A stretch of DNA of 52,050 bases from a virus: the IMG/VR virus record IMGVR_UViG_3300010412_000022, positions 1 through 52,050 of that record; one strand, written 5' to 3'. Position numbers and translations under genes: made by a program. Of the stretch, positions 1-52,050 are shown one piece after another. Every line of letters begins with the position of its first letter. Within the stretch, counting starts at the first letter, position 1. The notes below the pieces were generated by a model. It was not told where the DNA came from. It saw nothing but the letters and a program-made list of their open reading frames with translations, and ran no database searches.

Positions 1-821
1 TCTATACTGCACTGGCAGACGATGGAAGCACACAGTCTCAAGTAAGACTGAATGCAGTTGACGGAGCAATCCACAGAATTCGTGTCGTTAATGGTGGAAC
101 CGGCTATGTTAGTGGTGAGGCTGTCACCTTGGTTGATTCCAATGGAACAGGCTTTACCGGAACTGTTGTTGAATCTGCCGGTGTCATTGTTGCTGTTACC
201 GTGACCAATGTTGGCTCAGGATACCATGATGTCACATCGGTCAACATTGCTACGGTTGGTGGTGTCGGTGCAATACTTGAACCCGTTTATTCCCCTATCG
301 GTGGTCATGGATACGATGCACTAAAAGAATTGTATGGAACCCATGCCATGGTTCGCGTATTGATGAATGGTGACGAGGGCGGAAATCTTCCTGTCGGAGA
401 TGACTTCAGGACAATCAGTATGTTGGTCAATCCAAGACTGACCATACAGGGCGTTGAGTTATTTGTCACAGGAACTTCCTATGCCCAATTTGAAGTGGGT
501 GATATTGTCTCTGTTCAGGGCAATGGAGCAATCAACGGAACCGTTGTCAAGTGGGATGCCACAACAGGTCAGCTATGGCTGTCTGGTGTTTCTGGTGCAT
601 TTACAGGAGGTGGTGTTCAGGCAATTGAAGTTGTTGGAAGCGATAAAGTTGGAACGGTGTCATCCGTCAAGACACCATCGTATTTACCTGCCATGTCTGA
701 ATCCGTCGCTGCGGCGAGTATGCAATATGGTACTGGGGAAATCGTCTATATAGAGAATAGAGTTCCCATCATAAGAAATTCCACCCAGACAGAAGAAGTC
801 AGGCTAGTAATAGAGTTCTAA
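1..821 (+). CDS. gp8: Baseplate wedge subunit, gp8-like (5' end outside window)
   Basis: The frame is open from base 3 and gives 272 residues up to TAA, so the start lies upstream. A GGHGYDA segment near base 300 and a C-terminus of the form ENR-PI, then TEE and a final IEF, are what I recall from gp8-like baseplate wedge proteins of T4-like marine phages. In T4, gp8 is part of the wedge that surrounds the hub. The N-terminal part is Gly/Val/Thr-rich beta structure with repeated F-VGD-V and SG-GTV patterns. It lies 13 bases before the next gene. The family call is by pattern, not by search; another wedge or neck protein is possible. Confidence 0.6.
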   Translation, partial: YTALADDGSTQSQVRLNAVDGAIHRIRVVNGGTGYVSGEAVTLVDSNGTGFTGTVVESAGVIVAVTVTNVGSGYHDVTSVNIATVGGVGAILEPVYSPIGGHGYDALKELYGTHAMVRVLMNGDEGGNLPVGDDFRTISMLVNPRLTIQGVELFVTGTSYAQFEVGDIVSVQGNGAINGTVVKWDATTGQLWLSGVSGAFTGGGVQAIEVVGSDKVGTVSSVKTPSYLPAMSESVAAASMQYGTGEIVYIENRVPIIRNSTQTEEVRLVIEF

Positions 822-834
822 TCGAGGAAGTATA

Positions 835-3800
835 ATGCCACAAAATTTTAATGTCTCTCCTTATTTTGATGATTTTGATGAACTGAAAAAATTCGTCAGG
901 ATTTTATTTCGTCCAGGTTTTGCTGTTCAGGCAAGAGAGCTTACCCAATCCCAAACTATCCTGCAAAACCAGATAGAGAGACTTGGCGAATACTTCTTCG
1001 ATGAAGGTTCTGAAGTGGTCAATGGTCAGACACAACTTGACCCAGAATATGCCTATGTAAAACTTGCCTCGATTGGTGGAACCACAGTGGCTACCATGAG
1101 AGCATGGATTCAGGGCAAGACAGTTATAGCAACAGGTCAGACAACAGGTCTTGTTGCCCAGATTGTCAATATTGTCGATATCGAAAACGCCGACCCTGTG
1201 ACATACTATGTCAAATACAAGGATTCCGGTGCATCGGGAAGTGTCAAGTCTTTTAACAATGGCGAACTTTTGACAGTTCAGGTATTTGATACCGATTCCT
1301 ATATTGCCGATGCATTACCAACCCCAGAATATACAATCACTTCGACTGTTGCAGCAAGTGCCGCAACAGGTTTCGGCTATGCTGCTTCTATCAAAAATGG
1401 AACACGTTTCGTTAATGGTCTATTCATTGAAGTCGATGAACAGACTCATATCGTCAGCAAATATACCAACAACCCAACTGTAAAAATTGGATTGAGGATT
1501 GTTGAAGACCTAGTGACACCAGAGCAAGACCCAAGTCTTCTTGACAATGCACAGGGTTCGGTGAACTATTCTGCGCCGGGGGCACATCGTTATAAAGTTC
1601 GTCTTGTCCTTGATACTGATGGTGATATTGACCCAGAAAACTTTATCGAAATTGTTAGTCTGGATGAAGGAAAACTCCTGAAAGACTATCGCCAGACACA
1701 GGCATCCAATGCCGGTGTCGAAAGGCAACTTGCCAAACGCACCTATGATGCCAACGGAAACTTCACTGTAGAAGCATTCAAGGTTCAGGTGCGCGAACAC
1801 CTGAACGATGGAACCAACGGCGGCATATACCTGATTACTGAAGGTGGGGATGATACCAAACTGGGTCTTGATGTGGATTCCGGTCGTGCCTATGTCAACG
1901 GCTTTGAGGTATCCACTACCGGCGCAGAGGTTATTGTTCTTGACAAGGCTCTGGATTCAAACACATACAACAATGCCTTGATTGGTGCGGGCTATGGTGC
2001 GTATGTTATTGTTGACAATTTGGTCAACCTTCCAAATATAACAAGCTACCCGACAGTTCAGTTGCGTGACGGTCTTGCTATTCAAATTGGTACTGCAAGA
2101 ATCAGGAACATTGAGCTTCATTCCAAAGGAGCAAACATTGATAGCACAACAAAATGGAGAATCTATCTATTTGATATTAAATTGAATTCCGGAAAAGTGT
2201 TTGATAATGTTGCAACACTATATTCAGGTGGTGGTATTCAGGCGAATGTAACAGGAACAGCAAACAAACTAATCAATAGAACCGATTCAATGCCTATTGA
2301 ACCTCTCCCATTTTCGGTTATTACTTCGGCTTCCGATGTCAGCTATGATGTGAGAAGGCAGATAACACTGACATTTGCAACCAGTGCATATACGTTTGCG
2401 CCAGCATCCGGAGAGCAGTTACGAGAAAAAACGCTCCAAAATTATATCCTTATGAACAAAAACACCAATACCATATACAACATATATGATACTGCTGGTG
2501 TTTTTGAGATTACAGGAAATACTATTGTTATCAATCTTGCGGCGATTGGTGTTACCATTTCATCATCTACGCCAATGGAATTGTTCTACACTGTCAACAA
2601 GAATGATGCCACCAGTGAAAGGAAGACAAAACTGAAGTCAACAACAATCGACACATTCAGTTCTCCACCATTCACTACACTGATGTTGACAAAATATGAC
2701 ATCATCAAGATAAACAGCATCATGGATGGTGCCACAGACATCACAGACCGCTATACCCTTGATGATGGTCAGAGAGATGGCTACTATGGAAGTGGCTATA
2801 TCACATTGAAGCCAGATGCTACCGCACCAGCAAGCGTAACTGTGAGCTATGACCACTATAACCACACATCCGGCGATTACTTCACTGTCGAATCTTATCC
2901 ACTATTGGACAGGAAAGACATCAAATACTATGAAAGTTCTTTCGGTGACCTGATAAACCTTTACGATTCTATGGATTTCAGAACAGTTCTTGATGGTACA
3001 CAATCCGGAAATGATATCTTCATACCACAAACATCTATCAGGGCTGACGTTACCTATTTGATGCCAAGGATTGACAAGGTTTCTGTTGATGAAACAGGGA
3101 ACTTCATTGTAACCAAGGGAACACCTGCTCTGAATCCTGTTCCTCCAAAATCACCTAACAGTGGTATGGAAATTATTGAGGTATACATTCCCGCTGGCTC
3201 ATTTGCTGATACTGTGGATAACGTACAACTTGAATACATCGAGAACAAGCGTTACACCATGCGAGATATCGGAAAACTGGAAAGCCGAATCGAGAACCTT
3301 GAATACTACACCAAACTGAACAGTACAGAACAGGCTCTTAACCAGAAGAACTATCTGGATTCCAATGGAGATGCAAAATTCAAGAATGGTTTCTTTGTTG
3401 ATACATTCTCAGGTCATGGAAACGGCGACGTTGAAAATCCTGACTACGAATGCTCTATCGACCAAGCCAAGGGTGAACTGAGACCTGAAGTTTCTGCTGA
3501 GGGAGTTGAGCTTGAGCTTGACCCATCCAGTTCGGGATACCAGATTACCGGTGATTTGTTGACACTGCCATATAGTACCAAGACATTCATCGACCAACCA
3601 CTGGCTTCTGGCTATGAATACCTGAACCCGTTTGAAATGAAGACTTGGACAGGTATAGTTGAATTGACCCCAAGTTCTGATACATGGATAAGCACAAAAA
3701 CAAAACCTGCATTGGTTGTGAATCGCGAGAATGAGCTTGATGTTATCAAAAAGGCACCAAGCGGCAAAAAGGCATTCAGGTCAATGTTCAACCACTGGCA

Positions 3801-5895
3801 GAACGTATGGGCAGGACAGCCTCGCTCTGTATTTGGTGTATTCAGGGATGTCAATACATCATCAAACGGATTGACCACATTCAACAGAACCAAAATTGTT
3901 CCAAGGGTTACTAGGGAAGAGGTGAATGACCGTCTTGTTGATGTCTCATTCGTTCCTTACCTGAAACCAAGGGATATACAGTTTGAATCCAAGATGATGA
4001 AACCCAATACCGTTGTGTATCCATTCTTTGATGGTGTTGATGTATCAGACTATGTAACGCCTGAAGGCGGAATCCTTGGTGGTCAATTGAAGACTGATGC
4101 ACAGGGTAGAATTGCCGGAACATTCTCGATACCTGATGTGAATATCATCAAGTTCAGAACAGGTGTTAGGGAATTCAAGTTGATTGATAGCCCGACAAAT
4201 AATATTGCACAGGCAACAACCGTTTCAACAACAACATACAATGCCAAAGGCTCTACTGAAGTAAAACAGTCTACTGTCACTTCAACAAGACCAGTAAGAC
4301 CAATTATCAATTTTATTGAGGCTTGGAGAAAGCTGCTTAATATCAGTACACCATCAACATCTTCTGGAAACCAGAATCTTGTAAGCATGGGTGAAGCCCA
4401 GACATTTGTTGTCAATGAACCGAAGGGTGTATTTGTTACCAGTATGAACATATACTTCAGGACAAAAGACAAGACCCTTCCAGTCATGGTTCAAATGGTT
4501 GAAGTTATCAATGGAGTTCCTACAAAGAATGTGATTCCATTCAGTACAGTGGTATTGAACCCAGTCGATGTTTTAACATCACTGAATGCATCCGTTCCAA
4601 CCATGATAACATTCCCCTCACCCGTTTATCTGAGGGAAGGAACAGAATATGCATTCATGTTCTCGACAACGAGCAAATACTATTCTGTCTTTACTGCACA
4701 GATGGGAAGAAGAGATAGTTTGACCAAAAAGATTATCTCAAAACAGCCCAATGCCGGAACACTGTTCAGAACCAGTAACACCACAACATGGAGTGCCGAC
4801 AAACTGAGGGACATCAAGTTCAATATGGATAAGGCAGTATTCAATACCGGAACCACTGCCAATCTTGTGTTCAAAAACAAGGATTTGGCTATGGAGGGTC
4901 TTGAAGAGAATCCATTCTTCATCACCAACGTGGCTGATACCATGAAGGTCTACCATGAAGAGCATGGAATGAACGTCGGAAGTTATGTTGAATTCTCTGG
5001 TGGTGGATTACAGAACAACATGCAGACAGATGGTGTTTGGCAGATTACTTCCGTTGTCGATAACGATGTCTATGTATGTACGCGCTCAGGTGCGGGTATA
5101 GGCGCAAGCACAGGAAGGTATGGTGGAACCAGTGTCATGGCATCAAAAGATGTTCCTATGGATTTGGCTCAGGCTATCATTCAGGAAATGGCAGTATCAG
5201 GAACAACCACAAAATGGTCTATCAGAACAACCAACAGCAAGTCAATCAATGGCGCAGCAACACAGGTTGCTTATACTATCGATTCTGCGTTTGTTGACTT
5301 TGACCTGAACGACAACTTCGTATTCTCGTCTCCGAAGAAAATTGCATCGACTGTTAATGAAGTCAACCAACCAAATATGAATGGCGAGAAGTCTGTCGTT
5401 ATAATGGGTGAGTTAAAATCGAGCAACTCGAACGTGTCGCCTGCAATAGATATGGAACGTGTTACCATCGTTGCTGTTGGAAACAGAACATCCTATCCAA
5501 GCGATATACTGGCTGAACTTCAACCATTCGTCAGTGGCTCCGAAAACTCCGCCGACATTCGCTATATCAGGAAACCGGTCTCTCTTGAGCTTCCCGCAAA
5601 CAGCGTAGAGGTTCAACTGGAAGCCCACAGGCAGTCTGGTTCAGACATCAAGGTCTATGTCAAGACATTGGGTGCTGATGTTGATGCCCCATTTGAAAAC
5701 CAACCTTGGGTTGAAGTTCCTGTCATTACCTATGGCAAGACCAATGCATCGCGTGAAGAATTTAGCGAATATATATTCAGGATAGAAAATGTTCCAGAGT
5801 TCAATTTGTTCTCGGTCAAGGTAGTAATGCTTTCTGACAATTCCGCACTTCCTCCAAGGGTAAGGGAACTGAAGGCTGTTGCATTGACCGCATAA
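835..5895 (+). CDS. Giant virion structural protein, DUF4815 type
   Basis: This is a 1686-residue protein with a GAGGAAG ribosome binding site just before ATG. Its N-terminus reads YFDDFDELKKFVRILFRPG followed by QARELTQSQTILQNQIERLG. That is the signature of the DUF4815 family, a large structural protein encoded next to baseplate genes in T4-like cyanophages and relatives. The rest is beta-rich with one helical stretch near residues 805-840 (IGKLESRIENLEYYTKL) that could be a coiled coil. The C-terminus PPRVRELKAVALTA also recalls the family. It probably belongs to the tail or baseplate periphery; the exact place in the particle cannot be read from the sequence. Confidence 0.75.
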   Translation: MPQNFNVSPYFDDFDELKKFVRILFRPGFAVQARELTQSQTILQNQIERLGEYFFDEGSEVVNGQTQLDPEYAYVKLASIGGTTVATMRAWIQGKTVIATGQTTGLVAQIVNIVDIENADPVTYYVKYKDSGASGSVKSFNNGELLTVQVFDTDSYIADALPTPEYTITSTVAASAATGFGYAASIKNGTRFVNGLFIEVDEQTHIVSKYTNNPTVKIGLRIVEDLVTPEQDPSLLDNAQGSVNYSAPGAHRYKVRLVLDTDGDIDPENFIEIVSLDEGKLLKDYRQTQASNAGVERQLAKRTYDANGNFTVEAFKVQVREHLNDGTNGGIYLITEGGDDTKLGLDVDSGRAYVNGFEVSTTGAEVIVLDKALDSNTYNNALIGAGYGAYVIVDNLVNLPNITSYPTVQLRDGLAIQIGTARIRNIELHSKGANIDSTTKWRIYLFDIKLNSGKVFDNVATLYSGGGIQANVTGTANKLINRTDSMPIEPLPFSVITSASDVSYDVRRQITLTFATSAYTFAPASGEQLREKTLQNYILMNKNTNTIYNIYDTAGVFEITGNTIVINLAAIGVTISSSTPMELFYTVNKNDATSERKTKLKSTTIDTFSSPPFTTLMLTKYDIIKINSIMDGATDITDRYTLDDGQRDGYYGSGYITLKPDATAPASVTVSYDHYNHTSGDYFTVESYPLLDRKDIKYYESSFGDLINLYDSMDFRTVLDGTQSGNDIFIPQTSIRADVTYLMPRIDKVSVDETGNFIVTKGTPALNPVPPKSPNSGMEIIEVYIPAGSFADTVDNVQLEYIENKRYTMRDIGKLESRIENLEYYTKLNSTEQALNQKNYLDSNGDAKFKNGFFVDTFSGHGNGDVENPDYECSIDQAKGELRPEVSAEGVELELDPSSSGYQITGDLLTLPYSTKTFIDQPLASGYEYLNPFEMKTWTGIVELTPSSDTWISTKTKPALVVNRENELDVIKKAPSGKKAFRSMFNHWQNVWAGQPRSVFGVFRDVNTSSNGLTTFNRTKIVPRVTREEVNDRLVDVSFVPYLKPRDIQFESKMMKPNTVVYPFFDGVDVSDYVTPEGGILGGQLKTDAQGRIAGTFSIPDVNIIKFRTGVREFKLIDSPTNNIAQATTVSTTTYNAKGSTEVKQSTVTSTRPVRPIINFIEAWRKLLNISTPSTSSGNQNLVSMGEAQTFVVNEPKGVFVTSMNIYFRTKDKTLPVMVQMVEVINGVPTKNVIPFSTVVLNPVDVLTSLNASVPTMITFPSPVYLREGTEYAFMFSTTSKYYSVFTAQMGRRDSLTKKIISKQPNAGTLFRTSNTTTWSADKLRDIKFNMDKAVFNTGTTANLVFKNKDLAMEGLEENPFFITNVADTMKVYHEEHGMNVGSYVEFSGGGLQNNMQTDGVWQITSVVDNDVYVCTRSGAGIGASTGRYGGTSVMASKDVPMDLAQAIIQEMAVSGTTTKWSIRTTNSKSINGAATQVAYTIDSAFVDFDLNDNFVFSSPKKIASTVNEVNQPNMNGEKSVVIMGELKSSNSNVSPAIDMERVTIVAVGNRTSYPSDILAELQPFVSGSENSADIRYIRKPVSLELPANSVEVQLEAHRQSGSDIKVYVKTLGADVDAPFENQPWVEVPVITYGKTNASREEFSEYIFRIENVPEFNLFSVKVVMLSDNSALPPRVRELKAVALTA

Positions 5896-5907
5896 TAGGG
5901 GTCATTA

Positions 5908-6123
5908 ATGAAAGCAAAAGTAGAAGGACATGAAAATCTCGAAAGGGATATGACCAATGGGGCACTAATCAGCAAGGATGCTGATGCCTACACCGCACGA
6001 ATACTCCAAAAGCGCAATAAGGAAAATACCGAGCAGAGAATTCAATGCTTGGAAGTTCAGATTGAACAGATAAATACCAATATCAATCGCATCCTTACCA
6101 TATTAGAGAGTAGTGCCAAATAA
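5908..6123 (+). CDS. Small coiled-coil protein next to fibre genes
   Basis: This 71-residue protein starts 12 bases after the large structural gene and its TAA overlaps the next start. The N-terminus (KVEGHENLERDMTNGALISKD) is a pattern I know from short hypothetical proteins among structural genes of T4-like marine phages. The second half (residues 30-70) is a heptad-like helix, EQRIQCLEVQIEQINTNINRILTILE, that should form a coiled coil. A role as a linker or assembly partner for the fibre proteins is inference from position only. Confidence 0.7.
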   Translation: MKAKVEGHENLERDMTNGALISKDADAYTARILQKRNKENTEQRIQCLEVQIEQINTNINRILTILESSAK

Positions 6124-9100
6124 TGCTTCCAACATCCTACGACCAAATACTTCCACAAGATACATTTGAAGAGTGGAGACTTAAGCTGAATGATGCAATC
6201 AATGGGCTAGAAGATGTTGCCATTGTTGCCAATGAAATTGAAAAAATCAGTTTACTTTTCTCACAAGACACTTCACTGTCATCCGGTCTTGATGTACACG
6301 TTCGTGCTGGCGTTATCAGGAATGGAAGCCAGTCCTATGATATTCCGGCAACATTGGTTTCTGTCGCAAATACAAACGGAATACATATCATCTATATTGA
6401 TGTTCTTGGGGCACAAATACTCACTGCACCCTTGGCAGGAACACCAAATATCAATATCATTCCCCTTTTCAGGGTGACTGTTCTATCCGGCGCAATCACC
6501 AACATAAAAGACATTAGAACATGGGCAAATGTCTTTGTTGATACTTCATTGGTATTGTCTGCAAAACAGGAAGAGCAAATTGTTGCTACTGCTGGTCAGA
6601 CCATATTCACAACAACACTGGATGATACCTATATCAATAACGTGTCTGTTTACATTGATGGTCTAAGGATTGCTGATGGGGCTACTCTGGACTATACAGT
6701 ATCTTCCGATGCGTTCAATAAAATTGTTGTGACACTGAATGCTCCGGCGACTTTGGGTCAGGAAGTTCTTGTCGTTGCTAACCAAGATGACCACTCAGGA
6801 AACATCAAGATTGTTAGCGAAACAATAACAGCCGCTAGTAATGGTCAAACCACCTTTGTGGTGACAGACCCAGATTTGATTCCAATCACATCATCATTTG
6901 CCGTATACGTTCAGGGCGTAAGACAGCACAGCTTTTCTATATTGAGTGCAAACAGCTTTGATATTGGCTATGGTGTGGCTTCAGGAACCGAGGTTCTTGT
7001 CGTTAAAAACGAGGCATCAGGTTCAGATAACTTGACAATACTTGAAGCAGGAACCAATGGTCAAATCCTGTTCAAAAAAGTTGTCGGGCTTTTGAATACT
7101 GTTGAATGGAGAGACCCCCTGTTTGATGCAAGCGCAATCACATCGGGCATTCTTGACGATAACAGGATACCAAAGGCTACGCCACTTGAGACATATCAGG
7201 GATTAAGGGATGATGTGTTCGTTACACCATCAAGTTTGCGTGGCGCATCACTAAAATCTTCAATAGACCATTGGCATAAAAGATATTTCAGTTCAAATTC
7301 TGACTTCTATATCAAGTCAACCCAACATCCAAGTCACCTTCAGGGATTCTTTGGTGCAACCAGTTATGGTGCCGTTATAGCCAATCCTGAAATTGTTTCG
7401 TCTTGGGGTGATATCAATAAGCATTTGCCAAACTGTCCATTATCGGCAATCACTGGGATAACTACAATACCATTTGACTATAGCAATTCCGGAAATCAGA
7501 TTGTTGTCGTTTCTTCTGAATATGGTATGGCATATATCATATCGTCTGCCGGTTCATTCACAAACTCCAACTGGGTATCATACAGACCAGACCAGATAGG
7601 TTTTGCTTTTGATGAAAAAATTCTCGATGCCCAATTGATGATTCACAAGAAGGCTACCGACGAACCCATATTGTTTATTGTTACACAAACCAGTGTAGGT
7701 TTCTATAACTGCTATAGAAGAACCCTTGCAAGTTTCATTGCAAATTCTGGTGGATGGGCATCGGTATTGACTGGTCAAACATATCCAATAATTCTGAATG
7801 CTCCCGTATCAAGGCATAATGCGGGTGATACCAATGACGGTTTGATGCTTGTTGCATGTAGGGATACAGTAAGGATTATCAGGGATACTGCCGAAGACGG
7901 AACACTTGAGACAATCACTGATACTGCAATAGGAGCTTTCAGTGGTTCAAATTATATCACAACCATCATGGCAGTAAGAAACGCAACGGCTGAAGACTGG
8001 GATGTTCTTGTTGGTGGAACTGAAGGAATAATCTATAGAAGAAACAGCGTGAACTTGGTGACATCTGTCGCTTCTGCATACACTGTAGTATCATACCCTG
8101 TTGAAATTTCTCCAACAGAAATTGGAAAGGTCAATAAATTTCTTCCGACAAATAATGGTTCAATAGACCAACTTTTTGTTCTGACAGATAATATCGCCCT
8201 TTCAGCTTCAAATGAAATTCATAGTACCTATGACACAGAAAACAATGTGATTGGCGGGAAACTGGTGCATGGAATGGATTTTCATGCCATGACATGTGGA
8301 GCAAATACCTACTCGGCAACAAATATTGCAAATGCATCCAAGGTTGTTATACAGAATGAAATGGGAGACATCTCCGTTGGATTCCCGACAGCATCCGTTG
8401 GTGCGAATACCGCTGCCATAAGATTCATGCAGAATGCAATTCGTGCATACACCACAAAATATTCACCTGCACCAGTTATTGAGGTTGTTGGTGTGGATTC
8501 TGCCGGTGGGTTGACTGCGATTGGTGCAAAATCTCCGGTTAATACTGTGTGGGCAATGTTGGGAAATACCCAAGGTGGCTATCCAATACCAGTATCAAAA
8601 GACTTGCTTGCCGTATTCGCATTCAAAAGCATATATGAGACAAATGGTGATGACAGATATATCTTGGCTGTTGCAATTGATGGGGTCTATGTATACTGCC
8701 CATCGGATTCTGTAAATGTTCGCCGATTCATAAAGACAGCAAGAACTACAGTGAACCAGACAGGATTTATTCCAAAATGTCTAAAAGAAAATGATACCAA
8801 TTATTATGTGCCTGTTGTAAACAAGGCTGATACATTTGTCGTTTATGGTGCTATTGCTTATGGAACCCCTGCAAGCGTAATGACAATTGGTGGATACCAA
8901 TTGGAATTGTCATCCATAGTCGGAACCTTCTCTGTCGGAAACACCTTGACATGGGGTGGTGGTTCGGGAACCGTTAAGGGCATCATAACCAACACTAGGA
9001 TTGTTGTCGACAATGTTACCAACCTGTCAATAGGTGAAGGCATAAGTAATGGACTTGGTGCAACAGCTAACGTGGCAACAGACGGAATTATCCGATTTGA

Positions 9101-9674
9101 ACCTATAGATGGTCACAAATATCAAGGAATAAATTTCTACATATCACCTGAGCTTGGTTCATCAACAACAAAAGTATGTTATTCTGATATTGCCAATATC
9201 GCAACCAATAAAGGGGCAGTGCAGTATCTTCCTGTTGGTGGTGTGGGCGAACTTCCCGTTCCAAGCGGCTTCAATTATACATCGATTGGAACAATCGCGG
9301 GTATTGGTGGAGACACCATTCTCGTTGGAACTGATAACGGAAAAATATACGCATGTGAGGGTGATGCTATATCAACCCCTGCTTGGACACTTCTGTCGAA
9401 TACAATCGATGGAGTTTCTGTTACTACCATGGGTGGCATAGTTCAGGAGATAGTTACAACAGGGAATAATAATGTGGCTATCGCAAAAATATCAAATGGC
9501 AGATACTATGCAACACCAAATGGCGTAGATTGGTTCTCTGTTAGCATTCCAACAAGAACCGGAAATACCATATCAAGAATTTCTGCGGATGATACTTCAT
9601 CATTATTCTTTGGCGAAAATGTGATAAATAGTATTGATAATAATCCACCATCATACTATAAAATAACGGTCTAA
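6123..9674 (+). CDS. Tail-fibre-like protein with beta-propeller-like repeats (first of a pair)
   Basis: This is an 1183-residue protein whose first 35 residues (FEEWRLKLNDAINGL) are helical and whose residues 45-140 form a head also found in the next protein: LFSQDTSLSSGLDVHVRAGVIRNGS, then a TAPLAGTPNINIIPLFRVT segment. Residues 140-300 contain two copies of a short beta domain (VYIDGLRIADGATLDYTV and VYVQGVRQHSFSI, each followed by EVLVV). The remainder has W/F-S and ITT-M-GG-V repeats resembling BNR or Ycf48-type beta-propeller blades. It overlaps the stop of the preceding small gene by one base. Receptor binding or capsule contact is a reasonable inference. Confidence 0.7.
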   Translation: MLPTSYDQILPQDTFEEWRLKLNDAINGLEDVAIVANEIEKISLLFSQDTSLSSGLDVHVRAGVIRNGSQSYDIPATLVSVANTNGIHIIYIDVLGAQILTAPLAGTPNINIIPLFRVTVLSGAITNIKDIRTWANVFVDTSLVLSAKQEEQIVATAGQTIFTTTLDDTYINNVSVYIDGLRIADGATLDYTVSSDAFNKIVVTLNAPATLGQEVLVVANQDDHSGNIKIVSETITAASNGQTTFVVTDPDLIPITSSFAVYVQGVRQHSFSILSANSFDIGYGVASGTEVLVVKNEASGSDNLTILEAGTNGQILFKKVVGLLNTVEWRDPLFDASAITSGILDDNRIPKATPLETYQGLRDDVFVTPSSLRGASLKSSIDHWHKRYFSSNSDFYIKSTQHPSHLQGFFGATSYGAVIANPEIVSSWGDINKHLPNCPLSAITGITTIPFDYSNSGNQIVVVSSEYGMAYIISSAGSFTNSNWVSYRPDQIGFAFDEKILDAQLMIHKKATDEPILFIVTQTSVGFYNCYRRTLASFIANSGGWASVLTGQTYPIILNAPVSRHNAGDTNDGLMLVACRDTVRIIRDTAEDGTLETITDTAIGAFSGSNYITTIMAVRNATAEDWDVLVGGTEGIIYRRNSVNLVTSVASAYTVVSYPVEISPTEIGKVNKFLPTNNGSIDQLFVLTDNIALSASNEIHSTYDTENNVIGGKLVHGMDFHAMTCGANTYSATNIANASKVVIQNEMGDISVGFPTASVGANTAAIRFMQNAIRAYTTKYSPAPVIEVVGVDSAGGLTAIGAKSPVNTVWAMLGNTQGGYPIPVSKDLLAVFAFKSIYETNGDDRYILAVAIDGVYVYCPSDSVNVRRFIKTARTTVNQTGFIPKCLKENDTNYYVPVVNKADTFVVYGAIAYGTPASVMTIGGYQLELSSIVGTFSVGNTLTWGGGSGTVKGIITNTRIVVDNVTNLSIGEGISNGLGATANVATDGIIRFEPIDGHKYQGINFYISPELGSSTTKVCYSDIANIATNKGAVQYLPVGGVGELPVPSGFNYTSIGTIAGIGGDTILVGTDNGKIYACEGDAISTPAWTLLSNTIDGVSVTTMGGIVQEIVTTGNNNVAIAKISNGRYYATPNGVDWFSVSIPTRTGNTISRISADDTSSLFFGENVINSIDNNPPSYYKITV

Positions 9675-9675
9675 T

Positions 9676-12600
9676 ATGACAGTCAACGTAATCATCGAAA
9701 CCATTGATAAACTTGATAAAGTTCAGCAATGGAGACAGAAGTCTAATTCGTTTATTCAGGCTCTTGGTCAAGCTATCACCATTATTAATGATGCCGAAAG
9801 TCTGAACAAGCTGTTTATTCAGGATGTTGGTGGAACGTCGGGTCTTGTATTTTCTGTGAGTTCGGGAAGAATTCGTAATAAGGCTGATATCACAGATATC
9901 CTTGGTGCCAACCTTACTCTACCCGCATCACAATTGAGCTATGTATATCTCGATGTCAATGACAATACAACAAAAAGTTCTATCGTCGAACCAACAGAAA
10001 AGGCAATACCACTCTATCAAGTCACCACAGATTCTGTTGGCATAACTCTGATTGAAGACAAGCGTTCTTGGGCAACAATCAATACAAATATAGAACAGGT
10101 TAATGGGTTCCCAGTTATTGAGGTTTTCCTTCTTTCTTCTGCTTCCGATATCATTACATTGAATGCGTCTACAACAACAGATTGTACGGTCTATGTCGAT
10201 GGATACAGAAAGGTCATGAGCGACGATTACATCATTCTCAATGACACCCAGATAAAATTTAATTCCATTCTTCCTATTGGTTCAAAAGTTATTGTTGCGG
10301 GAAATACACCAGAAACAACAATAAAGGCATTTACCAGTATTGACTTCAAGGTAGCAACAATACCAAACCAGACAGATTTTGTCGTAACTAGCGTTGGTCA
10401 ATTGACAGCCAATACAGCCGTGTGGGTTGATGGTATACGCCAAAGTACATACACACTGGATTATGTGAACAATAAGGTGATACTTCCTTTTGGGGTTAGT
10501 GTTGGAACCGAGGTTCTTATAGCCAAGGTAGAAATTGCCGGAGGAACATTTACTGTATATGATGGCAATGATGGCGATATTATCTACAAGGTAGGAAGTT
10601 CTCTTGATGTCTGGGATTTTGGTGCCCCAAGTTTTAGTTCACTTGCCATAATAAGTGGTGTATTCAATGCATCAAGAATCCCAAAAGCCAATGCAGACTT
10701 CAGTCAGGAATGGTGGTGGGCTTATGATAATTATGAATTCATGACACCATTGTCTATTGATGAAAGTAAACAACCAAAAAAGAATACCAATTGGATAGAA
10801 AAGTCTTTTGCAAAGACAGAAGATTTCACTATGACCGGCTTCAATGGAAGAAGTATTGTTGGCGACTGGTTGTCATTTAGTCCAGCCTCAACCGAAGTAA
10901 AGGCGACACGATATGGTAGGGTGACAAAAACCACAGATACTTCCAATTTTAATGGAGACAATTTAAAAAATGCTCCATTTATGATTGCAGACGTAGCCAT
11001 GATAAGAGACCCCGCAGCAAAATTCTCTGAACCAAAATACATCATTGCCGGTGAATATGGTGGAAAACGATTGGCTGTTCTTGATACATTAAATGCCAGC
11101 GGAAACTGGATAGATGTTCCAACTCCATTCGGAAATGGGTGGGAAATAATCGGTCTTGGAACCTATAACTATGATAGAAAATGGAATTTGGTTGCTCAGA
11201 GACCCGATGAATGGGTTTTTGTTAGTGGATGGAACAAGGCAGCTAACCAGAGTGCAATTTACAAAAGAAACTCCAACCAGTTTCCTTCTGGTGGAGGAAG
11301 TTGGTCATTGGTAGCCAATTTTAATTCTCCAACAGCAATTAACAAATTGACAAAATTCAGTTGCCCTAATGCATTTTATTCAAGCCCACTTTCATTTGCC
11401 AGAGAGAATTACGTTTACTGCTTTTATGGTCATGAAGGAGAAAACCTGTCAAGTCAACCACTGGGTTCTGTTGGAAAGGAACCTACGGCACTAATCAGCT
11501 TTTGCTCAGAGCAATATGATTTTGCTGTTTCTCCATATGGTCATTGCAGGTTTCATTTCTTCTGTGCCGACAACCAAGGGAATGTGTATTACTATTCAAC
11601 CCGCGACTCTCTGTTTACAACAACCAATTCATGCGCCGGAGCATGGACATTGCTTGGAAATTATGGGATAGGGAATGTTCGACACTTTGCCCTTTTATTT
11701 GAACCTGATGGCACATGGGGAAGGGTTCTTATGATGTCTGGTGATGCCGGAACAAAATTCTTCAGGTTCGAGGGAGAACAGACTGTTTGGACACCTGTCG
11801 ATAATGTTAGCCCGAATATACCAATGGGAACAATTGTTGATAGCACACTGACCTACTTCCATAACCAAGGCTCTATTAGTGGTCAAACAACAAAAACCAT
11901 TTTGCAAGATTCCAATGGCGACTTTGTAATGCACCATTATGGGTCTGGCGCACATTCAACATTAGCCGATGCTACAGCACGATTCCCGACCTACTACAAG
12001 GCATTCACAAGCGAAAACTCGCCTGCCCCAAAATTTGGAATACGTTCCATAGTTGATGGAAAAAATATTACAATGATTCTTGCCGACAATCCTGTCAATT
12101 CAATATGGGTAAAGGGATATGGTATTGATTATATCAAGCCGGTTTCGGCTCGAAACGACAGGATAGGTGGACTATGGTTTTTAAATAACAGGTTTATTCT
12201 TGTTCACACCAATCCACAAATAGTCGAAATATCAACCGACGGAATTTCATGGACAAAATACACCGCAACAGGTTTAAATAATCAAAAAATGGATTTGGTA
12301 TATGGTAATGGTGTCTATGTGGCAATATATGATGGCGGAGTTAATAGGGGTCAATACAGTATTGATGGATACAACTACACTAATTTGCCGAATGTGCCAG
12401 ATTCATACATCAAGAGCATTACGTTTGATGGAAGCCTTTTTGTTGGCATATCTACAGCAAATAATATCGTTACTTCACCAAACGGCTCTACATGGACTGT
12501 TGTCGGGTCAACAACAATATCGGATATCATCTACAATCCATATTATGGTGGATATATTGGTGTTGATGGCATCGATATAAAATTCAGTACAGACCTGATA

Positions 12601-12882
12601 ACATGGGTTCCTAAGAAGGGTCTCTATGGTCAGAACCTGAAATTAACCGGAAGCGGTAAACATGTTTTCGTGAATATCAGCTACAATAACACCACAACCA
12701 ATGTATTGATTGCTGACCTTAATGCCCCATTTAATGATGGAATTATAGAAAATATCATGCCATTGAATATCAACGACGAACCAACAGAAGTATTTGAAAG
12801 TGGAAGCAAATTCTTTGTTGGAACAAAAACCATAAATAATATCACAGGAAGACCACCTGTTTATTACCAAATCGAATTGTAA
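9676..12882 (+). CDS. Tail-fibre-like protein with beta-propeller-like repeats (second of a pair)
   Basis: This 1068-residue protein starts two bases after the previous gene and is its paralogue. It shares the helical start (QQWRQKSNSFIQALGQAI), the head segment LFIQDVGGTSGLVFSVSSGRIRN, the VYVDGYRK/VWVDGIRQ beta domains followed by EVLIAK, and the short C-terminal motif PPVYYQIEL (PPSYYKITV in the sister). Residues 830-1000 hold repeats such as VYGNGVYVAIYDGG and TFDGSLFVGISTANNIVTSP, typical of beta-propeller blades. The middle regions differ strongly between the two, as expected for host-range proteins. Confidence 0.7.
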   Translation: MTVNVIIETIDKLDKVQQWRQKSNSFIQALGQAITIINDAESLNKLFIQDVGGTSGLVFSVSSGRIRNKADITDILGANLTLPASQLSYVYLDVNDNTTKSSIVEPTEKAIPLYQVTTDSVGITLIEDKRSWATINTNIEQVNGFPVIEVFLLSSASDIITLNASTTTDCTVYVDGYRKVMSDDYIILNDTQIKFNSILPIGSKVIVAGNTPETTIKAFTSIDFKVATIPNQTDFVVTSVGQLTANTAVWVDGIRQSTYTLDYVNNKVILPFGVSVGTEVLIAKVEIAGGTFTVYDGNDGDIIYKVGSSLDVWDFGAPSFSSLAIISGVFNASRIPKANADFSQEWWWAYDNYEFMTPLSIDESKQPKKNTNWIEKSFAKTEDFTMTGFNGRSIVGDWLSFSPASTEVKATRYGRVTKTTDTSNFNGDNLKNAPFMIADVAMIRDPAAKFSEPKYIIAGEYGGKRLAVLDTLNASGNWIDVPTPFGNGWEIIGLGTYNYDRKWNLVAQRPDEWVFVSGWNKAANQSAIYKRNSNQFPSGGGSWSLVANFNSPTAINKLTKFSCPNAFYSSPLSFARENYVYCFYGHEGENLSSQPLGSVGKEPTALISFCSEQYDFAVSPYGHCRFHFFCADNQGNVYYYSTRDSLFTTTNSCAGAWTLLGNYGIGNVRHFALLFEPDGTWGRVLMMSGDAGTKFFRFEGEQTVWTPVDNVSPNIPMGTIVDSTLTYFHNQGSISGQTTKTILQDSNGDFVMHHYGSGAHSTLADATARFPTYYKAFTSENSPAPKFGIRSIVDGKNITMILADNPVNSIWVKGYGIDYIKPVSARNDRIGGLWFLNNRFILVHTNPQIVEISTDGISWTKYTATGLNNQKMDLVYGNGVYVAIYDGGVNRGQYSIDGYNYTNLPNVPDSYIKSITFDGSLFVGISTANNIVTSPNGSTWTVVGSTTISDIIYNPYYGGYIGVDGIDIKFSTDLITWVPKKGLYGQNLKLTGSGKHVFVNISYNNTTTNVLIADLNAPFNDGIIENIMPLNINDEPTEVFESGSKFFVGTKTINNITGRPPVYYQIEL

Positions 12883-12914
12883 CCCATAAAATAACAAGAA
12901 TAAGGGAAAGAGAA

Positions 12915-13163
12915 ATGTCAGATAGAGGAAAGCGTTTTATTGACTTTGACTTTAACACTGTATGGAATTCTGCACTGTTGGTGACTGTCATAGGATTACT
13001 GATTACGACGAGGGAAGATATTGCATCACTTGGTTCAATCATCCATGAACGAGACGGGAAGATTGTCGAAATCCAAGAGATACTTGAAAAACATAGTACG
13101 GATTTGACTGAACTCAAAATTCGTGTTGGAACCATCGAAAAGAAAATAGAAGAGATAAAATGA
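12915..13163 (+). CDS. Small membrane-anchored coiled-coil protein
   Basis: This 82-residue protein follows a GGGAAAGAG ribosome binding site. It has one short hydrophobic stretch at residues 17-32 (NSALLVTVIGLLITTR) and then a charged helix (residues 45-82) with heptad spacing. A single membrane segment plus a coiled coil resembles some holins, spanins or Rz-like proteins, but no family is recognised. It overlaps the next gene by four bases (ATGA), so the two are co-translated. Confidence 0.6.
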   Translation: MSDRGKRFIDFDFNTVWNSALLVTVIGLLITTREDIASLGSIIHERDGKIVEIQEILEKHSTDLTELKIRVGTIEKKIEEIK

Positions 13164-13861
13164 TTGTAACTCGTAACCTGATAATAGACCAAGGTTCATC
13201 ATTTAGTGAATCCTTCGTAGCAAAAAAGGATGGTCAAATTATTGACCTTACCAATTACACTGTGGTTTCCGAAATAAGGAAGATTGCCAATTCCTATATG
13301 GCATATCCATTCACAGCCAATATCACCAGTGCTGCTACCGGAGAATTCACTCTTGAAATGGAACCCGACCAGTCAGAAATGATGGAAGGTGGTCGCTACT
13401 ATTATGATATCGAACTACATTCTACGACATCATCGCAGATATTGAAAATTGTTGAGGGGATTGTTATTGTTATTCCCCAAATATCCAGTTCAAATCCATT
13501 TATCAGTGAACAGGGGATTAAGAGAGTAAATCCGGATGCCATTCATGTTCATGAAAACCTAGACCAGTTGAAGATTGTCAAATGGTGGACATTGGCAGAA
13601 ACAAATCAAAAGGTTGTTGAATGGGGTGACAAATTAATAATCGTCGGCTCAATTGGCTATGAACTCATTATCCCAGAAAATCCGCAGGCAGGATTTGAGT
13701 TTGATTTTATAGACTTTGATAATACCTTTGGTCTATCAACAGGCGTTGTTATTCGTGATGATGCTTCACCAACACCCAATGTAATTGAAACTGTCATGGT
13801 ATCAGGTAAATATAATGCACTATATACTGGTGCTTCATGGAAAATCACACAGGTAGGCTAA
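13160..13861 (+). CDS. Virion structural protein with N-terminal Ig-like domain
   Basis: Residues 1-110 (LIIDQGSSFSESFVAKKDGQ, then SEIRKIANSYMAYPFTANI, then GRYYYDIEL and VEGIVIVIP) match a beta-sandwich pattern frequent in tail and baseplate-associated proteins of T4-like cyanophages. Residues 120-233 form a second beta-rich part. The ATG overlaps the stop of the small coiled-coil gene. I expect a particle component at the tail tip or fibre base; no enzyme motif is visible. Confidence 0.65.
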   Translation: MIVTRNLIIDQGSSFSESFVAKKDGQIIDLTNYTVVSEIRKIANSYMAYPFTANITSAATGEFTLEMEPDQSEMMEGGRYYYDIELHSTTSSQILKIVEGIVIVIPQISSSNPFISEQGIKRVNPDAIHVHENLDQLKIVKWWTLAETNQKVVEWGDKLIIVGSIGYELIIPENPQAGFEFDFIDFDNTFGLSTGVVIRDDASPTPNVIETVMVSGKYNALYTGASWKITQVG

Positions 13862-13864
13862 TAA

Positions 13865-15496
13865 ATGACAAAAGTAACAGACCCAGTTTCGGCGATTACA
13901 CAACTAAAAGATGTTGGTGGTGTCGTAAAGGCATATATTGATACCAACGGAGACCTTATTGTTGCGGGAACAGTAAAACCAAACGGCGGCTCAGGTGTTG
14001 TTGTCACAGAAACGCCAGAGAAAACTGAAATTGATTCGAATAACCTTTCAACCGGTATTGCTGCCGGTGGTCTGATTACGGTCAACACATCAACTACCTT
14101 CAATATATCCGATGGTTATGGATACATCGTCAACAACACAAATCCACTTGCCGTAACTGTGACCAAGGTAACATGGTCTGGCTTGACAAATATAACACCA
14201 ACATTTTTGGCAACAAGTGAACAAACTCTTGTTGTGATAAACAGTTCGGGAATATTGCAGAATGCCGCCATAAATTCGTTTCCTGCATTTGATACAGCGT
14301 TCTATAGGACACATATTGTTCTTGGTGTTGTGTGCCATAATAACAGAACAACCATTGATTCTACCCTGTCTACAGCAAATACAGTAAAACAAACAGCAAA
14401 TTCTGTAATTGATTTGAGGTCGGCAATTGGTTGCGTGAATATCTATGGCAACGATTTCTATTCCGCATCGGGTTTACTGTTGGATAAAACTTCGGGCAGA
14501 AGTTATTTTGGAGGAATCCACCAACATCTAAGCGATACCAATCCAAGTATTATTACCGACTCTGCCCTTGCTCCAGTAGATATAAACTATTTCTACCAGA
14601 AAGCTGGCGGAGGTTTTAATATCGAGACAGCAACAAACAACGTCAATCCGGAAAAATGGGATAATGGCTCAGGAACACTGCAAAATGTTCCTGCAAATAA
14701 TTACACAGTTCAAAGAATTTATTTCGTTCCCGAAGAAAACTTTGTATATGTATCATACGGAAAAGCAGTCTATACCACACTCGATGCGGCTAGAAAAGCA
14801 GTCGAGTCGGAATCGGTGTTGGTTACTCCAGAAAATCTTAAACCGTTCCATAGATGTTCTTTGATTATCAAACAGGGAACTACAACAATAAACACATCGG
14901 ATGCAATCTTTGCCAAGACCGATAAATTTGGAGACCATGTTGGAAGTCACCTGATACAAAATGCACAGAAGGCATCGGAAGTTCCTCTTGATTCTGCTAT
15001 TGCAGGTCAAACCAATACCTACGCATCATTGGTGAATCATGAAACAAGGGTCGTGACCCTTGAGAATGAAAAATTTGGCGACAACTATGTCAGGTTGGCA
15101 AGTTTTTCCGGAACCGTGGATATTTCACCAAGTACGTCTTCATTGATTAAATTATCCGCCACACCAACAGTTGGTCCACTTGTAACACCAACACTGCCTG
15201 CCGGTACATACAGAATTTATGGTAAGGTGGTTCATGGGGGAACGGGTTCTGGTGCGCCAGACTTAACCAATGTCAATATGACAAGCACGTCAAGTGGTCC
15301 AGTTACAAATACAAGCATTGTAAGAGGCTATACTGAAATTCCAAATAACAACTCAACAAATGTGATGGATATGAACTTCCATATCAATCACACACTTTCT
15401 GTAAGTGGAACAATATCAATAGACGTTATCGGAACAGTTTCTTCTGCAAGTATGCGAATATACCAAGTTTTAATTGAAGTATGGAGAGTGTCATAA
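13865..15496 (+). CDS. Tail-associated structural protein (fibre-like)
   Basis: This is a 543-residue protein that starts three bases after the preceding stop. The first 35 residues include AYIDTNGDLIVAGTV, a segment common at the N-terminus of phage fibre or neck proteins. The middle is beta-rich and resembles the domain of appendage proteins carrying IHQHLSDTNPSII, and the C-terminal 110 residues form a predicted jelly-roll-like sheet (GTYRIYGKVVHGGTG). No catalytic motif is seen. The gene order (between Ig-like protein and gp13) places it with tail appendages. Confidence 0.6.
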   Translation: MTKVTDPVSAITQLKDVGGVVKAYIDTNGDLIVAGTVKPNGGSGVVVTETPEKTEIDSNNLSTGIAAGGLITVNTSTTFNISDGYGYIVNNTNPLAVTVTKVTWSGLTNITPTFLATSEQTLVVINSSGILQNAAINSFPAFDTAFYRTHIVLGVVCHNNRTTIDSTLSTANTVKQTANSVIDLRSAIGCVNIYGNDFYSASGLLLDKTSGRSYFGGIHQHLSDTNPSIITDSALAPVDINYFYQKAGGGFNIETATNNVNPEKWDNGSGTLQNVPANNYTVQRIYFVPEENFVYVSYGKAVYTTLDAARKAVESESVLVTPENLKPFHRCSLIIKQGTTTINTSDAIFAKTDKFGDHVGSHLIQNAQKASEVPLDSAIAGQTNTYASLVNHETRVVTLENEKFGDNYVRLASFSGTVDISPSTSSLIKLSATPTVGPLVTPTLPAGTYRIYGKVVHGGTGSGAPDLTNVNMTSTSSGPVTNTSIVRGYTEIPNNNSTNVMDMNFHINHTLSVSGTISIDVIGTVSSASMRIYQVLIEVWRVS

Positions 15497-16104
15497 TGTC
15501 TAGCAATTACATATACAACAAGACGGATTTTACATCGATTGTCAATAATATCAGTCTGACCAATCTGAAGAAATATATTTCAGATTCTCAAGACGTATAC
15601 ACCAATCTTGAAACCATCCTGTGTTCACATGACAATGATGTATCCATTTATAATTTTGTGTTTAGTGATGAACTGTCTCAGGAAGAACAGGATGCATTGG
15701 ATTCCCTTGTTGCCGCATATTCAAACCTGCAAGAGTATAGGGAGCAGGCATTTACAAAGATTGATGATGCTGCCGGTCGTGCTAGGTCTCGTTATGTGAC
15801 AACCAGTCCAGGTCAGGATGCTGTCTACACACTGAAGGCTGCCGATGCAGAATCCTACAAGAGCAAGGGATATCCACATGACACAACTAAATATAAATTC
15901 ATAGAGGCTGAAATGGCGGCTACCGGCATGTCTGCAAAAGATGTTGCTGATATGCTCATACAAATCAAATCACAATGGATTTTGTTGGCTGCGGGAATTG
16001 AACAGGTTCGACTGTCTGGAAAGAATCTAATAAAGACAAAGACGACCAAGGAAGAAATTGACGCTATCACTTCACAGACAATATCCGTATTGGATGGAAT
16101 ATAA
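15496..16104 (+). CDS. Conserved tail-cluster protein of unknown function
   Basis: The start at 15496 (MSSNY) is preferred over an in-frame ATG 15 bases upstream because GGAGAG sits 7 bases before it and it overlaps the preceding TAA. The 202-residue product is mostly helical (residues 60-130 and 135-190) with no membrane segment. Being directly downstream of a fibre-like gene and upstream of gp13, it might be an assembly chaperone for the fibre, but this is only positional inference. Its stop overlaps the gp13 start by one base. Confidence 0.6.
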   Translation: MSSNYIYNKTDFTSIVNNISLTNLKKYISDSQDVYTNLETILCSHDNDVSIYNFVFSDELSQEEQDALDSLVAAYSNLQEYREQAFTKIDDAAGRARSRYVTTSPGQDAVYTLKAADAESYKSKGYPHDTTKYKFIEAEMAATGMSAKDVADMLIQIKSQWILLAAGIEQVRLSGKNLIKTKTTKEEIDAITSQTISVLDGI

Positions 16105-16859
16105 TGGGAATACATAAAGACGAATTGGTACAATATGCACTAAGGCAGCTTGGGGCACCATTACTTGAGATTAACGTATCACCAGACCAAATGAGTGATG
16201 CAGTTGATGATACTATCCAATTGTTTAACGAATCTCATGGCGATGGCTCAGAGAAGTTTTTTGTAAGGCATATTGTAACTGCACAGGATATTGCAAACAG
16301 GTATATCGGTCTTCCAGATTCAATAAGGGCTGTTGTTCAGGTTCTTCCATTAAATCAAACCAGTTCATTTTATGCCACAGAACCTCTGTTTAGCCCAATA
16401 GGTCAATTCATGCAAGACGAGGTGTGGGGTCTAAATTCCCAATCGGTTGTTCATTACCATATGGCTATGGCAAATTACAGGCTCATTCAGAATATGTTTG
16501 CCGATACTCCCAATGTCGATTTCAATGTCTATACGGGGAAATTAAAACTGGATACAAATTGGGATAGGTTTATACCCGATGAAACCGTTATTATTCTTGA
16601 GGTGTGGAAAGCCCTTGACCCAGAAGAGTACAAGAAAATATATACTGACAGATGGGTTAAGCGTTATGTTACTGCAAGAATAAAAAAACAGTGGGGAACC
16701 AATCTGAAAAAATTCTCTGGAGTTCAATTGCCGGGGGGTATCACATTGAATGGCGACACCATATACACAGAAGCTGTTGAAGAGATTGCAAACCTTGAAG
16801 AAGAATTGAGAACCCGTTATGAACTGCCGATAGATTTCTTCATCGGAAGTTCAATGTGA
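16104..16859 (+). CDS. gp13: Neck protein gp13
   Basis: The 251-residue product carries the hallmarks of T4-like gp13: LRQLGAPLLEINVSPDQMSDAVDD at the N-terminus, DPEEYKKIYTDRWVKRYVTA in the middle, then a KKQWGTNLKKFSGVQLPGG segment and a C-terminal ELPIDFFIGS. gp13 and gp14 form the neck that closes the filled head before tail joining. It is followed by gp14 after eight bases, the order seen in T4. Confidence 0.9.
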   Translation: MGIHKDELVQYALRQLGAPLLEINVSPDQMSDAVDDTIQLFNESHGDGSEKFFVRHIVTAQDIANRYIGLPDSIRAVVQVLPLNQTSSFYATEPLFSPIGQFMQDEVWGLNSQSVVHYHMAMANYRLIQNMFADTPNVDFNVYTGKLKLDTNWDRFIPDETVIILEVWKALDPEEYKKIYTDRWVKRYVTARIKKQWGTNLKKFSGVQLPGGITLNGDTIYTEAVEEIANLEEELRTRYELPIDFFIGSSM

Positions 16860-16867
16860 GGTAATCA

Positions 16868-17509
16868 ATGCCAACTAATCCATTTTTCTCAAGTGTCGGA
16901 AAGTCAAGTGAAGGTGACTTGATACAACAACTCACCGACGAATGCATAAAAATCAATGGTTATGACCTGTTCTATATTCCGAGGGATATATTGAATATGG
17001 ATTATCTTTATCATGAAGACATGCTTTCCCGATTCAAGGAAAAATATCCCATAGAGATGATTCTATTGACTGTTGACTTCTGGGATGGTGAAGGCGATAT
17101 CATGACCAAGTTCGGAGTTCAGGTTATGGATACCCTTGATTTTGAAGTATCCAAAGAACGATTTAATGCGTCTGTTCCATTATCAAGACCGCAAGAAGGT
17201 GACCTGCTATTCTATCCTGTCACCAATACCTTGATGGAAATCACTTGGGTAGAACCGGAAAAGCCTTTCTATCAAATGGGCAAGCTATATGTTTATAAGA
17301 TATCATGTGGTCTATTCAGGTATAGTTCTGAAGAAATTGATACCGGCATATTGAATGCTGATTTGGTTCAGGCGCGTTTTGAAAATAATAATGACGCATC
17401 GACAGACCCCTTTGCCGATAACCAATCATTTGAGGATGAAGTTCATGATGTTGATAATCCAATTGTTGTAGGTGATGCCGATGATACATCACCCTTTGGA
17501 GACTTTTAA
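16868..17509 (+). CDS. gp14: Neck protein gp14
   Basis: A GAGGTAATC ribosome binding site precedes the ATG. The N-terminal half (NPFFSS, then YDLFYIPRDILNMDYLYHED and EGDIMTKFGVQVMD) matches the T4-like gp14 pattern of a YIPRD-type motif followed by a sheet. The last 50 residues are acidic and likely disordered (DPFADNQSFEDEVHD). gp14 builds the neck with gp13. The stop overlaps the gp15 start. Confidence 0.9.
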   Translation: MPTNPFFSSVGKSSEGDLIQQLTDECIKINGYDLFYIPRDILNMDYLYHEDMLSRFKEKYPIEMILLTVDFWDGEGDIMTKFGVQVMDTLDFEVSKERFNASVPLSRPQEGDLLFYPVTNTLMEITWVEPEKPFYQMGKLYVYKISCGLFRYSSEEIDTGILNADLVQARFENNNDASTDPFADNQSFEDEVHDVDNPIVVGDADDTSPFGDF

Positions 17510-18573
17510 TGTTTGGTAACCATTATTACAATAGAACAATAAGACGACTGACCGTTGCCTTTGGCTCATTATTCAATGACATAAAAATCGCAAGATATAA
17601 TCCTGATGGTTCAATTAACCAGATGATTCAGGTTCCTCTTTCTTATGGTCCAGGTCAAAAATGGTTCCGTGTGCGCGAACGTGCCGAAATAGATGGTGCG
17701 GTAGAGGGCATAGCCTCCCTTAGAAACATTCTCCCAAGAATGAGCTATTCTCTTGATAACATCGTGTTTGATGCCGAGAGGATGACCAATACCTATAACA
17801 AGATGGCTATATGCGAAAATGGAAGACCAACCAAAATTCAAAGTGCGAGGGTTCCATTCAACCTGAACTTCTCATTGCATATCCTGACGAAAAAGACAGA
17901 AGACTCATTACAGATTCTTGAGCAGGTTCTTCCTTACTTCACTCCAAGCGTTCAGTTGCCTGTGATTGATATGCCTGAGCTTGGCATAGTTTCAAACATT
18001 CCATTTGAGCTTGAAGACATTTCTCAGGATGATAACTGGGAAACCGATTTAAAAGAACCAAGAGAACTTATCTGGACACTGACGTTCGTGGCTAGGGCTT
18101 GGTTATACTTCCCGACGAAAGACTTGAATTTGGGTGGTGGATTGATTGAAACAGTCTATGTTCCATACTACAACTATATTCCTAATGGAACAGATACTCC
18201 AACCGGCATGATGCATTTATCGGCATACAAAAGTGCCGGTTGTGATATTCTTCCGGAATCTACCGACATCTATCCAGACATGACATTGGATATGGATAGT
18301 TTTGTTGCTTCTGATGTCATTTCCGCCAAATATCTGGTTCTTGTTGAAGACCCCGAAGGAATTGTGTTCAGAACCCAATACCAGATTCTGGTTACACACA
18401 ATGGAACCAGCGTTGCTTTCACACGATACAACGAAATGGGTGATACAATACTTCATACCTATTCGGCTATCATTGAAGATGGAAGGGTAAAAATCAAGGT
18501 CACAAATAACCAGACCATCCCGCTTCAGATAAAATTCATACGCATGGAAATGAGAGAACCTACAAATGGCTAA
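17509..18573 (+). CDS. gp15: Tail terminator / sheath stabiliser gp15
   Basis: The N-terminus MFGNHYYNRTIRRLTVAFG parallels T4 gp15 (MFGYFYNSSFRRY), as do ILPRMSYSL, QILEQVLPYFTPS and the EPRELIWTLTFVARAW segment. gp15 caps the tail tube and sheath so that the head can bind. At 354 residues it is longer than T4 gp15 (272 residues, from memory). The extra C-terminal part (from about residue 265) resembles the small protein encoded next. Confidence 0.9.
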   Translation: MFGNHYYNRTIRRLTVAFGSLFNDIKIARYNPDGSINQMIQVPLSYGPGQKWFRVRERAEIDGAVEGIASLRNILPRMSYSLDNIVFDAERMTNTYNKMAICENGRPTKIQSARVPFNLNFSLHILTKKTEDSLQILEQVLPYFTPSVQLPVIDMPELGIVSNIPFELEDISQDDNWETDLKEPRELIWTLTFVARAWLYFPTKDLNLGGGLIETVYVPYYNYIPNGTDTPTGMMHLSAYKSAGCDILPESTDIYPDMTLDMDSFVASDVISAKYLVLVEDPEGIVFRTQYQILVTHNGTSVAFTRYNEMGDTILHTYSAIIEDGRVKIKVTNNQTIPLQIKFIRMEMREPTNG

Positions 18574-18904
18574 TAACTGCGTCGTAACACAAACCTTTGA
18601 CATTCCTGCCGGTGAGAATTTACTGTGCTTCACCCTTGGGGCACAAAATTTCAAAAACATCAAATGGATTGTTACCATAAAAGAAGAGACCACAAACAGG
18701 GTTCATGCCTATGAAGTATCGGCTACCTACACCCTAAGTCCAATCGCACCAACATTCACTAAATATGCATTGATAGGTGATGATATTGACCATGAGTTTG
18801 TCATGACCTACAACAACACAAGCATGTTGTTTGAAATGAGTGTCGTAAACAATGAAGCGCAAGCCATCAAGGTTTACTTCGGAGAAATCGAACGAATAGA
18901 ATGA
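18566..18904 (+). CDS. Small beta-domain protein, apparent copy of the gp15 C-terminal domain
   Basis: This 112-residue gene overlaps the 3' end of gp15 by eight bases. Its pattern KWIVTIKEE, then TKYALIGDDIDHEFVMTYNN and KVYFGEIERIE runs parallel to the gp15 tail KYLVLVEDPEG, TRYNEMGDTILHTYSAIIED and KFIRMEMREP. Both look like the same all-beta domain. I infer duplication of the domain into a stand-alone protein. A function in decorating the tail terminator is plausible but unproven. Confidence 0.6.
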   Translation: MANNCVVTQTFDIPAGENLLCFTLGAQNFKNIKWIVTIKEETTNRVHAYEVSATYTLSPIAPTFTKYALIGDDIDHEFVMTYNNTSMLFEMSVVNNEAQAIKVYFGEIERIE

Positions 18905-18920
18905 TGGATGGAGATTCATT

Positions 18921-19430
18921 ATGGGAAAGAATTCAGTAACACAAAAACTCGATGAAGCACTAGGTATAGCCAAGACACTTCTTGATGAATCTGATACCAA
19001 CGAAATCGTTTTATCACCAGAAAGACCTCCTGCACTTCGTACACCACAATACGATACCGACTTGGAGAATGACTACAGGGATACCAGAGACACCCTTAAA
19101 TCGCTTGTGACGAAGGCTGAACTTGCCCTTGATGGATTGCTCGAAATAGCCAAGGAATCGGAACACCCGCGAACCTATGAGGTTGCATCGACCCTTATCA
19201 AGACCATATCTGAAGTGACAAAGGAATTGATGTCTCTACAGAAGACCATGAGAGACTTGAAAACAGAACAGTCGAAAAAAGATTCTGGCGGAAACATGAC
19301 TGTCGAGAAGGCAGACAATGTGACCAACCAGACAATCGTATTCAACGGAACCACCAAGGAGCTACAGGAAATGCTGAAACAGGCAAGACTTGGCAATGTG
19401 GTAGACAATGTAATAGATTCAGATGGCTAG
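18921..19430 (+). CDS. gp16: Terminase small subunit gp16
   Basis: The 169-residue product resembles T4 gp16: an acidic N-terminus, LENDYRDTRDTLKSLV, then AKESEHPRTYEVASTLIKTI and a coiled helix ending MRDLKTEQ, then a tail with the TIVFNGTTKELQEM motif (T4 has ATVFMGSPTELMDE). It forms the ring that regulates the gp17 packaging motor. The start codon follows GGATGGAGATTCATT. It overlaps gp17 by eight bases. Confidence 0.92.
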   Translation: MGKNSVTQKLDEALGIAKTLLDESDTNEIVLSPERPPALRTPQYDTDLENDYRDTRDTLKSLVTKAELALDGLLEIAKESEHPRTYEVASTLIKTISEVTKELMSLQKTMRDLKTEQSKKDSGGNMTVEKADNVTNQTIVFNGTTKELQEMLKQARLGNVVDNVIDSDG

Positions 19431-21093
19431 ACACACAACAAAAGTCAATGGGGTTGATGTAACAACCTATCTTGGGAACCAGAGGCTAAAGGGTCTATAT
19501 AACAAGATACCCATGACCCAGAAGCAGGTTTTGGAGTATGCCCGTTGCGCCGAAGACCCAATCTACTTCATTGAAAAATATGTAAAGGTAATCTCTCTTG
19601 ACAAGGGTTATATCCCCTTTACCCTGAGACCATACCAACACAGGGTCATCAACACAATCAATTCAAACCGATATACCATTATACGCCAAGGTCGCCAATC
19701 CGGAAAAACAGTTACCGTTGGTGCATGGTTGTTGTGGTATATCCTTTTCAACGACACCAAGAATTGTTGTATCATAGCCAACAAAGCCAGTCTTGCCAGA
19801 AGCCACTTGGACAAAATCAAGAAATCCTACGAAGGATTGCCCCTATGGATGCAGCAAGGCGTAAAAACATGGAACAAGGGTAATATCGAACTGGAAAATG
19901 GTTCGGCTATCATTGCGGCAGCTACGTCTTCAAGTTCGATTCGTGGTGAAACAATGAACGTGGTCTATCTTGACGAATGGGCATTCGTGCATCCAAACAT
20001 GCAGGAAGAGTTCATGACATCAACCTATCCCGTTATTACTTCCGGTACAGAGTCGAAGATTATTGTTACATCCACTCCAAACGGAATGGAAATGTATTAC
20101 AAGATGTGGATGGATGCGGTCGAGGGAAGAAGCAAGTATGCTTATGTTGACGTTCACTGGAAGGAAGTTCCCGGACGCGATGACAATTGGGCAAAAGAGT
20201 TTATTGCCAACACATCACAGAGACAGTTCAACCAAGAAATTTGTTGCGAATTTCTCGGTTCTGCCCATACGCTTATTGAAAGCCATAAACTGAGAAGCAT
20301 GGTATGGAAAAATCCTGTCTGGGAAGATGCCGAGGGTAAGACAAAGATTTACAAATCTCCCGTTGCCGGAAATTCTTATGCCATCACGGTAGACTGTTCT
20401 GAGGGTGTTGGTTATGACTATTCAGTCATTGACGTGTTTGATTGCAGCAAATTACCCTATGAACAGGTTGCGATATACCGATGTAACATGACATCACCAC
20501 AGGTTTTACCAGAAATCATCTACAAACTGGGCAAGACCTATAATGATGCACTGGTTCTTATTGAATTGGGTGGCGGAACCCTTGGAATAGGCAACGATGT
20601 TGCCAATATCCTTTATGGAGAACTGGAATATGACAACATGGCAGTAATCAGTGCGTCTGAAAAGAAAGGTCAGGTCATGAACGGTGGTTTTGGAGGAAAG
20701 GTTCAATATGGAATAAAAATGACACCCGCAGTAAAGGCATCCGGCTGCTCTACACTGAAAAACCTTATAGAAACCGACAAGTTGGTCATTAATGACTACA
20801 CAACCTTTTCGGAATTGACAACATTCATTATGACATCAAAGAGTTGGGCTTCCGAACCTAACAAGCATGACGATACCACAATGACTCTGGTACACTTCTC
20901 ATGGATGCTAAACCAACCCTATTTCAATGAAGTCATGAATATCGATGATGGTCTCAGAAAGAGGCTATATGAAGAAAAATTGAAGAGAATAGAGCAAGAA
21001 CTGACTCCCGTTGGATTTTTTGTTACAGGGAATCCTGAAGTCGATGGAGTCGAGTATATGGTAGAGGGTGGGGAAATCTGGCAGAAGGCATAA
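19423..21093 (+). CDS. gp17: Terminase large subunit gp17 (packaging ATPase and nuclease)
   Basis: The 556-residue product has the packaging ATPase motifs in order: Walker A at residues 88-96 (RQGRQSGKT), Walker B at 180-188 (VVYLDEWAF) and the coupling motif TSTPNG at 216-221. The C-terminal RNase H-like nuclease starts near residue 320 with ITVDCSEGVGYDYS, whose Asp is the expected metal ligand. gp17 docks on the portal gp20, translocates DNA into the prohead and cuts concatemers. No intein or intron is visible. Confidence 0.95.
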   Translation: MARHTTKVNGVDVTTYLGNQRLKGLYNKIPMTQKQVLEYARCAEDPIYFIEKYVKVISLDKGYIPFTLRPYQHRVINTINSNRYTIIRQGRQSGKTVTVGAWLLWYILFNDTKNCCIIANKASLARSHLDKIKKSYEGLPLWMQQGVKTWNKGNIELENGSAIIAAATSSSSIRGETMNVVYLDEWAFVHPNMQEEFMTSTYPVITSGTESKIIVTSTPNGMEMYYKMWMDAVEGRSKYAYVDVHWKEVPGRDDNWAKEFIANTSQRQFNQEICCEFLGSAHTLIESHKLRSMVWKNPVWEDAEGKTKIYKSPVAGNSYAITVDCSEGVGYDYSVIDVFDCSKLPYEQVAIYRCNMTSPQVLPEIIYKLGKTYNDALVLIELGGGTLGIGNDVANILYGELEYDNMAVISASEKKGQVMNGGFGGKVQYGIKMTPAVKASGCSTLKNLIETDKLVINDYTTFSELTTFIMTSKSWASEPNKHDDTTMTLVHFSWMLNQPYFNEVMNIDDGLRKRLYEEKLKRIEQELTPVGFFVTGNPEVDGVEYMVEGGEIWQKA

Positions 21094-21108
21094 CCATGGA
21101 AAAGGGGG

Positions 21109-21124
21109 ATTCTATAAATAGAAT
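21109..21124 (+). promoter_or_regulatory. T4-type late promoter before gp18, palindromic
   Basis: TATAAATA at 21113-21120 equals the T4 late -10 element recognised by the gp55 sigma factor. It is embedded in a perfect inverted repeat, ATTCTAT and ATAGAAT around a central AA. gp18 starts 69 bases downstream. Confidence 0.8.
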
Positions 21125-21189
21125 GAAGGATAAAGCATAATCCATGTGAACCTTACCCTTACAGAATAATAATCAAAGGAGAATAAAAG

Positions 21190-23232
21190 ATGGCATTCCA
21201 ACTAAGTCCAGCCGTTGAAGTCAAAGAACAGGATTTGACTTTGGGCATACCTGCCGTAGCAACCAGTATAGGTGCAGTTGCAGGTGGTTTCCAATGGGGT
21301 CCCGTTGATGAAATCAGAACAGTATTCAGCGAACCAAATCTTGTGGCTCAGTTTGGAAAACCAAACAATGATGTTGCCGCATACTGGTTTTCTGCCGCAA
21401 ACTTTTTGGCATACGGAAACAACCTTAAGGTTGTTCGCGTCGTAGGAAACAGTGCCTTAAACGCAACAAATACCGGAACCGGTGTTCTTGTCAAAAATGA
21501 TAACGACTATGAAAGATTGGTTGGAACACTGCCATATGCCTTTGTTGCAAAATATGCAGGTGTTCTTGGAAACGGTCTTGAAGTTCACGCATGTGATGAA
21601 GATGGTTTTGATGCATGGGAATATAAGGGAGCTTTTGATAGCGCACCTTCTGCTTCAGGCAATGAAATTCACATCGTTGTTGTTGATGGAAATGGAGATT
21701 GGACAGGCGTTCCAAATTCAATCCTTGAAAAATATGAATATGTTTCTACCGTTGTTGGAACAAAATCTTCTGACGGAACAAACATTTACTTCAAGGAACA
21801 AATCAACCGCAGGTCAAAATACGTTCGTGTTGGTGACAATGCAGCAACGGCATTGGCAAATGGTCTTGCAGGTGGAGGAACCGCTACCGGAACAGCATCG
21901 GTGCCAGAGTCAGTATCTCAAGGATTCCTGTCAATTGCTTCAGAAACTGAAGTTCTTAACGTCACAGAAAACTTCGAGTCATGGTATACAGTTGTTGTGA
22001 TAAACCAGTCAACATTGACCACACTTGTTGAAGGAACTCATTATACAAAAGATGCAACAACAAACACAGTGACATTGATTGACACACCAGCATCTTCTGC
22101 CGGTGACGACATTGACGTAATTGTTACGCCTACAGCGGCAGGTTCTATTGTCGTTTCCGGCTCAACTTTCGATGTTGATGACACAATTTCTGTGACTTTG
22201 GGAGCAACACCTCTGGTTGAAGGAACTCATTATACAAGAACCGCACCATCAACAATCGTTTTGATTGACAGTGCAACTACCTATTCTGGTGGAGCATTGA
22301 GCGTTGTTGTAGCAAGCACATATTATTCTGCAACATTGACTGGTGCAGTAGATGATAACACTGGTGTTGACTTGACCGATGGTTACAGTCTGTTCCAAGA
22401 TGCAGAAACTGTTGATATCCAATTGTTTATCACTGGTCCAGCTACCATGACAGAAGCAAAATGGGCTATCGACAACGTGGGCGAATATCGCAAAGACTGC
22501 GTTGTGTTCGTATCTCCTGACAGGGATTCGGTTGTAAACAACCCAGACAATGAAATGGATGACTGTATCACTTATTACAGCACATTCCCAAGTTCATCTT
22601 ATGCGTTTGCCGACAATAACTGGAAGTACCAGTATGACAAATACAATGACGTTTACCGTTGGGTTCCGTTGAATGGTGATATCGCAGGTCTTGCGGCTCG
22701 TACTGATGACGTTGCCGAACCTTGGTTCTCACCTGCCGGTTATAGTCGCGGTCAAATCAAGAACGTGGTTAAACTGGCTTGGAATGCCAAGAAGACTCAT
22801 AGGGATGAATTGTACAAAAACCGCATCAATGCTGTTTGTACATTTGCCGGTGATGGAACTGTTCTGTTTGGTGACAAGACAATGTTGTCTCGCCCAAGCG
22901 CATTCAGTCGCATCAACGTGCGTAGGTTGTTTATCACTCTTGAAAAAGCGATTGCTACTGCTGCCAAGTTCCTGTTGTTCGAATTCAATGACGACTTCAC
23001 AAGGGCACAGTTTGTCAATTTCGTCGAACCTTATCTGCGTGATGTACAGGGTCGTAGAGGTATCTACGACTTCAGGGTCAAGGCTGATGAAACAAACAAC
23101 ACAGGTGAGGTTATCGACAGAAACGAATTCATCGGTGACATCTATATCAAACCAGCACGTTCTATCAATTACATCACACTGAACTTCATTGCAGTAAGAA
23201 CAGATGTAACCTTTGAAGAAGTCGGCGCGTAA
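21190..23232 (+). CDS. gp18: Tail sheath protein gp18
   Basis: The start follows AAAGGAGAATAAAAG. The 680-residue product opens with the sheath pattern FQLSPAVEVKEQDLT, then PAVATSIGAVAGGFQWGPV, and ends with FIGDIYIKPARSINYITLNFIAV, as in T4-like contractile sheaths. Residues about 255-375 hold two tandem copies of a small beta domain, each with LVEGTHYT and a VTLID/IVLID strand, which the conserved sheath core does not need. These may project outwards. The surrounding unit is late (promoter 69 bases upstream). Confidence 0.93.
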   Translation: MAFQLSPAVEVKEQDLTLGIPAVATSIGAVAGGFQWGPVDEIRTVFSEPNLVAQFGKPNNDVAAYWFSAANFLAYGNNLKVVRVVGNSALNATNTGTGVLVKNDNDYERLVGTLPYAFVAKYAGVLGNGLEVHACDEDGFDAWEYKGAFDSAPSASGNEIHIVVVDGNGDWTGVPNSILEKYEYVSTVVGTKSSDGTNIYFKEQINRRSKYVRVGDNAATALANGLAGGGTATGTASVPESVSQGFLSIASETEVLNVTENFESWYTVVVINQSTLTTLVEGTHYTKDATTNTVTLIDTPASSAGDDIDVIVTPTAAGSIVVSGSTFDVDDTISVTLGATPLVEGTHYTRTAPSTIVLIDSATTYSGGALSVVVASTYYSATLTGAVDDNTGVDLTDGYSLFQDAETVDIQLFITGPATMTEAKWAIDNVGEYRKDCVVFVSPDRDSVVNNPDNEMDDCITYYSTFPSSSYAFADNNWKYQYDKYNDVYRWVPLNGDIAGLAARTDDVAEPWFSPAGYSRGQIKNVVKLAWNAKKTHRDELYKNRINAVCTFAGDGTVLFGDKTMLSRPSAFSRINVRRLFITLEKAIATAAKFLLFEFNDDFTRAQFVNFVEPYLRDVQGRRGIYDFRVKADETNNTGEVIDRNEFIGDIYIKPARSINYITLNFIAVRTDVTFEEVGA

Positions 23233-23238
23233 TAAATA
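23231..23238 (+). promoter_or_regulatory. Late promoter variant before gp19
   Basis: AATAAATA lies right at the end of gp18, 22 bases before the gp19 start. It differs from TATAAATA in one position. A GGAG ribosome binding site follows. Confidence 0.55.
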
Positions 23239-23260
23239 GAACAAATAGGAGAATAAAAGA

Positions 23261-23779
23261 ATGAGAATTACAGACTTTAAAGCCCAACTTAAAGGTGGTG
23301 GCGCAAGGAACAGTCTATTCCATGTCGATATGTCATTCCCCGGTTTTGCTGGCAATAGAAGCGACGACGAGAAGCTGCACTTCACTTGTAAGGCAGCTTC
23401 ACTTCCTGCATCAACAATTCCTGCGATTGAAGTGCCTTATATGGGTAGAAAAATCAAGGTTGCCGGAAACAGAACTTTCGAAGAGTGGACAATCACTGTT
23501 ATCAATGACACTGACTTCAAGGTGCGTAATGCCTTTGAGCGTTGGATGGATAGGATAAACTCACATGCAGGGAACGTGGGTCTTGATTGGGGTCGTTTGA
23601 CTCGCGATGCGGCTATCACCCAATACGATAGAAGCGGAAAGAAAATCAAGAAGTATCTGTTCAAGGATATTTTCCCAACAACTTTGGGTGCAATCGAGAT
23701 GTCTTGGGATAGTGATACCGTTGAAGAATTCACAGTTACGTTGTCTTTCAACTACTGGACTTCTGATACTACATCGTAA
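23261..23779 (+). CDS. gp19: Tail tube protein gp19
   Basis: The 172-residue product has the tail-tube pattern of T4-like phages: ARNSLFHVDMSFPG, then a PYMGRKIKVAGNRTFEEWTI segment, ITVINDTDFKVRNAFERWMD and YLFKDIFPTTLGAIEMSWD. Stacked hexamers of gp19 form the tube through which DNA passes. It is preceded by GGAG and followed by a late-promoter-like site and a terminator before gp20. Confidence 0.95.
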   Translation: MRITDFKAQLKGGGARNSLFHVDMSFPGFAGNRSDDEKLHFTCKAASLPASTIPAIEVPYMGRKIKVAGNRTFEEWTITVINDTDFKVRNAFERWMDRINSHAGNVGLDWGRLTRDAAITQYDRSGKKIKKYLFKDIFPTTLGAIEMSWDSDTVEEFTVTLSFNYWTSDTTS

Positions 23780-23786
23780 TAAGTGA

Positions 23787-23794
23787 CCTAAATA
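23787..23794 (+). promoter_or_regulatory. Late promoter-like site before gp20
   Basis: CCTAAATA, a CTAAATA-type variant of the late consensus, lies just after gp19 and upstream of the terminator hairpin. It is 55 bases before the chosen gp20 start. Confidence 0.45.
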
Positions 23795-23804
23795 GATAAT
23801 ATGT

Positions 23805-23828
23805 AGGGCAACCAAGAGTTGCCCTTTT
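23805..23828 (+). terminator. Rho-independent terminator between gp19 and gp20
   Basis: The arms AGGGCAAC and GTTGCCCT form a perfect 8-bp stem around a 5-base loop, followed by TTTT. The late-promoter-like site lies before it, so some read-through into gp20 must be tolerated. Confidence 0.8.
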
Positions 23829-23848
23829 CAAATTATCTGGAGAATATA

Positions 23849-25645
23849 ATGGCAAAATTTTTAGGATTCAATATTCCGAGCTTCGGCATCAAGCAACTTG
23901 ATGTAGAACCGCCTCAACAAAATACATCATTTGTTCCGAAACGAGAAGACGATGGTGCCATTGAGGTAAGCGTCAGGGAGCAGGGAGGTATTGTTGCCGG
24001 TGGTATACAGGCTACCGTGTATAATCCTGAAGCAGAATTCCTAGAACAATCCAATCTCATAATTAAATACCGTAATATGGCGCTTCATCCAGAAGTGGAT
24101 GAAGCCATTTCCAATATTTGTAATGATGCCATAACCGACGGAGACGATAGGGATGTTGTTGCTATCCGTCTTGATGGTGTTAAATTGAACAATAAAGACC
24201 TGTCAGAAAACATCAAGACAAAAATATCCGATGAATTCAATAATGTTCTTCGCCTGTTGGATTTTAATGAAACTGGTTATGAGCGTTTCAGGGATTGGTA
24301 TATCGATGGAAGGATTGTTTATCACGTCATCATCGATGATAAAAAACCAAAGGATGGCATCAAAGAAGTTCGTTGGATAGACCCATGCAACATAAAGAAA
24401 GTCAGGGAAGTCATAAAAGACAGGGATTCTATTGGAAATGAAATAGTCAAGGGTATCAGGGAATATTACATGTATTCCGAAAAGATTAATGTCTCCAAGA
24501 GCAATACAGCAAAGAATGCCCAGAGCATTTACGCGAGAGAGATTATCATAAAACCGGAAGCAATCGTTAATGTGTCATCCGGTCGTTTTGCGGAAGACAA
24601 AAAAACTGTTGTTGGATTCCTCCATAAATCAATAAAGCCTCTGAATGATTTGGTCAGTATGGAAAATGCTGCCGTTATCTACAGGCTCACCCGCGCACCT
24701 GAGCGCAGGATATTTTATATCGATGTCGGTAACCTGCCAAAGAACAAGGCAGAACAATATGTCAGTGACATGATGAACCGCTACAAAAATACCATGGTTT
24801 ATGATGCCACAACAGGTGTCGTGCAAAACGCAAATCGCCACATGACAATGCTCGAAGACTTCTGGCTACCAAGACGCGAAGGCGGAAAGGGAACCGAGAT
24901 AACAACATTGGCTGGTGGTCAAAACCTTGGTGAAATACAAGATATCGAATTCTTCCAGAAAAAACTATACAGGTCTCTGGATATTCCATTATCAAGGATT
25001 GCTCAAGATGCAAGAATCAACTTTGGTCGCCAGACTGAAATCAACAGGGATGAACTGAATTTTGCCAAACACATCAACAGGCTAAGGAAGCGTTATACCC
25101 TACTGTTTTCACAACTACTTGAAAAGCAGGTTGTTCTTAAAAAGATAATGACTGCCGATGAATGGTTAGGTATCTGTGACCAGATTCGCTTTGAGTTTTT
25201 GGAAGATGCCTATATTTCAGAATCAAAAGAAGCCGAAATACTGAAAGCCAGAGTTGAACTCGCAAGCAATATGGAAGATGCTATTGAGAAAGGATACTAT
25301 TCAAGACTATGGGTTCGCCTGAATGTATTGAAGCAGACCGAAGAAGAAATTGAAGAAATCAAGAAACAGCGCGAAGAGGAAAAGGCTGAAAATCCTGAAG
25401 CCGAATCTGACGAAGATGACAATGGAGATTATGGAAAGGACTTCAATGACGACAATAATATTCCCCAACAAGACCAAAATGCCGATAGTGGGGATGAAGA
25501 TGCAGCAAATGCAGAGGTTGACCAACAAAACAGGGAAGCCGATGCAGAAGCACAGAGGCAGGAAGTACAAGCCAAACAGGATATGAAGTCACAGTCTGAA
25601 CTGGCTGACCAAGAAGAAAGAAAAGCCAAGGCGAAACGAGGCTAA
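23849..25645 (+). CDS. gp20: Portal protein gp20
   Basis: The start at 23849 (MAKFLGFNIPSFG) has GGAG seven bases upstream; a longer frame would begin with TTG inside the terminator and is unlikely. The 598-residue product carries the T4-like portal pattern: EVDEAISNICNDAI, GFLHKSIKPLNDLVSMENAAVIYRLTRAPERRIFYIDVGNLPK-type core (around residues 255-310) and RKRYTLLFSQLLEKQVVLK. The last 90 residues are very acidic and polar and likely disordered. Portal rings initiate head assembly and dock the terminase. Confidence 0.95.
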   Translation: MAKFLGFNIPSFGIKQLDVEPPQQNTSFVPKREDDGAIEVSVREQGGIVAGGIQATVYNPEAEFLEQSNLIIKYRNMALHPEVDEAISNICNDAITDGDDRDVVAIRLDGVKLNNKDLSENIKTKISDEFNNVLRLLDFNETGYERFRDWYIDGRIVYHVIIDDKKPKDGIKEVRWIDPCNIKKVREVIKDRDSIGNEIVKGIREYYMYSEKINVSKSNTAKNAQSIYAREIIIKPEAIVNVSSGRFAEDKKTVVGFLHKSIKPLNDLVSMENAAVIYRLTRAPERRIFYIDVGNLPKNKAEQYVSDMMNRYKNTMVYDATTGVVQNANRHMTMLEDFWLPRREGGKGTEITTLAGGQNLGEIQDIEFFQKKLYRSLDIPLSRIAQDARINFGRQTEINRDELNFAKHINRLRKRYTLLFSQLLEKQVVLKKIMTADEWLGICDQIRFEFLEDAYISESKEAEILKARVELASNMEDAIEKGYYSRLWVRLNVLKQTEEEIEEIKKQREEEKAENPEAESDEDDNGDYGKDFNDDNNIPQQDQNADSGDEDAANAEVDQQNREADAEAQRQEVQAKQDMKSQSELADQEERKAKAKRG

Positions 25646-25656
25646 GTTCTTGTTTC

Positions 25657-25664
25657 CATAAATA
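25657..25664 (+). promoter_or_regulatory. Late promoter before prohead core genes
   Basis: CATAAATA lies 12 bases after the gp20 stop and 48 bases before the gp67-like start. It differs from the T4 late consensus at the first base only. Confidence 0.65.
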
Positions 25665-25711
25665 CCGTATAGATAATATGTCTAATGGTCAAATTCATTT
25701 GGAGAAAAAAA

Positions 25712-26071
25712 ATGACTGATACAACACAATTGGTAGAAGCAATGTTGAATAGGGATACCGTTCTGGTTCATGAACTATTCAATGAAGCCATGATGGGAAT
25801 TATTGCTGACCGTCTTGACGAAAAACGTGCCGAAATTTCCAAAAAACTTTTTGAGAAAAAGTCATGCAAAGAAGGCTGCGATGGTGAAATGGATGGTGAA
25901 GAGGATAATATGGATGATTTGGAAGAAGGCGAATCCTTCAAATCTGATGACGGAAATGATGAAGCCCCTGTTGGTGGAACCAAGCCAGCAAAACCCAATA
26001 TGAAAAAGGGTGATGCCGCAGCGGAAAAGACTATCAAGTCTGATGATGGTCGCGTAGAAACCAAGGCGTAA
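25712..26071 (+). CDS. gp67: Prohead core protein gp67-like
   Basis: The start at 25712 follows TTTGGAGAAAAAAA. The 119-residue product starts with LVEAMLNRDTVLVHELFNEAMMGIIADRLDEKR, similar to the short helical core protein gp67 of T4-like phages, and ends with a highly acidic low-complexity tail (GEMDGEEDNMDDLEEGE). The position between portal and gp68/gp21 fits. In T4, gp67 is an internal core protein cut by gp21. Confidence 0.75.
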   Translation: MTDTTQLVEAMLNRDTVLVHELFNEAMMGIIADRLDEKRAEISKKLFEKKSCKEGCDGEMDGEEDNMDDLEEGESFKSDDGNDEAPVGGTKPAKPNMKKGDAAAEKTIKSDDGRVETKA

Positions 26072-26074
26072 TCC

Positions 26075-26434
26075 ATGAGCAAGCCAAACGCACATATTGA
26101 AGAGACATTGGTCTTGGTGCAAGAGTGTCAAGACCTTTTTGCGTTGCTTGAATCCGAAACAAGCCAAGAAGAACTTGACGAGGCTCTTATAAGGAAAAAA
26201 GTCGTTCGTGGAAGAAAATTGGTAAGAAAGTTAAAATGTACAAATCCAAACCAGATTCTTGTTAATGGAACATGTAAAAATAAAACAGCCGCAAGACGTA
26301 TATCGTTAAAAAAGGCAAAACGAAAAGAAGTAAGAACCAAAAAAGCAGATGTATCTGGAAAGAAAATGGCTATCAGAAAAATGAAAAAGTCCATCCAGAA
26401 AAGGAAAGCATTTGGTTTAACACGCGGAGGTTGA
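26075..26434 (+). CDS. gp68: Prohead core protein gp68-like
   Basis: This 119-residue, very basic protein starts three bases after gp67. It contains VRGRKLVRKLKCTNPNQILVNGTCK, which recalls the KI-C-G-K--GKC segment of T4-like gp68, followed by a Lys/Arg-rich tail. gp68 is a core component influencing head length in T4. The overlap with the gp21 region (stop at 26434, gp21 start 26446) fits the conserved order gp20-67-68-21-22-23. Confidence 0.75.
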   Translation: MSKPNAHIEETLVLVQECQDLFALLESETSQEELDEALIRKKVVRGRKLVRKLKCTNPNQILVNGTCKNKTAARRISLKKAKRKEVRTKKADVSGKKMAIRKMKKSIQKRKAFGLTRGG

Positions 26435-26445
26435 AGGAGACTAGA

Positions 26446-27105
26446 ATGAGGCTTATAAGAGAAGATATCGAAGAGGTAAAACTGATTGTCGAGGCAAAAG
26501 AGAACGGCAAGAAAGACTATCTGATTGAATGTATCATGCTCCAAGCGAACCTGAAGAACCGTAATGGTCGCATATACCCCAAAGAGGTTATGCGTAACGA
26601 GGTAAACAGGTATATCAAGGAATCGATTAACCGTGGAACTGCCTATGGCGAACTGGGTCATCCAGATGGACCAAAAATCAACGAGGATAAAATTTCTCAC
26701 CGCGTTCTGTCTCTGAGAGAAGATGGGGACAACTATATCGGTAAGGCGCAAATTTCAAGTACACCAATGGGAAGTATCGTTAAGGGTCTTCTTGATGATG
26801 GAGGTAACTTGGGGGTTTCTTCTAGGGGTCTAGGCTCACTGAAAGAATCAAATGGTGTTAATATTGTACAACCAGACTTCCGTCTTGTTACAGCAAGTGA
26901 CATCGTAATCGACCCGTCGGCACCCGATGCCTATATCAATGGAATCATGGAAGGAAAAGAGTGGGTCTGGGATAATGGAATATTGGTGGAGCATGTGATA
27001 GATAGCCACAAAAAAATCATTGAAAGGGCTTCTATTATCAATCTTGAAGAAAAAATGATGATGGTTTTTGCCGACTTCCTACAGAAGTTGAACGGAAATC
27101 AGTAA
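26446..27105 (+). CDS. gp21: Prohead core maturation protease gp21
   Basis: ATG at 26446 has AAGGAGA seven bases upstream; the frame also contains a TTG further up that is not needed. In the 219-residue product the catalytic His is expected in GELGHP (H72) and the Ser in GVSSRG (S125/S126), in the usual order for T4-like prohead proteases. The N-terminal segment NRNGRIYP is also typical. The enzyme cuts core and capsid proteins after (I/L)-x-E; such a site is present in gp23 here. Confidence 0.93.
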   Translation: MRLIREDIEEVKLIVEAKENGKKDYLIECIMLQANLKNRNGRIYPKEVMRNEVNRYIKESINRGTAYGELGHPDGPKINEDKISHRVLSLREDGDNYIGKAQISSTPMGSIVKGLLDDGGNLGVSSRGLGSLKESNGVNIVQPDFRLVTASDIVIDPSAPDAYINGIMEGKEWVWDNGILVEHVIDSHKKIIERASIINLEEKMMMVFADFLQKLNGNQ

Positions 27106-27108
27106 TCA

Positions 27109-27116
27109 TATAAATA
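27109..27116 (+). promoter_or_regulatory. Late promoter before gp22
   Basis: A perfect TATAAATA lies three bases after the gp21 stop and 45 bases before the gp22 start. Confidence 0.8.
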
Positions 27117-27160
27117 ACATTTATAGAAGCTAACAGAGCTTGAAAAAGGAGATAAACAAA

Positions 27161-27913
27161 ATGTCTGATAATAAAGTTCAAATTTCTGAACAATTGGCTG
27201 CCATGTTCACGGGCACAGAATTGACAGAAGATTTTACTGCCAAGGTGACTTCACTTTTTGAAGCTGCTGTTGAAAAAGCTGCCGACGAAAAGGCTTCCGA
27301 GAAGTCTGCTGAAATGGATGCAGAAAAAGAAAAAGAAGTTGCTGACAAAATCGAAGAAGAAGTTTCAGCAATGGCAGAAAGGGTAAATGACTATCTTACC
27401 TACGTTGCCGAAGAATGGATGGAAAGGAATGCATTGTCTATTGAGCAAGGTATCCGCACAGAATTGTCTGAGAATTTCATTTCTCAAATGATTAATGTAT
27501 TCAAGGAAAACTACGTTGACCTTCCAGAAGAAAAATACGACTTGATTGCCAGTTTGAAGAGCAAGCAAGCAAAACTCGAAGAAAGCCTGAATGCTCAAAT
27601 CGAAAAGAATATGCAATTGACCAAAGACCTGAAAGAAGAAAAACGTCTTGCAGTGTTCAATGGAATTGCGAAAGACTTGACTGATACACAGGTCGAAAGG
27701 CTTCGTGGTCTTGTTGAGGGCATTGATTATGAAGATGAAGAATCTTACAGTGAAAGGCTGACCCTTGTCAAAGAGAATTACCTTGGAGACAAATCAGCAT
27801 CAAAGGTTGATACACAGACTCTTAAAGAGGAATTTGTATCAGAAGAAACCCGCGTTGTTGACCAAGGCATGTCCTCTTTGGTAGCCGCACTGGATAGGGT
27901 TAATCGCATGTAA
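27161..27913 (+). CDS. gp22: Prohead core scaffold protein gp22
   Basis: The start at 27161 (MSDNKVQISEQ) follows AAAAGGAGATAAACAAA. The 250-residue product is almost entirely charged helix (for example residues 45-75 rich in E, K and A), as expected of the T4-like scaffolding core, and contains the family-like segment ERVNDYLTYVAEEWMERN. It assembles inside the prohead and is degraded by gp21. It sits directly before gp23, each with its own late promoter. Confidence 0.9.
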   Translation: MSDNKVQISEQLAAMFTGTELTEDFTAKVTSLFEAAVEKAADEKASEKSAEMDAEKEKEVADKIEEEVSAMAERVNDYLTYVAEEWMERNALSIEQGIRTELSENFISQMINVFKENYVDLPEEKYDLIASLKSKQAKLEESLNAQIEKNMQLTKDLKEEKRLAVFNGIAKDLTDTQVERLRGLVEGIDYEDEESYSERLTLVKENYLGDKSASKVDTQTLKEEFVSEETRVVDQGMSSLVAALDRVNRM

Positions 27914-27933
27914 TATGCGGAAAACTCGAATTC

Positions 27934-27941
27934 ACTAAATA
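27934..27941 (+). promoter_or_regulatory. Late promoter variant before gp23
   Basis: ACTAAATA followed by A, 31 bases before the gp23 start, is a CTAAATA-type late element in the short gp22-gp23 gap. An AAAAAAGGAG ribosome binding site follows. Confidence 0.55.
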
Positions 27942-27971
27942 ATTATAAGCAAAAAAAGGAGACTTTCCAAA

Positions 27972-29348
27972 ATGAGTAACTACACTCTGACAGAAGAAAT
28001 CAAGAAGAAATGGGAACCTGTGCTTGACCACAAATCAATGCCCGAAATCAAAGACAACTACAAACGTCTGGTGACCAATATCGTTCTTGAAAACCAAGCA
28101 CGTTTCTCGGCATCAAAAGGCATGAATGGTTTTGCGCCAGAAATGATTTCCGAAGCCGTTACATCATCTGCTGCACCAAACATCACTGGTGGTACACAGC
28201 TTCAAGGTACAACACATATGGCTAACTGGGACCCAGTATTGGTTTCTCTTGTTCGCCGTTCAACACCAAACCTTTTGGCTTTCGATGTTGCTGGCGTACA
28301 GCCAATGACTGGACCAACCGGTCTGTTGTTCGCAATCCGCGCAAAATACACTCAACCAAATGGCGCAGAAGCAGGCTACAATGAAGCCAACTCTGCATTC
28401 TCTGGTGCAGGAACACATGGCGGAGCAACCGATGGTTTCACCGATGCTCAACTTGACCTGATTCTTGGTGCAGCGGCACACACCGATTCAACAACCGGTA
28501 CATCAATGCCAACAGCCACTGGTGAAAGACTGGGTGCTGAAGGTGGTACTGCGTGGGCAGAAATGGGATTCTCAATCGAGAAGACAAGCGTTGTTGCCGG
28601 TACTCGTGCCCTGAAAGCAGAATACACCACTGAATTGGCACAAGACTTGAGAGCAATCCACGGTCTTGACGCTGAAGCAGAATTGGCTAACATTCTGACA
28701 ACAGAAATCTTGGCTGAACAAAACCGCGAATTGATTCGTACAATCAACATCTCTGCAAAACTTGGTGGTGGAGCAGTTGCCGGTGGTCTTGACCTTACAC
28801 CAGTTAGTGGTGAAAGTGATGGTCGTTGGTTCGTAGAACGCTTCAAGCGTCTTGTGTTCCAAATGGAAATTGAAGCTAACCGTATCGCCAAAGACACTCG
28901 TCGTGGTCGCGGTAACTTCATTATCTGTTCATCTGACGTTGCTTCTGCAATCGCGATGGCTGGTATCCTTGACTATTCTCCTGCAATGCAAACAAGCCTG
29001 TCCGTAGATGACACAGGTAACTTGTTCGCAGGTGTTATCAACGGTCGTATCAAAGTATATGTTGACCCATATGCAAGCACAAACTATGTGACCGTCGGTT
29101 ACCGTGGTTCCAACCAGTTCGACGCGGGTATCTTCTGGGCACCTTATGTTCCTCTGGAAATGGTTCGCGCAGTTGGTGAGAACAGCTTCCAACCAAAAAT
29201 TGGTTTCAAAACTCGTTACGGTATCGTTGCAAACCCATTCGCAACTATCGCTGACCCAGTTGCAACCAGTAATGTTGGTAGCCAAACAGGTCTTGCTGCC
29301 GGTACAAACATGTACTACCGCAAGTTCTTGGTAATCAACCTGATATAA
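27972..29348 (+). CDS. gp23: Major capsid protein gp23
   Basis: The 458-residue product has the T4-like gp23 pattern: SMPEIKDNYKRLVTNIVLENQ at residues 22-42, MTGPTGLLFAIRAKYT, and DPYASTNYVTVGYRG. A gp21-type cleavage site I-S-E/A occurs at residues 59-62, so about 61 residues would be removed during maturation. The gene has a late promoter and is followed by a strong terminator, as expected for the most abundant late product. Confidence 0.96.
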   Translation: MSNYTLTEEIKKKWEPVLDHKSMPEIKDNYKRLVTNIVLENQARFSASKGMNGFAPEMISEAVTSSAAPNITGGTQLQGTTHMANWDPVLVSLVRRSTPNLLAFDVAGVQPMTGPTGLLFAIRAKYTQPNGAEAGYNEANSAFSGAGTHGGATDGFTDAQLDLILGAAAHTDSTTGTSMPTATGERLGAEGGTAWAEMGFSIEKTSVVAGTRALKAEYTTELAQDLRAIHGLDAEAELANILTTEILAEQNRELIRTINISAKLGGGAVAGGLDLTPVSGESDGRWFVERFKRLVFQMEIEANRIAKDTRRGRGNFIICSSDVASAIAMAGILDYSPAMQTSLSVDDTGNLFAGVINGRIKVYVDPYASTNYVTVGYRGSNQFDAGIFWAPYVPLEMVRAVGENSFQPKIGFKTRYGIVANPFATIADPVATSNVGSQTGLAAGTNMYYRKFLVINLI

Positions 29349-29368
29349 TAACAATAAAGTCAGGATTC

Positions 29369-29394
29369 AAAGGGAGCTTCGGCTCCCTTTTTTT
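29369..29394 (+). terminator. Rho-independent terminator after gp23
   Basis: AGGGAGC and GCTCCCT enclose a TTCG tetraloop and are followed by seven T. The element lies 22 bases after the gp23 stop. Confidence 0.93.
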
Positions 29395-29398
29395 ATTC

Positions 29399-29406
29399 CA
29401 TAAATA
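29399..29406 (+). promoter_or_regulatory. Late promoter after the gp23 terminator
   Basis: CATAAATA lies directly behind the terminator and 25 bases before the next start, so the following gene has its own late transcription. Confidence 0.7.
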
Positions 29407-29430
29407 ATGGTATAACAGCGAGGTTAAGCA

Positions 29431-29922
29431 ATGTCCACTATTTGTGTAAACGAAACAGACCAGAATTTATTAACGGCATCGAGGTTCATCCTGTCAATAC
29501 CAAGGATACCCGAAACCGTCTATTTTGTTCAGACCGCATTGCTGCCATCCATGTCTTTACAACAGATTACACAACCAACACCAGTGGTTGATTATCCACT
29601 AAATGGAACCAAGCTGACATTCGAACCCCTGATTATTACATTCCCAATCAATGAATCGATGTCAAACTACAGGGCTATACAACAATGGATGTTGGATATC
29701 GCAGACCCAGAAGATACTGACAACAGGGTAGAGGAACAGAGACAACTTTTTTGTGATTCGAGACTTGTTGTCATGCGCGAAAGAGGTTCTGCTGTTGGAA
29801 CATTCGTTTTCAAAGACATGTTTCCTATAAACCTGTCAGACATTACGTTTGACGTGAGTTCACCCGATAACCCCATATTGGCTACAGCGACATTCGCATA
29901 CTCAATTTTCTATCTGGAATAA
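29431..29922 (+). CDS. Tail-tube-fold virion protein (gp19-like paralogue)
   Basis: The 163-residue product contains SRFILSIPRIPETVYFVQTALLPSMSL, then the D-PLNGTKLTFEPLIITFPINE segment and NYRAIQQWMLDI, a pattern shared by gp19-like tube proteins and tube-initiator proteins of T4-like phages. It is separate from the true tube gene (23261-23779), so it is probably a minor tube component or tail completion protein. Transcription starts from a late promoter just upstream. Confidence 0.7.
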   Translation: MSTICVNETDQNLLTASRFILSIPRIPETVYFVQTALLPSMSLQQITQPTPVVDYPLNGTKLTFEPLIITFPINESMSNYRAIQQWMLDIADPEDTDNRVEEQRQLFCDSRLVVMRERGSAVGTFVFKDMFPINLSDITFDVSSPDNPILATATFAYSIFYLE

Positions 29923-29958
29923 TTGGACTATCTCTTGTCATGTGACATGTGATATACT
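29923..29958 (+). promoter_or_regulatory. TTGGAC-class promoter for uvsY/uvsW
   Basis: TTGGAC at 29923-29928, a -35-like TATCTC, 18 bases, then TATACT at 29953-29958 preceded by TG (extended -10). The same layout recurs before gp55 and the tRNA clusters. The spacer contains CATGTGA twice in tandem. Confidence 0.65.
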
Positions 29959-29991
29959 GTCGTGAAATTAAAACTGATTTATGGTGATATC

Positions 29992-30432
29992 ATGAAACTA
30001 GAAGACATCCGAGTCGAATGGAAAGCAGACAGCAAGATTGAAGATGAACTGAAACTGGATAACGAATCCCTGAGAACTGCATCACTTCACCAGAAGTATA
30101 TGGATATGCTTTCCCAAGAATCCTACACACTGAAAAAATTGTATGGCGAAAAGACCCGCATATATAAAGAGAAGTGGCTTTATTATTCTGGGAAAGCCTC
30201 ACCTGAAGTCTATAAAGAGAAGGGTGTATTTCAGCATAAGGTTTTGAAGAACGACTTGGAGATGTTCATCGAATCGGATGATGAGTATCTCGAAAAGAAA
30301 CTGCAAATAGACTATCAGGAAGAGAAGGTCAAATTCCTTGAGAGTGTCATTAAACAGATAAGCCAAAGAGACTGGCAAATCAGAAATGCTATTGAGTGGC
30401 GAAAGCTGTCTGGGATTTGGGATGGAATGTAA
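29992..30432 (+). CDS. uvsY: Recombination mediator UvsY
   Basis: ATG at 29992 is chosen because MKLEDIRVEWKADSKI is the conserved UvsY start; a longer frame has no support. The 146-residue product is helical and shares the family features YYSGKASPEVYKEKG, VLKNDLEMFIESDDE and the C-terminal QIRNAIEWRKL. UvsY loads the UvsX recombinase on gp32-covered single strands. Its 3' end overlaps uvsW by eleven bases, so both are read from the promoter at 29923. Confidence 0.92.
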   Translation: MKLEDIRVEWKADSKIEDELKLDNESLRTASLHQKYMDMLSQESYTLKKLYGEKTRIYKEKWLYYSGKASPEVYKEKGVFQHKVLKNDLEMFIESDDEYLEKKLQIDYQEEKVKFLESVIKQISQRDWQIRNAIEWRKLSGIWDGM

Positions 30433-32011
30433 CAATACAAATACATGTAATACTACTACTGTTACAGAGCAGATTACTGTTACTAAGCTGAATGATGTCT
30501 ACCTGAAAATAAAGGCTGAACCCCATATTATCAAGGAAGCCAGTCAGTATTTCACATTTGCCGTTCCCAATGCACAATTCAGTCCGCAGTTCAGGAAGAA
30601 GCATTGGGATGGAAAAATCAAGTTGCTTGACATGCGTTCTGGAAAATTGTATGTCGGGCTTCTTTCACACCTGAAAAAATTTGCTGACAACTTTGGCTAT
30701 TCAGTCGTATTGAATGATGATATCTTCCCAAAGAATAACATCACGCCAGAGAATGTGGTTGGCTTCTGTGACCACATAAAACCCCATAGCAAGAACAATC
30801 CGATAAAACACCATGACTACCAATACAAGGGAACCTACCTAGCGTTAAACCGCCGCAGAACGCTTCTGGTGTCACCTACTGCTTCAGGCAAGTCTCTTAT
30901 CATCTATTCGATAATTCGAGCTATTATGGGCATGGGAGAGCTTTCAGACAGGAAGTTGTTGATTATTGTTCCTACCACATCACTGGTTGAACAGATGTAT
31001 TCCGATTTTTCGGATTATTCAAGCCACAATGGTTGGAATACAGAAAAGCATTGCCACAGGATTTATTCCGGTATGGACAAGACTTCCGACAAACGCATAT
31101 TCATATCGACTTGGCAATCCATCTATGACTTCCCAAAAGAATACTTCGACCAATTCGGTTCTGTCATTGTTGACGAGGTTCATCTTGCCGAAGCATCGTC
31201 TATAAAAGGCATCATGGAAAAACTTGAGTCTTGTCCATACAGGATAGGATTGACAGGAACATTGAAAGATGCCAAGACCCACAGGCTGACACTGGAAGGT
31301 TTATTCGGAAGGTCATACCAGATTGAAACCACCAAGAACCTTATGGATAGGGGTCATATTACTCCACTGCATATTGACATCGCCGTACTGAAATACAACA
31401 AGAAAATACTGGATGATTTTGTCAGGTTCATGAAAGTTGAACAGGATGAAGCCAAGAAGACAAGAAAGAAATTTTCTCCCTATCAATCCGAGATGCGATT
31501 CATATGCCAGTTGGGAATACGCAACCTGTTTATACGAAACCTTGCATTGGAGCTTGAGGGCAATACCCTCGTCTTGTTCCAGTTTGTCGACAAGCATGGG
31601 GTGATATTACGAGACCTGATAGAGACAGAATGCCCACCAGACAGGAAGGTATTTTTTGTCGTAGGAAAAACTGACACCGATGCCAGAGAAGAAGTAAGAA
31701 GAATTGTAGCAAAAGAGAATAATGCTATCATACTGGCAAGCTATGGTGTGTTCTCAACAGGAATCAATATACCAAATCTACATAATGGAATATTTGCATC
31801 TCCTTATAAATCCAAGGTGAAGGTACTACAATCGATAGGTCGGGGTCTGAGAAAACATGAATCAAAAGACGTGTTCAATCTCTATGATATAAGCGACGAC
31901 CTAAAGATAAAAGATGTTGATAATTATGGATTAAAACATTGTTTTGAGCGAATTGCTATATATGATAGAGAGCAATTTGAATATGATATTACTACATGCG
32001 AGGTTGAATAA
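30422..32011 (+). CDS. uvsW: DNA/RNA helicase UvsW
   Basis: The start at 30422 (MECNNT) overlaps uvsY and has GGGAT upstream. The 529-residue superfamily 2 helicase shows Walker A SPTASGKS (residues 151-158), the DEAD-type box DEVH at 251-254, motif III-like LTGT, and a C-terminal QSIGRGLR motif VI. The region before the ATPase (residues 20-100, QFSPQFRKKHWDGKIKLL) is the UvsW N-terminal domain. UvsW remodels branched DNA and removes R-loops at origins. The start region is unusually rich in Asn, Thr and Cys. Confidence 0.95.
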   Translation: MECNNTNTCNTTTVTEQITVTKLNDVYLKIKAEPHIIKEASQYFTFAVPNAQFSPQFRKKHWDGKIKLLDMRSGKLYVGLLSHLKKFADNFGYSVVLNDDIFPKNNITPENVVGFCDHIKPHSKNNPIKHHDYQYKGTYLALNRRRTLLVSPTASGKSLIIYSIIRAIMGMGELSDRKLLIIVPTTSLVEQMYSDFSDYSSHNGWNTEKHCHRIYSGMDKTSDKRIFISTWQSIYDFPKEYFDQFGSVIVDEVHLAEASSIKGIMEKLESCPYRIGLTGTLKDAKTHRLTLEGLFGRSYQIETTKNLMDRGHITPLHIDIAVLKYNKKILDDFVRFMKVEQDEAKKTRKKFSPYQSEMRFICQLGIRNLFIRNLALELEGNTLVLFQFVDKHGVILRDLIETECPPDRKVFFVVGKTDTDAREEVRRIVAKENNAIILASYGVFSTGINIPNLHNGIFASPYKSKVKVLQSIGRGLRKHESKDVFNLYDISDDLKIKDVDNYGLKHCFERIAIYDREQFEYDITTCEVE

Positions 32012-32622
32012 TGAAATCATCATTTGAAGAACAGATAGCCAAGTACAAACAGTTTCCTGAACTGACTGCCTATATTGCAAGAATGAATGATGGTAGCAGA
32101 ATCATTTTTCTTCATGAGTACAATAACCTGAATGACTTTTCAAAACTATTTGGTGATATTGTTGTGAGATATCCTCTTTCCATACAATCCAATAAGGGCG
32201 AGTTGGATTTTGCTCAATATGCCGAGTTTGGTCAGGAAGATGTCTTGATAAATTTTTCCGATAAAAAATCATTGGCTAAACCGGTTGATTCAATTGCCAT
32301 TGCCTATTATATGGCGGTTCGCAGAATTCGATTTGCAATCGAGAATGTAGAACTTGCTGATAAAATAATGAGCATGGCTATCACCAATATGGCTAGTAGC
32401 AAGAGTAACAATTCATTGACAGAATCCGATTTAAAGAAAGCCATACTCAATTCACTGGATTTGATTATTGATTCTGCTGATGGTGACTATTCAGATGAAA
32501 TTATTGACAGGATAATGTTTAATGAACAAGCTAAGACTGAAGTCAATAATGATGATAATACGGATAGTAACATTGTTGATATCAAGGATAAGATTGGGAA
32601 GGGTAGTACAATACTGCACTAA
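32011..32622 (+). CDS. Unknown protein between uvsW and gp55
   Basis: This 203-residue frame overlaps the uvsW stop by one base. The N-terminal third is mixed (FPELTAYIARMNDGSRIIFLHEY), the middle helical (SIAIAYYMAVRRIRFAIENVELADK), and the last 40 residues acidic and Asn/Asp rich. No domain is recognised. Co-transcription with uvsY-uvsW suggests a DNA-related or regulatory role, but nothing in the sequence demonstrates it. Confidence 0.65.
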   Translation: MKSSFEEQIAKYKQFPELTAYIARMNDGSRIIFLHEYNNLNDFSKLFGDIVVRYPLSIQSNKGELDFAQYAEFGQEDVLINFSDKKSLAKPVDSIAIAYYMAVRRIRFAIENVELADKIMSMAITNMASSKSNNSLTESDLKKAILNSLDLIIDSADGDYSDEIIDRIMFNEQAKTEVNNDDNTDSNIVDIKDKIGKGSTILH

Positions 32623-32627
32623 TAAGT

Positions 32628-32654
32628 CTCTAATATATTTAAAACATATTAGAG
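32628..32654 (+). terminator. AT-rich hairpin, possible weak terminator
   Basis: CTCTAATAT and ATATTAGAG form a perfect 9-bp stem with a 9-base loop just after the unknown gene. It is followed by TTATTT rather than a clean T-run, so termination may be partial. Confidence 0.5.
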
Positions 32655-32737
32655 TTATTTAAAAGAATTAAATTAATTCTTGAAACCGCTACACCGGCAA
32701 GTGTAAATCTAAATTGGCAGTCTGTCAATGATTATAT

Positions 32738-32765
32738 AGTCCAAAGTTATTATGCGACGTTACTT
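32738..32765 (+). promoter_or_regulatory. Inverted-box site AGTCCAAAG
   Basis: AGTCCAAAG at 32738-32746 is identical to the box found 13 bases before the -35 of two tRNA-region promoters. Here, too, 13 bases follow and then TTACTT, but the -10 (around 32783) is poor. TTACTT and AAGTAA form a small palindrome. The function as a promoter is uncertain. The wider gap 32655-32805 holds no gene that I can support. Confidence 0.3.
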
Positions 32766-32805
32766 AAAAGTAATGGTGGGATTTTATGTCTATAACAATA
32801 ATTAA

Positions 32806-32813
32806 TATAAATA
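32806..32813 (+). promoter_or_regulatory. Late promoter before the small membrane gene and gp55
   Basis: A perfect TATAAATA, 20 bases before ATG and just upstream of GGAGG. It would give gp55 mRNA late in infection as well. Confidence 0.65.
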
Positions 32814-32832
32814 TGGCTCAGGAGGGCTTCTT

Positions 32833-33039
32833 ATGTTACCACCATTAAAATTTCAATGCACAATAGAAACATTGCTATCATATATCATTGTGGTTGCGTT
32901 TGTTTGTGCTTTGATTGTTTTTGGAATGAGAACCGAAAGACATCTTATTGGCACTGACTGCAAGAAGGGAAGTGTCATTTCCATTGAAGGTGAAAGATAC
33001 CTTTGTCAAAAAATTAAATTGGACTCATATAAGTCTTGA
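32833..33039 (+). CDS. Small single-pass membrane protein
   Basis: This 68-residue protein follows a strong CAGGAGGGC ribosome binding site. Residues 12-34 (LLSYIIVVAFVCALIVFGM at the core) form one membrane helix, followed by a short soluble part with two Cys. The family is unknown. The promoter box TTGGAC for gp55 lies inside its last codons. Confidence 0.65.
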   Translation: MLPPLKFQCTIETLLSYIIVVAFVCALIVFGMRTERHLIGTDCKKGSVISIEGERYLCQKIKLDSYKS

Positions 33040-33063
33040 TTTATTGTCTATATCTGGTATATT
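33019..33063 (+). promoter_or_regulatory. Promoter(s) for gp55
   Basis: TTGGAC at 33019-33024, TCATAT, 18 bases, then TATATC at 33049-33054 follows the layout of the uvsY promoter. An alternative is TTGATT at 33036 with TATATT at 33058, an extended -10 preceded by TGG and spaced 16 bases. Which one is used cannot be decided by eye. Confidence 0.5.
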
Positions 33064-33099
33064 GACCAGAACCATAACACAACATACAGTCTGGATATC

Positions 33100-33795
33100 A
33101 TGAAAAAACAAGATTCAAATACTGAATTGCTTGTTGTTGATAATGATGATGACCTGCTGGAAGTTATCGGAAGTGAGCTTGAACGCGAATTATTAAAGAA
33201 TGTGCCCGATAAGGATAACACAAGTCATTACGTCAACAATAAGGAATTACTTAAAGCCATCGTTGCCTATAAAAAAGAATGTGATGATGCGGAAGCCCTT
33301 GGTAAACCATTGCCGAGGGTATCCGATTATATTGGCTATTGCTTCATAAAGATGTCTGAGAGGATTGCTACCAAGCCATGCTTCAGGAATTATCCTCACA
33401 TAGAAGAAATGGTTGGTGATTCAATCGAGAACTGCCTGAAGTATGTACGCAATTTTGATGAAACAAAAAGTAATCCATTTGCCTACTATTCAACATTTAT
33501 TCACAATGCATTCTTTCGTCGCATAGAGACCGAAAAGAAACAGCTATATGTTCAAGCCCTGAAGGTTCGACGTATGGGTAATCTTGAGGATTCCTATGAT
33601 GTCATGGATGAAGATGAAGCAGACTATCACAACACCCATGTCGCATTTTTGCAGGAAAATGGTGATGATATCATTACCGATTTTGAGACCCGCCTGAAAA
33701 AGAAAAGGGATAAGGTCAATCTTCGCAAAAAAGAAAAGGTTGTGGCAAAAGGTCTTCTTGATAAAGCAAAAAAGAAACCCAAGGCGGAAAAATGA
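33100..33795 (+). CDS. gp55: Late-transcription sigma factor gp55
   Basis: The 231-residue product contains the gp55 core: DYIGYCFIKMSERIATKPCFRNYP, then EEMVGDSIENCLKYVRNFD and SNPFAYYSTFIHNAFFRRIETEKKQ, equivalent to sigma region 2. gp55 directs host RNA polymerase to TATAAATA promoters, many of which are present in this window. The C-terminus is strongly basic (Lys-rich, residues 195-231). It has its own TTGGAC-class promoter. Confidence 0.93.
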   Translation: MKKQDSNTELLVVDNDDDLLEVIGSELERELLKNVPDKDNTSHYVNNKELLKAIVAYKKECDDAEALGKPLPRVSDYIGYCFIKMSERIATKPCFRNYPHIEEMVGDSIENCLKYVRNFDETKSNPFAYYSTFIHNAFFRRIETEKKQLYVQALKVRRMGNLEDSYDVMDEDEADYHNTHVAFLQENGDDIITDFETRLKKKRDKVNLRKKEKVVAKGLLDKAKKKPKAEK

Positions 33796-33919
33796 ATATG
33801 TCACAGATTGCTTGAAAACATTTTGTGATGAAGTGGGTCTAAGCTATAAATGTATGCTTCAGGTTTCCAGAGGAAAAAATAGGCAACATCGCGGCTTCAG
33901 GGTTCTTAGTAAATCATAA
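33791..33919 (+). pseudogene. Orphan helix-turn-helix fragment, likely homing-endonuclease remnant
   Basis: In frame 2, overlapping the gp55 stop, 42 codons without an ATG at their start read NEYVTDCLKTFCDEVGLSY, then KCMLQVSRGKNRQHRGFRV up to TAA. The pattern FC-E-GLSY-CM-QV-RGK---H-GF is one I associate with the DNA-binding C-termini of phage HNH and GIY-YIG endonucleases. A homing gene that once sat between gp55 and gp47 and lost its catalytic part would explain it. An alternative is chance coding in a gap. Confidence 0.45.
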
Positions 33920-33952
33920 CCGGTGGTATAACCATCAAGGAGGTGTCAGACT

Positions 33953-35057
33953 ATGAAGATTGCATTCATAACTGACCAACACTTTCGGTGTTCGTAATGA
34001 CTCGGAGTATTTCTTTGCCAACCAGATGGAATTCTACAACAAGGTATTCTTTCCATATCTGGAAGAGCATTGTATAAAGACTCTTGTGAATTTTGGTGAC
34101 CTGACTGACAGGAGAAAGTATGTCAACTTCAAGACATTGAATGGTATGCGTACCGAATATATCATGAAGTTGGCTTCGATGGGTATCACACAACATAATG
34201 TTGTTGGTAATCATGATGTGTTCTATAAAAACACCAATGATGTTAATTCCCTGACAGAACTGTTTCAATCTGTTCCAAACTTTCATATTCATTCTGAACC
34301 AACACACCTGAATTTTGATGGTCTTGAAGTGGCTGTGATGCCATGGATAAACCATGAGAACTTCGAGTCTTGTCGAGAGTTCATTAATGCATCAAGTGCC
34401 AAGGTTCTGTTTGGTCATTTGGAACTGAAGGGTTTTGAAATGTATCGAGGCTCTGTGATGACTGAGGGATATGACTGGCGCATGTTCCAGAAGTTTGAAG
34501 AGGTCTATACAGGTCACTATCATCACAAGTCAAGTAACTATAACATCCACTATCTGGGTGCGCCATGCGAATACACATGGAGTGACTATGCGGATGACAG
34601 GGGCTTCCATGTCTATGATACCGATACAAGAATGATTGAGTATATCAAGAATCCCTACAAGATGTTCCATAAGGTCTATTATGATGACAGCAAGATAACA
34701 GACCCCTTCAAGCGCAAAAAGTTGTTGTCTTTGTTTGATGGTGGAAAGGATAAGTATGCCGGATGTTATGTCCGTGTTGTGGTGAACCAGAAGGATGACC
34801 CGACACTGTTTGATGCCATTCTGGATATACTGCACAGCGCGAATCCGGTTGACATATCGGTCGTTGATAATGTTGTTGATGTGGTCGCCGAAGAGTTGAA
34901 TGAAACTGTTGAGGTAGATATGGCAGAAGATACATTGACCATATTGCATAAATCCATCTCAACAATGTCATTCAGTGACGACGAGAAAATTGAGGTTGGT
35001 AAAATTTTAACTAGCCTGCATGAAGAGGCTTTGATGGAGACCTATGATAATGGCTAA
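33953..35057 (+). CDS. gp47: Recombination nuclease subunit gp47 (Mre11/SbcD-like), +1 frameshift at codon 11
   Basis: AAGGAGGTG lies seven bases before ATG at 33953, which opens MKIAFITDQHF with the metal-binding D-x-H motif. The frame then meets CGG TGT TCG TAA. Skipping one C at 33986 restores GVRNDSEYFFANQME and the rest of the protein, including GDLTDRR, VVGNHD, LFGHLELKG and TGHYHHK, the phosphoesterase motifs. Total product is about 367 residues. The site TTT-CGG allows tRNA-Phe to slip from TTT to TTC in front of an Arg codon. It could be programmed frameshifting, a mutation or a sequencing error. The partner is gp46. Confidence 0.9.
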
Positions 35058-35496
35058 CCGATATAGGGTATATAGAAATTTGAGAACAGGTAGCTATTCA
35101 ATCAAAGATGTTAAACTGGACTTGGTTGTTGCTCACTGTTCGGGTATACTGTTGGCTAACTGTGAATTGGTTATTAACCAGTCTGGAAAAAATCGGGCGA
35201 TTGCCACCCATCAAAGGAATGTACATGCATTTATTGAGGGTGAGATTGTCAAGGTATATGGTCTCGAACAATTCAAGGGAAGACATATTGAAACAACAGG
35301 TTCCATGTATGATGTCTCCAATGCAGTGATAGCAGAGACAAGGGTCACCTATAATCCATTTTCAGAACTGGGTTTTGTTGACCTGAAGGGAAATGAATTT
35401 CCAAAACAGGTTGATTATATTGAGTGTGGTTTTGATTCAGAAACCGGAAGGTCAACAATAACTGCAATTCGAGTTATGTCATATGATTATATTTAA
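35050..35496 (+). CDS. Conserved hypothetical protein between gp47 and gp46
   Basis: The start is ATG 35050 (MANRYRVYRNLRTG), with GGAG ten bases upstream; ATG 35044 is an alternative. The 148-residue product (RVYRNLRTGSYSIKD, then RNVHAFIEGEIVKVYG) recalls a short protein found beside the gp47/gp46 genes in several T4-like phages. No catalytic motif is visible. It overlaps both neighbours, so it is probably co-expressed with the recombination nuclease. Confidence 0.65.
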   Translation: MANRYRVYRNLRTGSYSIKDVKLDLVVAHCSGILLANCELVINQSGKNRAIATHQRNVHAFIEGEIVKVYGLEQFKGRHIETTGSMYDVSNAVIAETRVTYNPFSELGFVDLKGNEFPKQVDYIECGFDSETGRSTITAIRVMSYDYI

Positions 35497-37219
35497 GAGG
35501 CTTTCGTGGAAAAATTTCCTTTCAACAGGAAATGTTCCTATCGAGATTTTTTTGAACAGTTCTCAGAACACCCTGATTGTAGGAAAGAATGGTGCAGGCA
35601 AGTCAACCATATTGGATGCGCTTACCTTTGCATTATTTGGTAAGCCATTCAGGAAGATTGGCAAGAATGGTCTTATCAATTCAATTAACGGCAAAGACTG
35701 TCTTGTTGAGGTTGACTTCCAGATAGGAACCAATGAATACACCATAAGGCGAGGAATAAAGCCGAACTTGTTTGACATAGAAATGAATGGTGTTCCCTTG
35801 AACCAGAGTGCAGCTATCACTGACTTTCAGGTTCATCTTGAATCAAACATATTGAGGCTGAATTATAAATCGTTCACCCAGATTGTTATCTTGGGTTCTA
35901 GGGCTTTTGTTCCATTCATGCAATTGAGTGCCGGTGACAGAAGGGTAATCATTGAAGACCTTCTTGACATCACCATATTCTCTTCAATGAACAAAATCCT
36001 GAAGGGCAAGGTCGATGCATTAAATGAAGAAGTCACCAAGACAGATTCACAAATCAGGTATTGCTCTGAAAAGATAACCTTGCAGGAAGGTTATATCACA
36101 ACACTGGAAAGCCAGAACCAGTCGGTGGTTCAACAGAAGCAAAATGAAATTGATGAACTTGATGCATTGATTCAACAACTCAATGTTCATATCAATGCAT
36201 CGAATGAAAAGATTGATGAACTGGAATCTGGGATTGTCGATAAGGATGAAGTCAGGGCAAAGATAGCCAAGCTGAAATCGTTTGATATCAAGATTGAAAC
36301 CAACAAGGATAGAAAGTGTCGTGAACTGGATTTTTTCCATGACACGGCAGAATGCCCATCCTGCAAACAAACCATTGGTTCTGAACATAAACAAAACATG
36401 GAAGGAACCTTGGAAAAAGATATTGAAGACTTGTCGGTTACATTGAATCGTTTGCATGAAGACCTGAAAAAGTATACTGACCGTTTGGTTGAAATCAATG
36501 AAACCATGGATGAAATATCGGATATAAAGAACCATATTCTATCCGAATCAAACAAGCGTCAGATGTACAGAGACAGGAAGTTAAAGCTGAATGCAGAAAT
36601 CTCTTCAAGTATATTGAATGATTCTGTATTGACAGAACAGAAAGACGTACTGGATGGATTCAGGCAGGAACTCTCGCAGGCGCAGGCGTGTAGGCTCGCG
36701 CAGGAGAAGACCAAGCGTTATAATGATATAGCCACCAGTTTGCTTAAAGATAGTGGAATCAAGACAAAGATTATTAAGCAGTATTTGCCAGTGATAAACA
36801 AACTGATTAACAAGTATTTGCAGGAGTTGGACTTCTTTGTGAATTTCACGCTAGACGAAAACTTCAAGGAAGAAATCAAGTCGAGGTACAGAGACACCTT
36901 TGTCTATGGAAACTTCAGTGAAGGTCAGAAGATGCGTATAGACTTGGCATTGCTTTTCACATGGCGAGAAGTAGCCAGAATGAAAAATTCGGTGAATACC
37001 AATCTTCTGTTTCTGGATGAAATATTCGACAGTTCACTGGATACAGAAGGAACCGATAATTTTATGAGACTCATGAAAATGAGTGGTGAGAATGTGAATA
37101 CATTCATTATCAGTCACAAGGCAGACCAGTTGTACGACAAGTTCAATACGGTCATGGAGTTTACTTTAAAAAACAACTTCACTGAGGTTGAAATCGTTTC
37201 GGAGAAAGGTAATGCTTAA
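35483..37219 (+). CDS. gp46: Recombination nuclease subunit gp46 (Rad50/SbcC-like)
   Basis: The 578-residue product has Walker A GKNGAGKST at residues 34-42, long coiled-coil arms (about residues 170-270 and 300-420), a zinc-hook CPSC at residues 291-294, the ABC signature FSEGQKMRID near residue 478, and Walker B LLFLDEIFDSSLD near residue 510. With gp47 it resects DNA ends for recombination-dependent replication. The short arms are usual for phage members. Confidence 0.95.
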   Translation: MIIFKRLSWKNFLSTGNVPIEIFLNSSQNTLIVGKNGAGKSTILDALTFALFGKPFRKIGKNGLINSINGKDCLVEVDFQIGTNEYTIRRGIKPNLFDIEMNGVPLNQSAAITDFQVHLESNILRLNYKSFTQIVILGSRAFVPFMQLSAGDRRVIIEDLLDITIFSSMNKILKGKVDALNEEVTKTDSQIRYCSEKITLQEGYITTLESQNQSVVQQKQNEIDELDALIQQLNVHINASNEKIDELESGIVDKDEVRAKIAKLKSFDIKIETNKDRKCRELDFFHDTAECPSCKQTIGSEHKQNMEGTLEKDIEDLSVTLNRLHEDLKKYTDRLVEINETMDEISDIKNHILSESNKRQMYRDRKLKLNAEISSSILNDSVLTEQKDVLDGFRQELSQAQACRLAQEKTKRYNDIATSLLKDSGIKTKIIKQYLPVINKLINKYLQELDFFVNFTLDENFKEEIKSRYRDTFVYGNFSEGQKMRIDLALLFTWREVARMKNSVNTNLLFLDEIFDSSLDTEGTDNFMRLMKMSGENVNTFIISHKADQLYDKFNTVMEFTLKNNFTEVEIVSEKGNA

Positions 37220-37418
37220 AATTAAATTTTTGGCTGGCTTCCTGTTGGGTATAGCCTTTACTGTGTTTGTTGGTCTAATATGCAACCTTGTGCCAAAGGC
37301 TGATGCACAATCGAATGCCTATATATATCCACAATGCGTTGCGGGTCAATATGTTGTTGTTGCTCAAAATCAAAGTGGTAGCAGTGTGGCAATAACAAGT
37401 CTCGATAAAAAATGTTAA
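37212..37418 (+). CDS. Small exported or membrane protein
   Basis: The start at 37212 follows GGAGAAAGG and overlaps the gp46 end by eight bases. The 68-residue product begins with a Lys-containing hydrophobic segment (KIKFLAGFLLGIAFTVFVGLI) ending in PKADAQS, which looks like a signal peptide with cleavage after ADA. The mature part of about 43 residues holds two Cys that could form a disulfide. Family unknown; periplasmic location is inferred. Confidence 0.65.
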   Translation: MLKIKFLAGFLLGIAFTVFVGLICNLVPKADAQSNAYIYPQCVAGQYVVVAQNQSGSSVAITSLDKKC

Positions 37419-37429
37419 TGGAGAAAATT

Positions 37430-37798
37430 ATGTACGACCTGAGAATAGTAGAAATGATAGCTCGATTCTGCCATGAGATAAACAAGGCATATTGTGAGGC
37501 TCTTGGTGATTTTAGCCAACCCGAATGGGATTTGGCACCAGATTGGCAAAAGGAAAGTGCAGTTAATGGTGTTCTCTTCCATTTTGAAAATCCAAATTCA
37601 ACACCATCGGATAGCCACAATAGTTGGTTGGCTCAGAAGGTAGCAGAAGGTTGGGTCTATGGCGATGTCAAAGACCCAGAAGCAAAAACACATCCTTGTT
37701 GTGTTCCTTATGAACAGTTGCCTGAGTCTCAAAGAGCGAAAGACTATCTGTTCAGACAAACCATACATAGTATGTCTACATATATGGAGAACCTATGA
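37430..37798 (+). CDS. RyR-domain protein
   Basis: ATG 37430 has AATGGAG eight bases upstream. The 122-residue product is nearly a complete RyR domain as known from ryanodine receptors and from bacterial and phage single-domain proteins: IARFCHEINKAYCEALGDFSQPEW, SAVNGVLFH, HNSWLAQKVAEGWVYGDVKDPEAKTHPC, VPYEQLPESQRAKDYLF. The domain may bind nucleotides or related ligands. It lies next to the MazG-like gene, which suggests a role in nucleotide-dependent host control. Confidence 0.85.
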   Translation: MYDLRIVEMIARFCHEINKAYCEALGDFSQPEWDLAPDWQKESAVNGVLFHFENPNSTPSDSHNSWLAQKVAEGWVYGDVKDPEAKTHPCCVPYEQLPESQRAKDYLFRQTIHSMSTYMENL

Positions 37799-38112
37799 TG
37801 GATATGAATGAATACCAAGACAAGGCTTATGCCTTTGCGAAATACAAGAACTCATTGTACCCATTCATGGCATTGGGTGAAGAAGCCGGTGAGGTATTGG
37901 GTAAGTTGGCTAAGGCGTTGCGAAAGACTGGTGATTGGCGAGAAGCCGACAAGGAAGAAGTCAAGAAGGAATTGGGTGATGTGCTTTGGCAATTGTCCGC
38001 CTGTGCGATGGAACTTGGATTCACATTGGAAGACATCGCCGTTACAAATATAAATAAGTTGTCTGACCGACAAGACCGAGGGGTTATCGTTGGGGAGGGC
38101 GACAACCGATAA
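37795..38112 (+). CDS. MazG-like nucleotide pyrophosphohydrolase
   Basis: The 105-residue product has the EXXE and EXXD motifs of the all-alpha NTP pyrophosphatase fold: GEEAGEVLGKL (residues 27-37) and EEVKKELGDVLWQ (about residues 53-65). Members hydrolyse (d)NTPs to NMPs or lower alarmone levels in the host. The start overlaps the RyR gene by four bases (ATGATG; the second ATG at 37798 has better spacing to GGAG). Confidence 0.85.
   Translation: MMDMNEYQDKAYAFAKYKNSLYPFMALGEEAGEVLGKLAKALRKTGDWREADKEEVKKELGDVLWQLSACAMELGFTLEDIAVTNINKLSDRQDRGVIVGEGDNR
38049..38056 (+). promoter_or_regulatory. TATAAATA inside the MazG-like gene
   Basis: A perfect late-promoter octamer occurs 72 bases before the DUF458 gene. 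It is in coding sequence (T-N-I-N-K), so chance is possible. Confidence 0.35.
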
Positions 38113-38127
38113 CCTGAGAGGTGTATC

Positions 38128-38670
38128 ATGAAAGCAGTGAATGTTGATATCGATATTGACGCAGCAAGAAAAGCCATTGAAGAATCTACATTGGAGTCTT
38201 CTGTCTATGTTGGTTGCGACAGTGTTGTCCTTGGTGGAACAGTTGCCTATGTGACTGTTGTTATCCTTCACCACGATTCATGCAATGGTGGCAGGATATT
38301 CAAAGACATCAAGATTGAACCGGCTCATGGTGACATGAAGGTCAAAAACCGTAGGCTTCGTTTGATGTACGAGGTATACAAGGTTGCTGAAATTGCCTAC
38401 AAGATTCTGGATGTGGTCGGTGACAGGCATTTCGAAATTCACCTTGACCTGAACCCAAAGGCAGAATACGCTTCAAACGCCGCAGTGAAAGAAGCATGTG
38501 GTTACATCATGGCGTCATTTGGCATCCAGCCAAAATTGAAGCCAGAGGCTTTTGCGGCATCATGTGCCAGTGACCACTTTGCCGTGAATATCCGCGATGG
38601 CGTCCACCAAAGGAGGTTCATTCGGAAGAAGCGCAGGCAAGACAGGAAAAATACAGCCAAGGTAGGCTAA
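38128..38670 (+). CDS. DUF458 (YkuK-like) RNase H-fold protein
   Basis: GAGAGGTG precedes the start. The 180-residue protein has VYVGCDSVVLGGTVAYVTVVILHH at residues 26-50, the pattern of the DUF458 family with an Asp in the place of the first RNase H metal ligand, and HLDLNPKAEYASN further on. The last 25 residues are very basic (RRFIRKKRRQDRKN), which suggests nucleic acid binding. Enzymatic activity has not been shown for the family to my knowledge. Confidence 0.8.
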   Translation: MKAVNVDIDIDAARKAIEESTLESSVYVGCDSVVLGGTVAYVTVVILHHDSCNGGRIFKDIKIEPAHGDMKVKNRRLRLMYEVYKVAEIAYKILDVVGDRHFEIHLDLNPKAEYASNAAVKEACGYIMASFGIQPKLKPEAFAASCASDHFAVNIRDGVHQRRFIRKKRRQDRKNTAKVG

Positions 38671-38676
38671 AATGTG

Positions 38677-38739
38677 TGGTGGTATTATTTTTCACTTTGG
38701 ACTGTACAAGACCGGAATGATGCATATATAATACCACCA
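38677..38739 (+). promoter_or_regulatory. TTGGAC-class promoter flanked by a 12-bp inverted repeat
   Basis: TTGGAC 38697-38702, TGTACA, 18 bases, TATAAT 38727-38732. The arms TGGTGGTATTAT (38677-38688) and ATAATACCACCA (38728-38739) are perfectly complementary and enclose the promoter; the right arm overlaps the -10. It would drive tRNA-Ala and following genes. Confidence 0.7.
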
Positions 38740-38786
38740 TGTTTTGAACATATTGGGCTGAAAGACGAAGTATTGAATTTAATAAC

Positions 38787-38861
38787 GGGGCTGTAGTTTA
38801 ATTGGTAAAACAATACCCTTGCAAGGTATAGTAGAGAGTTCAAATCTCTCTAGCTCCACCA
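38787..38861 (+). tRNA. tRNA-Ala(TGC)
   Basis: All four arms fold; anticodon loop CTTGCAA gives TGC. Acceptor GGGGCTG pairs with TAGCTCC (two wobbles), discriminator A, CCA is encoded. It is the first RNA behind the promoter at 38697. Confidence 0.93.
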
Positions 38862-38865
38862 ATTT

Positions 38866-38955
38866 GGGTTAGCTGAGGCAATGACTTGATGCTAGTCTGA
38901 GATTCCCTAACAGCATAGGGGAAAGATGATGGTTTGATTCCATCTGAATTCATCA
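38866..38955 (+). tRNA. Degenerate class II tRNA-like sequence
   Basis: GGGTTAG and TGAATTC pair at six of seven positions with wobbles; the T arm is GATGG-TTTGATT-CCATC, and a long variable arm (TTCCCT/GGGGAA) is present. The anticodon arm GACT-TGATGCT-AGTC lacks T33, and the end reads TCA instead of CCA. It is probably a decayed tRNA-Ser or tRNA-Leu. Confidence 0.35.
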
Positions 38956-38974
38956 ATTCATAATTGAGGTTTTT

Positions 38975-39478
38975 ATGGGAAGTATCATTACTGATTTGTC
39001 TCAGGCAATAACGCCAGAAGACATAGCCTATACCACAATCCTGTTTAAGGAAGTGTGGGATAAGCAGGGAATGAAGGTTGAAATGGGATATGTTATTCCC
39101 AAAGACATGGCGGTTCTCGATGCAGTAGAAAAGCGTGTAGCAAAAAAGCTCACTCAATTCATTGATGAAATCAAGATGTTTTCTGGTGAGAACTGGAAAA
39201 TTGAGATGAAGAATTTCCGTGATGCTGCACTGGAGCAATATAAAGCCGAAGAAAGGAAAGAACTTCTGGCTGATGAATTTGAATCAAGGATGAACAAGAT
39301 TGACTGGAAGAATAACAAGCTAGAAGATTCTGCCGGAAATTTCCATACCATGGTAGCCATATCTGATATTCAGGTTGTCACAAAGGTTCTGGATTCATTC
39401 TATGTTTGGCACAAGTCTACCGGAGAATCAATGATGCTTGGTTGTGATGGATTGCGAATTGTATCGATAGTAGAGTAA
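38975..39478 (+). CDS. Unknown helical protein in the tRNA region
   Basis: The start follows TTGAGGTTTTT. The 167-residue product is mostly helical and charged (for example residues 45-115, with DEIKMFSGENWKIEMKNFRD) and contains an NTFHTM-like segment near residue 120. No domain is recognised. It sits between two tRNA genes and probably shares the promoter at 38697. Confidence 0.7.
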   Translation: MGSIITDLSQAITPEDIAYTTILFKEVWDKQGMKVEMGYVIPKDMAVLDAVEKRVAKKLTQFIDEIKMFSGENWKIEMKNFRDAALEQYKAEERKELLADEFESRMNKIDWKNNKLEDSAGNFHTMVAISDIQVVTKVLDSFYVWHKSTGESMMLGCDGLRIVSIVE

Positions 39479-39487
39479 AGAGTAAAT

Positions 39488-39565
39488 TGGTGGGCAACGG
39501 GCTAGGTGCGACGTGTTTGACTGTTAATCAAAAATAGGGAGGTTCGAATCCTCTCCCACCAGCCA
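39488..39565 (+). tRNA. tRNA-Asn(GTT)
   Basis: Acceptor TGGTGGG pairs with CCCACCA; anticodon stem TTTGA/TCAAA with loop CTGTTAA; T arm GGAGG-TTCGAAT-CCTCT; discriminator G and encoded CCA. The D stem is short (ACG/CGT). Confidence 0.9.
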
Positions 39566-39577
39566 AAATTATAGAAA

Positions 39578-39615
39578 TCTAAATATTGGTATCAATCGTT
39601 CGAGATACCAATATG
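39578..39615 (+). promoter_or_regulatory. Late promoter overlapping a start-codon hairpin (HNH gene)
   Basis: TCTAAATA (39578-39585) is a late-type element. ATATTGGTATC (39583-39593) and GATACCAATAT (39604-39614) form a perfect 11-bp hairpin whose 3' arm contains the first two bases of the HNH ATG (39613). Late transcripts starting about six bases after the element would lack most of the 5' arm. Confidence 0.6.
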
Positions 39616-39865
39616 TCAAATCCTGAAGCTGTAAAAAAATGGAGAAAAAAGACCAAGGAAAGGATGGTTCAATCTATGGGCGGTTGCTGCCAAATTTGTG
39701 GTTACAATAAATCGCTAATGGCATTGGAATTCCATCACATAGACCCAAACGAAAAAGACTTTGGGTTTGGCACAAAGATGGCAAACCCGTCTTCATGGTC
39801 GAAGGCTAGGAGTTTCTGATAATGCTGTCAGAAAACAAATGAAAAAAAGAAATTTGCCCGATTAG
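39613..39865 (+). pseudogene. HNH endonuclease with internal deletion
   Basis: From ATG 39613 the frame reads MSNPEAVKKWRKKTKERM, then GGCCQICGYN and LEFHHIDPNEKDFGFG, the first half of an HNH nuclease (two Cys and the catalytic His pair). It stops at 39819. In another frame from about 39800 follows RRLGVSDNAVRKQMKKRNLPD, a helix-turn-helix typical of the C-terminus of such enzymes, up to a stop inside tRNA-Thr. The second zinc Cys pair and the last HNH His are missing, so a deletion has fused both ends out of frame. Confidence 0.75.
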
Positions 39866-39929
39866 TTAAATGGAATAATAATTGCCTTGTAAGCATTAGT
39901 CGTTGGTTCGATTCCAACATTGGGCACCA
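39856..39929 (+). tRNA. tRNA-Thr(TGT)
   Basis: Acceptor GCCCGAT/ATTGGGC, anticodon loop CTTGTAA, T arm with TTCGATT, discriminator A, CCA encoded. The anticodon stem has one T-T mismatch. The 5' end overlaps the tail of the HNH remnant. Confidence 0.85.
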
Positions 39930-39946
39930 AAAGTTTGTTTGCAACT

Positions 39947-39984
39947 ATCCCCAACATCCCTGAGTGGCTCTGTTGGGGATTTTT
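39947..39984 (+). terminator. Rho-independent terminator after tRNA-Thr
   Basis: ATCCCCAAC and GTTGGGGAT form a perfect 9-bp stem with a 16-base loop, followed by T5. Confidence 0.85.
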
Positions 39985-39997
39985 GAAAAGGTTTGAT

Positions 39998-40474
39998 ATG
40001 ACGAAGGTTATTTTTCTTGATATTGATGGTGTGATGAATTCCTGTGCCGATTGGATTGAAGTTCGTTTGCTTGGGCATCCACATAACATCGGAACTGATG
40101 TGATAAACAGAACCAAGCTGGCACTGTTGAAGCTGATTATCGAAAGAACCGGCGCACAGGTTGTTTTGTCCAGCACATGGCGATTGTATTACAAGCTGGA
40201 TAGGATGTTCGAAATGTTTGTCGAGCGTGGCTTCAATATGGATGAAGAAGGCTTCTGGCATGGTATTACACCAGACCTTGGTGGATACGAAACCAGAGGT
40301 CATGAAGTGAAAGCCTATCTGGACGCACATCCAGAAATAACGAATTATGTCATTCTTGATGATATTGACGTTTTCCTTCCAGAACAGGAAAACAACAAGA
40401 TAATTACTGATGAAGAAAATGGTCTGAACCTTGCACAAGCATGGTTGGCTATTGAGATTCTGAACAAGAAATAA
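39998..40474 (+). CDS. HAD-superfamily phosphatase-like protein
   Basis: ATG 39998 follows AAAAGG. The 158-residue product has HAD motif I FLDIDGVMNS (D8, D10), motif II VLSSTWR near residue 57, and a C-terminal YVILDDIDVF in the position of motif IV. Similar small HAD proteins in phages belong to groups proposed for nucleotide or RNA-end dephosphorylation. Its place among tRNA genes would suit RNA-end repair, but that is inference. Confidence 0.8.
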   Translation: MTKVIFLDIDGVMNSCADWIEVRLLGHPHNIGTDVINRTKLALLKLIIERTGAQVVLSSTWRLYYKLDRMFEMFVERGFNMDEEGFWHGITPDLGGYETRGHEVKAYLDAHPEITNYVILDDIDVFLPEQENNKIITDEENGLNLAQAWLAIEILNKK

Positions 40475-40475
40475 T

Positions 40476-40552
40476 GCTTGGTTAGCTCAGTCAGGGAGAG
40501 CAACTGCCTTACAAGCAGAAGGTCGTAGGTTCGATTCCTACACCAAGCACCA
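40476..40552 (+). tRNA. tRNA-Val(TAC)
   Basis: Acceptor GCTTGGT/ACCAAGC, D stem GCTC/GAGC, anticodon loop CTTACAA, T arm GTAGG-TTCGATT-CCTAC, discriminator A, encoded CCA. It starts one base after the HAD gene. Confidence 0.95.
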
Positions 40553-40570
40553 AATAAAGAAACAAAAGAA

Positions 40571-40604
40571 TGGACTTGCAACACCATACGGATTTTGATA
40601 TAGT
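40571..40604 (+). promoter_or_regulatory. Promoter before the HTH gene
   Basis: TGGAC at 40571-40575 directly precedes TTGCAA; 17 bases later follows TATAGT (40599-40604). The layout matches the TTGGAC class with one base less conserved. It ends about 55 bases before ATG 40660. Confidence 0.5.
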
Positions 40605-40659
40605 GAGGCTCATGGCAGCAAGACTGCCTAAACCCAAAGTGAAAATCGGAGAACTGAAA

Positions 40660-40932
40660 ATGTCAAAAGCAACTGCCAGCAAGACCAGTGGATTCAAACT
40701 GAGTTCATTGAAAAACATGACCAATGACCAGCGCGTTCTTGCTTATCTGAGAGCAAATCGCACAGAGGGTCTTGATGCCATCACTTCATTCGACAAGATT
40801 GGTGTTCATCGCCTGTCTGCCGCAGTGAACAAGCTGCGTAATGAAGGTCACAACATCGTGTCAGAAGACGTTGTGTATGAGAGCATATTTGGTGATGAAG
40901 TGACTGTGACCAGTTATCGCTTGAAGCGTTAA
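40660..40932 (+). CDS. Small winged-helix/HTH DNA-binding protein
   Basis: ATG 40660 has GGAG eight bases upstream and lies downstream of a promoter; a longer frame (from 40570) would cover that promoter. The 90-residue product has DQRVLAYLRANRTEGLDAI, then KIGVHRLSAAVNKLRNEGHNI, a pattern I know from small phage helix-turn-helix proteins in which VHRLSAAVNKLR would be the recognition helix. A strong terminator follows. It is the best candidate here for a phage transcription regulator. Confidence 0.75.
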   Translation: MSKATASKTSGFKLSSLKNMTNDQRVLAYLRANRTEGLDAITSFDKIGVHRLSAAVNKLRNEGHNIVSEDVVYESIFGDEVTVTSYRLKR

Positions 40933-40953
40933 CCGCACCGAGTAGGAGACCGA

Positions 40954-40985
40954 AGGGGTCATTCCGAAAGGTCTGACCCCTTTTT
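40954..40985 (+). terminator. Rho-independent terminator after the HTH gene
   Basis: AGGGGTCA and TGACCCCT form an 8-bp stem with a 12-base loop and are followed by a T5 tract. Confidence 0.9.
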
Positions 40986-40992
40986 CATTCTT

Positions 40993-41044
40993 GAGCCAGC
41001 CTGACGAGACTTAATAGAGTCGAAACACCCGATGGTGTAGCCGG
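40993..41044 (+). ncRNA. Type I hammerhead ribozyme, cleaving at the tRNA-Tyr 5' end
   Basis: The core CTGACGA (41001-41007) is followed by stem II GACT-TAATAG-AGTC, then GAAA (41022-41025), stem III CACC-CGAT-GGTG and T-A (41038-41039), the NUH site. Cleavage after A41039 would release G41040, the first base of tRNA-Tyr. Stem I pairs bases before the core (GCCAGC) with the tRNA start (GCCGG) with one A-C mismatch. All conserved core residues of a hammerhead are present. Its overlap with the acceptor strand means ribozyme and tRNA folds exclude each other. Confidence 0.75.
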
Positions 41045-41124
41045 AGTAGGAAAATTGGTAACCCCAGCGGATTGTAAATCCGCCGCGAAAGCTAATGTCA
41101 GTTCAAGTCTGACCTCTGGCACCA
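41040..41124 (+). tRNA. tRNA-Tyr(GTA)
   Basis: Acceptor GCCGGAG/CTCTGGC, anticodon arm GCGGA-TTGTAAA-TCCGC, a long variable region as expected for tRNA-Tyr, T arm with TTCAAGT, discriminator A and encoded CCA. Its 5' base is the predicted product end of the hammerhead ribozyme. Confidence 0.93.
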
Positions 41125-41131
41125 AATTACA

Positions 41132-41175
41132 CTGGACTGTACACTTATCAAAAACGCACTATAATGATAAGTGTA
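41132..41175 (+). promoter_or_regulatory. TTGGAC-class promoter with 11-bp inverted repeat
   Basis: CTGGAC 41132-41137, TGTACA, 16 bases, TATAAT 41160-41165. TACACTTATCA (41140-41150) and TGATAAGTGTA (41165-41175) are a perfect inverted repeat around the -10. The gene at 41195 follows. Confidence 0.75.
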
Positions 41176-41194
41176 TGTTCCAAAGAGAGTGAAT

Positions 41195-41713
41195 ATGGCG
41201 ATAGCACAATCAAGATACATCATTGCAGGATTCAACAATTACCTGTGTGATGAAAAAGATGTGAGAGAAATTGTGGATGATTATTCGTTACAGGTGAATG
41301 GTGTTGTGTTGCTTGAAACGGGTGTGATGAACCACAAGACCCACAAGACACATCATGCTACTGGCTTTGATGTTTCTGGAAACAGAAAGTCGGTGGGTGA
41401 TACACTAAGCGTTTCGAATAGTGGTGTGGAGTTGTGGAGACCAAGTACCCATCGCGTTGTCAGGTTGTCTGCAACTGAAAATCCTTTCAGTAAGGATAAC
41501 ATATTGGTCAAGGCGGCTATCAAAATTGTTGATGATTATGTTCGTGAAAAATTGGAACAAGGTGCGGCACTGGTCTTTGTGCCAAGGATTACTGCCCATA
41601 ATGGTATATGGTGGATTTCGGCTGTTGATGCCATCATCATGTCTGGTGAGCAATACGGAGAATATAAGGCAAAATTAAGTATTAGCAAGAAGGCTGAAGA
41701 TATACCGTTTTAA
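41195..41713 (+). CDS. Unknown protein behind an operator-like promoter
   Basis: ATG 41195 is preceded by AGAGAGTG. The 172-residue product has no recognised domain. Features are YIIAGFNNYLCDEKDVREIVDDYSLQ at the start, a His-rich segment (NHKTHKTHHATGFD, residues 45-60), and a C-terminal IPF preceded by Lys/Glu. The C-terminus with EDIPF after a flexible stretch resembles the tips of single-strand DNA-binding protein partners, which is only a weak hint. Confidence 0.7.
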   Translation: MAIAQSRYIIAGFNNYLCDEKDVREIVDDYSLQVNGVVLLETGVMNHKTHKTHHATGFDVSGNRKSVGDTLSVSNSGVELWRPSTHRVVRLSATENPFSKDNILVKAAIKIVDDYVREKLEQGAALVFVPRITAHNGIWWISAVDAIIMSGEQYGEYKAKLSISKKAEDIPF

Positions 41714-41714
41714 T

Positions 41715-41795
41715 ACCCCAGTAACCACATACGCTACGAACGTATAGTAAGGTAATTGGATGTAAATGCAGGTTCGACTCCTGTCTGGGGTGCCA
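41715..41795 (+). tRNA. Atypical tRNA-Arg(ACG) without a normal D arm
   Basis: Acceptor ACCCCAG/CTGGGGT, T arm GCAGG-TTCGACT-CCTGT, discriminator G and CCA are normal. The anticodon arm ATACG-CTACGAA-CGTAT starts only seven bases after the acceptor, leaving no D arm. Instead 22 bases with a D-loop-like AATTGG lie between anticodon arm and T arm. It may be non-functional or rearranged. Confidence 0.6.
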
Positions 41796-41805
41796 AATTT
41801 TATAC

Positions 41806-41881
41806 GGGTGTGTAACTCAACTGGTAGAGTATCCGACTTTTAATCGGACGGTTGTGAGTTCAATCCTCACCACACCCACCA
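41806..41881 (+). tRNA. tRNA-Lys(TTT)
   Basis: Cloverleaf with acceptor GGGTGTG/CACACCC, D stem ACTC/GAGT, anticodon arm TCCGA-CTTTTAA-TCGGA, T arm GTGAG-TTCAATC-CTCAC, A and CCA. Confidence 0.95.
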
Positions 41882-41886
41882 ATTTC

Positions 41887-41962
41887 GGGTCGCTAACTCA
41901 ACTGGTAGAGTATCCGACTCTTAATCGGAAGGTTCCAAGTTCGATGCTTGGGCGACCCACCA
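41887..41962 (+). tRNA. tRNA-Lys(CTT)
   Basis: Acceptor GGGTCGC/GCGACCC, D and anticodon stems identical to the preceding tRNA-Lys, loop CTCTTAA giving CTT, T arm CCAAG-TTCGATG-CTTGG, A and CCA. The pair probably arose by duplication. Confidence 0.95.
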
Positions 41963-41978
41963 AACAAGTGAGAGTGTT

Positions 41979-42752
41979 ATGAGAATCATTTCAAAGTATC
42001 ACGATTATTATGATGGCGTTATGGCGCATGGCTTCGATGAAGACTGTGTGTTCCTTCGGAATGAAACCGAACTGTTTTATAAACGCGGTGATACCAGACT
42101 GAACAATTCTGTGTTGGGTCGGTTGATGCACGATAGCAGGTCTCATAATGGCATTGAACGTAGGGTATTGGTTGTTGGCTTTTGTGGCAAGATTTACCTT
42201 TGCTATCACCTGAAAGCCTATACCAGAGGCACGTTTAGCCTTAAAGAAGAAGAATACTGTTATAGTGCAGAAGCGGTCAGGAAGTTTGTTGAGCGTAACT
42301 GTGACAAGGATGATTATACCGGATACATGAAAGACAAGAGAGACTATCGCGGCATGATGGAATATGCACTGCGATTGGGTTATGAGTATACCGATTTTTA
42401 CAATGGGGCTGTCGAATACAATTTCCTGTCATTGAACAAGGATTGTATGTATAACTACTTCATTGACAACAAGGTTTCTTGGTTCGTGATGTACAAGACC
42501 TATGTGAATGGTGATTTGGGTCGTTGTACAAAAATGGTTCATCATCCGAAATTGGCTACATTCCAGTTTCAGAAGGTCTTTGACCCATACCAAGCCTATC
42601 AGGAAATCATGATGTTCTATACTGGCATCTTGGGCATTGGTGAACCAGCCATGGTTCAAATCAGTGACGAAGACATGCGTGACAAGAAGGGTTTCGATAA
42701 AAATTCTTTCAAGACAAGAAAGGGAACCCATCCTAACAGAAAGGCTAAATAG
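41979..42752 (+). CDS. Conserved phage protein of unknown function
   Basis: The 257-residue product starts MRIISKYHDYYDGVMAHGFDEDCVF, a pattern I recall from hypothetical proteins in several large myoviruses. It is rich in Tyr and aromatic residues, with a middle part YTGYMKDKRDYRGMMEYALRLG and a basic C-terminus. The stop codon TAG shares its G with the first base of tRNA-Met. No function can be assigned. Confidence 0.75.
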   Translation: MRIISKYHDYYDGVMAHGFDEDCVFLRNETELFYKRGDTRLNNSVLGRLMHDSRSHNGIERRVLVVGFCGKIYLCYHLKAYTRGTFSLKEEEYCYSAEAVRKFVERNCDKDDYTGYMKDKRDYRGMMEYALRLGYEYTDFYNGAVEYNFLSLNKDCMYNYFIDNKVSWFVMYKTYVNGDLGRCTKMVHHPKLATFQFQKVFDPYQAYQEIMMFYTGILGIGEPAMVQISDEDMRDKKGFDKNSFKTRKGTHPNRKAK

Positions 42753-42826
42753 GGTCTCTAGCATATTGGTAAATGCCCTCTGCTCATAACAGATAGATAA
42801 GGGTTCGATTCCCTTGAGACCCACCA
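42752..42826 (+). tRNA. tRNA-Met-type (CAT)
   Basis: Acceptor GGGTCTC/GAGACCC, anticodon arm CTCTG-CTCATAA-CAGAT, T arm AGGG-TTCGATT-CCCTT, A and CCA. CAT could serve Met or, if modified, Ile. It overlaps the stop of the upstream gene by one base. Confidence 0.9.
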
Positions 42827-42843
42827 CTATTCGAGGTAAAGCC

Positions 42844-43125
42844 ATGCAAAGGCGTTATACGATTGTTACTGCAATACACGATTACAAGTTTGAGGTTCGG
42901 GCTAGTAATGCCCACAAGACATTTCTTGGCAACATTATCATGGACATTGGTGGCAATTTTTACTTGTATGATTGTGTCGATGCCATACCAAGTTATGTCT
43001 TGCGAGAGATTGCCGACTTGATAGAGGAACTTGAAAGACAATTTGAGATACGACTGGATGAAGAAATTGCGCTTAGGGAAGCAATTCAATCAATAGAATC
43101 CATAAGTTTGGACTGTACAGACTAA
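42844..43125 (+). CDS. Small unknown protein
   Basis: ATG 42844 follows GAGGTAAAG. The 93-residue product (RRYTIVTAIHDYKFEV, then a DIGGNFYLYDCVD sheet and a C-terminal helix EIADLIEELERQFEIRLDEEIA) looks like a small alpha-beta protein. Its last codons contain the TTGGAC promoter of the next unit. Family unknown. Confidence 0.7.
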   Translation: MQRRYTIVTAIHDYKFEVRASNAHKTFLGNIIMDIGGNFYLYDCVDAIPSYVLREIADLIEELERQFEIRLDEEIALREAIQSIESISLDCTD

Positions 43126-43142
43126 ATAGCATAAACTATACT
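43108..43142 (+). promoter_or_regulatory. TTGGAC-class promoter before tRNA-His
   Basis: TTGGAC 43108-43113, TGTACA 43114-43119, 17 bases, TATACT 43137-43142. tRNA-His starts 19 bases downstream. The palindrome CTGTACAG is complete here. Confidence 0.7.
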
Positions 43143-43160
43143 GTAATTCAGAAAGTTAAT

Positions 43161-43238
43161 GGTGGCAGTAGTTCAGATGGTCAGAATACCAGAATGTGAA
43201 TCTGGTGGTCGTGGGTTCGAAGCCCACCTGTCACCCCA
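43161..43238 (+). tRNA. tRNA-His(GTG) with encoded G-1
   Basis: G at 43161 can pair with discriminator C43235, as required for tRNA-His. Acceptor GTGGCAG/CTGTCAC, anticodon loop ATGTGAA on stem CCAGA/TCTGG, T arm GTGGG-TTCGAAG-CCCAC, CCA encoded. Confidence 0.93.
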
Positions 43239-43268
43239 AAATTTTGTAACCGAAACCGGAGAATGAAG

Positions 43269-43655
43269 ATGGGTAAGAAAGCAAGTTTCAAGGGCAAGGG
43301 TTCATACGTTACTTACAAGGCACAAGCGAATTATGCCAAGAACAAGAAACGTACACTGACACAGCATTTGAAACAACAACCAAATGATGAACAGGCAACA
43401 AAGGCTCTTGGAAAAATTTCCATCACGCCTCCAAGGAAAACGCCAAAGGCTTCGAAGCGTTTGAATGCAATGCAGAAAATGTTCGCCAAGATTGACCGCC
43501 AGAGTGTAGCAAGAACAAGGGCAACACTCTATAAGGAAAAGAAATATCAGGAAGGGATGGCGATTCAATTCTGGTGGGAGGGCGTAAATCGTCGTGTACT
43601 CGAAGCGGAAGCCAAGAAAGGAAAGGCTAAGGAAACGCCAAGCCATAGCGTCTGA
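43269..43655 (+). CDS. Small basic unknown protein
   Basis: ATG 43269 is eight bases after CCGGAG; ATG 43263 is too close to it. The 128-residue product is very rich in Lys and Gln in its first half (KKASFKGKGSYVTYKAQANY) and ends EAEAKKGKAKETPSHSV. It may bind nucleic acid. No family is recognised. A G-rich hairpin (43667-43687) follows. Confidence 0.65.
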   Translation: MGKKASFKGKGSYVTYKAQANYAKNKKRTLTQHLKQQPNDEQATKALGKISITPPRKTPKASKRLNAMQKMFAKIDRQSVARTRATLYKEKKYQEGMAIQFWWEGVNRRVLEAEAKKGKAKETPSHSV

Positions 43656-43666
43656 TGGCATCACGG

Positions 43667-43687
43667 GGGGGAGTGCAATGCTCCCCC
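43667..43687 (+). other. GC-rich hairpin without T-run
   Basis: GGGGGAG and CTCCCCC form a 7-bp stem with a 7-base loop between two genes. There is no T-tract, so it may stabilise or process the mRNA rather than terminate it. Confidence 0.6.
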
Positions 43688-43709
43688 ACTCAAAACAAGA
43701 GGATTTATT

Positions 43710-43946
43710 ATGACTGATTTTGAAAGAGATTGTGTTGGAAACCGTTTGAAAGCAACCAGAACGGCACACATATTTGAAGTCGGGAATCGCTTGTTCCTCG
43801 ACGAATGGAATGAAATACATGAAGGTAATTTTGTGACCTTTGATGAAGCGGGTCTGTTCAATACGATACATGAAACGCTTGAAGAAGCTGAGGCGGCTTT
43901 AAGAGCCTACTGTCTGTCTCTTGATGGAAGAAACAGACCGAATTGA
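43710..43946 (+). CDS. Small unknown protein
   Basis: The 78-residue product has AAGAGG eight bases before ATG. It reads like a compact alpha-beta protein (TAHIFEVGNRLFLDEWNEIHEG, then a helix HETLEEAEAALRAYCLSL). No family is recognised. It sits between tRNA-His and tRNA-Asp. Confidence 0.7.
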   Translation: MTDFERDCVGNRLKATRTAHIFEVGNRLFLDEWNEIHEGNFVTFDEAGLFNTIHETLEEAEAALRAYCLSLDGRNRPN

Positions 43947-43954
43947 AGTTTAAT

Positions 43955-44031
43955 GGCACCATAGCTCAGTCTGGTAGAGCAACCGCCTGTCTAGTGGAAG
44001 GTCAGGGGTTCGAATCCCCTTGGTGTCGCCA
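43955..44031 (+). tRNA. tRNA-Asp(GTC)
   Basis: Acceptor GGCACCA/TGGTGTC, D stem GCTC/GAGC, anticodon loop CTGTCTA, T arm AGGGG-TTCGAAT-CCCCT, G and CCA. The anticodon stem has one A-A mismatch and one wobble. Confidence 0.9.
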
Positions 44032-44036
44032 ATAAT

Positions 44037-44114
44037 GCCGTAGTCGTCTAAATGGTCTAGGACCCCTGCCCTTCAAGTAGGATGATGCCGGTTCGAATCC
44101 GGTCTACGGTGCCA
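44037..44114 (+). tRNA. tRNA-Glu(TTC)
   Basis: Acceptor GCCGTAG/CTACGGT, anticodon arm CCTGC-CCTTCAA-GTAGG, T arm CCGG with TTCGAAT, G and CCA. Confidence 0.93.
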
Positions 44115-44129
44115 ATTAGGTATATTGTT

Positions 44130-44315
44130 ATGATGAAAACTATATCTGAAATGAAGGTCATTCCTATCACAAGAATGAGGCGCGAATTGACATCTATATT
44201 GAGGCGCGGTGAGACCGTTGCAGTTTCGGTTAATGGTGAAGTCAAATTTGTTTTGTGCCCAAGGAATACAGAAGAATTTGACATCATTGATGAAATTTAT
44301 GGTGAACCAAAATGA
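44130..44315 (+). CDS. Phd/YefM-like antitoxin-type DNA-binding protein
   Basis: ATG 44130 opens a 61-residue protein: SEMKVIPITRMRRELTSILRRGETVAVSVNGEVKFVLCPR. The pattern of an N-terminal strand, a helix with R-EL, then V-V--NG----VL is that of Phd/YefM antitoxins, which also act as repressors. The overlapping next gene does not resemble a Doc, RelE or YoeB toxin. It may be an orphan antitoxin that protects the phage from a host toxin, or a small repressor. Confidence 0.65.
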   Translation: MMKTISEMKVIPITRMRRELTSILRRGETVAVSVNGEVKFVLCPRNTEEFDIIDEIYGEPK

Positions 44316-44542
44316 TGCAAGAGCGCAAATTCAAGATGAAGCCAGATGGCTTGACCAAGAATTCGGATGGAACATTCGATATTGATTTGGAATCTGTCAA
44401 CGGCAAGGGTTATCCAGAAGGTTGGCTTTTGTGTTCAGAGAAGCCAGAAGAACTGGATATACCAGAAGGATATGAGATTGACCCAGATTCAACTCTGTTG
44501 GTCAACATGACATTCCATTTTGGTATAAGGAAAAAGTCATGA
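44312..44542 (+). CDS. Small unknown protein
   Basis: The 76-residue frame overlaps the antitoxin-like gene by four bases and the next gene by four. It has DGTFDIDLESVNGKGYPEGWLLCSEKPEEL and a sheet-like C-terminus. No domain is recognised; the tight overlaps indicate a single three-gene translational unit. Confidence 0.65.
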   Translation: MMQERKFKMKPDGLTKNSDGTFDIDLESVNGKGYPEGWLLCSEKPEELDIPEGYEIDPDSTLLVNMTFHFGIRKKS

Positions 44543-44832
44543 ACCATTTTGAATTGATGCCACAGGATTGGTACAAGAGAAGAACTCCAAAAGAGAAAAG
44601 GCGTGATGTTGATGTCTTTTCTATTGATGGATTTGAAAAGAAGGATGGACACTTTTGCACAATGTATGTCACATTCACCAATGGTGAGTTTGAAAAGATG
44701 AATGCAAGGGTGTGTATCAACGAGACCTATGAAATCCAGCCTGACGGTTCGGTGATTACTAAATACAATCACTGCTCAGTACAAGGTATCACGCCTTGGG
44801 GCGATTCAGTAATTGTAAAGTTGATTGAATGA
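44539..44832 (+). CDS. Small unknown protein
   Basis: The 97-residue frame overlaps the preceding stop (ATGA). The sequence MNHFELMPQDWYKRRTPKEKRRD, followed by a beta-rich part (CTMYVTFTNGEFEKM), gives no family. It is the third gene of the unit that starts with the antitoxin-like protein. Confidence 0.65.
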   Translation: MNHFELMPQDWYKRRTPKEKRRDVDVFSIDGFEKKDGHFCTMYVTFTNGEFEKMNARVCINETYEIQPDGSVITKYNHCSVQGITPWGDSVIVKLIE

Positions 44833-44856
44833 CTATTATATTAGTCAAAGATATAT

Positions 44857-44929
44857 GCGAGTGTAACTCAGTTGGTAGAGTCACTGCCTTCCAAGCAGAC
44901 GGTCGCAGGTTCGAACCCTGTCACTCGCT
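44857..44929 (+). tRNA. tRNA-Gly(TCC), CCA not encoded
   Basis: Acceptor GCGAGTG/CACTCGC, anticodon loop CTTCCAA on ACTGC/GCAGA, T arm GCAGG-TTCGAAC-CCTGT. Discriminator T is followed by CAT, unlike the other tRNAs here that encode CCA. Confidence 0.9.
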
Positions 44930-44938
44930 CATTCCATT

Positions 44939-45013
44939 GCTTTCGTAGTTCAGTCGGTAGAACACAGTCTTGGTAAGACTGAGGCATGGGTTCGATTCCC
45001 GTCTTAAGCACCA
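44939..45013 (+). tRNA. tRNA-Thr(GGT), imperfect acceptor
   Basis: Anticodon arm CAGTC-TTGGTAA-GACTG gives GGT; T arm ATGGG-TTCGATT-CCCGT; A and CCA encoded. The acceptor GCTTTCG/CTTAAGC has two mismatches, so its activity is uncertain. Confidence 0.8.
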
Positions 45014-45024
45014 TTTCCCGATTT

Positions 45025-45032
45025 GATAAATA
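45025..45032 (+). promoter_or_regulatory. Late promoter variant GATAAATA
   Basis: GATAAATA lies 25 bases before the start at 45057 and just before an AAAAGGGGG ribosome binding site. One base differs from the late consensus. Confidence 0.5.
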
Positions 45033-45056
45033 TGTTTATTAAAAGGGGGATACGAC

Positions 45057-45602
45057 ATGTCAAATATAACAATTTCAGAATATCCATCAACAACATTTTC
45101 CGGTGATTATTCTGCTATAACAAAACTATATAATTCAACTATGGGTTCTCTTGATAACCCACTGCCATGGATAATTATTGTTGCATATCAGGATAGAACC
45201 ACAAAACTGAACTTTTCAACGGAAGTAAGAAGGGATGAAGTCTATGACTTGTTTGTGGCTTCTGGTGGAAATACCAGTGTTGGTGGACATGAAATGTCTG
45301 GGTTTTCTTCTGGAGAAAACGTGAACGGAAAATATATTGCTTGGTATGATACCCAAGGCAATCCCGTCATGATATTACAATATAATCCAAATTATGACAC
45401 AAGAGTCGATGGCGCAACAGTGACCTTCCCCATAGCATTCCCAGATACAAATTATTTTGGGTGGCATGAAACTACTGTAGAACATGCTCATAGTTGGATA
45501 AACAAGACGACCACAACCGCACAACTCAAAAACCGAGATAGTTCTGGGGCATTTATAGCCACCGCAAGTTCTTGGGCGTTAATGTGGGTAAGAGGAAGTT
45601 AA
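45057..45602 (+). CDS. Probable late virion-associated protein
   Basis: This 181-residue, beta-rich protein (PLPWIIIVAYQDRTTKLNFS, NVNGKYIAWYDTQGNPVMILQYNP, a WALMWVRGS end) has no charged helices and looks like an appendage or decoration protein. A late-type promoter upstream fits. No family is recognised. Confidence 0.65.
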   Translation: MSNITISEYPSTTFSGDYSAITKLYNSTMGSLDNPLPWIIIVAYQDRTTKLNFSTEVRRDEVYDLFVASGGNTSVGGHEMSGFSSGENVNGKYIAWYDTQGNPVMILQYNPNYDTRVDGATVTFPIAFPDTNYFGWHETTVEHAHSWINKTTTTAQLKNRDSSGAFIATASSWALMWVRGS

Positions 45603-45605
45603 TGA

Positions 45606-46454
45606 ATGAAGACATTTAACCAGTTCTCACAGACCCATGTATTGACCGAGGGAATCATTGTGCATGGCAATGAACTTGCTGCCTATGTTCTTGTGTTAGC
45701 CGAACAGTACAAAAAACTTCCGACATTCGAAGCCGATGAAGCATGGCGTTGGAGGAAGCTGGTCGAACAGGCACAGAAACTTTTGCCAAGGATTCTGTCA
45801 AAGGTCGAGGTGGAATACACCGAAGAAGACCCTTACAGGAATGAGCAGGAAATGGTGTTTGACATCATCAAGAACAAACGCCTGAAAATTTTCAAGTCTC
45901 AGGGCAACACACATCCCGGACTTAGTGATGCTGAAAACGATGTGCTGAGAACTGAGCATGACTTCTTTGGTCACTATGCTCCAAACTCAACAGAGTTCAA
46001 GGCATTCCTGAAAGACAGTGGCATTGACCTGAATGCACAGGATGTCAAGAAGAAAATCAAGGAATTCAGGTTTAACAAGAACAGCTTCACTGTCAGGGGT
46101 GAAATGAGTGCCTACCTGAATCATACCAAGATTGCCAAGCCGGAAATCATTCCTGCCTTGTTTACTGAGGTTGTTGGTCAGGTTGCAGTTTTCTTTGCGA
46201 CAAACAACTTCACCAACAACAAGGTGGCGGTCTTCAAGGGGGTGGACTTCAAGAATGTTGGGCGCTTTACTGACCCGAAACTGGAAGCCAGAAAGCAGGA
46301 AATCCTGAAAGACCTGAACAACCCAGACGTGCTGGAAATCCGATTGATTGGATACCCCCCAATGAAGAAGTCGAAGATACGCTGGGATTTATTAAGCCGT
46401 GGCGAAGGTCTGGCACACAAGGAAGCAAAAGGAATTATCAATCCAAATAAATAA
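45606..46454 (+). CDS. Conserved phage protein with RTEHDFFGHY motif
   Basis: The 282-residue product has the segments DVLRTEHDFFGHYAPNS (about residues 112-130), RGEMSAYLNHTKIAKPEIIPALFTEVVGQVA (about 162-195) and a basic C-terminus. I recall this combination from conserved hypothetical proteins of large myoviruses. The conserved H, D, E and H residues could form a metal site, but no family function is known to me. Confidence 0.7.
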   Translation: MKTFNQFSQTHVLTEGIIVHGNELAAYVLVLAEQYKKLPTFEADEAWRWRKLVEQAQKLLPRILSKVEVEYTEEDPYRNEQEMVFDIIKNKRLKIFKSQGNTHPGLSDAENDVLRTEHDFFGHYAPNSTEFKAFLKDSGIDLNAQDVKKKIKEFRFNKNSFTVRGEMSAYLNHTKIAKPEIIPALFTEVVGQVAVFFATNNFTNNKVAVFKGVDFKNVGRFTDPKLEARKQEILKDLNNPDVLEIRLIGYPPMKKSKIRWDLLSRGEGLAHKEAKGIINPNK

Positions 46455-46456
46455 GT

Positions 46457-46499
46457 TTGGACTGTACAGATGGGTGAGTATGCATATATACTTACTCAC
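46457..46499 (+). promoter_or_regulatory. TTGGAC-class promoter for tRNA-Trp and the tmRNA
   Basis: TTGGAC 46457-46462, TGTACA, 18 bases, TATACT 46487-46492. GTGAGTA (46474-46480) and TACTCAC (46493-46499) flank the -10. tRNA-Trp starts 20 bases downstream. Confidence 0.75.
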
Positions 46500-46511
46500 A
46501 TGAAAGACAAT

Positions 46512-46586
46512 ATCTCGCTGGTGTTAATGGTAGCATGACGGTCTCCAAAACCGTTGGTTAAGGTTCAAATCCTTAGCGGGATGCCA
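46512..46586 (+). tRNA. tRNA-Trp(CCA)
   Basis: Acceptor ATCTCGC/GCGGGAT, anticodon arm ACGGT-CTCCAAA-ACCGT, T arm AAGG-TTCAAAT-CCTT, G and CCA. Confidence 0.9.
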
Positions 46587-46591
46587 AATAT

Positions 46592-46876
46592 GGTCGTATG
46601 AAGCAGATATAACTATCGGAAGACGGCGGTTCGAGTCCGCCCATGTCCACCAAAAGCATTTTCTATGAGAGTTCTTTTGATGGGCATGATTAGGTTTCGA
46701 TTCGGATGGAAGTTGAAGCAGACGACTCGGCAAGGTGAAAGCCGTTAGGATTGGGGGTTCCCAGTCAAAGAAGCAAAAAACGTAAATGCAAACGACAGTG
46801 CATACAACCAAGTAACTGCTTTGGCAGCTTAAGGCTTGGCGGGGATTGAGTATCCTTGCAATCCAACATACTCACT
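46592..46876 (+). ncRNA. ssrA: Circularly permuted (two-piece) tmRNA
   Basis: The 3' piece comes first: T arm GGCGG-TTCGAGT-CCGCC (46625-46641), then CATGTCC, A and CCA (to 46652). After 29 bases the 5' piece starts with GGGCATG (46682-46688), which pairs fully with CATGTCC, followed by ATTAGGTTTCGATTC as in tmRNA 5' ends. A tag frame at 46773-46832 reads AKNVNANDSAYNQVTALAA and stop; the ALAA end is typical of tmRNA tags. A hairpin GATTGGG/CCCAGTC lies where pseudoknot 1 is expected. A terminator follows. Exact piece ends are approximate. Confidence 0.85.
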
Positions 46877-46898
46877 GGTTCCCTTCGGGGAACCTTTT
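46877..46898 (+). terminator. Rho-independent terminator after the tmRNA
   Basis: GGTTCCC and GGGAACC enclose a TTCG tetraloop and are followed by T4. It ends the tRNA-Trp and tmRNA unit. Confidence 0.9.
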
Positions 46899-46901
46899 AA
46901 T

Positions 46902-46979
46902 TGCGAGGTACAATCAGTGGTAGATGGTTAGTCTCATAAGCTAACGGTCGTGCGGTTCGATTCCCACCCTTCGCATCCA
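46902..46979 (+). tRNA. tRNA-Met-type (CAT)
   Basis: Acceptor TGCGAGG/CTTCGCA, anticodon arm TTAGT-CTCATAA-GCTAA, T loop TTCGATT; the T stem needs a bulged C (46953). Discriminator T, CCA encoded. It starts three bases after the terminator. Confidence 0.8.
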
Positions 46980-46985
46980 GATTTC

Positions 46986-47062
46986 GGGCACTTGGCAGAT
47001 TGGAATAATGCCTTGGATTGCAAACCCAAAGTTCGTGGGTTCGATTCCCACAGTGCCCTCCA
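46986..47062 (+). tRNA. tRNA-Cys(GCA)
   Basis: Acceptor GGGCACT/AGTGCCC, anticodon loop TTGCAAA on TTGGA/CCCAA (one A-C), T arm GTGGG-TTCGATT-CCCAC, T and CCA. Confidence 0.9.
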
Positions 47063-47096
47063 ATTCAGGATGCATAGATAGTGATGTAAAGTTTTT

Positions 47097-47172
47097 CTCC
47101 GTATAGCTCAATTGGTAGAGCGTTTGCTTTGGGAGCATAAGGTTGGGAGTTCGAGCCTCTCTACGGAGACCA
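47097..47172 (+). tRNA. tRNA-Pro(TGG)
   Basis: Acceptor CTCCGTA/TACGGAG, D stem GCTC/GAGC, anticodon loop TTTGGGA, T arm with TTCGAGC, A and CCA. The anticodon stem has one T-T mismatch. Confidence 0.9.
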
Positions 47173-47177
47173 AATAT

Positions 47178-47254
47178 GGATGCGTAGTTCAATTGGTAGA
47201 ATGCTGTTCTCATAAGGCAGACGCTTGATGGTTCGAATCCATCCGCATCCACCA
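47178..47254 (+). tRNA. tRNA-Met-type (CAT)
   Basis: Acceptor GGATGCG/CGCATCC, D stem GTTC/GAAT, anticodon arm CTGTT-CTCATAA-GGCAG, T arm GATGG-TTCGAAT-CCATC, A and CCA. It is the third CAT tRNA; one of them may read AUA. Confidence 0.92.
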
Positions 47255-47276
47255 AAATATGTACAGGTGTATTATA

Positions 47277-47510
47277 ATGGCAAAAATCAAAAACGATGTC
47301 TATATCTGGTTAATCGGTCTTCTAATCTTCTGTTCAATTCCGATGGGAATGGTCATTGCTTCTGGTGTTCTGTGTTTTCTAGGAAACCCTAACTGGTATT
47401 GGTTCCTTCTTTCTGGTGTTATCGTGTCTCTTGGTGTTCGTGTACACTATGCCGATATGAATGTTGATGATGAAGAAGATGGGGAAGACACTAATGTTAG
47501 CGGCAATTGA
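47277..47510 (+). CDS. Small two-helix membrane protein
   Basis: ATG 47277 lies 7 bases after CAGGTG. The 77-residue product has two hydrophobic segments, residues 9-36 (VYIWLIGLLIFCSIPMGMVI at its core) and 41-57 (WYWFLLSGVIVSLGVRV), and an acidic tail. Its function is unknown; membrane location is clear. Confidence 0.7.
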   Translation: MAKIKNDVYIWLIGLLIFCSIPMGMVIASGVLCFLGNPNWYWFLLSGVIVSLGVRVHYADMNVDDEEDGEDTNVSGN

Positions 47511-47673
47511 ATTCAATCAAAAGACATACAAGTCAGCAAGGCGTTACCTGAAGCAGTATCATCCAAAGGTCTGGGTGACCATGGATGAAAACGATGCCTA
47601 TACTGTCATTGTTACTGCGATGGATTATTATGAAAAGTCGAGAACACTCAAACATACTCCGAGACGTGACTGA
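47494..47673 (+). CDS. Small unknown protein
   Basis: ATG 47494 is chosen because GGGGAAG lies seven bases upstream; longer starts lie within the previous gene. The 59-residue product (EFNQKTYKSARRYLKQYHPKVW) overlaps both neighbours. The family is unknown. Confidence 0.6.
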   Translation: MLAAIEFNQKTYKSARRYLKQYHPKVWVTMDENDAYTVIVTAMDYYEKSRTLKHTPRRD

Positions 47674-48311
47674 TGAAACTTGAAAAACTTTGTGATGGTG
47701 TTTATAACATTGTGTTTGATACGCAATATGAATTGACATCCACCATGCTGAGAGTTCAGGAATACTACGAATCGCCCTATGAAGAAATTCGAGGAAAGTA
47801 TTTTGAGTTGCAGGACTTTATTGACCTGTATTCAAAAGACCACGATGGCTTTACCTATTACACTGACTGGTCTGGTTTCAATGTTCCGGCATGGGTCGTG
47901 AAAGATTTTTTCACATTCCCTTCCTTCTCGAAAAAGGAACTGGCACTGAAAGCCTTGGTCGATACCATCGAAGATGGTGATTATTACCTGATAGCGTCAT
48001 CGAAGGAATCTGGTAGCAATGTGCATAACCATGAATTGGCACATGCGTTTTTCTATTTGTCTGAAACCTATAGAAACCACATGAGAAGACTGGTCAGAAC
48101 ATTCAATGGTTCAAAAGACATGCGTGATGACTTGGCTTCGATGGGTTATTGTAAAGAAGTCATGACTGACGAAATACAGGCTTATCTTGCCACAAGCTCT
48201 TTGTTGGACTTCAACGGATGGAAATTTATCCAGAACAAGCCAGACATAGAACATATGATAAAGTTTCAGTCATTTTTCAGAGACTTCAATATATTAAAGG
48301 CGATTACCTAA
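47673..48311 (+). CDS. HExxH-motif protein, possible zinc metalloprotease
   Basis: The 212-residue product contains NHELAHAFFYLSETYR with H120, E121 and H124, the zinc-binding HExxH pattern. A third ligand may lie among the acidic residues near MTDEIQAYLATS (about residues 163-175). I recall conserved phage hypotheticals of this type, but no proven substrate. The start overlaps the stop of the preceding gene. Confidence 0.7.
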   Translation: MKLEKLCDGVYNIVFDTQYELTSTMLRVQEYYESPYEEIRGKYFELQDFIDLYSKDHDGFTYYTDWSGFNVPAWVVKDFFTFPSFSKKELALKALVDTIEDGDYYLIASSKESGSNVHNHELAHAFFYLSETYRNHMRRLVRTFNGSKDMRDDLASMGYCKEVMTDEIQAYLATSSLLDFNGWKFIQNKPDIEHMIKFQSFFRDFNILKAIT

Positions 48312-48312
48312 A

Positions 48313-48912
48313 ATGGTGTCAATTATCATATCCGCGTTTTTACATGTATGTGATTTGGTGACACTGAAACTGAATCCGAATCTGCGTGGTGCATGGTGGA
48401 TTGAGAAACACAGGGAATTGAAAGAGAAGCGCGGTTCATGGGATTTTGGTTTTATTGGTGACAGCCATGCAATGAATATGCCATTCGATAGCCGAGTAAT
48501 CAATCTTGGTATTGGTGGTGATGAAACCTATGATATTGAGTGGCGTATCAAACATGGTGCATTGAAAGGAAAGAAAATCAAGACCCTGTATTTGTCTTGT
48601 GGTGCCAATGATATCATTCACAAGAAGGGCAGTGCTGAATCCATAGCCTACCATGTCATGAAGTTATATTGGCTTTTAGATGAACAGCCTGAGATTGAAA
48701 ATGTGGTTCTGGTCAAGATACCAGAGGCAAAAGATAACGTCATATATAATGGAACGGTGTCGAATGTCAATTTGTTTACAATGGTTCCTGAATATTATGA
48801 AGTGAACCCTGTCGACTATAGACCAGACGGTTTACATCTTGGTGCCGAGACCTATACAAAATTTTTAAGCGATATGATTGTGGGGAATTACTATGCAACA
48901 AAAGGCAAATGA
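48313..48912 (+). CDS. SGNH/GDSL-type hydrolase
   Basis: The 199-residue product shows the four SGNH blocks: GDSHAM (S51), LGIGGDE (G69), GAND (N99) and PDGLHL (D172, H175). The N-terminus (VSIIISAFLHVCDLVTL) is hydrophobic and could anchor the protein. Such enzymes remove acyl groups from lipids or surface sugars. Its 3' end overlaps the next gene by 20 bases. Confidence 0.85.
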   Translation: MVSIIISAFLHVCDLVTLKLNPNLRGAWWIEKHRELKEKRGSWDFGFIGDSHAMNMPFDSRVINLGIGGDETYDIEWRIKHGALKGKKIKTLYLSCGANDIIHKKGSAESIAYHVMKLYWLLDEQPEIENVVLVKIPEAKDNVIYNGTVSNVNLFTMVPEYYEVNPVDYRPDGLHLGAETYTKFLSDMIVGNYYATKGK

Positions 48913-49285
48913 ACAGGCATTACAGAGGCTACAGGAAGTAAAGACCAATGACACATTGCAGTCATTACTGACAAAAAAGGAAAAGATTGTTCGAAACCAC
49001 ATGTCTACCATAGAGACAGAGATTGCCAAGTGTTTGGCTGAATTGCGATTTGAGCAATGTGACAGTGTTACTGGCGAAATGGTTCGTATGCTTTCTGCTA
49101 TTGTGGTAAGTTCAATCGAGCGTTTTATCGATTTGCCGGAAGACAAGGAAATGATGCTTGCTGTCATCAAGGAGAATATCGATTCTCTCTATGCTTACAT
49201 GAGACAGCAAGAGGCAATGGCAGCAAGGTCTTCGGAGATACACCAAAAAATAGCCGAGGCAGAATCTGACGATGGGCAACTATAA
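48893..49285 (+). CDS. Helical unknown protein
   Basis: ATG 48893 follows GTGGGGAATT. The 130-residue product is a charged, almost all-helical protein (NEQALQRLQEVKTNDTLQSL, then KEKIVRNHMSTIETEIAKCL), probably oligomeric. The family is unknown. It overlaps both neighbours and thus belongs to one translational unit with the hydrolase and the nuclease-like gene. Confidence 0.7.
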   Translation: MQQKANEQALQRLQEVKTNDTLQSLLTKKEKIVRNHMSTIETEIAKCLAELRFEQCDSVTGEMVRMLSAIVVSSIERFIDLPEDKEMMLAVIKENIDSLYAYMRQQEAMAARSSEIHQKIAEAESDDGQL

Positions 49286-49727
49286 TTTTGCTGACGACCT
49301 AGAGGTTTCCAGACAGACGGAATACCAGATAGGTCAATTGCTTGAGCAGAAAATGCAGTATGTTGTCAAGTCATATAATGACAATGCCAAGTACGATATT
49401 CTGGTCGAGGATAGAAATGGGGTTCCTTTGGCTATCGAGATAAAGGAAGACTTCATGTCGGCAAAGACAGGTAATGTGGCTGTCGAGTTTTCGTGCCGTG
49501 GCAAGCCATCCGGAATTGAGTCAAGCGAGTCTCATATATACATCTACAAGATATGGTTCAATGAAACTGACTTTGGTGTATATTGGATGCCGACCGAAAG
49601 ACTTAAAGGAATTATCAAAGACAAGAACTATTTCAGGATAGTGTCTGGTGGTGACAAGGGCAGTAATACCCAAATGTATCTGTTTCGATTGAATGAATTT
49701 GAACAACACTGTTTGAGGTTAGCCTGA
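49272..49727 (+). CDS. PD-(D/E)XK nuclease-like protein
   Basis: The 151-residue product has KYDILVEDRNGVPLAIEIKED with D42, E56 and K58, the core of the PD-(D/E)XK fold, and an N-terminal E in the first helix. Small proteins of this kind occur in many phages. They may be structure-specific or restriction-like nucleases. The ATG overlaps the preceding gene by 14 bases. Confidence 0.75.
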   Translation: MGNYNFADDLEVSRQTEYQIGQLLEQKMQYVVKSYNDNAKYDILVEDRNGVPLAIEIKEDFMSAKTGNVAVEFSCRGKPSGIESSESHIYIYKIWFNETDFGVYWMPTERLKGIIKDKNYFRIVSGGDKGSNTQMYLFRLNEFEQHCLRLA

Positions 49728-49927
49728 TGAAAAAAATTATTGTCGCATTGGCTCTTGCGTTAGCCATAGCTCCTGCACACGCATGGGTGTGCGAGGCGCG
49801 TTCAAATAGCGCGTGGGGTATCGGAAGCCATTGGGATTTGAATACCGCAGCACAGATTGCATTACAAGCCTGTGCAGTGAACACGCCACGATGGGATATG
49901 TGTGTGATAATAAGGTGTGAACCTTAA
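49727..49927 (+). CDS. Small exported Cys-rich protein
   Basis: The 66-residue product starts with a clear signal peptide (MKKIIVALALALAIAPAHA, cleavage after AHA). The mature 47 residues contain four Cys and the pattern SNSAWGIGSHWDLNTAAQIALQAC, which recalls DUF4189-type exported proteins of bacteria. It is probably periplasmic with two disulfides. This would be an uncommon cargo for a T4-like phage. Confidence 0.75.
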   Translation: MKKIIVALALALAIAPAHAWVCEARSNSAWGIGSHWDLNTAAQIALQACAVNTPRWDMCVIIRCEP

Positions 49928-49928
49928 T

Positions 49929-49988
49929 AGTCCAAAGTGAAAAAAAGATATTGACCTGATGGTGATGATGCATATATAATTCTCACCA
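49929..49988 (+). promoter_or_regulatory. Promoter with inverted upstream box, before tRNA-Ser
   Basis: AGTCCAAAG (49929-49937), 13 bases, TTGACC -35 (49951-49956), TATAAT (49975-49980). TGGTGA and TCACCA flank the -10. tRNA-Ser starts 29 bases later. Confidence 0.75.
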
Positions 49989-50008
49989 ACAAAGCAAGCA
50001 AGTTTTTT

Positions 50009-50097
50009 GGAAGGTGGCGTACATGGTGTACAAACAGCCTTGAAAACTGTCGCCATCGTTAGTAGCGATGATGGTTCGAATCCTTCACCTTCCGCCA
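50009..50097 (+). tRNA. tRNA-Ser(TGA)
   Basis: Acceptor GGAAGGT/ACCTTCC, anticodon loop CTTGAAA on ACAGC/ACTGT (one C-A), a long variable arm with CATCG/CGATG as expected for Ser, T loop TTCGAAT, G and CCA. Confidence 0.85.
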
Positions 50098-50116
50098 ATA
50101 ACGGATTCAATGAGTG

Positions 50117-50177
50117 AGTCCAAAGAATAAAAAGGGAGTTGACGAGAAATAAACCGTTGTGTATAATTCTCGACAAC
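50117..50177 (+). promoter_or_regulatory. Strong sigma70-like promoter with inverted upstream box
   Basis: AGTCCAAAG (50117-50125), 13 bases, TTGACG (50139-50144), exactly 17 bases, TATAAT (50162-50167). GTTGACGAGAA (50138-50148) and TTCTCGACAAC (50167-50177) are an inverted repeat with one mismatch. Confidence 0.85.
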
Positions 50178-50230
50178 AAGCAAGAAAAGTTTTGGGGCAT
50201 AGCCCAGATAAACGCAGTAATGCGCGAAAG

Positions 50231-50365
50231 ATGGAAAGCCAACATACCATCGCCATGAAAATGGTCAACCTATGCAAGCCGAGACACCATAGAGACTTCA
50301 TTCCGGTGAAGTTCGGTGATGAAGCTGAGAGTAAAGAAGACGAAATAACCAAAGGTCTTTGTTGA
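50231..50365 (+). CDS. Possible small protein
   Basis: From ATG 50231 a 44-residue frame reads MESQHTIAMKMVNLCKPRHH and on to a TGA, with a protein-like composition. The only Shine-Dalgarno candidate is CGAAAG right before ATG, which is weak. The frame lies about 60 bases inside the transcript of the preceding promoter. It may instead be part of a structured RNA (note the CGCA-GTAA-TGCG hairpin upstream). Confidence 0.35.
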   Translation: MESQHTIAMKMVNLCKPRHHRDFIPVKFGDEAESKEDEITKGLC

Positions 50366-50602
50366 AGCATCGGGAGGTGTGGATTCACTCAATCCAATCA
50401 GCGAACCATCAGTGTCAAAGGGTAGGGTAACTGTCAGAACCTTAGCGGGTAAAGGCTATTATCCAGTTTGATAGTTTCATTGTTCCGGCAGTGAATCTTG
50501 AAAGACGGTAAGATTAGGTTTAGCGACTGAAATTACATGAGGCGTGTGGCATTTTGTAGCCCAAAAGGTTATGAAACCACGGCAACGCACGTCTTGGTTG
50601 GT
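50366..50602 (+). other. Hairpin-rich stretch of unknown function before a tRNA
   Basis: No convincing gene is seen. Local hairpins include AATCTT/AAGATT (near 50495-50520), GGTT-ATGA-AACC and the outer pairing GTGG/CCAC with GCGT/ACGC (50545-50590). CTTAGCGGGT at 50441-50450 recurs at 50803-50812. It could be a structured RNA leading into the tRNA-like gene at 50603. Confidence 0.4.
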
Positions 50603-50702
50603 AACGACTTAGCTCAATTGGTAGAGCAATTGCATTTGAAAGCAATAGGTTGGTGGTTCGATTCCATCATCGTATACTAAAATAAACGGAAAGTCGTTGC
50701 CG
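50603..50702 (+). tRNA. Interrupted tRNA-like gene with 8-base anticodon loop
   Basis: D arm GCTC-AATTGGTA-GAGC and T arm GGTGG-TTCGATT-CCATC are normal. The anticodon stem ATTGC/GCAAT encloses ATTTGAAA, eight bases. The 5' acceptor AACGACT does not pair with the bases after the T stem but pairs fully with AGTCGTT 23 bases later (50692-50698), followed by G and CCG. Phe (GAA) is the likeliest origin. It may be a pseudogene or need processing. Confidence 0.55.
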
Positions 50703-51065
50703 GTGTGTAGTGAAAGCAACTTAATGCCTGACAGTTTACTGAATCAGGTGGTTTCAAAGCTCCCAAGGCTGAGAGACTTTTGGTAGAATACGCACGTTGA
50801 ATCTTAGCGGGTTCTTTACAGGGGTAAAACCTTGACGGTAGGAACAAACCAGAGTAGCTGCACATGACAGTAGAATCGCCTCTACTATAAAAAGGCAGTT
50901 GTGGCAGGATAGTCTCATGAGAGACTGGATAAGTTTCCAATGTAGGGTTGGTAGCCTTGCAGTACAGAAACGAAAGACCTGCTGGTTAGGCTGTAATCTC
51001 AAGCCAAACACCTTAGACTGTTTTTCATAACACTTCCTGTGAGTTTTATGATAAAGAGTTTCAAT
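50703..51065 (+). other. Hairpin-rich stretch of unknown function
   Basis: No gene of support is seen in these 363 bases. Strong local hairpins are CCTGACAGT-TT-ACTG with TCAGG (50725-50750), TTTAC-AGGG-GTAAA (50814-50828), and AGTCTC-ATGA-GAGACT (50911-50926). GAGACT at 50772 could pair with AGTCTC at 50911, as the P7 helix does in group I introns, but other intron elements were not found. Confidence 0.4.
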
Positions 51066-51141
51066 GCGGATGTAGGCGAATGGCATAGCTATCAGTCTTA
51101 GAAACTGAGTTCTGTGGGTTCGAGTCCCACCATCCGTACCA
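51066..51141 (+). tRNA. tRNA-Leu(TAG), short variable loop
   Basis: Acceptor GCGGATG/CATCCGT, anticodon arm TCAGT-CTTAGAA-ACTGA, variable loop of five bases, T arm GTGGG-TTCGAGT-CCCAC, A and CCA. The short variable loop is unusual for Leu. Confidence 0.88.
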
Positions 51142-51433
51142 AATCCCCGATTGGCAGTTCGTAGAAATGCCCGTTTCTTGTGACGTGAAATCAAGACGCT
51201 GTAATCCATCCAGCGTGTCGTATGGGTCGTGCGGGTGTCGCGTAACTGATACCCAGATTTGTGGATGTTCTTTCAGAATCCTCTGTCATGACAAGACATA
51301 AAACGGTAGAGATAAGCCGCAATGCAACCACTGGCGAGTTGATACCAAGTCCTGGTGCTGGCATACCACCAGTTGATAACTTCCGGCAGGAAAGTGTCAT
51401 AAGTTGGGGAAACGAGTATGCCAAGAATTCAAT
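51142..51433 (+). other. Region between two tRNA-Leu genes, possible small ORF
   Basis: A frame from ATG 51288 (or GTG 51261) to a TAG at 51443 inside the next tRNA would encode 51 residues with the segment ATTGELIPSPGAGIPPVDNF. No ribosome binding site is visible. Hairpins such as CTGGTG/CACCAG (51351-51371) also occur. I cannot decide between a small gene and structured RNA. Confidence 0.3.
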
Positions 51434-51510
51434 GCGGGCGTAGCGCAATTGGTAGAGGCGCTGTCTTCAAACGGCAGATGTTGTGAGTTCGAATCTCACC
51501 GCCCGCACCA
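51434..51510 (+). tRNA. tRNA-Leu(CAA), short variable loop
   Basis: Acceptor GCGGGCG/CGCCCGC, anticodon arm CTGTC-TTCAAAC-GGCAG, T arm GTGAG-TTCGAAT-CTCAC, A and CCA. The variable loop has five bases. Confidence 0.88.
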
Positions 51511-51517
51511 AATGATG

Positions 51518-51594
51518 CTGGCATAGCCCAACTGGTAGAGGTCGCAGGCTTAAACCCTGACGTGTTATGAGTTCGAATCTCATTGCCAGTACCA
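51518..51594 (+). tRNA. tRNA-Leu(TAA), short variable loop
   Basis: Acceptor GCTGGCA/TGCCAGT, anticodon loop CTTAAAC on GCAGG/CCTGA, T arm ATGAG-TTCGAAT-CTCAT, A and CCA. It has a short variable loop like the two other Leu tRNAs here. Confidence 0.9.
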
Positions 51595-51611
51595 ACCAAG
51601 GTGATAATGAA

Positions 51612-51899
51612 ATGAGTGATAATGTCGTAAGTCTTGATGAATTCAGAAAAAGGAAACAGGCTAAAAAGGATTGTGACCGATTTGTTGCCAACTGGTCTTT
51701 CCAATTTGATTATGACTATGAGAATCCAATAGTCGAAGCCGATGATGTGCAGACCGATGATGATTATGATGACCCATGGCTCTATAGTGCGGGTTGGCAT
51801 ACTGGTGATACAGTCACCTTTGAGGACAAGATTAATGGGATGGATGCGGTCATTACATTCCATGACGTAAATCTGGATGACATTCCAGACGAAGAATAG
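51612..51899 (+). CDS. Small acidic unknown protein
   Basis: ATG 51612 follows CCAAGGTGATAATGAA. The 95-residue product starts MSDNVVSLDEFRKRKQAKK, a pattern common to small phage proteins, and is then rich in Asp/Tyr (FDYDYENPIVEADDVQTDDD) with an EE end. The function is unknown. Acidic small proteins can be DNA mimics, but nothing here proves that. Confidence 0.7.
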   Translation: MSDNVVSLDEFRKRKQAKKDCDRFVANWSFQFDYDYENPIVEADDVQTDDDYDDPWLYSAGWHTGDTVTFEDKINGMDAVITFHDVNLDDIPDEE

Positions 51900-51900
51900 A

Positions 51901-51932
51901 CGCGGGTTAGCTAAACTGGAAAAGCTAAAATG
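51901..51932 (+). other. 5' half of a tRNA-like sequence
   Basis: CGCGGGT, TA and a D arm GCT-AAACTGGAAA-AGC resemble the first 27 bases of a tRNA. No anticodon arm follows; the late promoter and HNH-type gene begin instead. It may be a tRNA split by the insertion or a remnant. Confidence 0.4.
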
Positions 51933-51972
51933 TATAAATACCATTAGTATTCCAATTTTGGAGAATGGTATG
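51933..51972 (+). promoter_or_regulatory. Late promoter overlapping a start-codon hairpin
   Basis: TATAAATA (51933-51940) overlaps ATACCATT (51938-51945), whose complement AATGGTAT (51964-51971) covers the first two bases of ATG 51970. GGAG lies at the edge of the loop. Late transcripts would start after the 5' arm. Confidence 0.65.
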
Positions 51973-52050
51973 AAATACAGTAAAGAACGACTACAAGAAG
52001 CCGTGAACAATTCATATAGTTATGCTGGAGTTATTAGAGAACTTGGTTTA
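51970..52050 (+). CDS. HNH-type homing endonuclease, N-terminus (3' end outside window)
   Basis: Only 27 codons are visible, MKYSKERLQEAVNNSYSYAG and VIRELGL. This is the N-terminal helix-turn-helix of a family of HNH endonucleases known from phages and bacteria (start MKYTKE-LE-AV--S-S-A-V-R-LGL). The catalytic part would lie beyond the window. The hairpin and late promoter at its start support a homing-type gene. Confidence 0.6.
   Translation, partial: MKYSKERLQEAVNNSYSYAGVIRELGL

What the first reader, a model, noticed from the sequence alone, without database searches (positions are those of the whole stretch)
40993..41124. Hammerhead ribozyme that would cut exactly at the 5' end of tRNA-Tyr
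CTGACGA, stem II GACT/AGTC, GAAA, stem III CACC/GGTG and T-A complete a type I hammerhead core. The predicted cut after A41039 leaves G41040, the first base of a well-formed tRNA-Tyr. This would make tRNA 5' processing independent of RNase P and give a 5'-OH end. Self-cleaving ribozymes next to phage tRNAs are known for the HDV-like theta class; a hammerhead used this way is new to me. Stem I uses the acceptor strand, so the two folds compete.
Basis: partly seen in the sequence, partly recalled or inferred. Interest (0 to 1): 0.93.

Follow-up and report, generated by a model that had tools for sequence, protein, structure and literature searches.

The report
Hammerhead ribozyme abutting phage tRNA-Tyr
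A phage genome carries a self-cutting RNA (a hammerhead ribozyme) placed so that it would cut exactly at the start of a transfer-RNA gene, and three more such arrangements turned up in other phages, which suggests that some phages cut the front end of a tRNA without the usual enzyme RNase P.

Summary
Window 40988-41053 carries a complete type I hammerhead core, and the predicted cut (A41039/G41040) falls exactly on the first base of a tRNA-Tyr. A covariance model trained on nine other phage hammerheads, without the window, scores the site 45.1 bits (E 4.8e-12); the next best hit in the window has 11.4 bits. Rfam's hammerhead models miss it, but they also miss or under-score textbook phage hammerheads, so that negative carries little weight.

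No close relative of this phage is available, but the arrangement recurs. A 347-kb viral contig has two tandem hammerhead/tRNA-Tyr units cut at G1, with compensatory changes in all three stems. A 69-kb contig has a hammerhead that cuts before G-1 of tRNA-His. A fourth lineage cuts 8 nt upstream of tRNA-Gly. Equilibrium folding makes the hammerhead dominant while about 11-59 nt of the tRNA have been transcribed; it then gives way to the acceptor stem.

Most likely this is an active, co-transcriptional hammerhead that makes the tRNA 5' end (5'-OH). Cleavage itself is untested, and independence from RNase P is inferred. Phage hammerheads are known, and theta ribozymes beside phage tRNAs are proposed to trim 3' trailers. 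I found no report of hammerheads making tRNA 5' ends.

The parts
40988..41000 (+). Hammerhead stem I, 5' strand (UUCUUG + AG + CC.A.GC)
   Evidence: Pairs with the 5' end of the tRNA in the MFE of 40988-41055
41001..41007 (+). Catalytic core C3-A9, CUGACGA
   Evidence: Sequence; invariant CUGANGA in all members of alignment A2
41008..41021 (+). Stem II GACU/AGUC with 6-nt loop UAAUAG
   Evidence: compare GUCC-UAACAG-GGAC and GUCU-UAUUAG-AGAC in L241
41022..41024 (+). Core G12-A13-A14
41025..41038 (+). Stem III ACACC/GGUGU with CGAU loop, includes A15.1-U16.1
41039..41040 (+). Predicted cleavage site, after H17 = A41039 and before G41040
   Evidence: Geometry of the type I hammerhead; not tested experimentally
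41040..41052 (+). Stem I, 3' strand, which is also tRNA positions 1-13 (acceptor 5' strand and D-stem side)
41040..41124 (+). tRNA-Tyr (GUA), CCA encoded
   Evidence: ARAGORN; RF00005 49.5 bits
40952..40985 (+). Strong hairpin AAGGGGUCA...UGACCCCUU followed by a T tract (terminator-like) just upstream of the ribozyme
   Evidence: Fold of 40936-41055, z -2.9; sequence; not listed by the consensus scan
40570..40932 (+). Upstream ORF, 120 aa, PHROG 4973 of unknown function

Best explanation
Window 40988-41053 encodes a genuine type I hammerhead ribozyme whose stem I is completed by the first bases of tRNA-Tyr. As RNA polymerase clears the first ~11-60 nt of the tRNA, the nascent RNA folds as a hammerhead and cuts itself between A41039 and G41040. 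This leaves a 2',3'-cyclic phosphate on the leader and a 5'-OH on G1 of the tRNA. Once the 3' half of the tRNA is transcribed, the acceptor stem takes over. The ribozyme thus makes the mature tRNA 5' end in cis without RNase P. Shown here: sequence, register, fold, covariation across phage hammerheads, and recurrence in other phages. Inferred: cleavage, its co-transcriptional timing, use in vivo, and independence from RNase P.
For: Complete core in exact register with the tRNA. A model trained on nine other phage hammerheads gives 45.1 bits, E 4.8e-12, next hit 11.4 bits; the window ranks mid-field among 32 phage hammerheads at 28.5-71.2 bits. Across those 32, 96.4% of cells are paired, 170 cells have double changes against 48 in shuffles, and the covariation score is 0.87 against at most 0.12 when slid. 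Exact-end recurrence: L241 HH_a with cut before G6525 of a second tRNA-Tyr; L241 HH_b with cut before G6674 of tRNA-Tyr; L235 with cut before G1503, which is G-1 of tRNA-His. The window and both L241 units share a 4-bp stem II with compensatory changes, a 6-nt loop UA(A/U)(U/C)AG, and an AG/AG internal loop after 5 bp of stem I. The hammerhead pairing of 2.1-1.1 has probability 0.70-0.93 for 3' ends from +11 to +59, falls below 0.1 from +65, and the full tRNA folds as a tRNA.
Against: No cleavage data. Stem I of the window has an A.C mismatch at the third pair, and H17 is A rather than the usual C. No Rfam hammerhead hit, although these models also miss or under-score clear phage hammerheads. 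No close relative of this phage was found (gp46 at best 45% identical in viral contigs), so covariation cannot be read at this very locus. L241a and L241b are tandem paralogs. For L241b and L235 the predicted nascent hammerhead is less dominant. 100 records picked by a similar tRNA-Tyr contain only one hammerhead lineage, so tRNA-Tyr does not in general need it.
Confidence: 0.77

Rival explanations
1. The hammerhead is real and cuts, but its job is to end or release the upstream mRNA (or give it a protected 2',3'-cyclic phosphate end), as proposed for other phage hammerheads between genes; the tRNA 5' end is a by-product and RNase P would make it anyway.
For: Most phage hammerheads found here sit between genes or before other RNAs, not at a tRNA start. 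Perreault et al. suggested that phage hammerheads cut long transcripts into gene-length mRNAs (PMC3088659).
Against: In four sites the cut falls on the mature 5' end to the base, including G-1 of tRNA-His in L235 where the upstream gene is another tRNA. In the window a terminator-like hairpin (40952-40985) already provides a 3' end for the upstream gene.
Confidence: 0.15
2. The motif is a decayed or inactive hammerhead: the A.C mismatch in stem I and the stronger tRNA fold prevent cleavage, and RNase P does the work.
For: A.C mismatch at pair 3 of stem I; the full-length RNA folds as a tRNA with stem I lost.
Against: Every core residue is intact; stems II and III are perfect; the nascent RNA folds as a hammerhead over about 50 nt of transcription; the 45-bit score is within the range of other phage hammerheads.
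Confidence: 0.07
3. Chance resemblance of a tRNA leader to the hammerhead consensus.
For: The window was selected by a reader looking for oddities.
Against: Joint chance about 7e-7 per window; E 4.8e-12 with an independent model; exact-end recurrence elsewhere.
Confidence: 0.01

Closest known systems
Type I hammerhead ribozymes of phages and prophages (Perreault et al. 2011, PMC3088659; Rfam RF00163 and clan CL00010)
   Same: Same core CUGANGA...GAAA...NUH, three helices, open stem I; phage context; in the same search some sit between protein genes
   Different: Here stem I uses the tRNA acceptor strand and the cut is the tRNA 5' end. The described phage cases lie near protein genes, and the one word 'tRNA' in that paper is in a reference title. 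Score is below the Rfam models' reach.
Theta ribozymes (HDV-like, tRNA-associated, gut phages; PMC10879173)
   Same: Self-cleaving ribozyme in cis with phage tRNAs, proposed to replace a host nuclease in tRNA processing
   Different: HDV fold, placed 3' of the tRNA, proposed for 3'-trailer processing. Here a hammerhead lies 5' of the tRNA, and the tRNA itself supplies one strand of the ribozyme.
RNase P
   Same: Would make the same cut at the tRNA 5' end, including before G-1 of tRNA-His
   Different: Trans-acting RNP leaving a 5'-phosphate; the hammerhead acts in cis and leaves a 5'-OH

Membership tests
Hammerhead ribozyme, type I | C3-U4-G5-A6-N7-G8-A9 | tested here: met
   CTGACGA at 41001-41007
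Hammerhead ribozyme, type I | G12-A13-A14 and A15.1-U16.1 pair | tested here: met
   GAA 41022-41024; A41025 with T41038
Hammerhead ribozyme, type I | NUH cleavage triplet | tested here: met
   G41037-U41038-A41039; H17 = A, permitted though less common than C
Hammerhead ribozyme, type I | Three helices with stem I open | tested here: met
   MFE of 40988-41055 is this junction; one A.C mismatch in stem I
Hammerhead ribozyme, type I | Score with a covariance model built without the candidate | tested here: met
   45.1 bits, E 4.8e-12
Hammerhead ribozyme, type I | Rfam RF00163 gathering score (34 bits) | tested here: not met
   No match at E<=10. Clear phage hammerheads also fall short: 26.0 and 22.7 bits, or no row at E<=0.5, so this is a limit of the model rather than a defining feature of the ribozyme
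Hammerhead ribozyme, type I | Compensatory changes in the stems | tested here: met
   Across 32 phage hammerheads, on an alignment fitted to the structure; at this very locus not testable for lack of relatives
Hammerhead ribozyme, type I | Loop-loop tertiary contact between stem I and loop II | tested here: inconclusive
   Shared AG/AG internal loop in stem I and UA(A/U)(U/C)AG loop II with both L241 units suggest it
Hammerhead ribozyme, type I | Mg2+-dependent self-cleavage giving 5'-OH and 2',3'-cyclic phosphate | not testable with these tools
   Needs in vitro transcription
tRNA-Tyr | Cloverleaf with GUA anticodon, 7-bp acceptor, encoded CCA | tested here: met
   ARAGORN and Infernal agree on 41040 as first base; acceptor GCCGGAG/CUCUGGC
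Theta (HDV-like) ribozyme | HDV-type fold, located 3' of the tRNA | tested here: not met
   No HDV-clan hit in 40900-41200 at E<=10; the element lies 5' of the tRNA

The most novel reading that the evidence does not exclude
Several phage lineages make the 5' ends of some of their own tRNAs (Tyr three times, His once including G-1) with cis-acting hammerheads that use the tRNA acceptor strand as stem I: a second, RNase P-independent route to a tRNA 5' end. Sister hammerheads in tRNA arrays may set the 5' end of other structured phage RNAs such as Y-RNA-like RNA.
Probability: 0.62. Interest if true: 0.88.

Novelty: new variant of a known kind. Interest (0 to 1): 0.8.

Why it matters
RNase P is regarded as the near-universal maker of tRNA 5' ends. 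A hammerhead that does the same job in cis would be a natural, minimal alternative and would give phage hammerheads, whose role is an open question, a concrete function. It also predicts phage tRNAs with 5'-OH ends, which can be looked for directly in RNA-seq of infected cells, and it mirrors the proposed 3'-trailer role of theta ribozymes.

Tried and rejected
1) Strict patterns that tie the hammerhead to a consensus tRNA 5' end in viral contigs and genome contigs found no other exact-end case. This first suggested a singleton, but the pattern demanded T8 and A14; L241b lacks T8 and L241a lacks A14, so both were missed. A pattern anchored on the preceding tRNA then found them. Offset and relaxed versions gave no additional exact-end case in the descriptor scan. 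2) Relatives by the flanking protein and by gp46: no close relative. 3) Rfam: no hit, explained by poor sensitivity for phage hammerheads. 4) 100 records with a similar tRNA-Tyr scanned with the model: one hammerhead lineage only. 5) Cultured phages: no hammerhead match by blastn with the window or L241 element; short matches at E 7-8 are chance. 6) RNA ligase (PF09511) and the P-loop kinase family PF13671 in the carriers: PF09511 search uninformative (no control rang); PF13671 only in the L092 record; no conclusion. 7) A weak model hit at 49718-49764 (11.4 bits) lies at a gene start and is rejected. 8) My estimate of about 5 chance matches for (36 found) rests on an assumed collection size of about 50 Gb.

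Full report
WHAT WAS CLAIMED AND WHAT IS THERE. The window is a 52,050-base virus record from IMG/VR. It is T4-like: its gp46 is about 45-47% identical to those of Synechococcus and Methylophilales phages. It has 22 predicted tRNA genes plus a tmRNA in its right quarter. The claimed element reads, 5' to 3': UUCUUG AG CC A GC | CUGACGA | GACU UAAUAG AGUC | GAA | ACACC CGAU GGUGU | A / GCCGG AG UAGGAA..., where '/' is the predicted cut. All residues that define a hammerhead are present. ARAGORN and Infernal both start tRNA-Tyr(GUA) at 41040, the base after the cut.

IS IT MORE THAN CHANCE. A descriptor (core, stems II and III of at least 4 bp, stem I of at least 2 bp) matched 2 times in 600 dinucleotide shuffles of the whole window. 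Requiring the cut to fall on one of 23 ARAGORN gene starts among 104,100 strand positions gives about 7e-7 per window (my arithmetic). I built a covariance model from nine other phage hammerheads, without the window. With filters off it scores the site 45.1 bits, E 4.8e-12; the next hit in the window is 11.4 bits and lies at a gene start. E-values are rough by the tool's own statement, but the gap is large.

WHY RFAM DID NOT SEE IT. Rfam gave no hammerhead match for this region even at E 10. The same search on other loci with textbook phage hammerheads gave 22.7-29.1 bits, below gathering, or nothing at all: for example L022, whose hammerhead scores 71 bits with my model (itself a training member), is not listed. 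The Rfam negative therefore says little.

STRUCTURE. The MFE of 40988-41055 is exactly the hammerhead three-way junction, -17.1 kcal/mol. Stem I is 2 bp, an A.C mismatch, 2 bp, an AG/AG internal loop, then 6 bp that reach tRNA positions 8-13. Full-length 40988-41124 folds as tRNA plus hairpins II and III. Folding successive 3' ends, the stem I pair 2.1-1.1 has probability 0.38 at +5, 0.70 at +11, 0.77-0.93 from +17 to +59, 0.09 at +65 and about 0.02 in the complete tRNA. These are equilibrium values, not kinetics, but they give a plausible stretch of about 50 nt of transcription in which cleavage can happen before the tRNA fold wins.

RELATIVES. tRNA-anchored pattern scans were at first empty. 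A scan anchored on a preceding tRNA CCA end gave 36 stretches against roughly 5 expected (my estimate); about two dozen form stems I-III. Two contigs cut exactly at a tRNA 5' end. (1) L241, a 347-kb contig: two tandem units, each hammerhead + tRNA-Tyr(GUA). HH_a: CUGGC CUGAUGA GUCC UAACAG GGAC GAA ACGAGA...UCUCGU C / GCCAG AG UAG, cut before G6525. HH_b: UCCGC CUGAUGA GUCU UAUUAG AGAC GAA ACAUCU...AGAUGU C / GCGGG AG ACG, cut before G6674, which is the ARAGORN start. ARAGORN misses the first tRNA; Infernal finds it (33.6 bits). (2) L235, a 69-kb contig: tRNA-Gln, hammerhead, tRNA-His; the cut is before G1503, one base before the ARAGORN start. That base is G-1, opposite C73, so it is the mature end of a bacterial tRNA-His. 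Its stem I 5' strand overlaps the CCA end of tRNA-Gln. A fourth lineage (L084/L092) has a hammerhead with 6-bp stem I and 7-bp stem III whose cut is 8 nt upstream of tRNA-Gly.

COVARIATION. Between the window and the two L241 units, stem II is GACU/AGUC, GUCC/GGAC and GUCU/AGAC; stem III differs completely and stays paired; and the leader changes together with the tRNA acceptor strand (CCAGC/GCCGG with one mismatch, CUGGC/GCCAG, UCCGC/GCGGG). Loop II is UAAUAG, UAACAG, UAUUAG, and all three have AG/AG after 5 bp of stem I, which suggests a shared loop-loop contact. L241a and b are paralogs and count as one lineage. Across 32 phage hammerheads aligned to the model, 96.4% of cells are paired, 170 cells changed on both sides against 48 in shuffles, and the covariation score is 0.87 against at most 0.12 for slid controls. 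The alignment is fitted to the structure, which leans towards it.

HOW IT MOST LIKELY WORKS. Transcription through 41050 completes stem I with the first tRNA bases; the hammerhead cuts A41039/G41040; the leader keeps a 2',3'-cyclic phosphate and the tRNA starts with 5'-OH G1; the acceptor stem then forms. The chemistry follows from the hammerhead class. Only a type I hammerhead can do this in cis with the tRNA strand as stem I, because in types II and III further ribozyme sequence follows the cut. Cleavage, timing in vivo and dispensability of RNase P are inference.

RIVALS. Transcript separation without a role for the tRNA end (0.15), a decayed ribozyme (0.07), chance (0.01). The exact register in four sites, including G-1 of tRNA-His, argues for the tRNA end as the selected feature.

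WHAT IS KNOWN. Phage and prophage hammerheads are known, with unclear roles (PMC3088659; PMC6155905). Theta ribozymes beside phage tRNAs are proposed to process the 3' trailer, a role their authors say had not been reported before (PMC10879173). Seven searches of the open-access library for hammerheads together with phage tRNAs, tRNA maturation or Y RNAs found no report of hammerheads at tRNA 5' ends; subscription journals and preprints are not covered. I file it as a type I hammerhead (cleavage untested) in a new role.

HOW COMMON. Of 100 records chosen by a similar tRNA-Tyr, only the L084/L092 lineage has a hammerhead, so the arrangement is rare, and its carriers are distant: the large terminases of the window and L241 are 29% identical.

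Noticed in passing
L281:1501-1688 (also L237:6037-6224): A hammerhead after tRNA-Asp whose cut (before 1549) lies 11 nt upstream of a YrlA Y-RNA-like RNA (RF02553, 69.7 bits at 1560-1688), followed by tRNA-Thr. Several other phage hammerheads (L276, L279, L275, L272, L282) are followed by 116-138 nt of unassigned RNA and then a tRNA; hammerheads may set the 5' ends of phage Y-like RNAs.
   Followed up: partly
L267:2076-2613: A GOLLD RNA (198.6 bits) is followed 15 nt later by a type I hammerhead (2565) in the contig that also has the tRNA-His hammerhead; a third hammerhead lies at 1640.
   Followed up: no
window 50539-51005: GOLLD RNA (181 bits) with a tRNA-like gene inside it (50602-50677, ARAGORN calls a four-base anticodon ttga).
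   Followed up: no
window 46559-46923: Permuted tmRNA (RF04321, 108.9 bits), tag ANDSAYNQVTALAA, next to tRNA-Trp in a T4-like phage.
   Followed up: no
window 40952-40985: Strong hairpin with a T tract directly upstream of the hammerhead and no good promoter between it and the tRNA: either the tRNA depends on read-through or the hairpin is not a terminator.
   Followed up: partly
L241:6468-6650: In both L241 units the leader AUCAG can pair with CUGAU of the catalytic core, an alternative fold that wins once the tRNA is complete; a possible off state. The window lacks it.
   Followed up: partly
L022, L023, L007, L008, L016, L020, L026, L029: A family of phage type I hammerheads in 5' untranslated regions, several copies in some contigs, with stem II GACU/AGUC or similar.
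   Followed up: no
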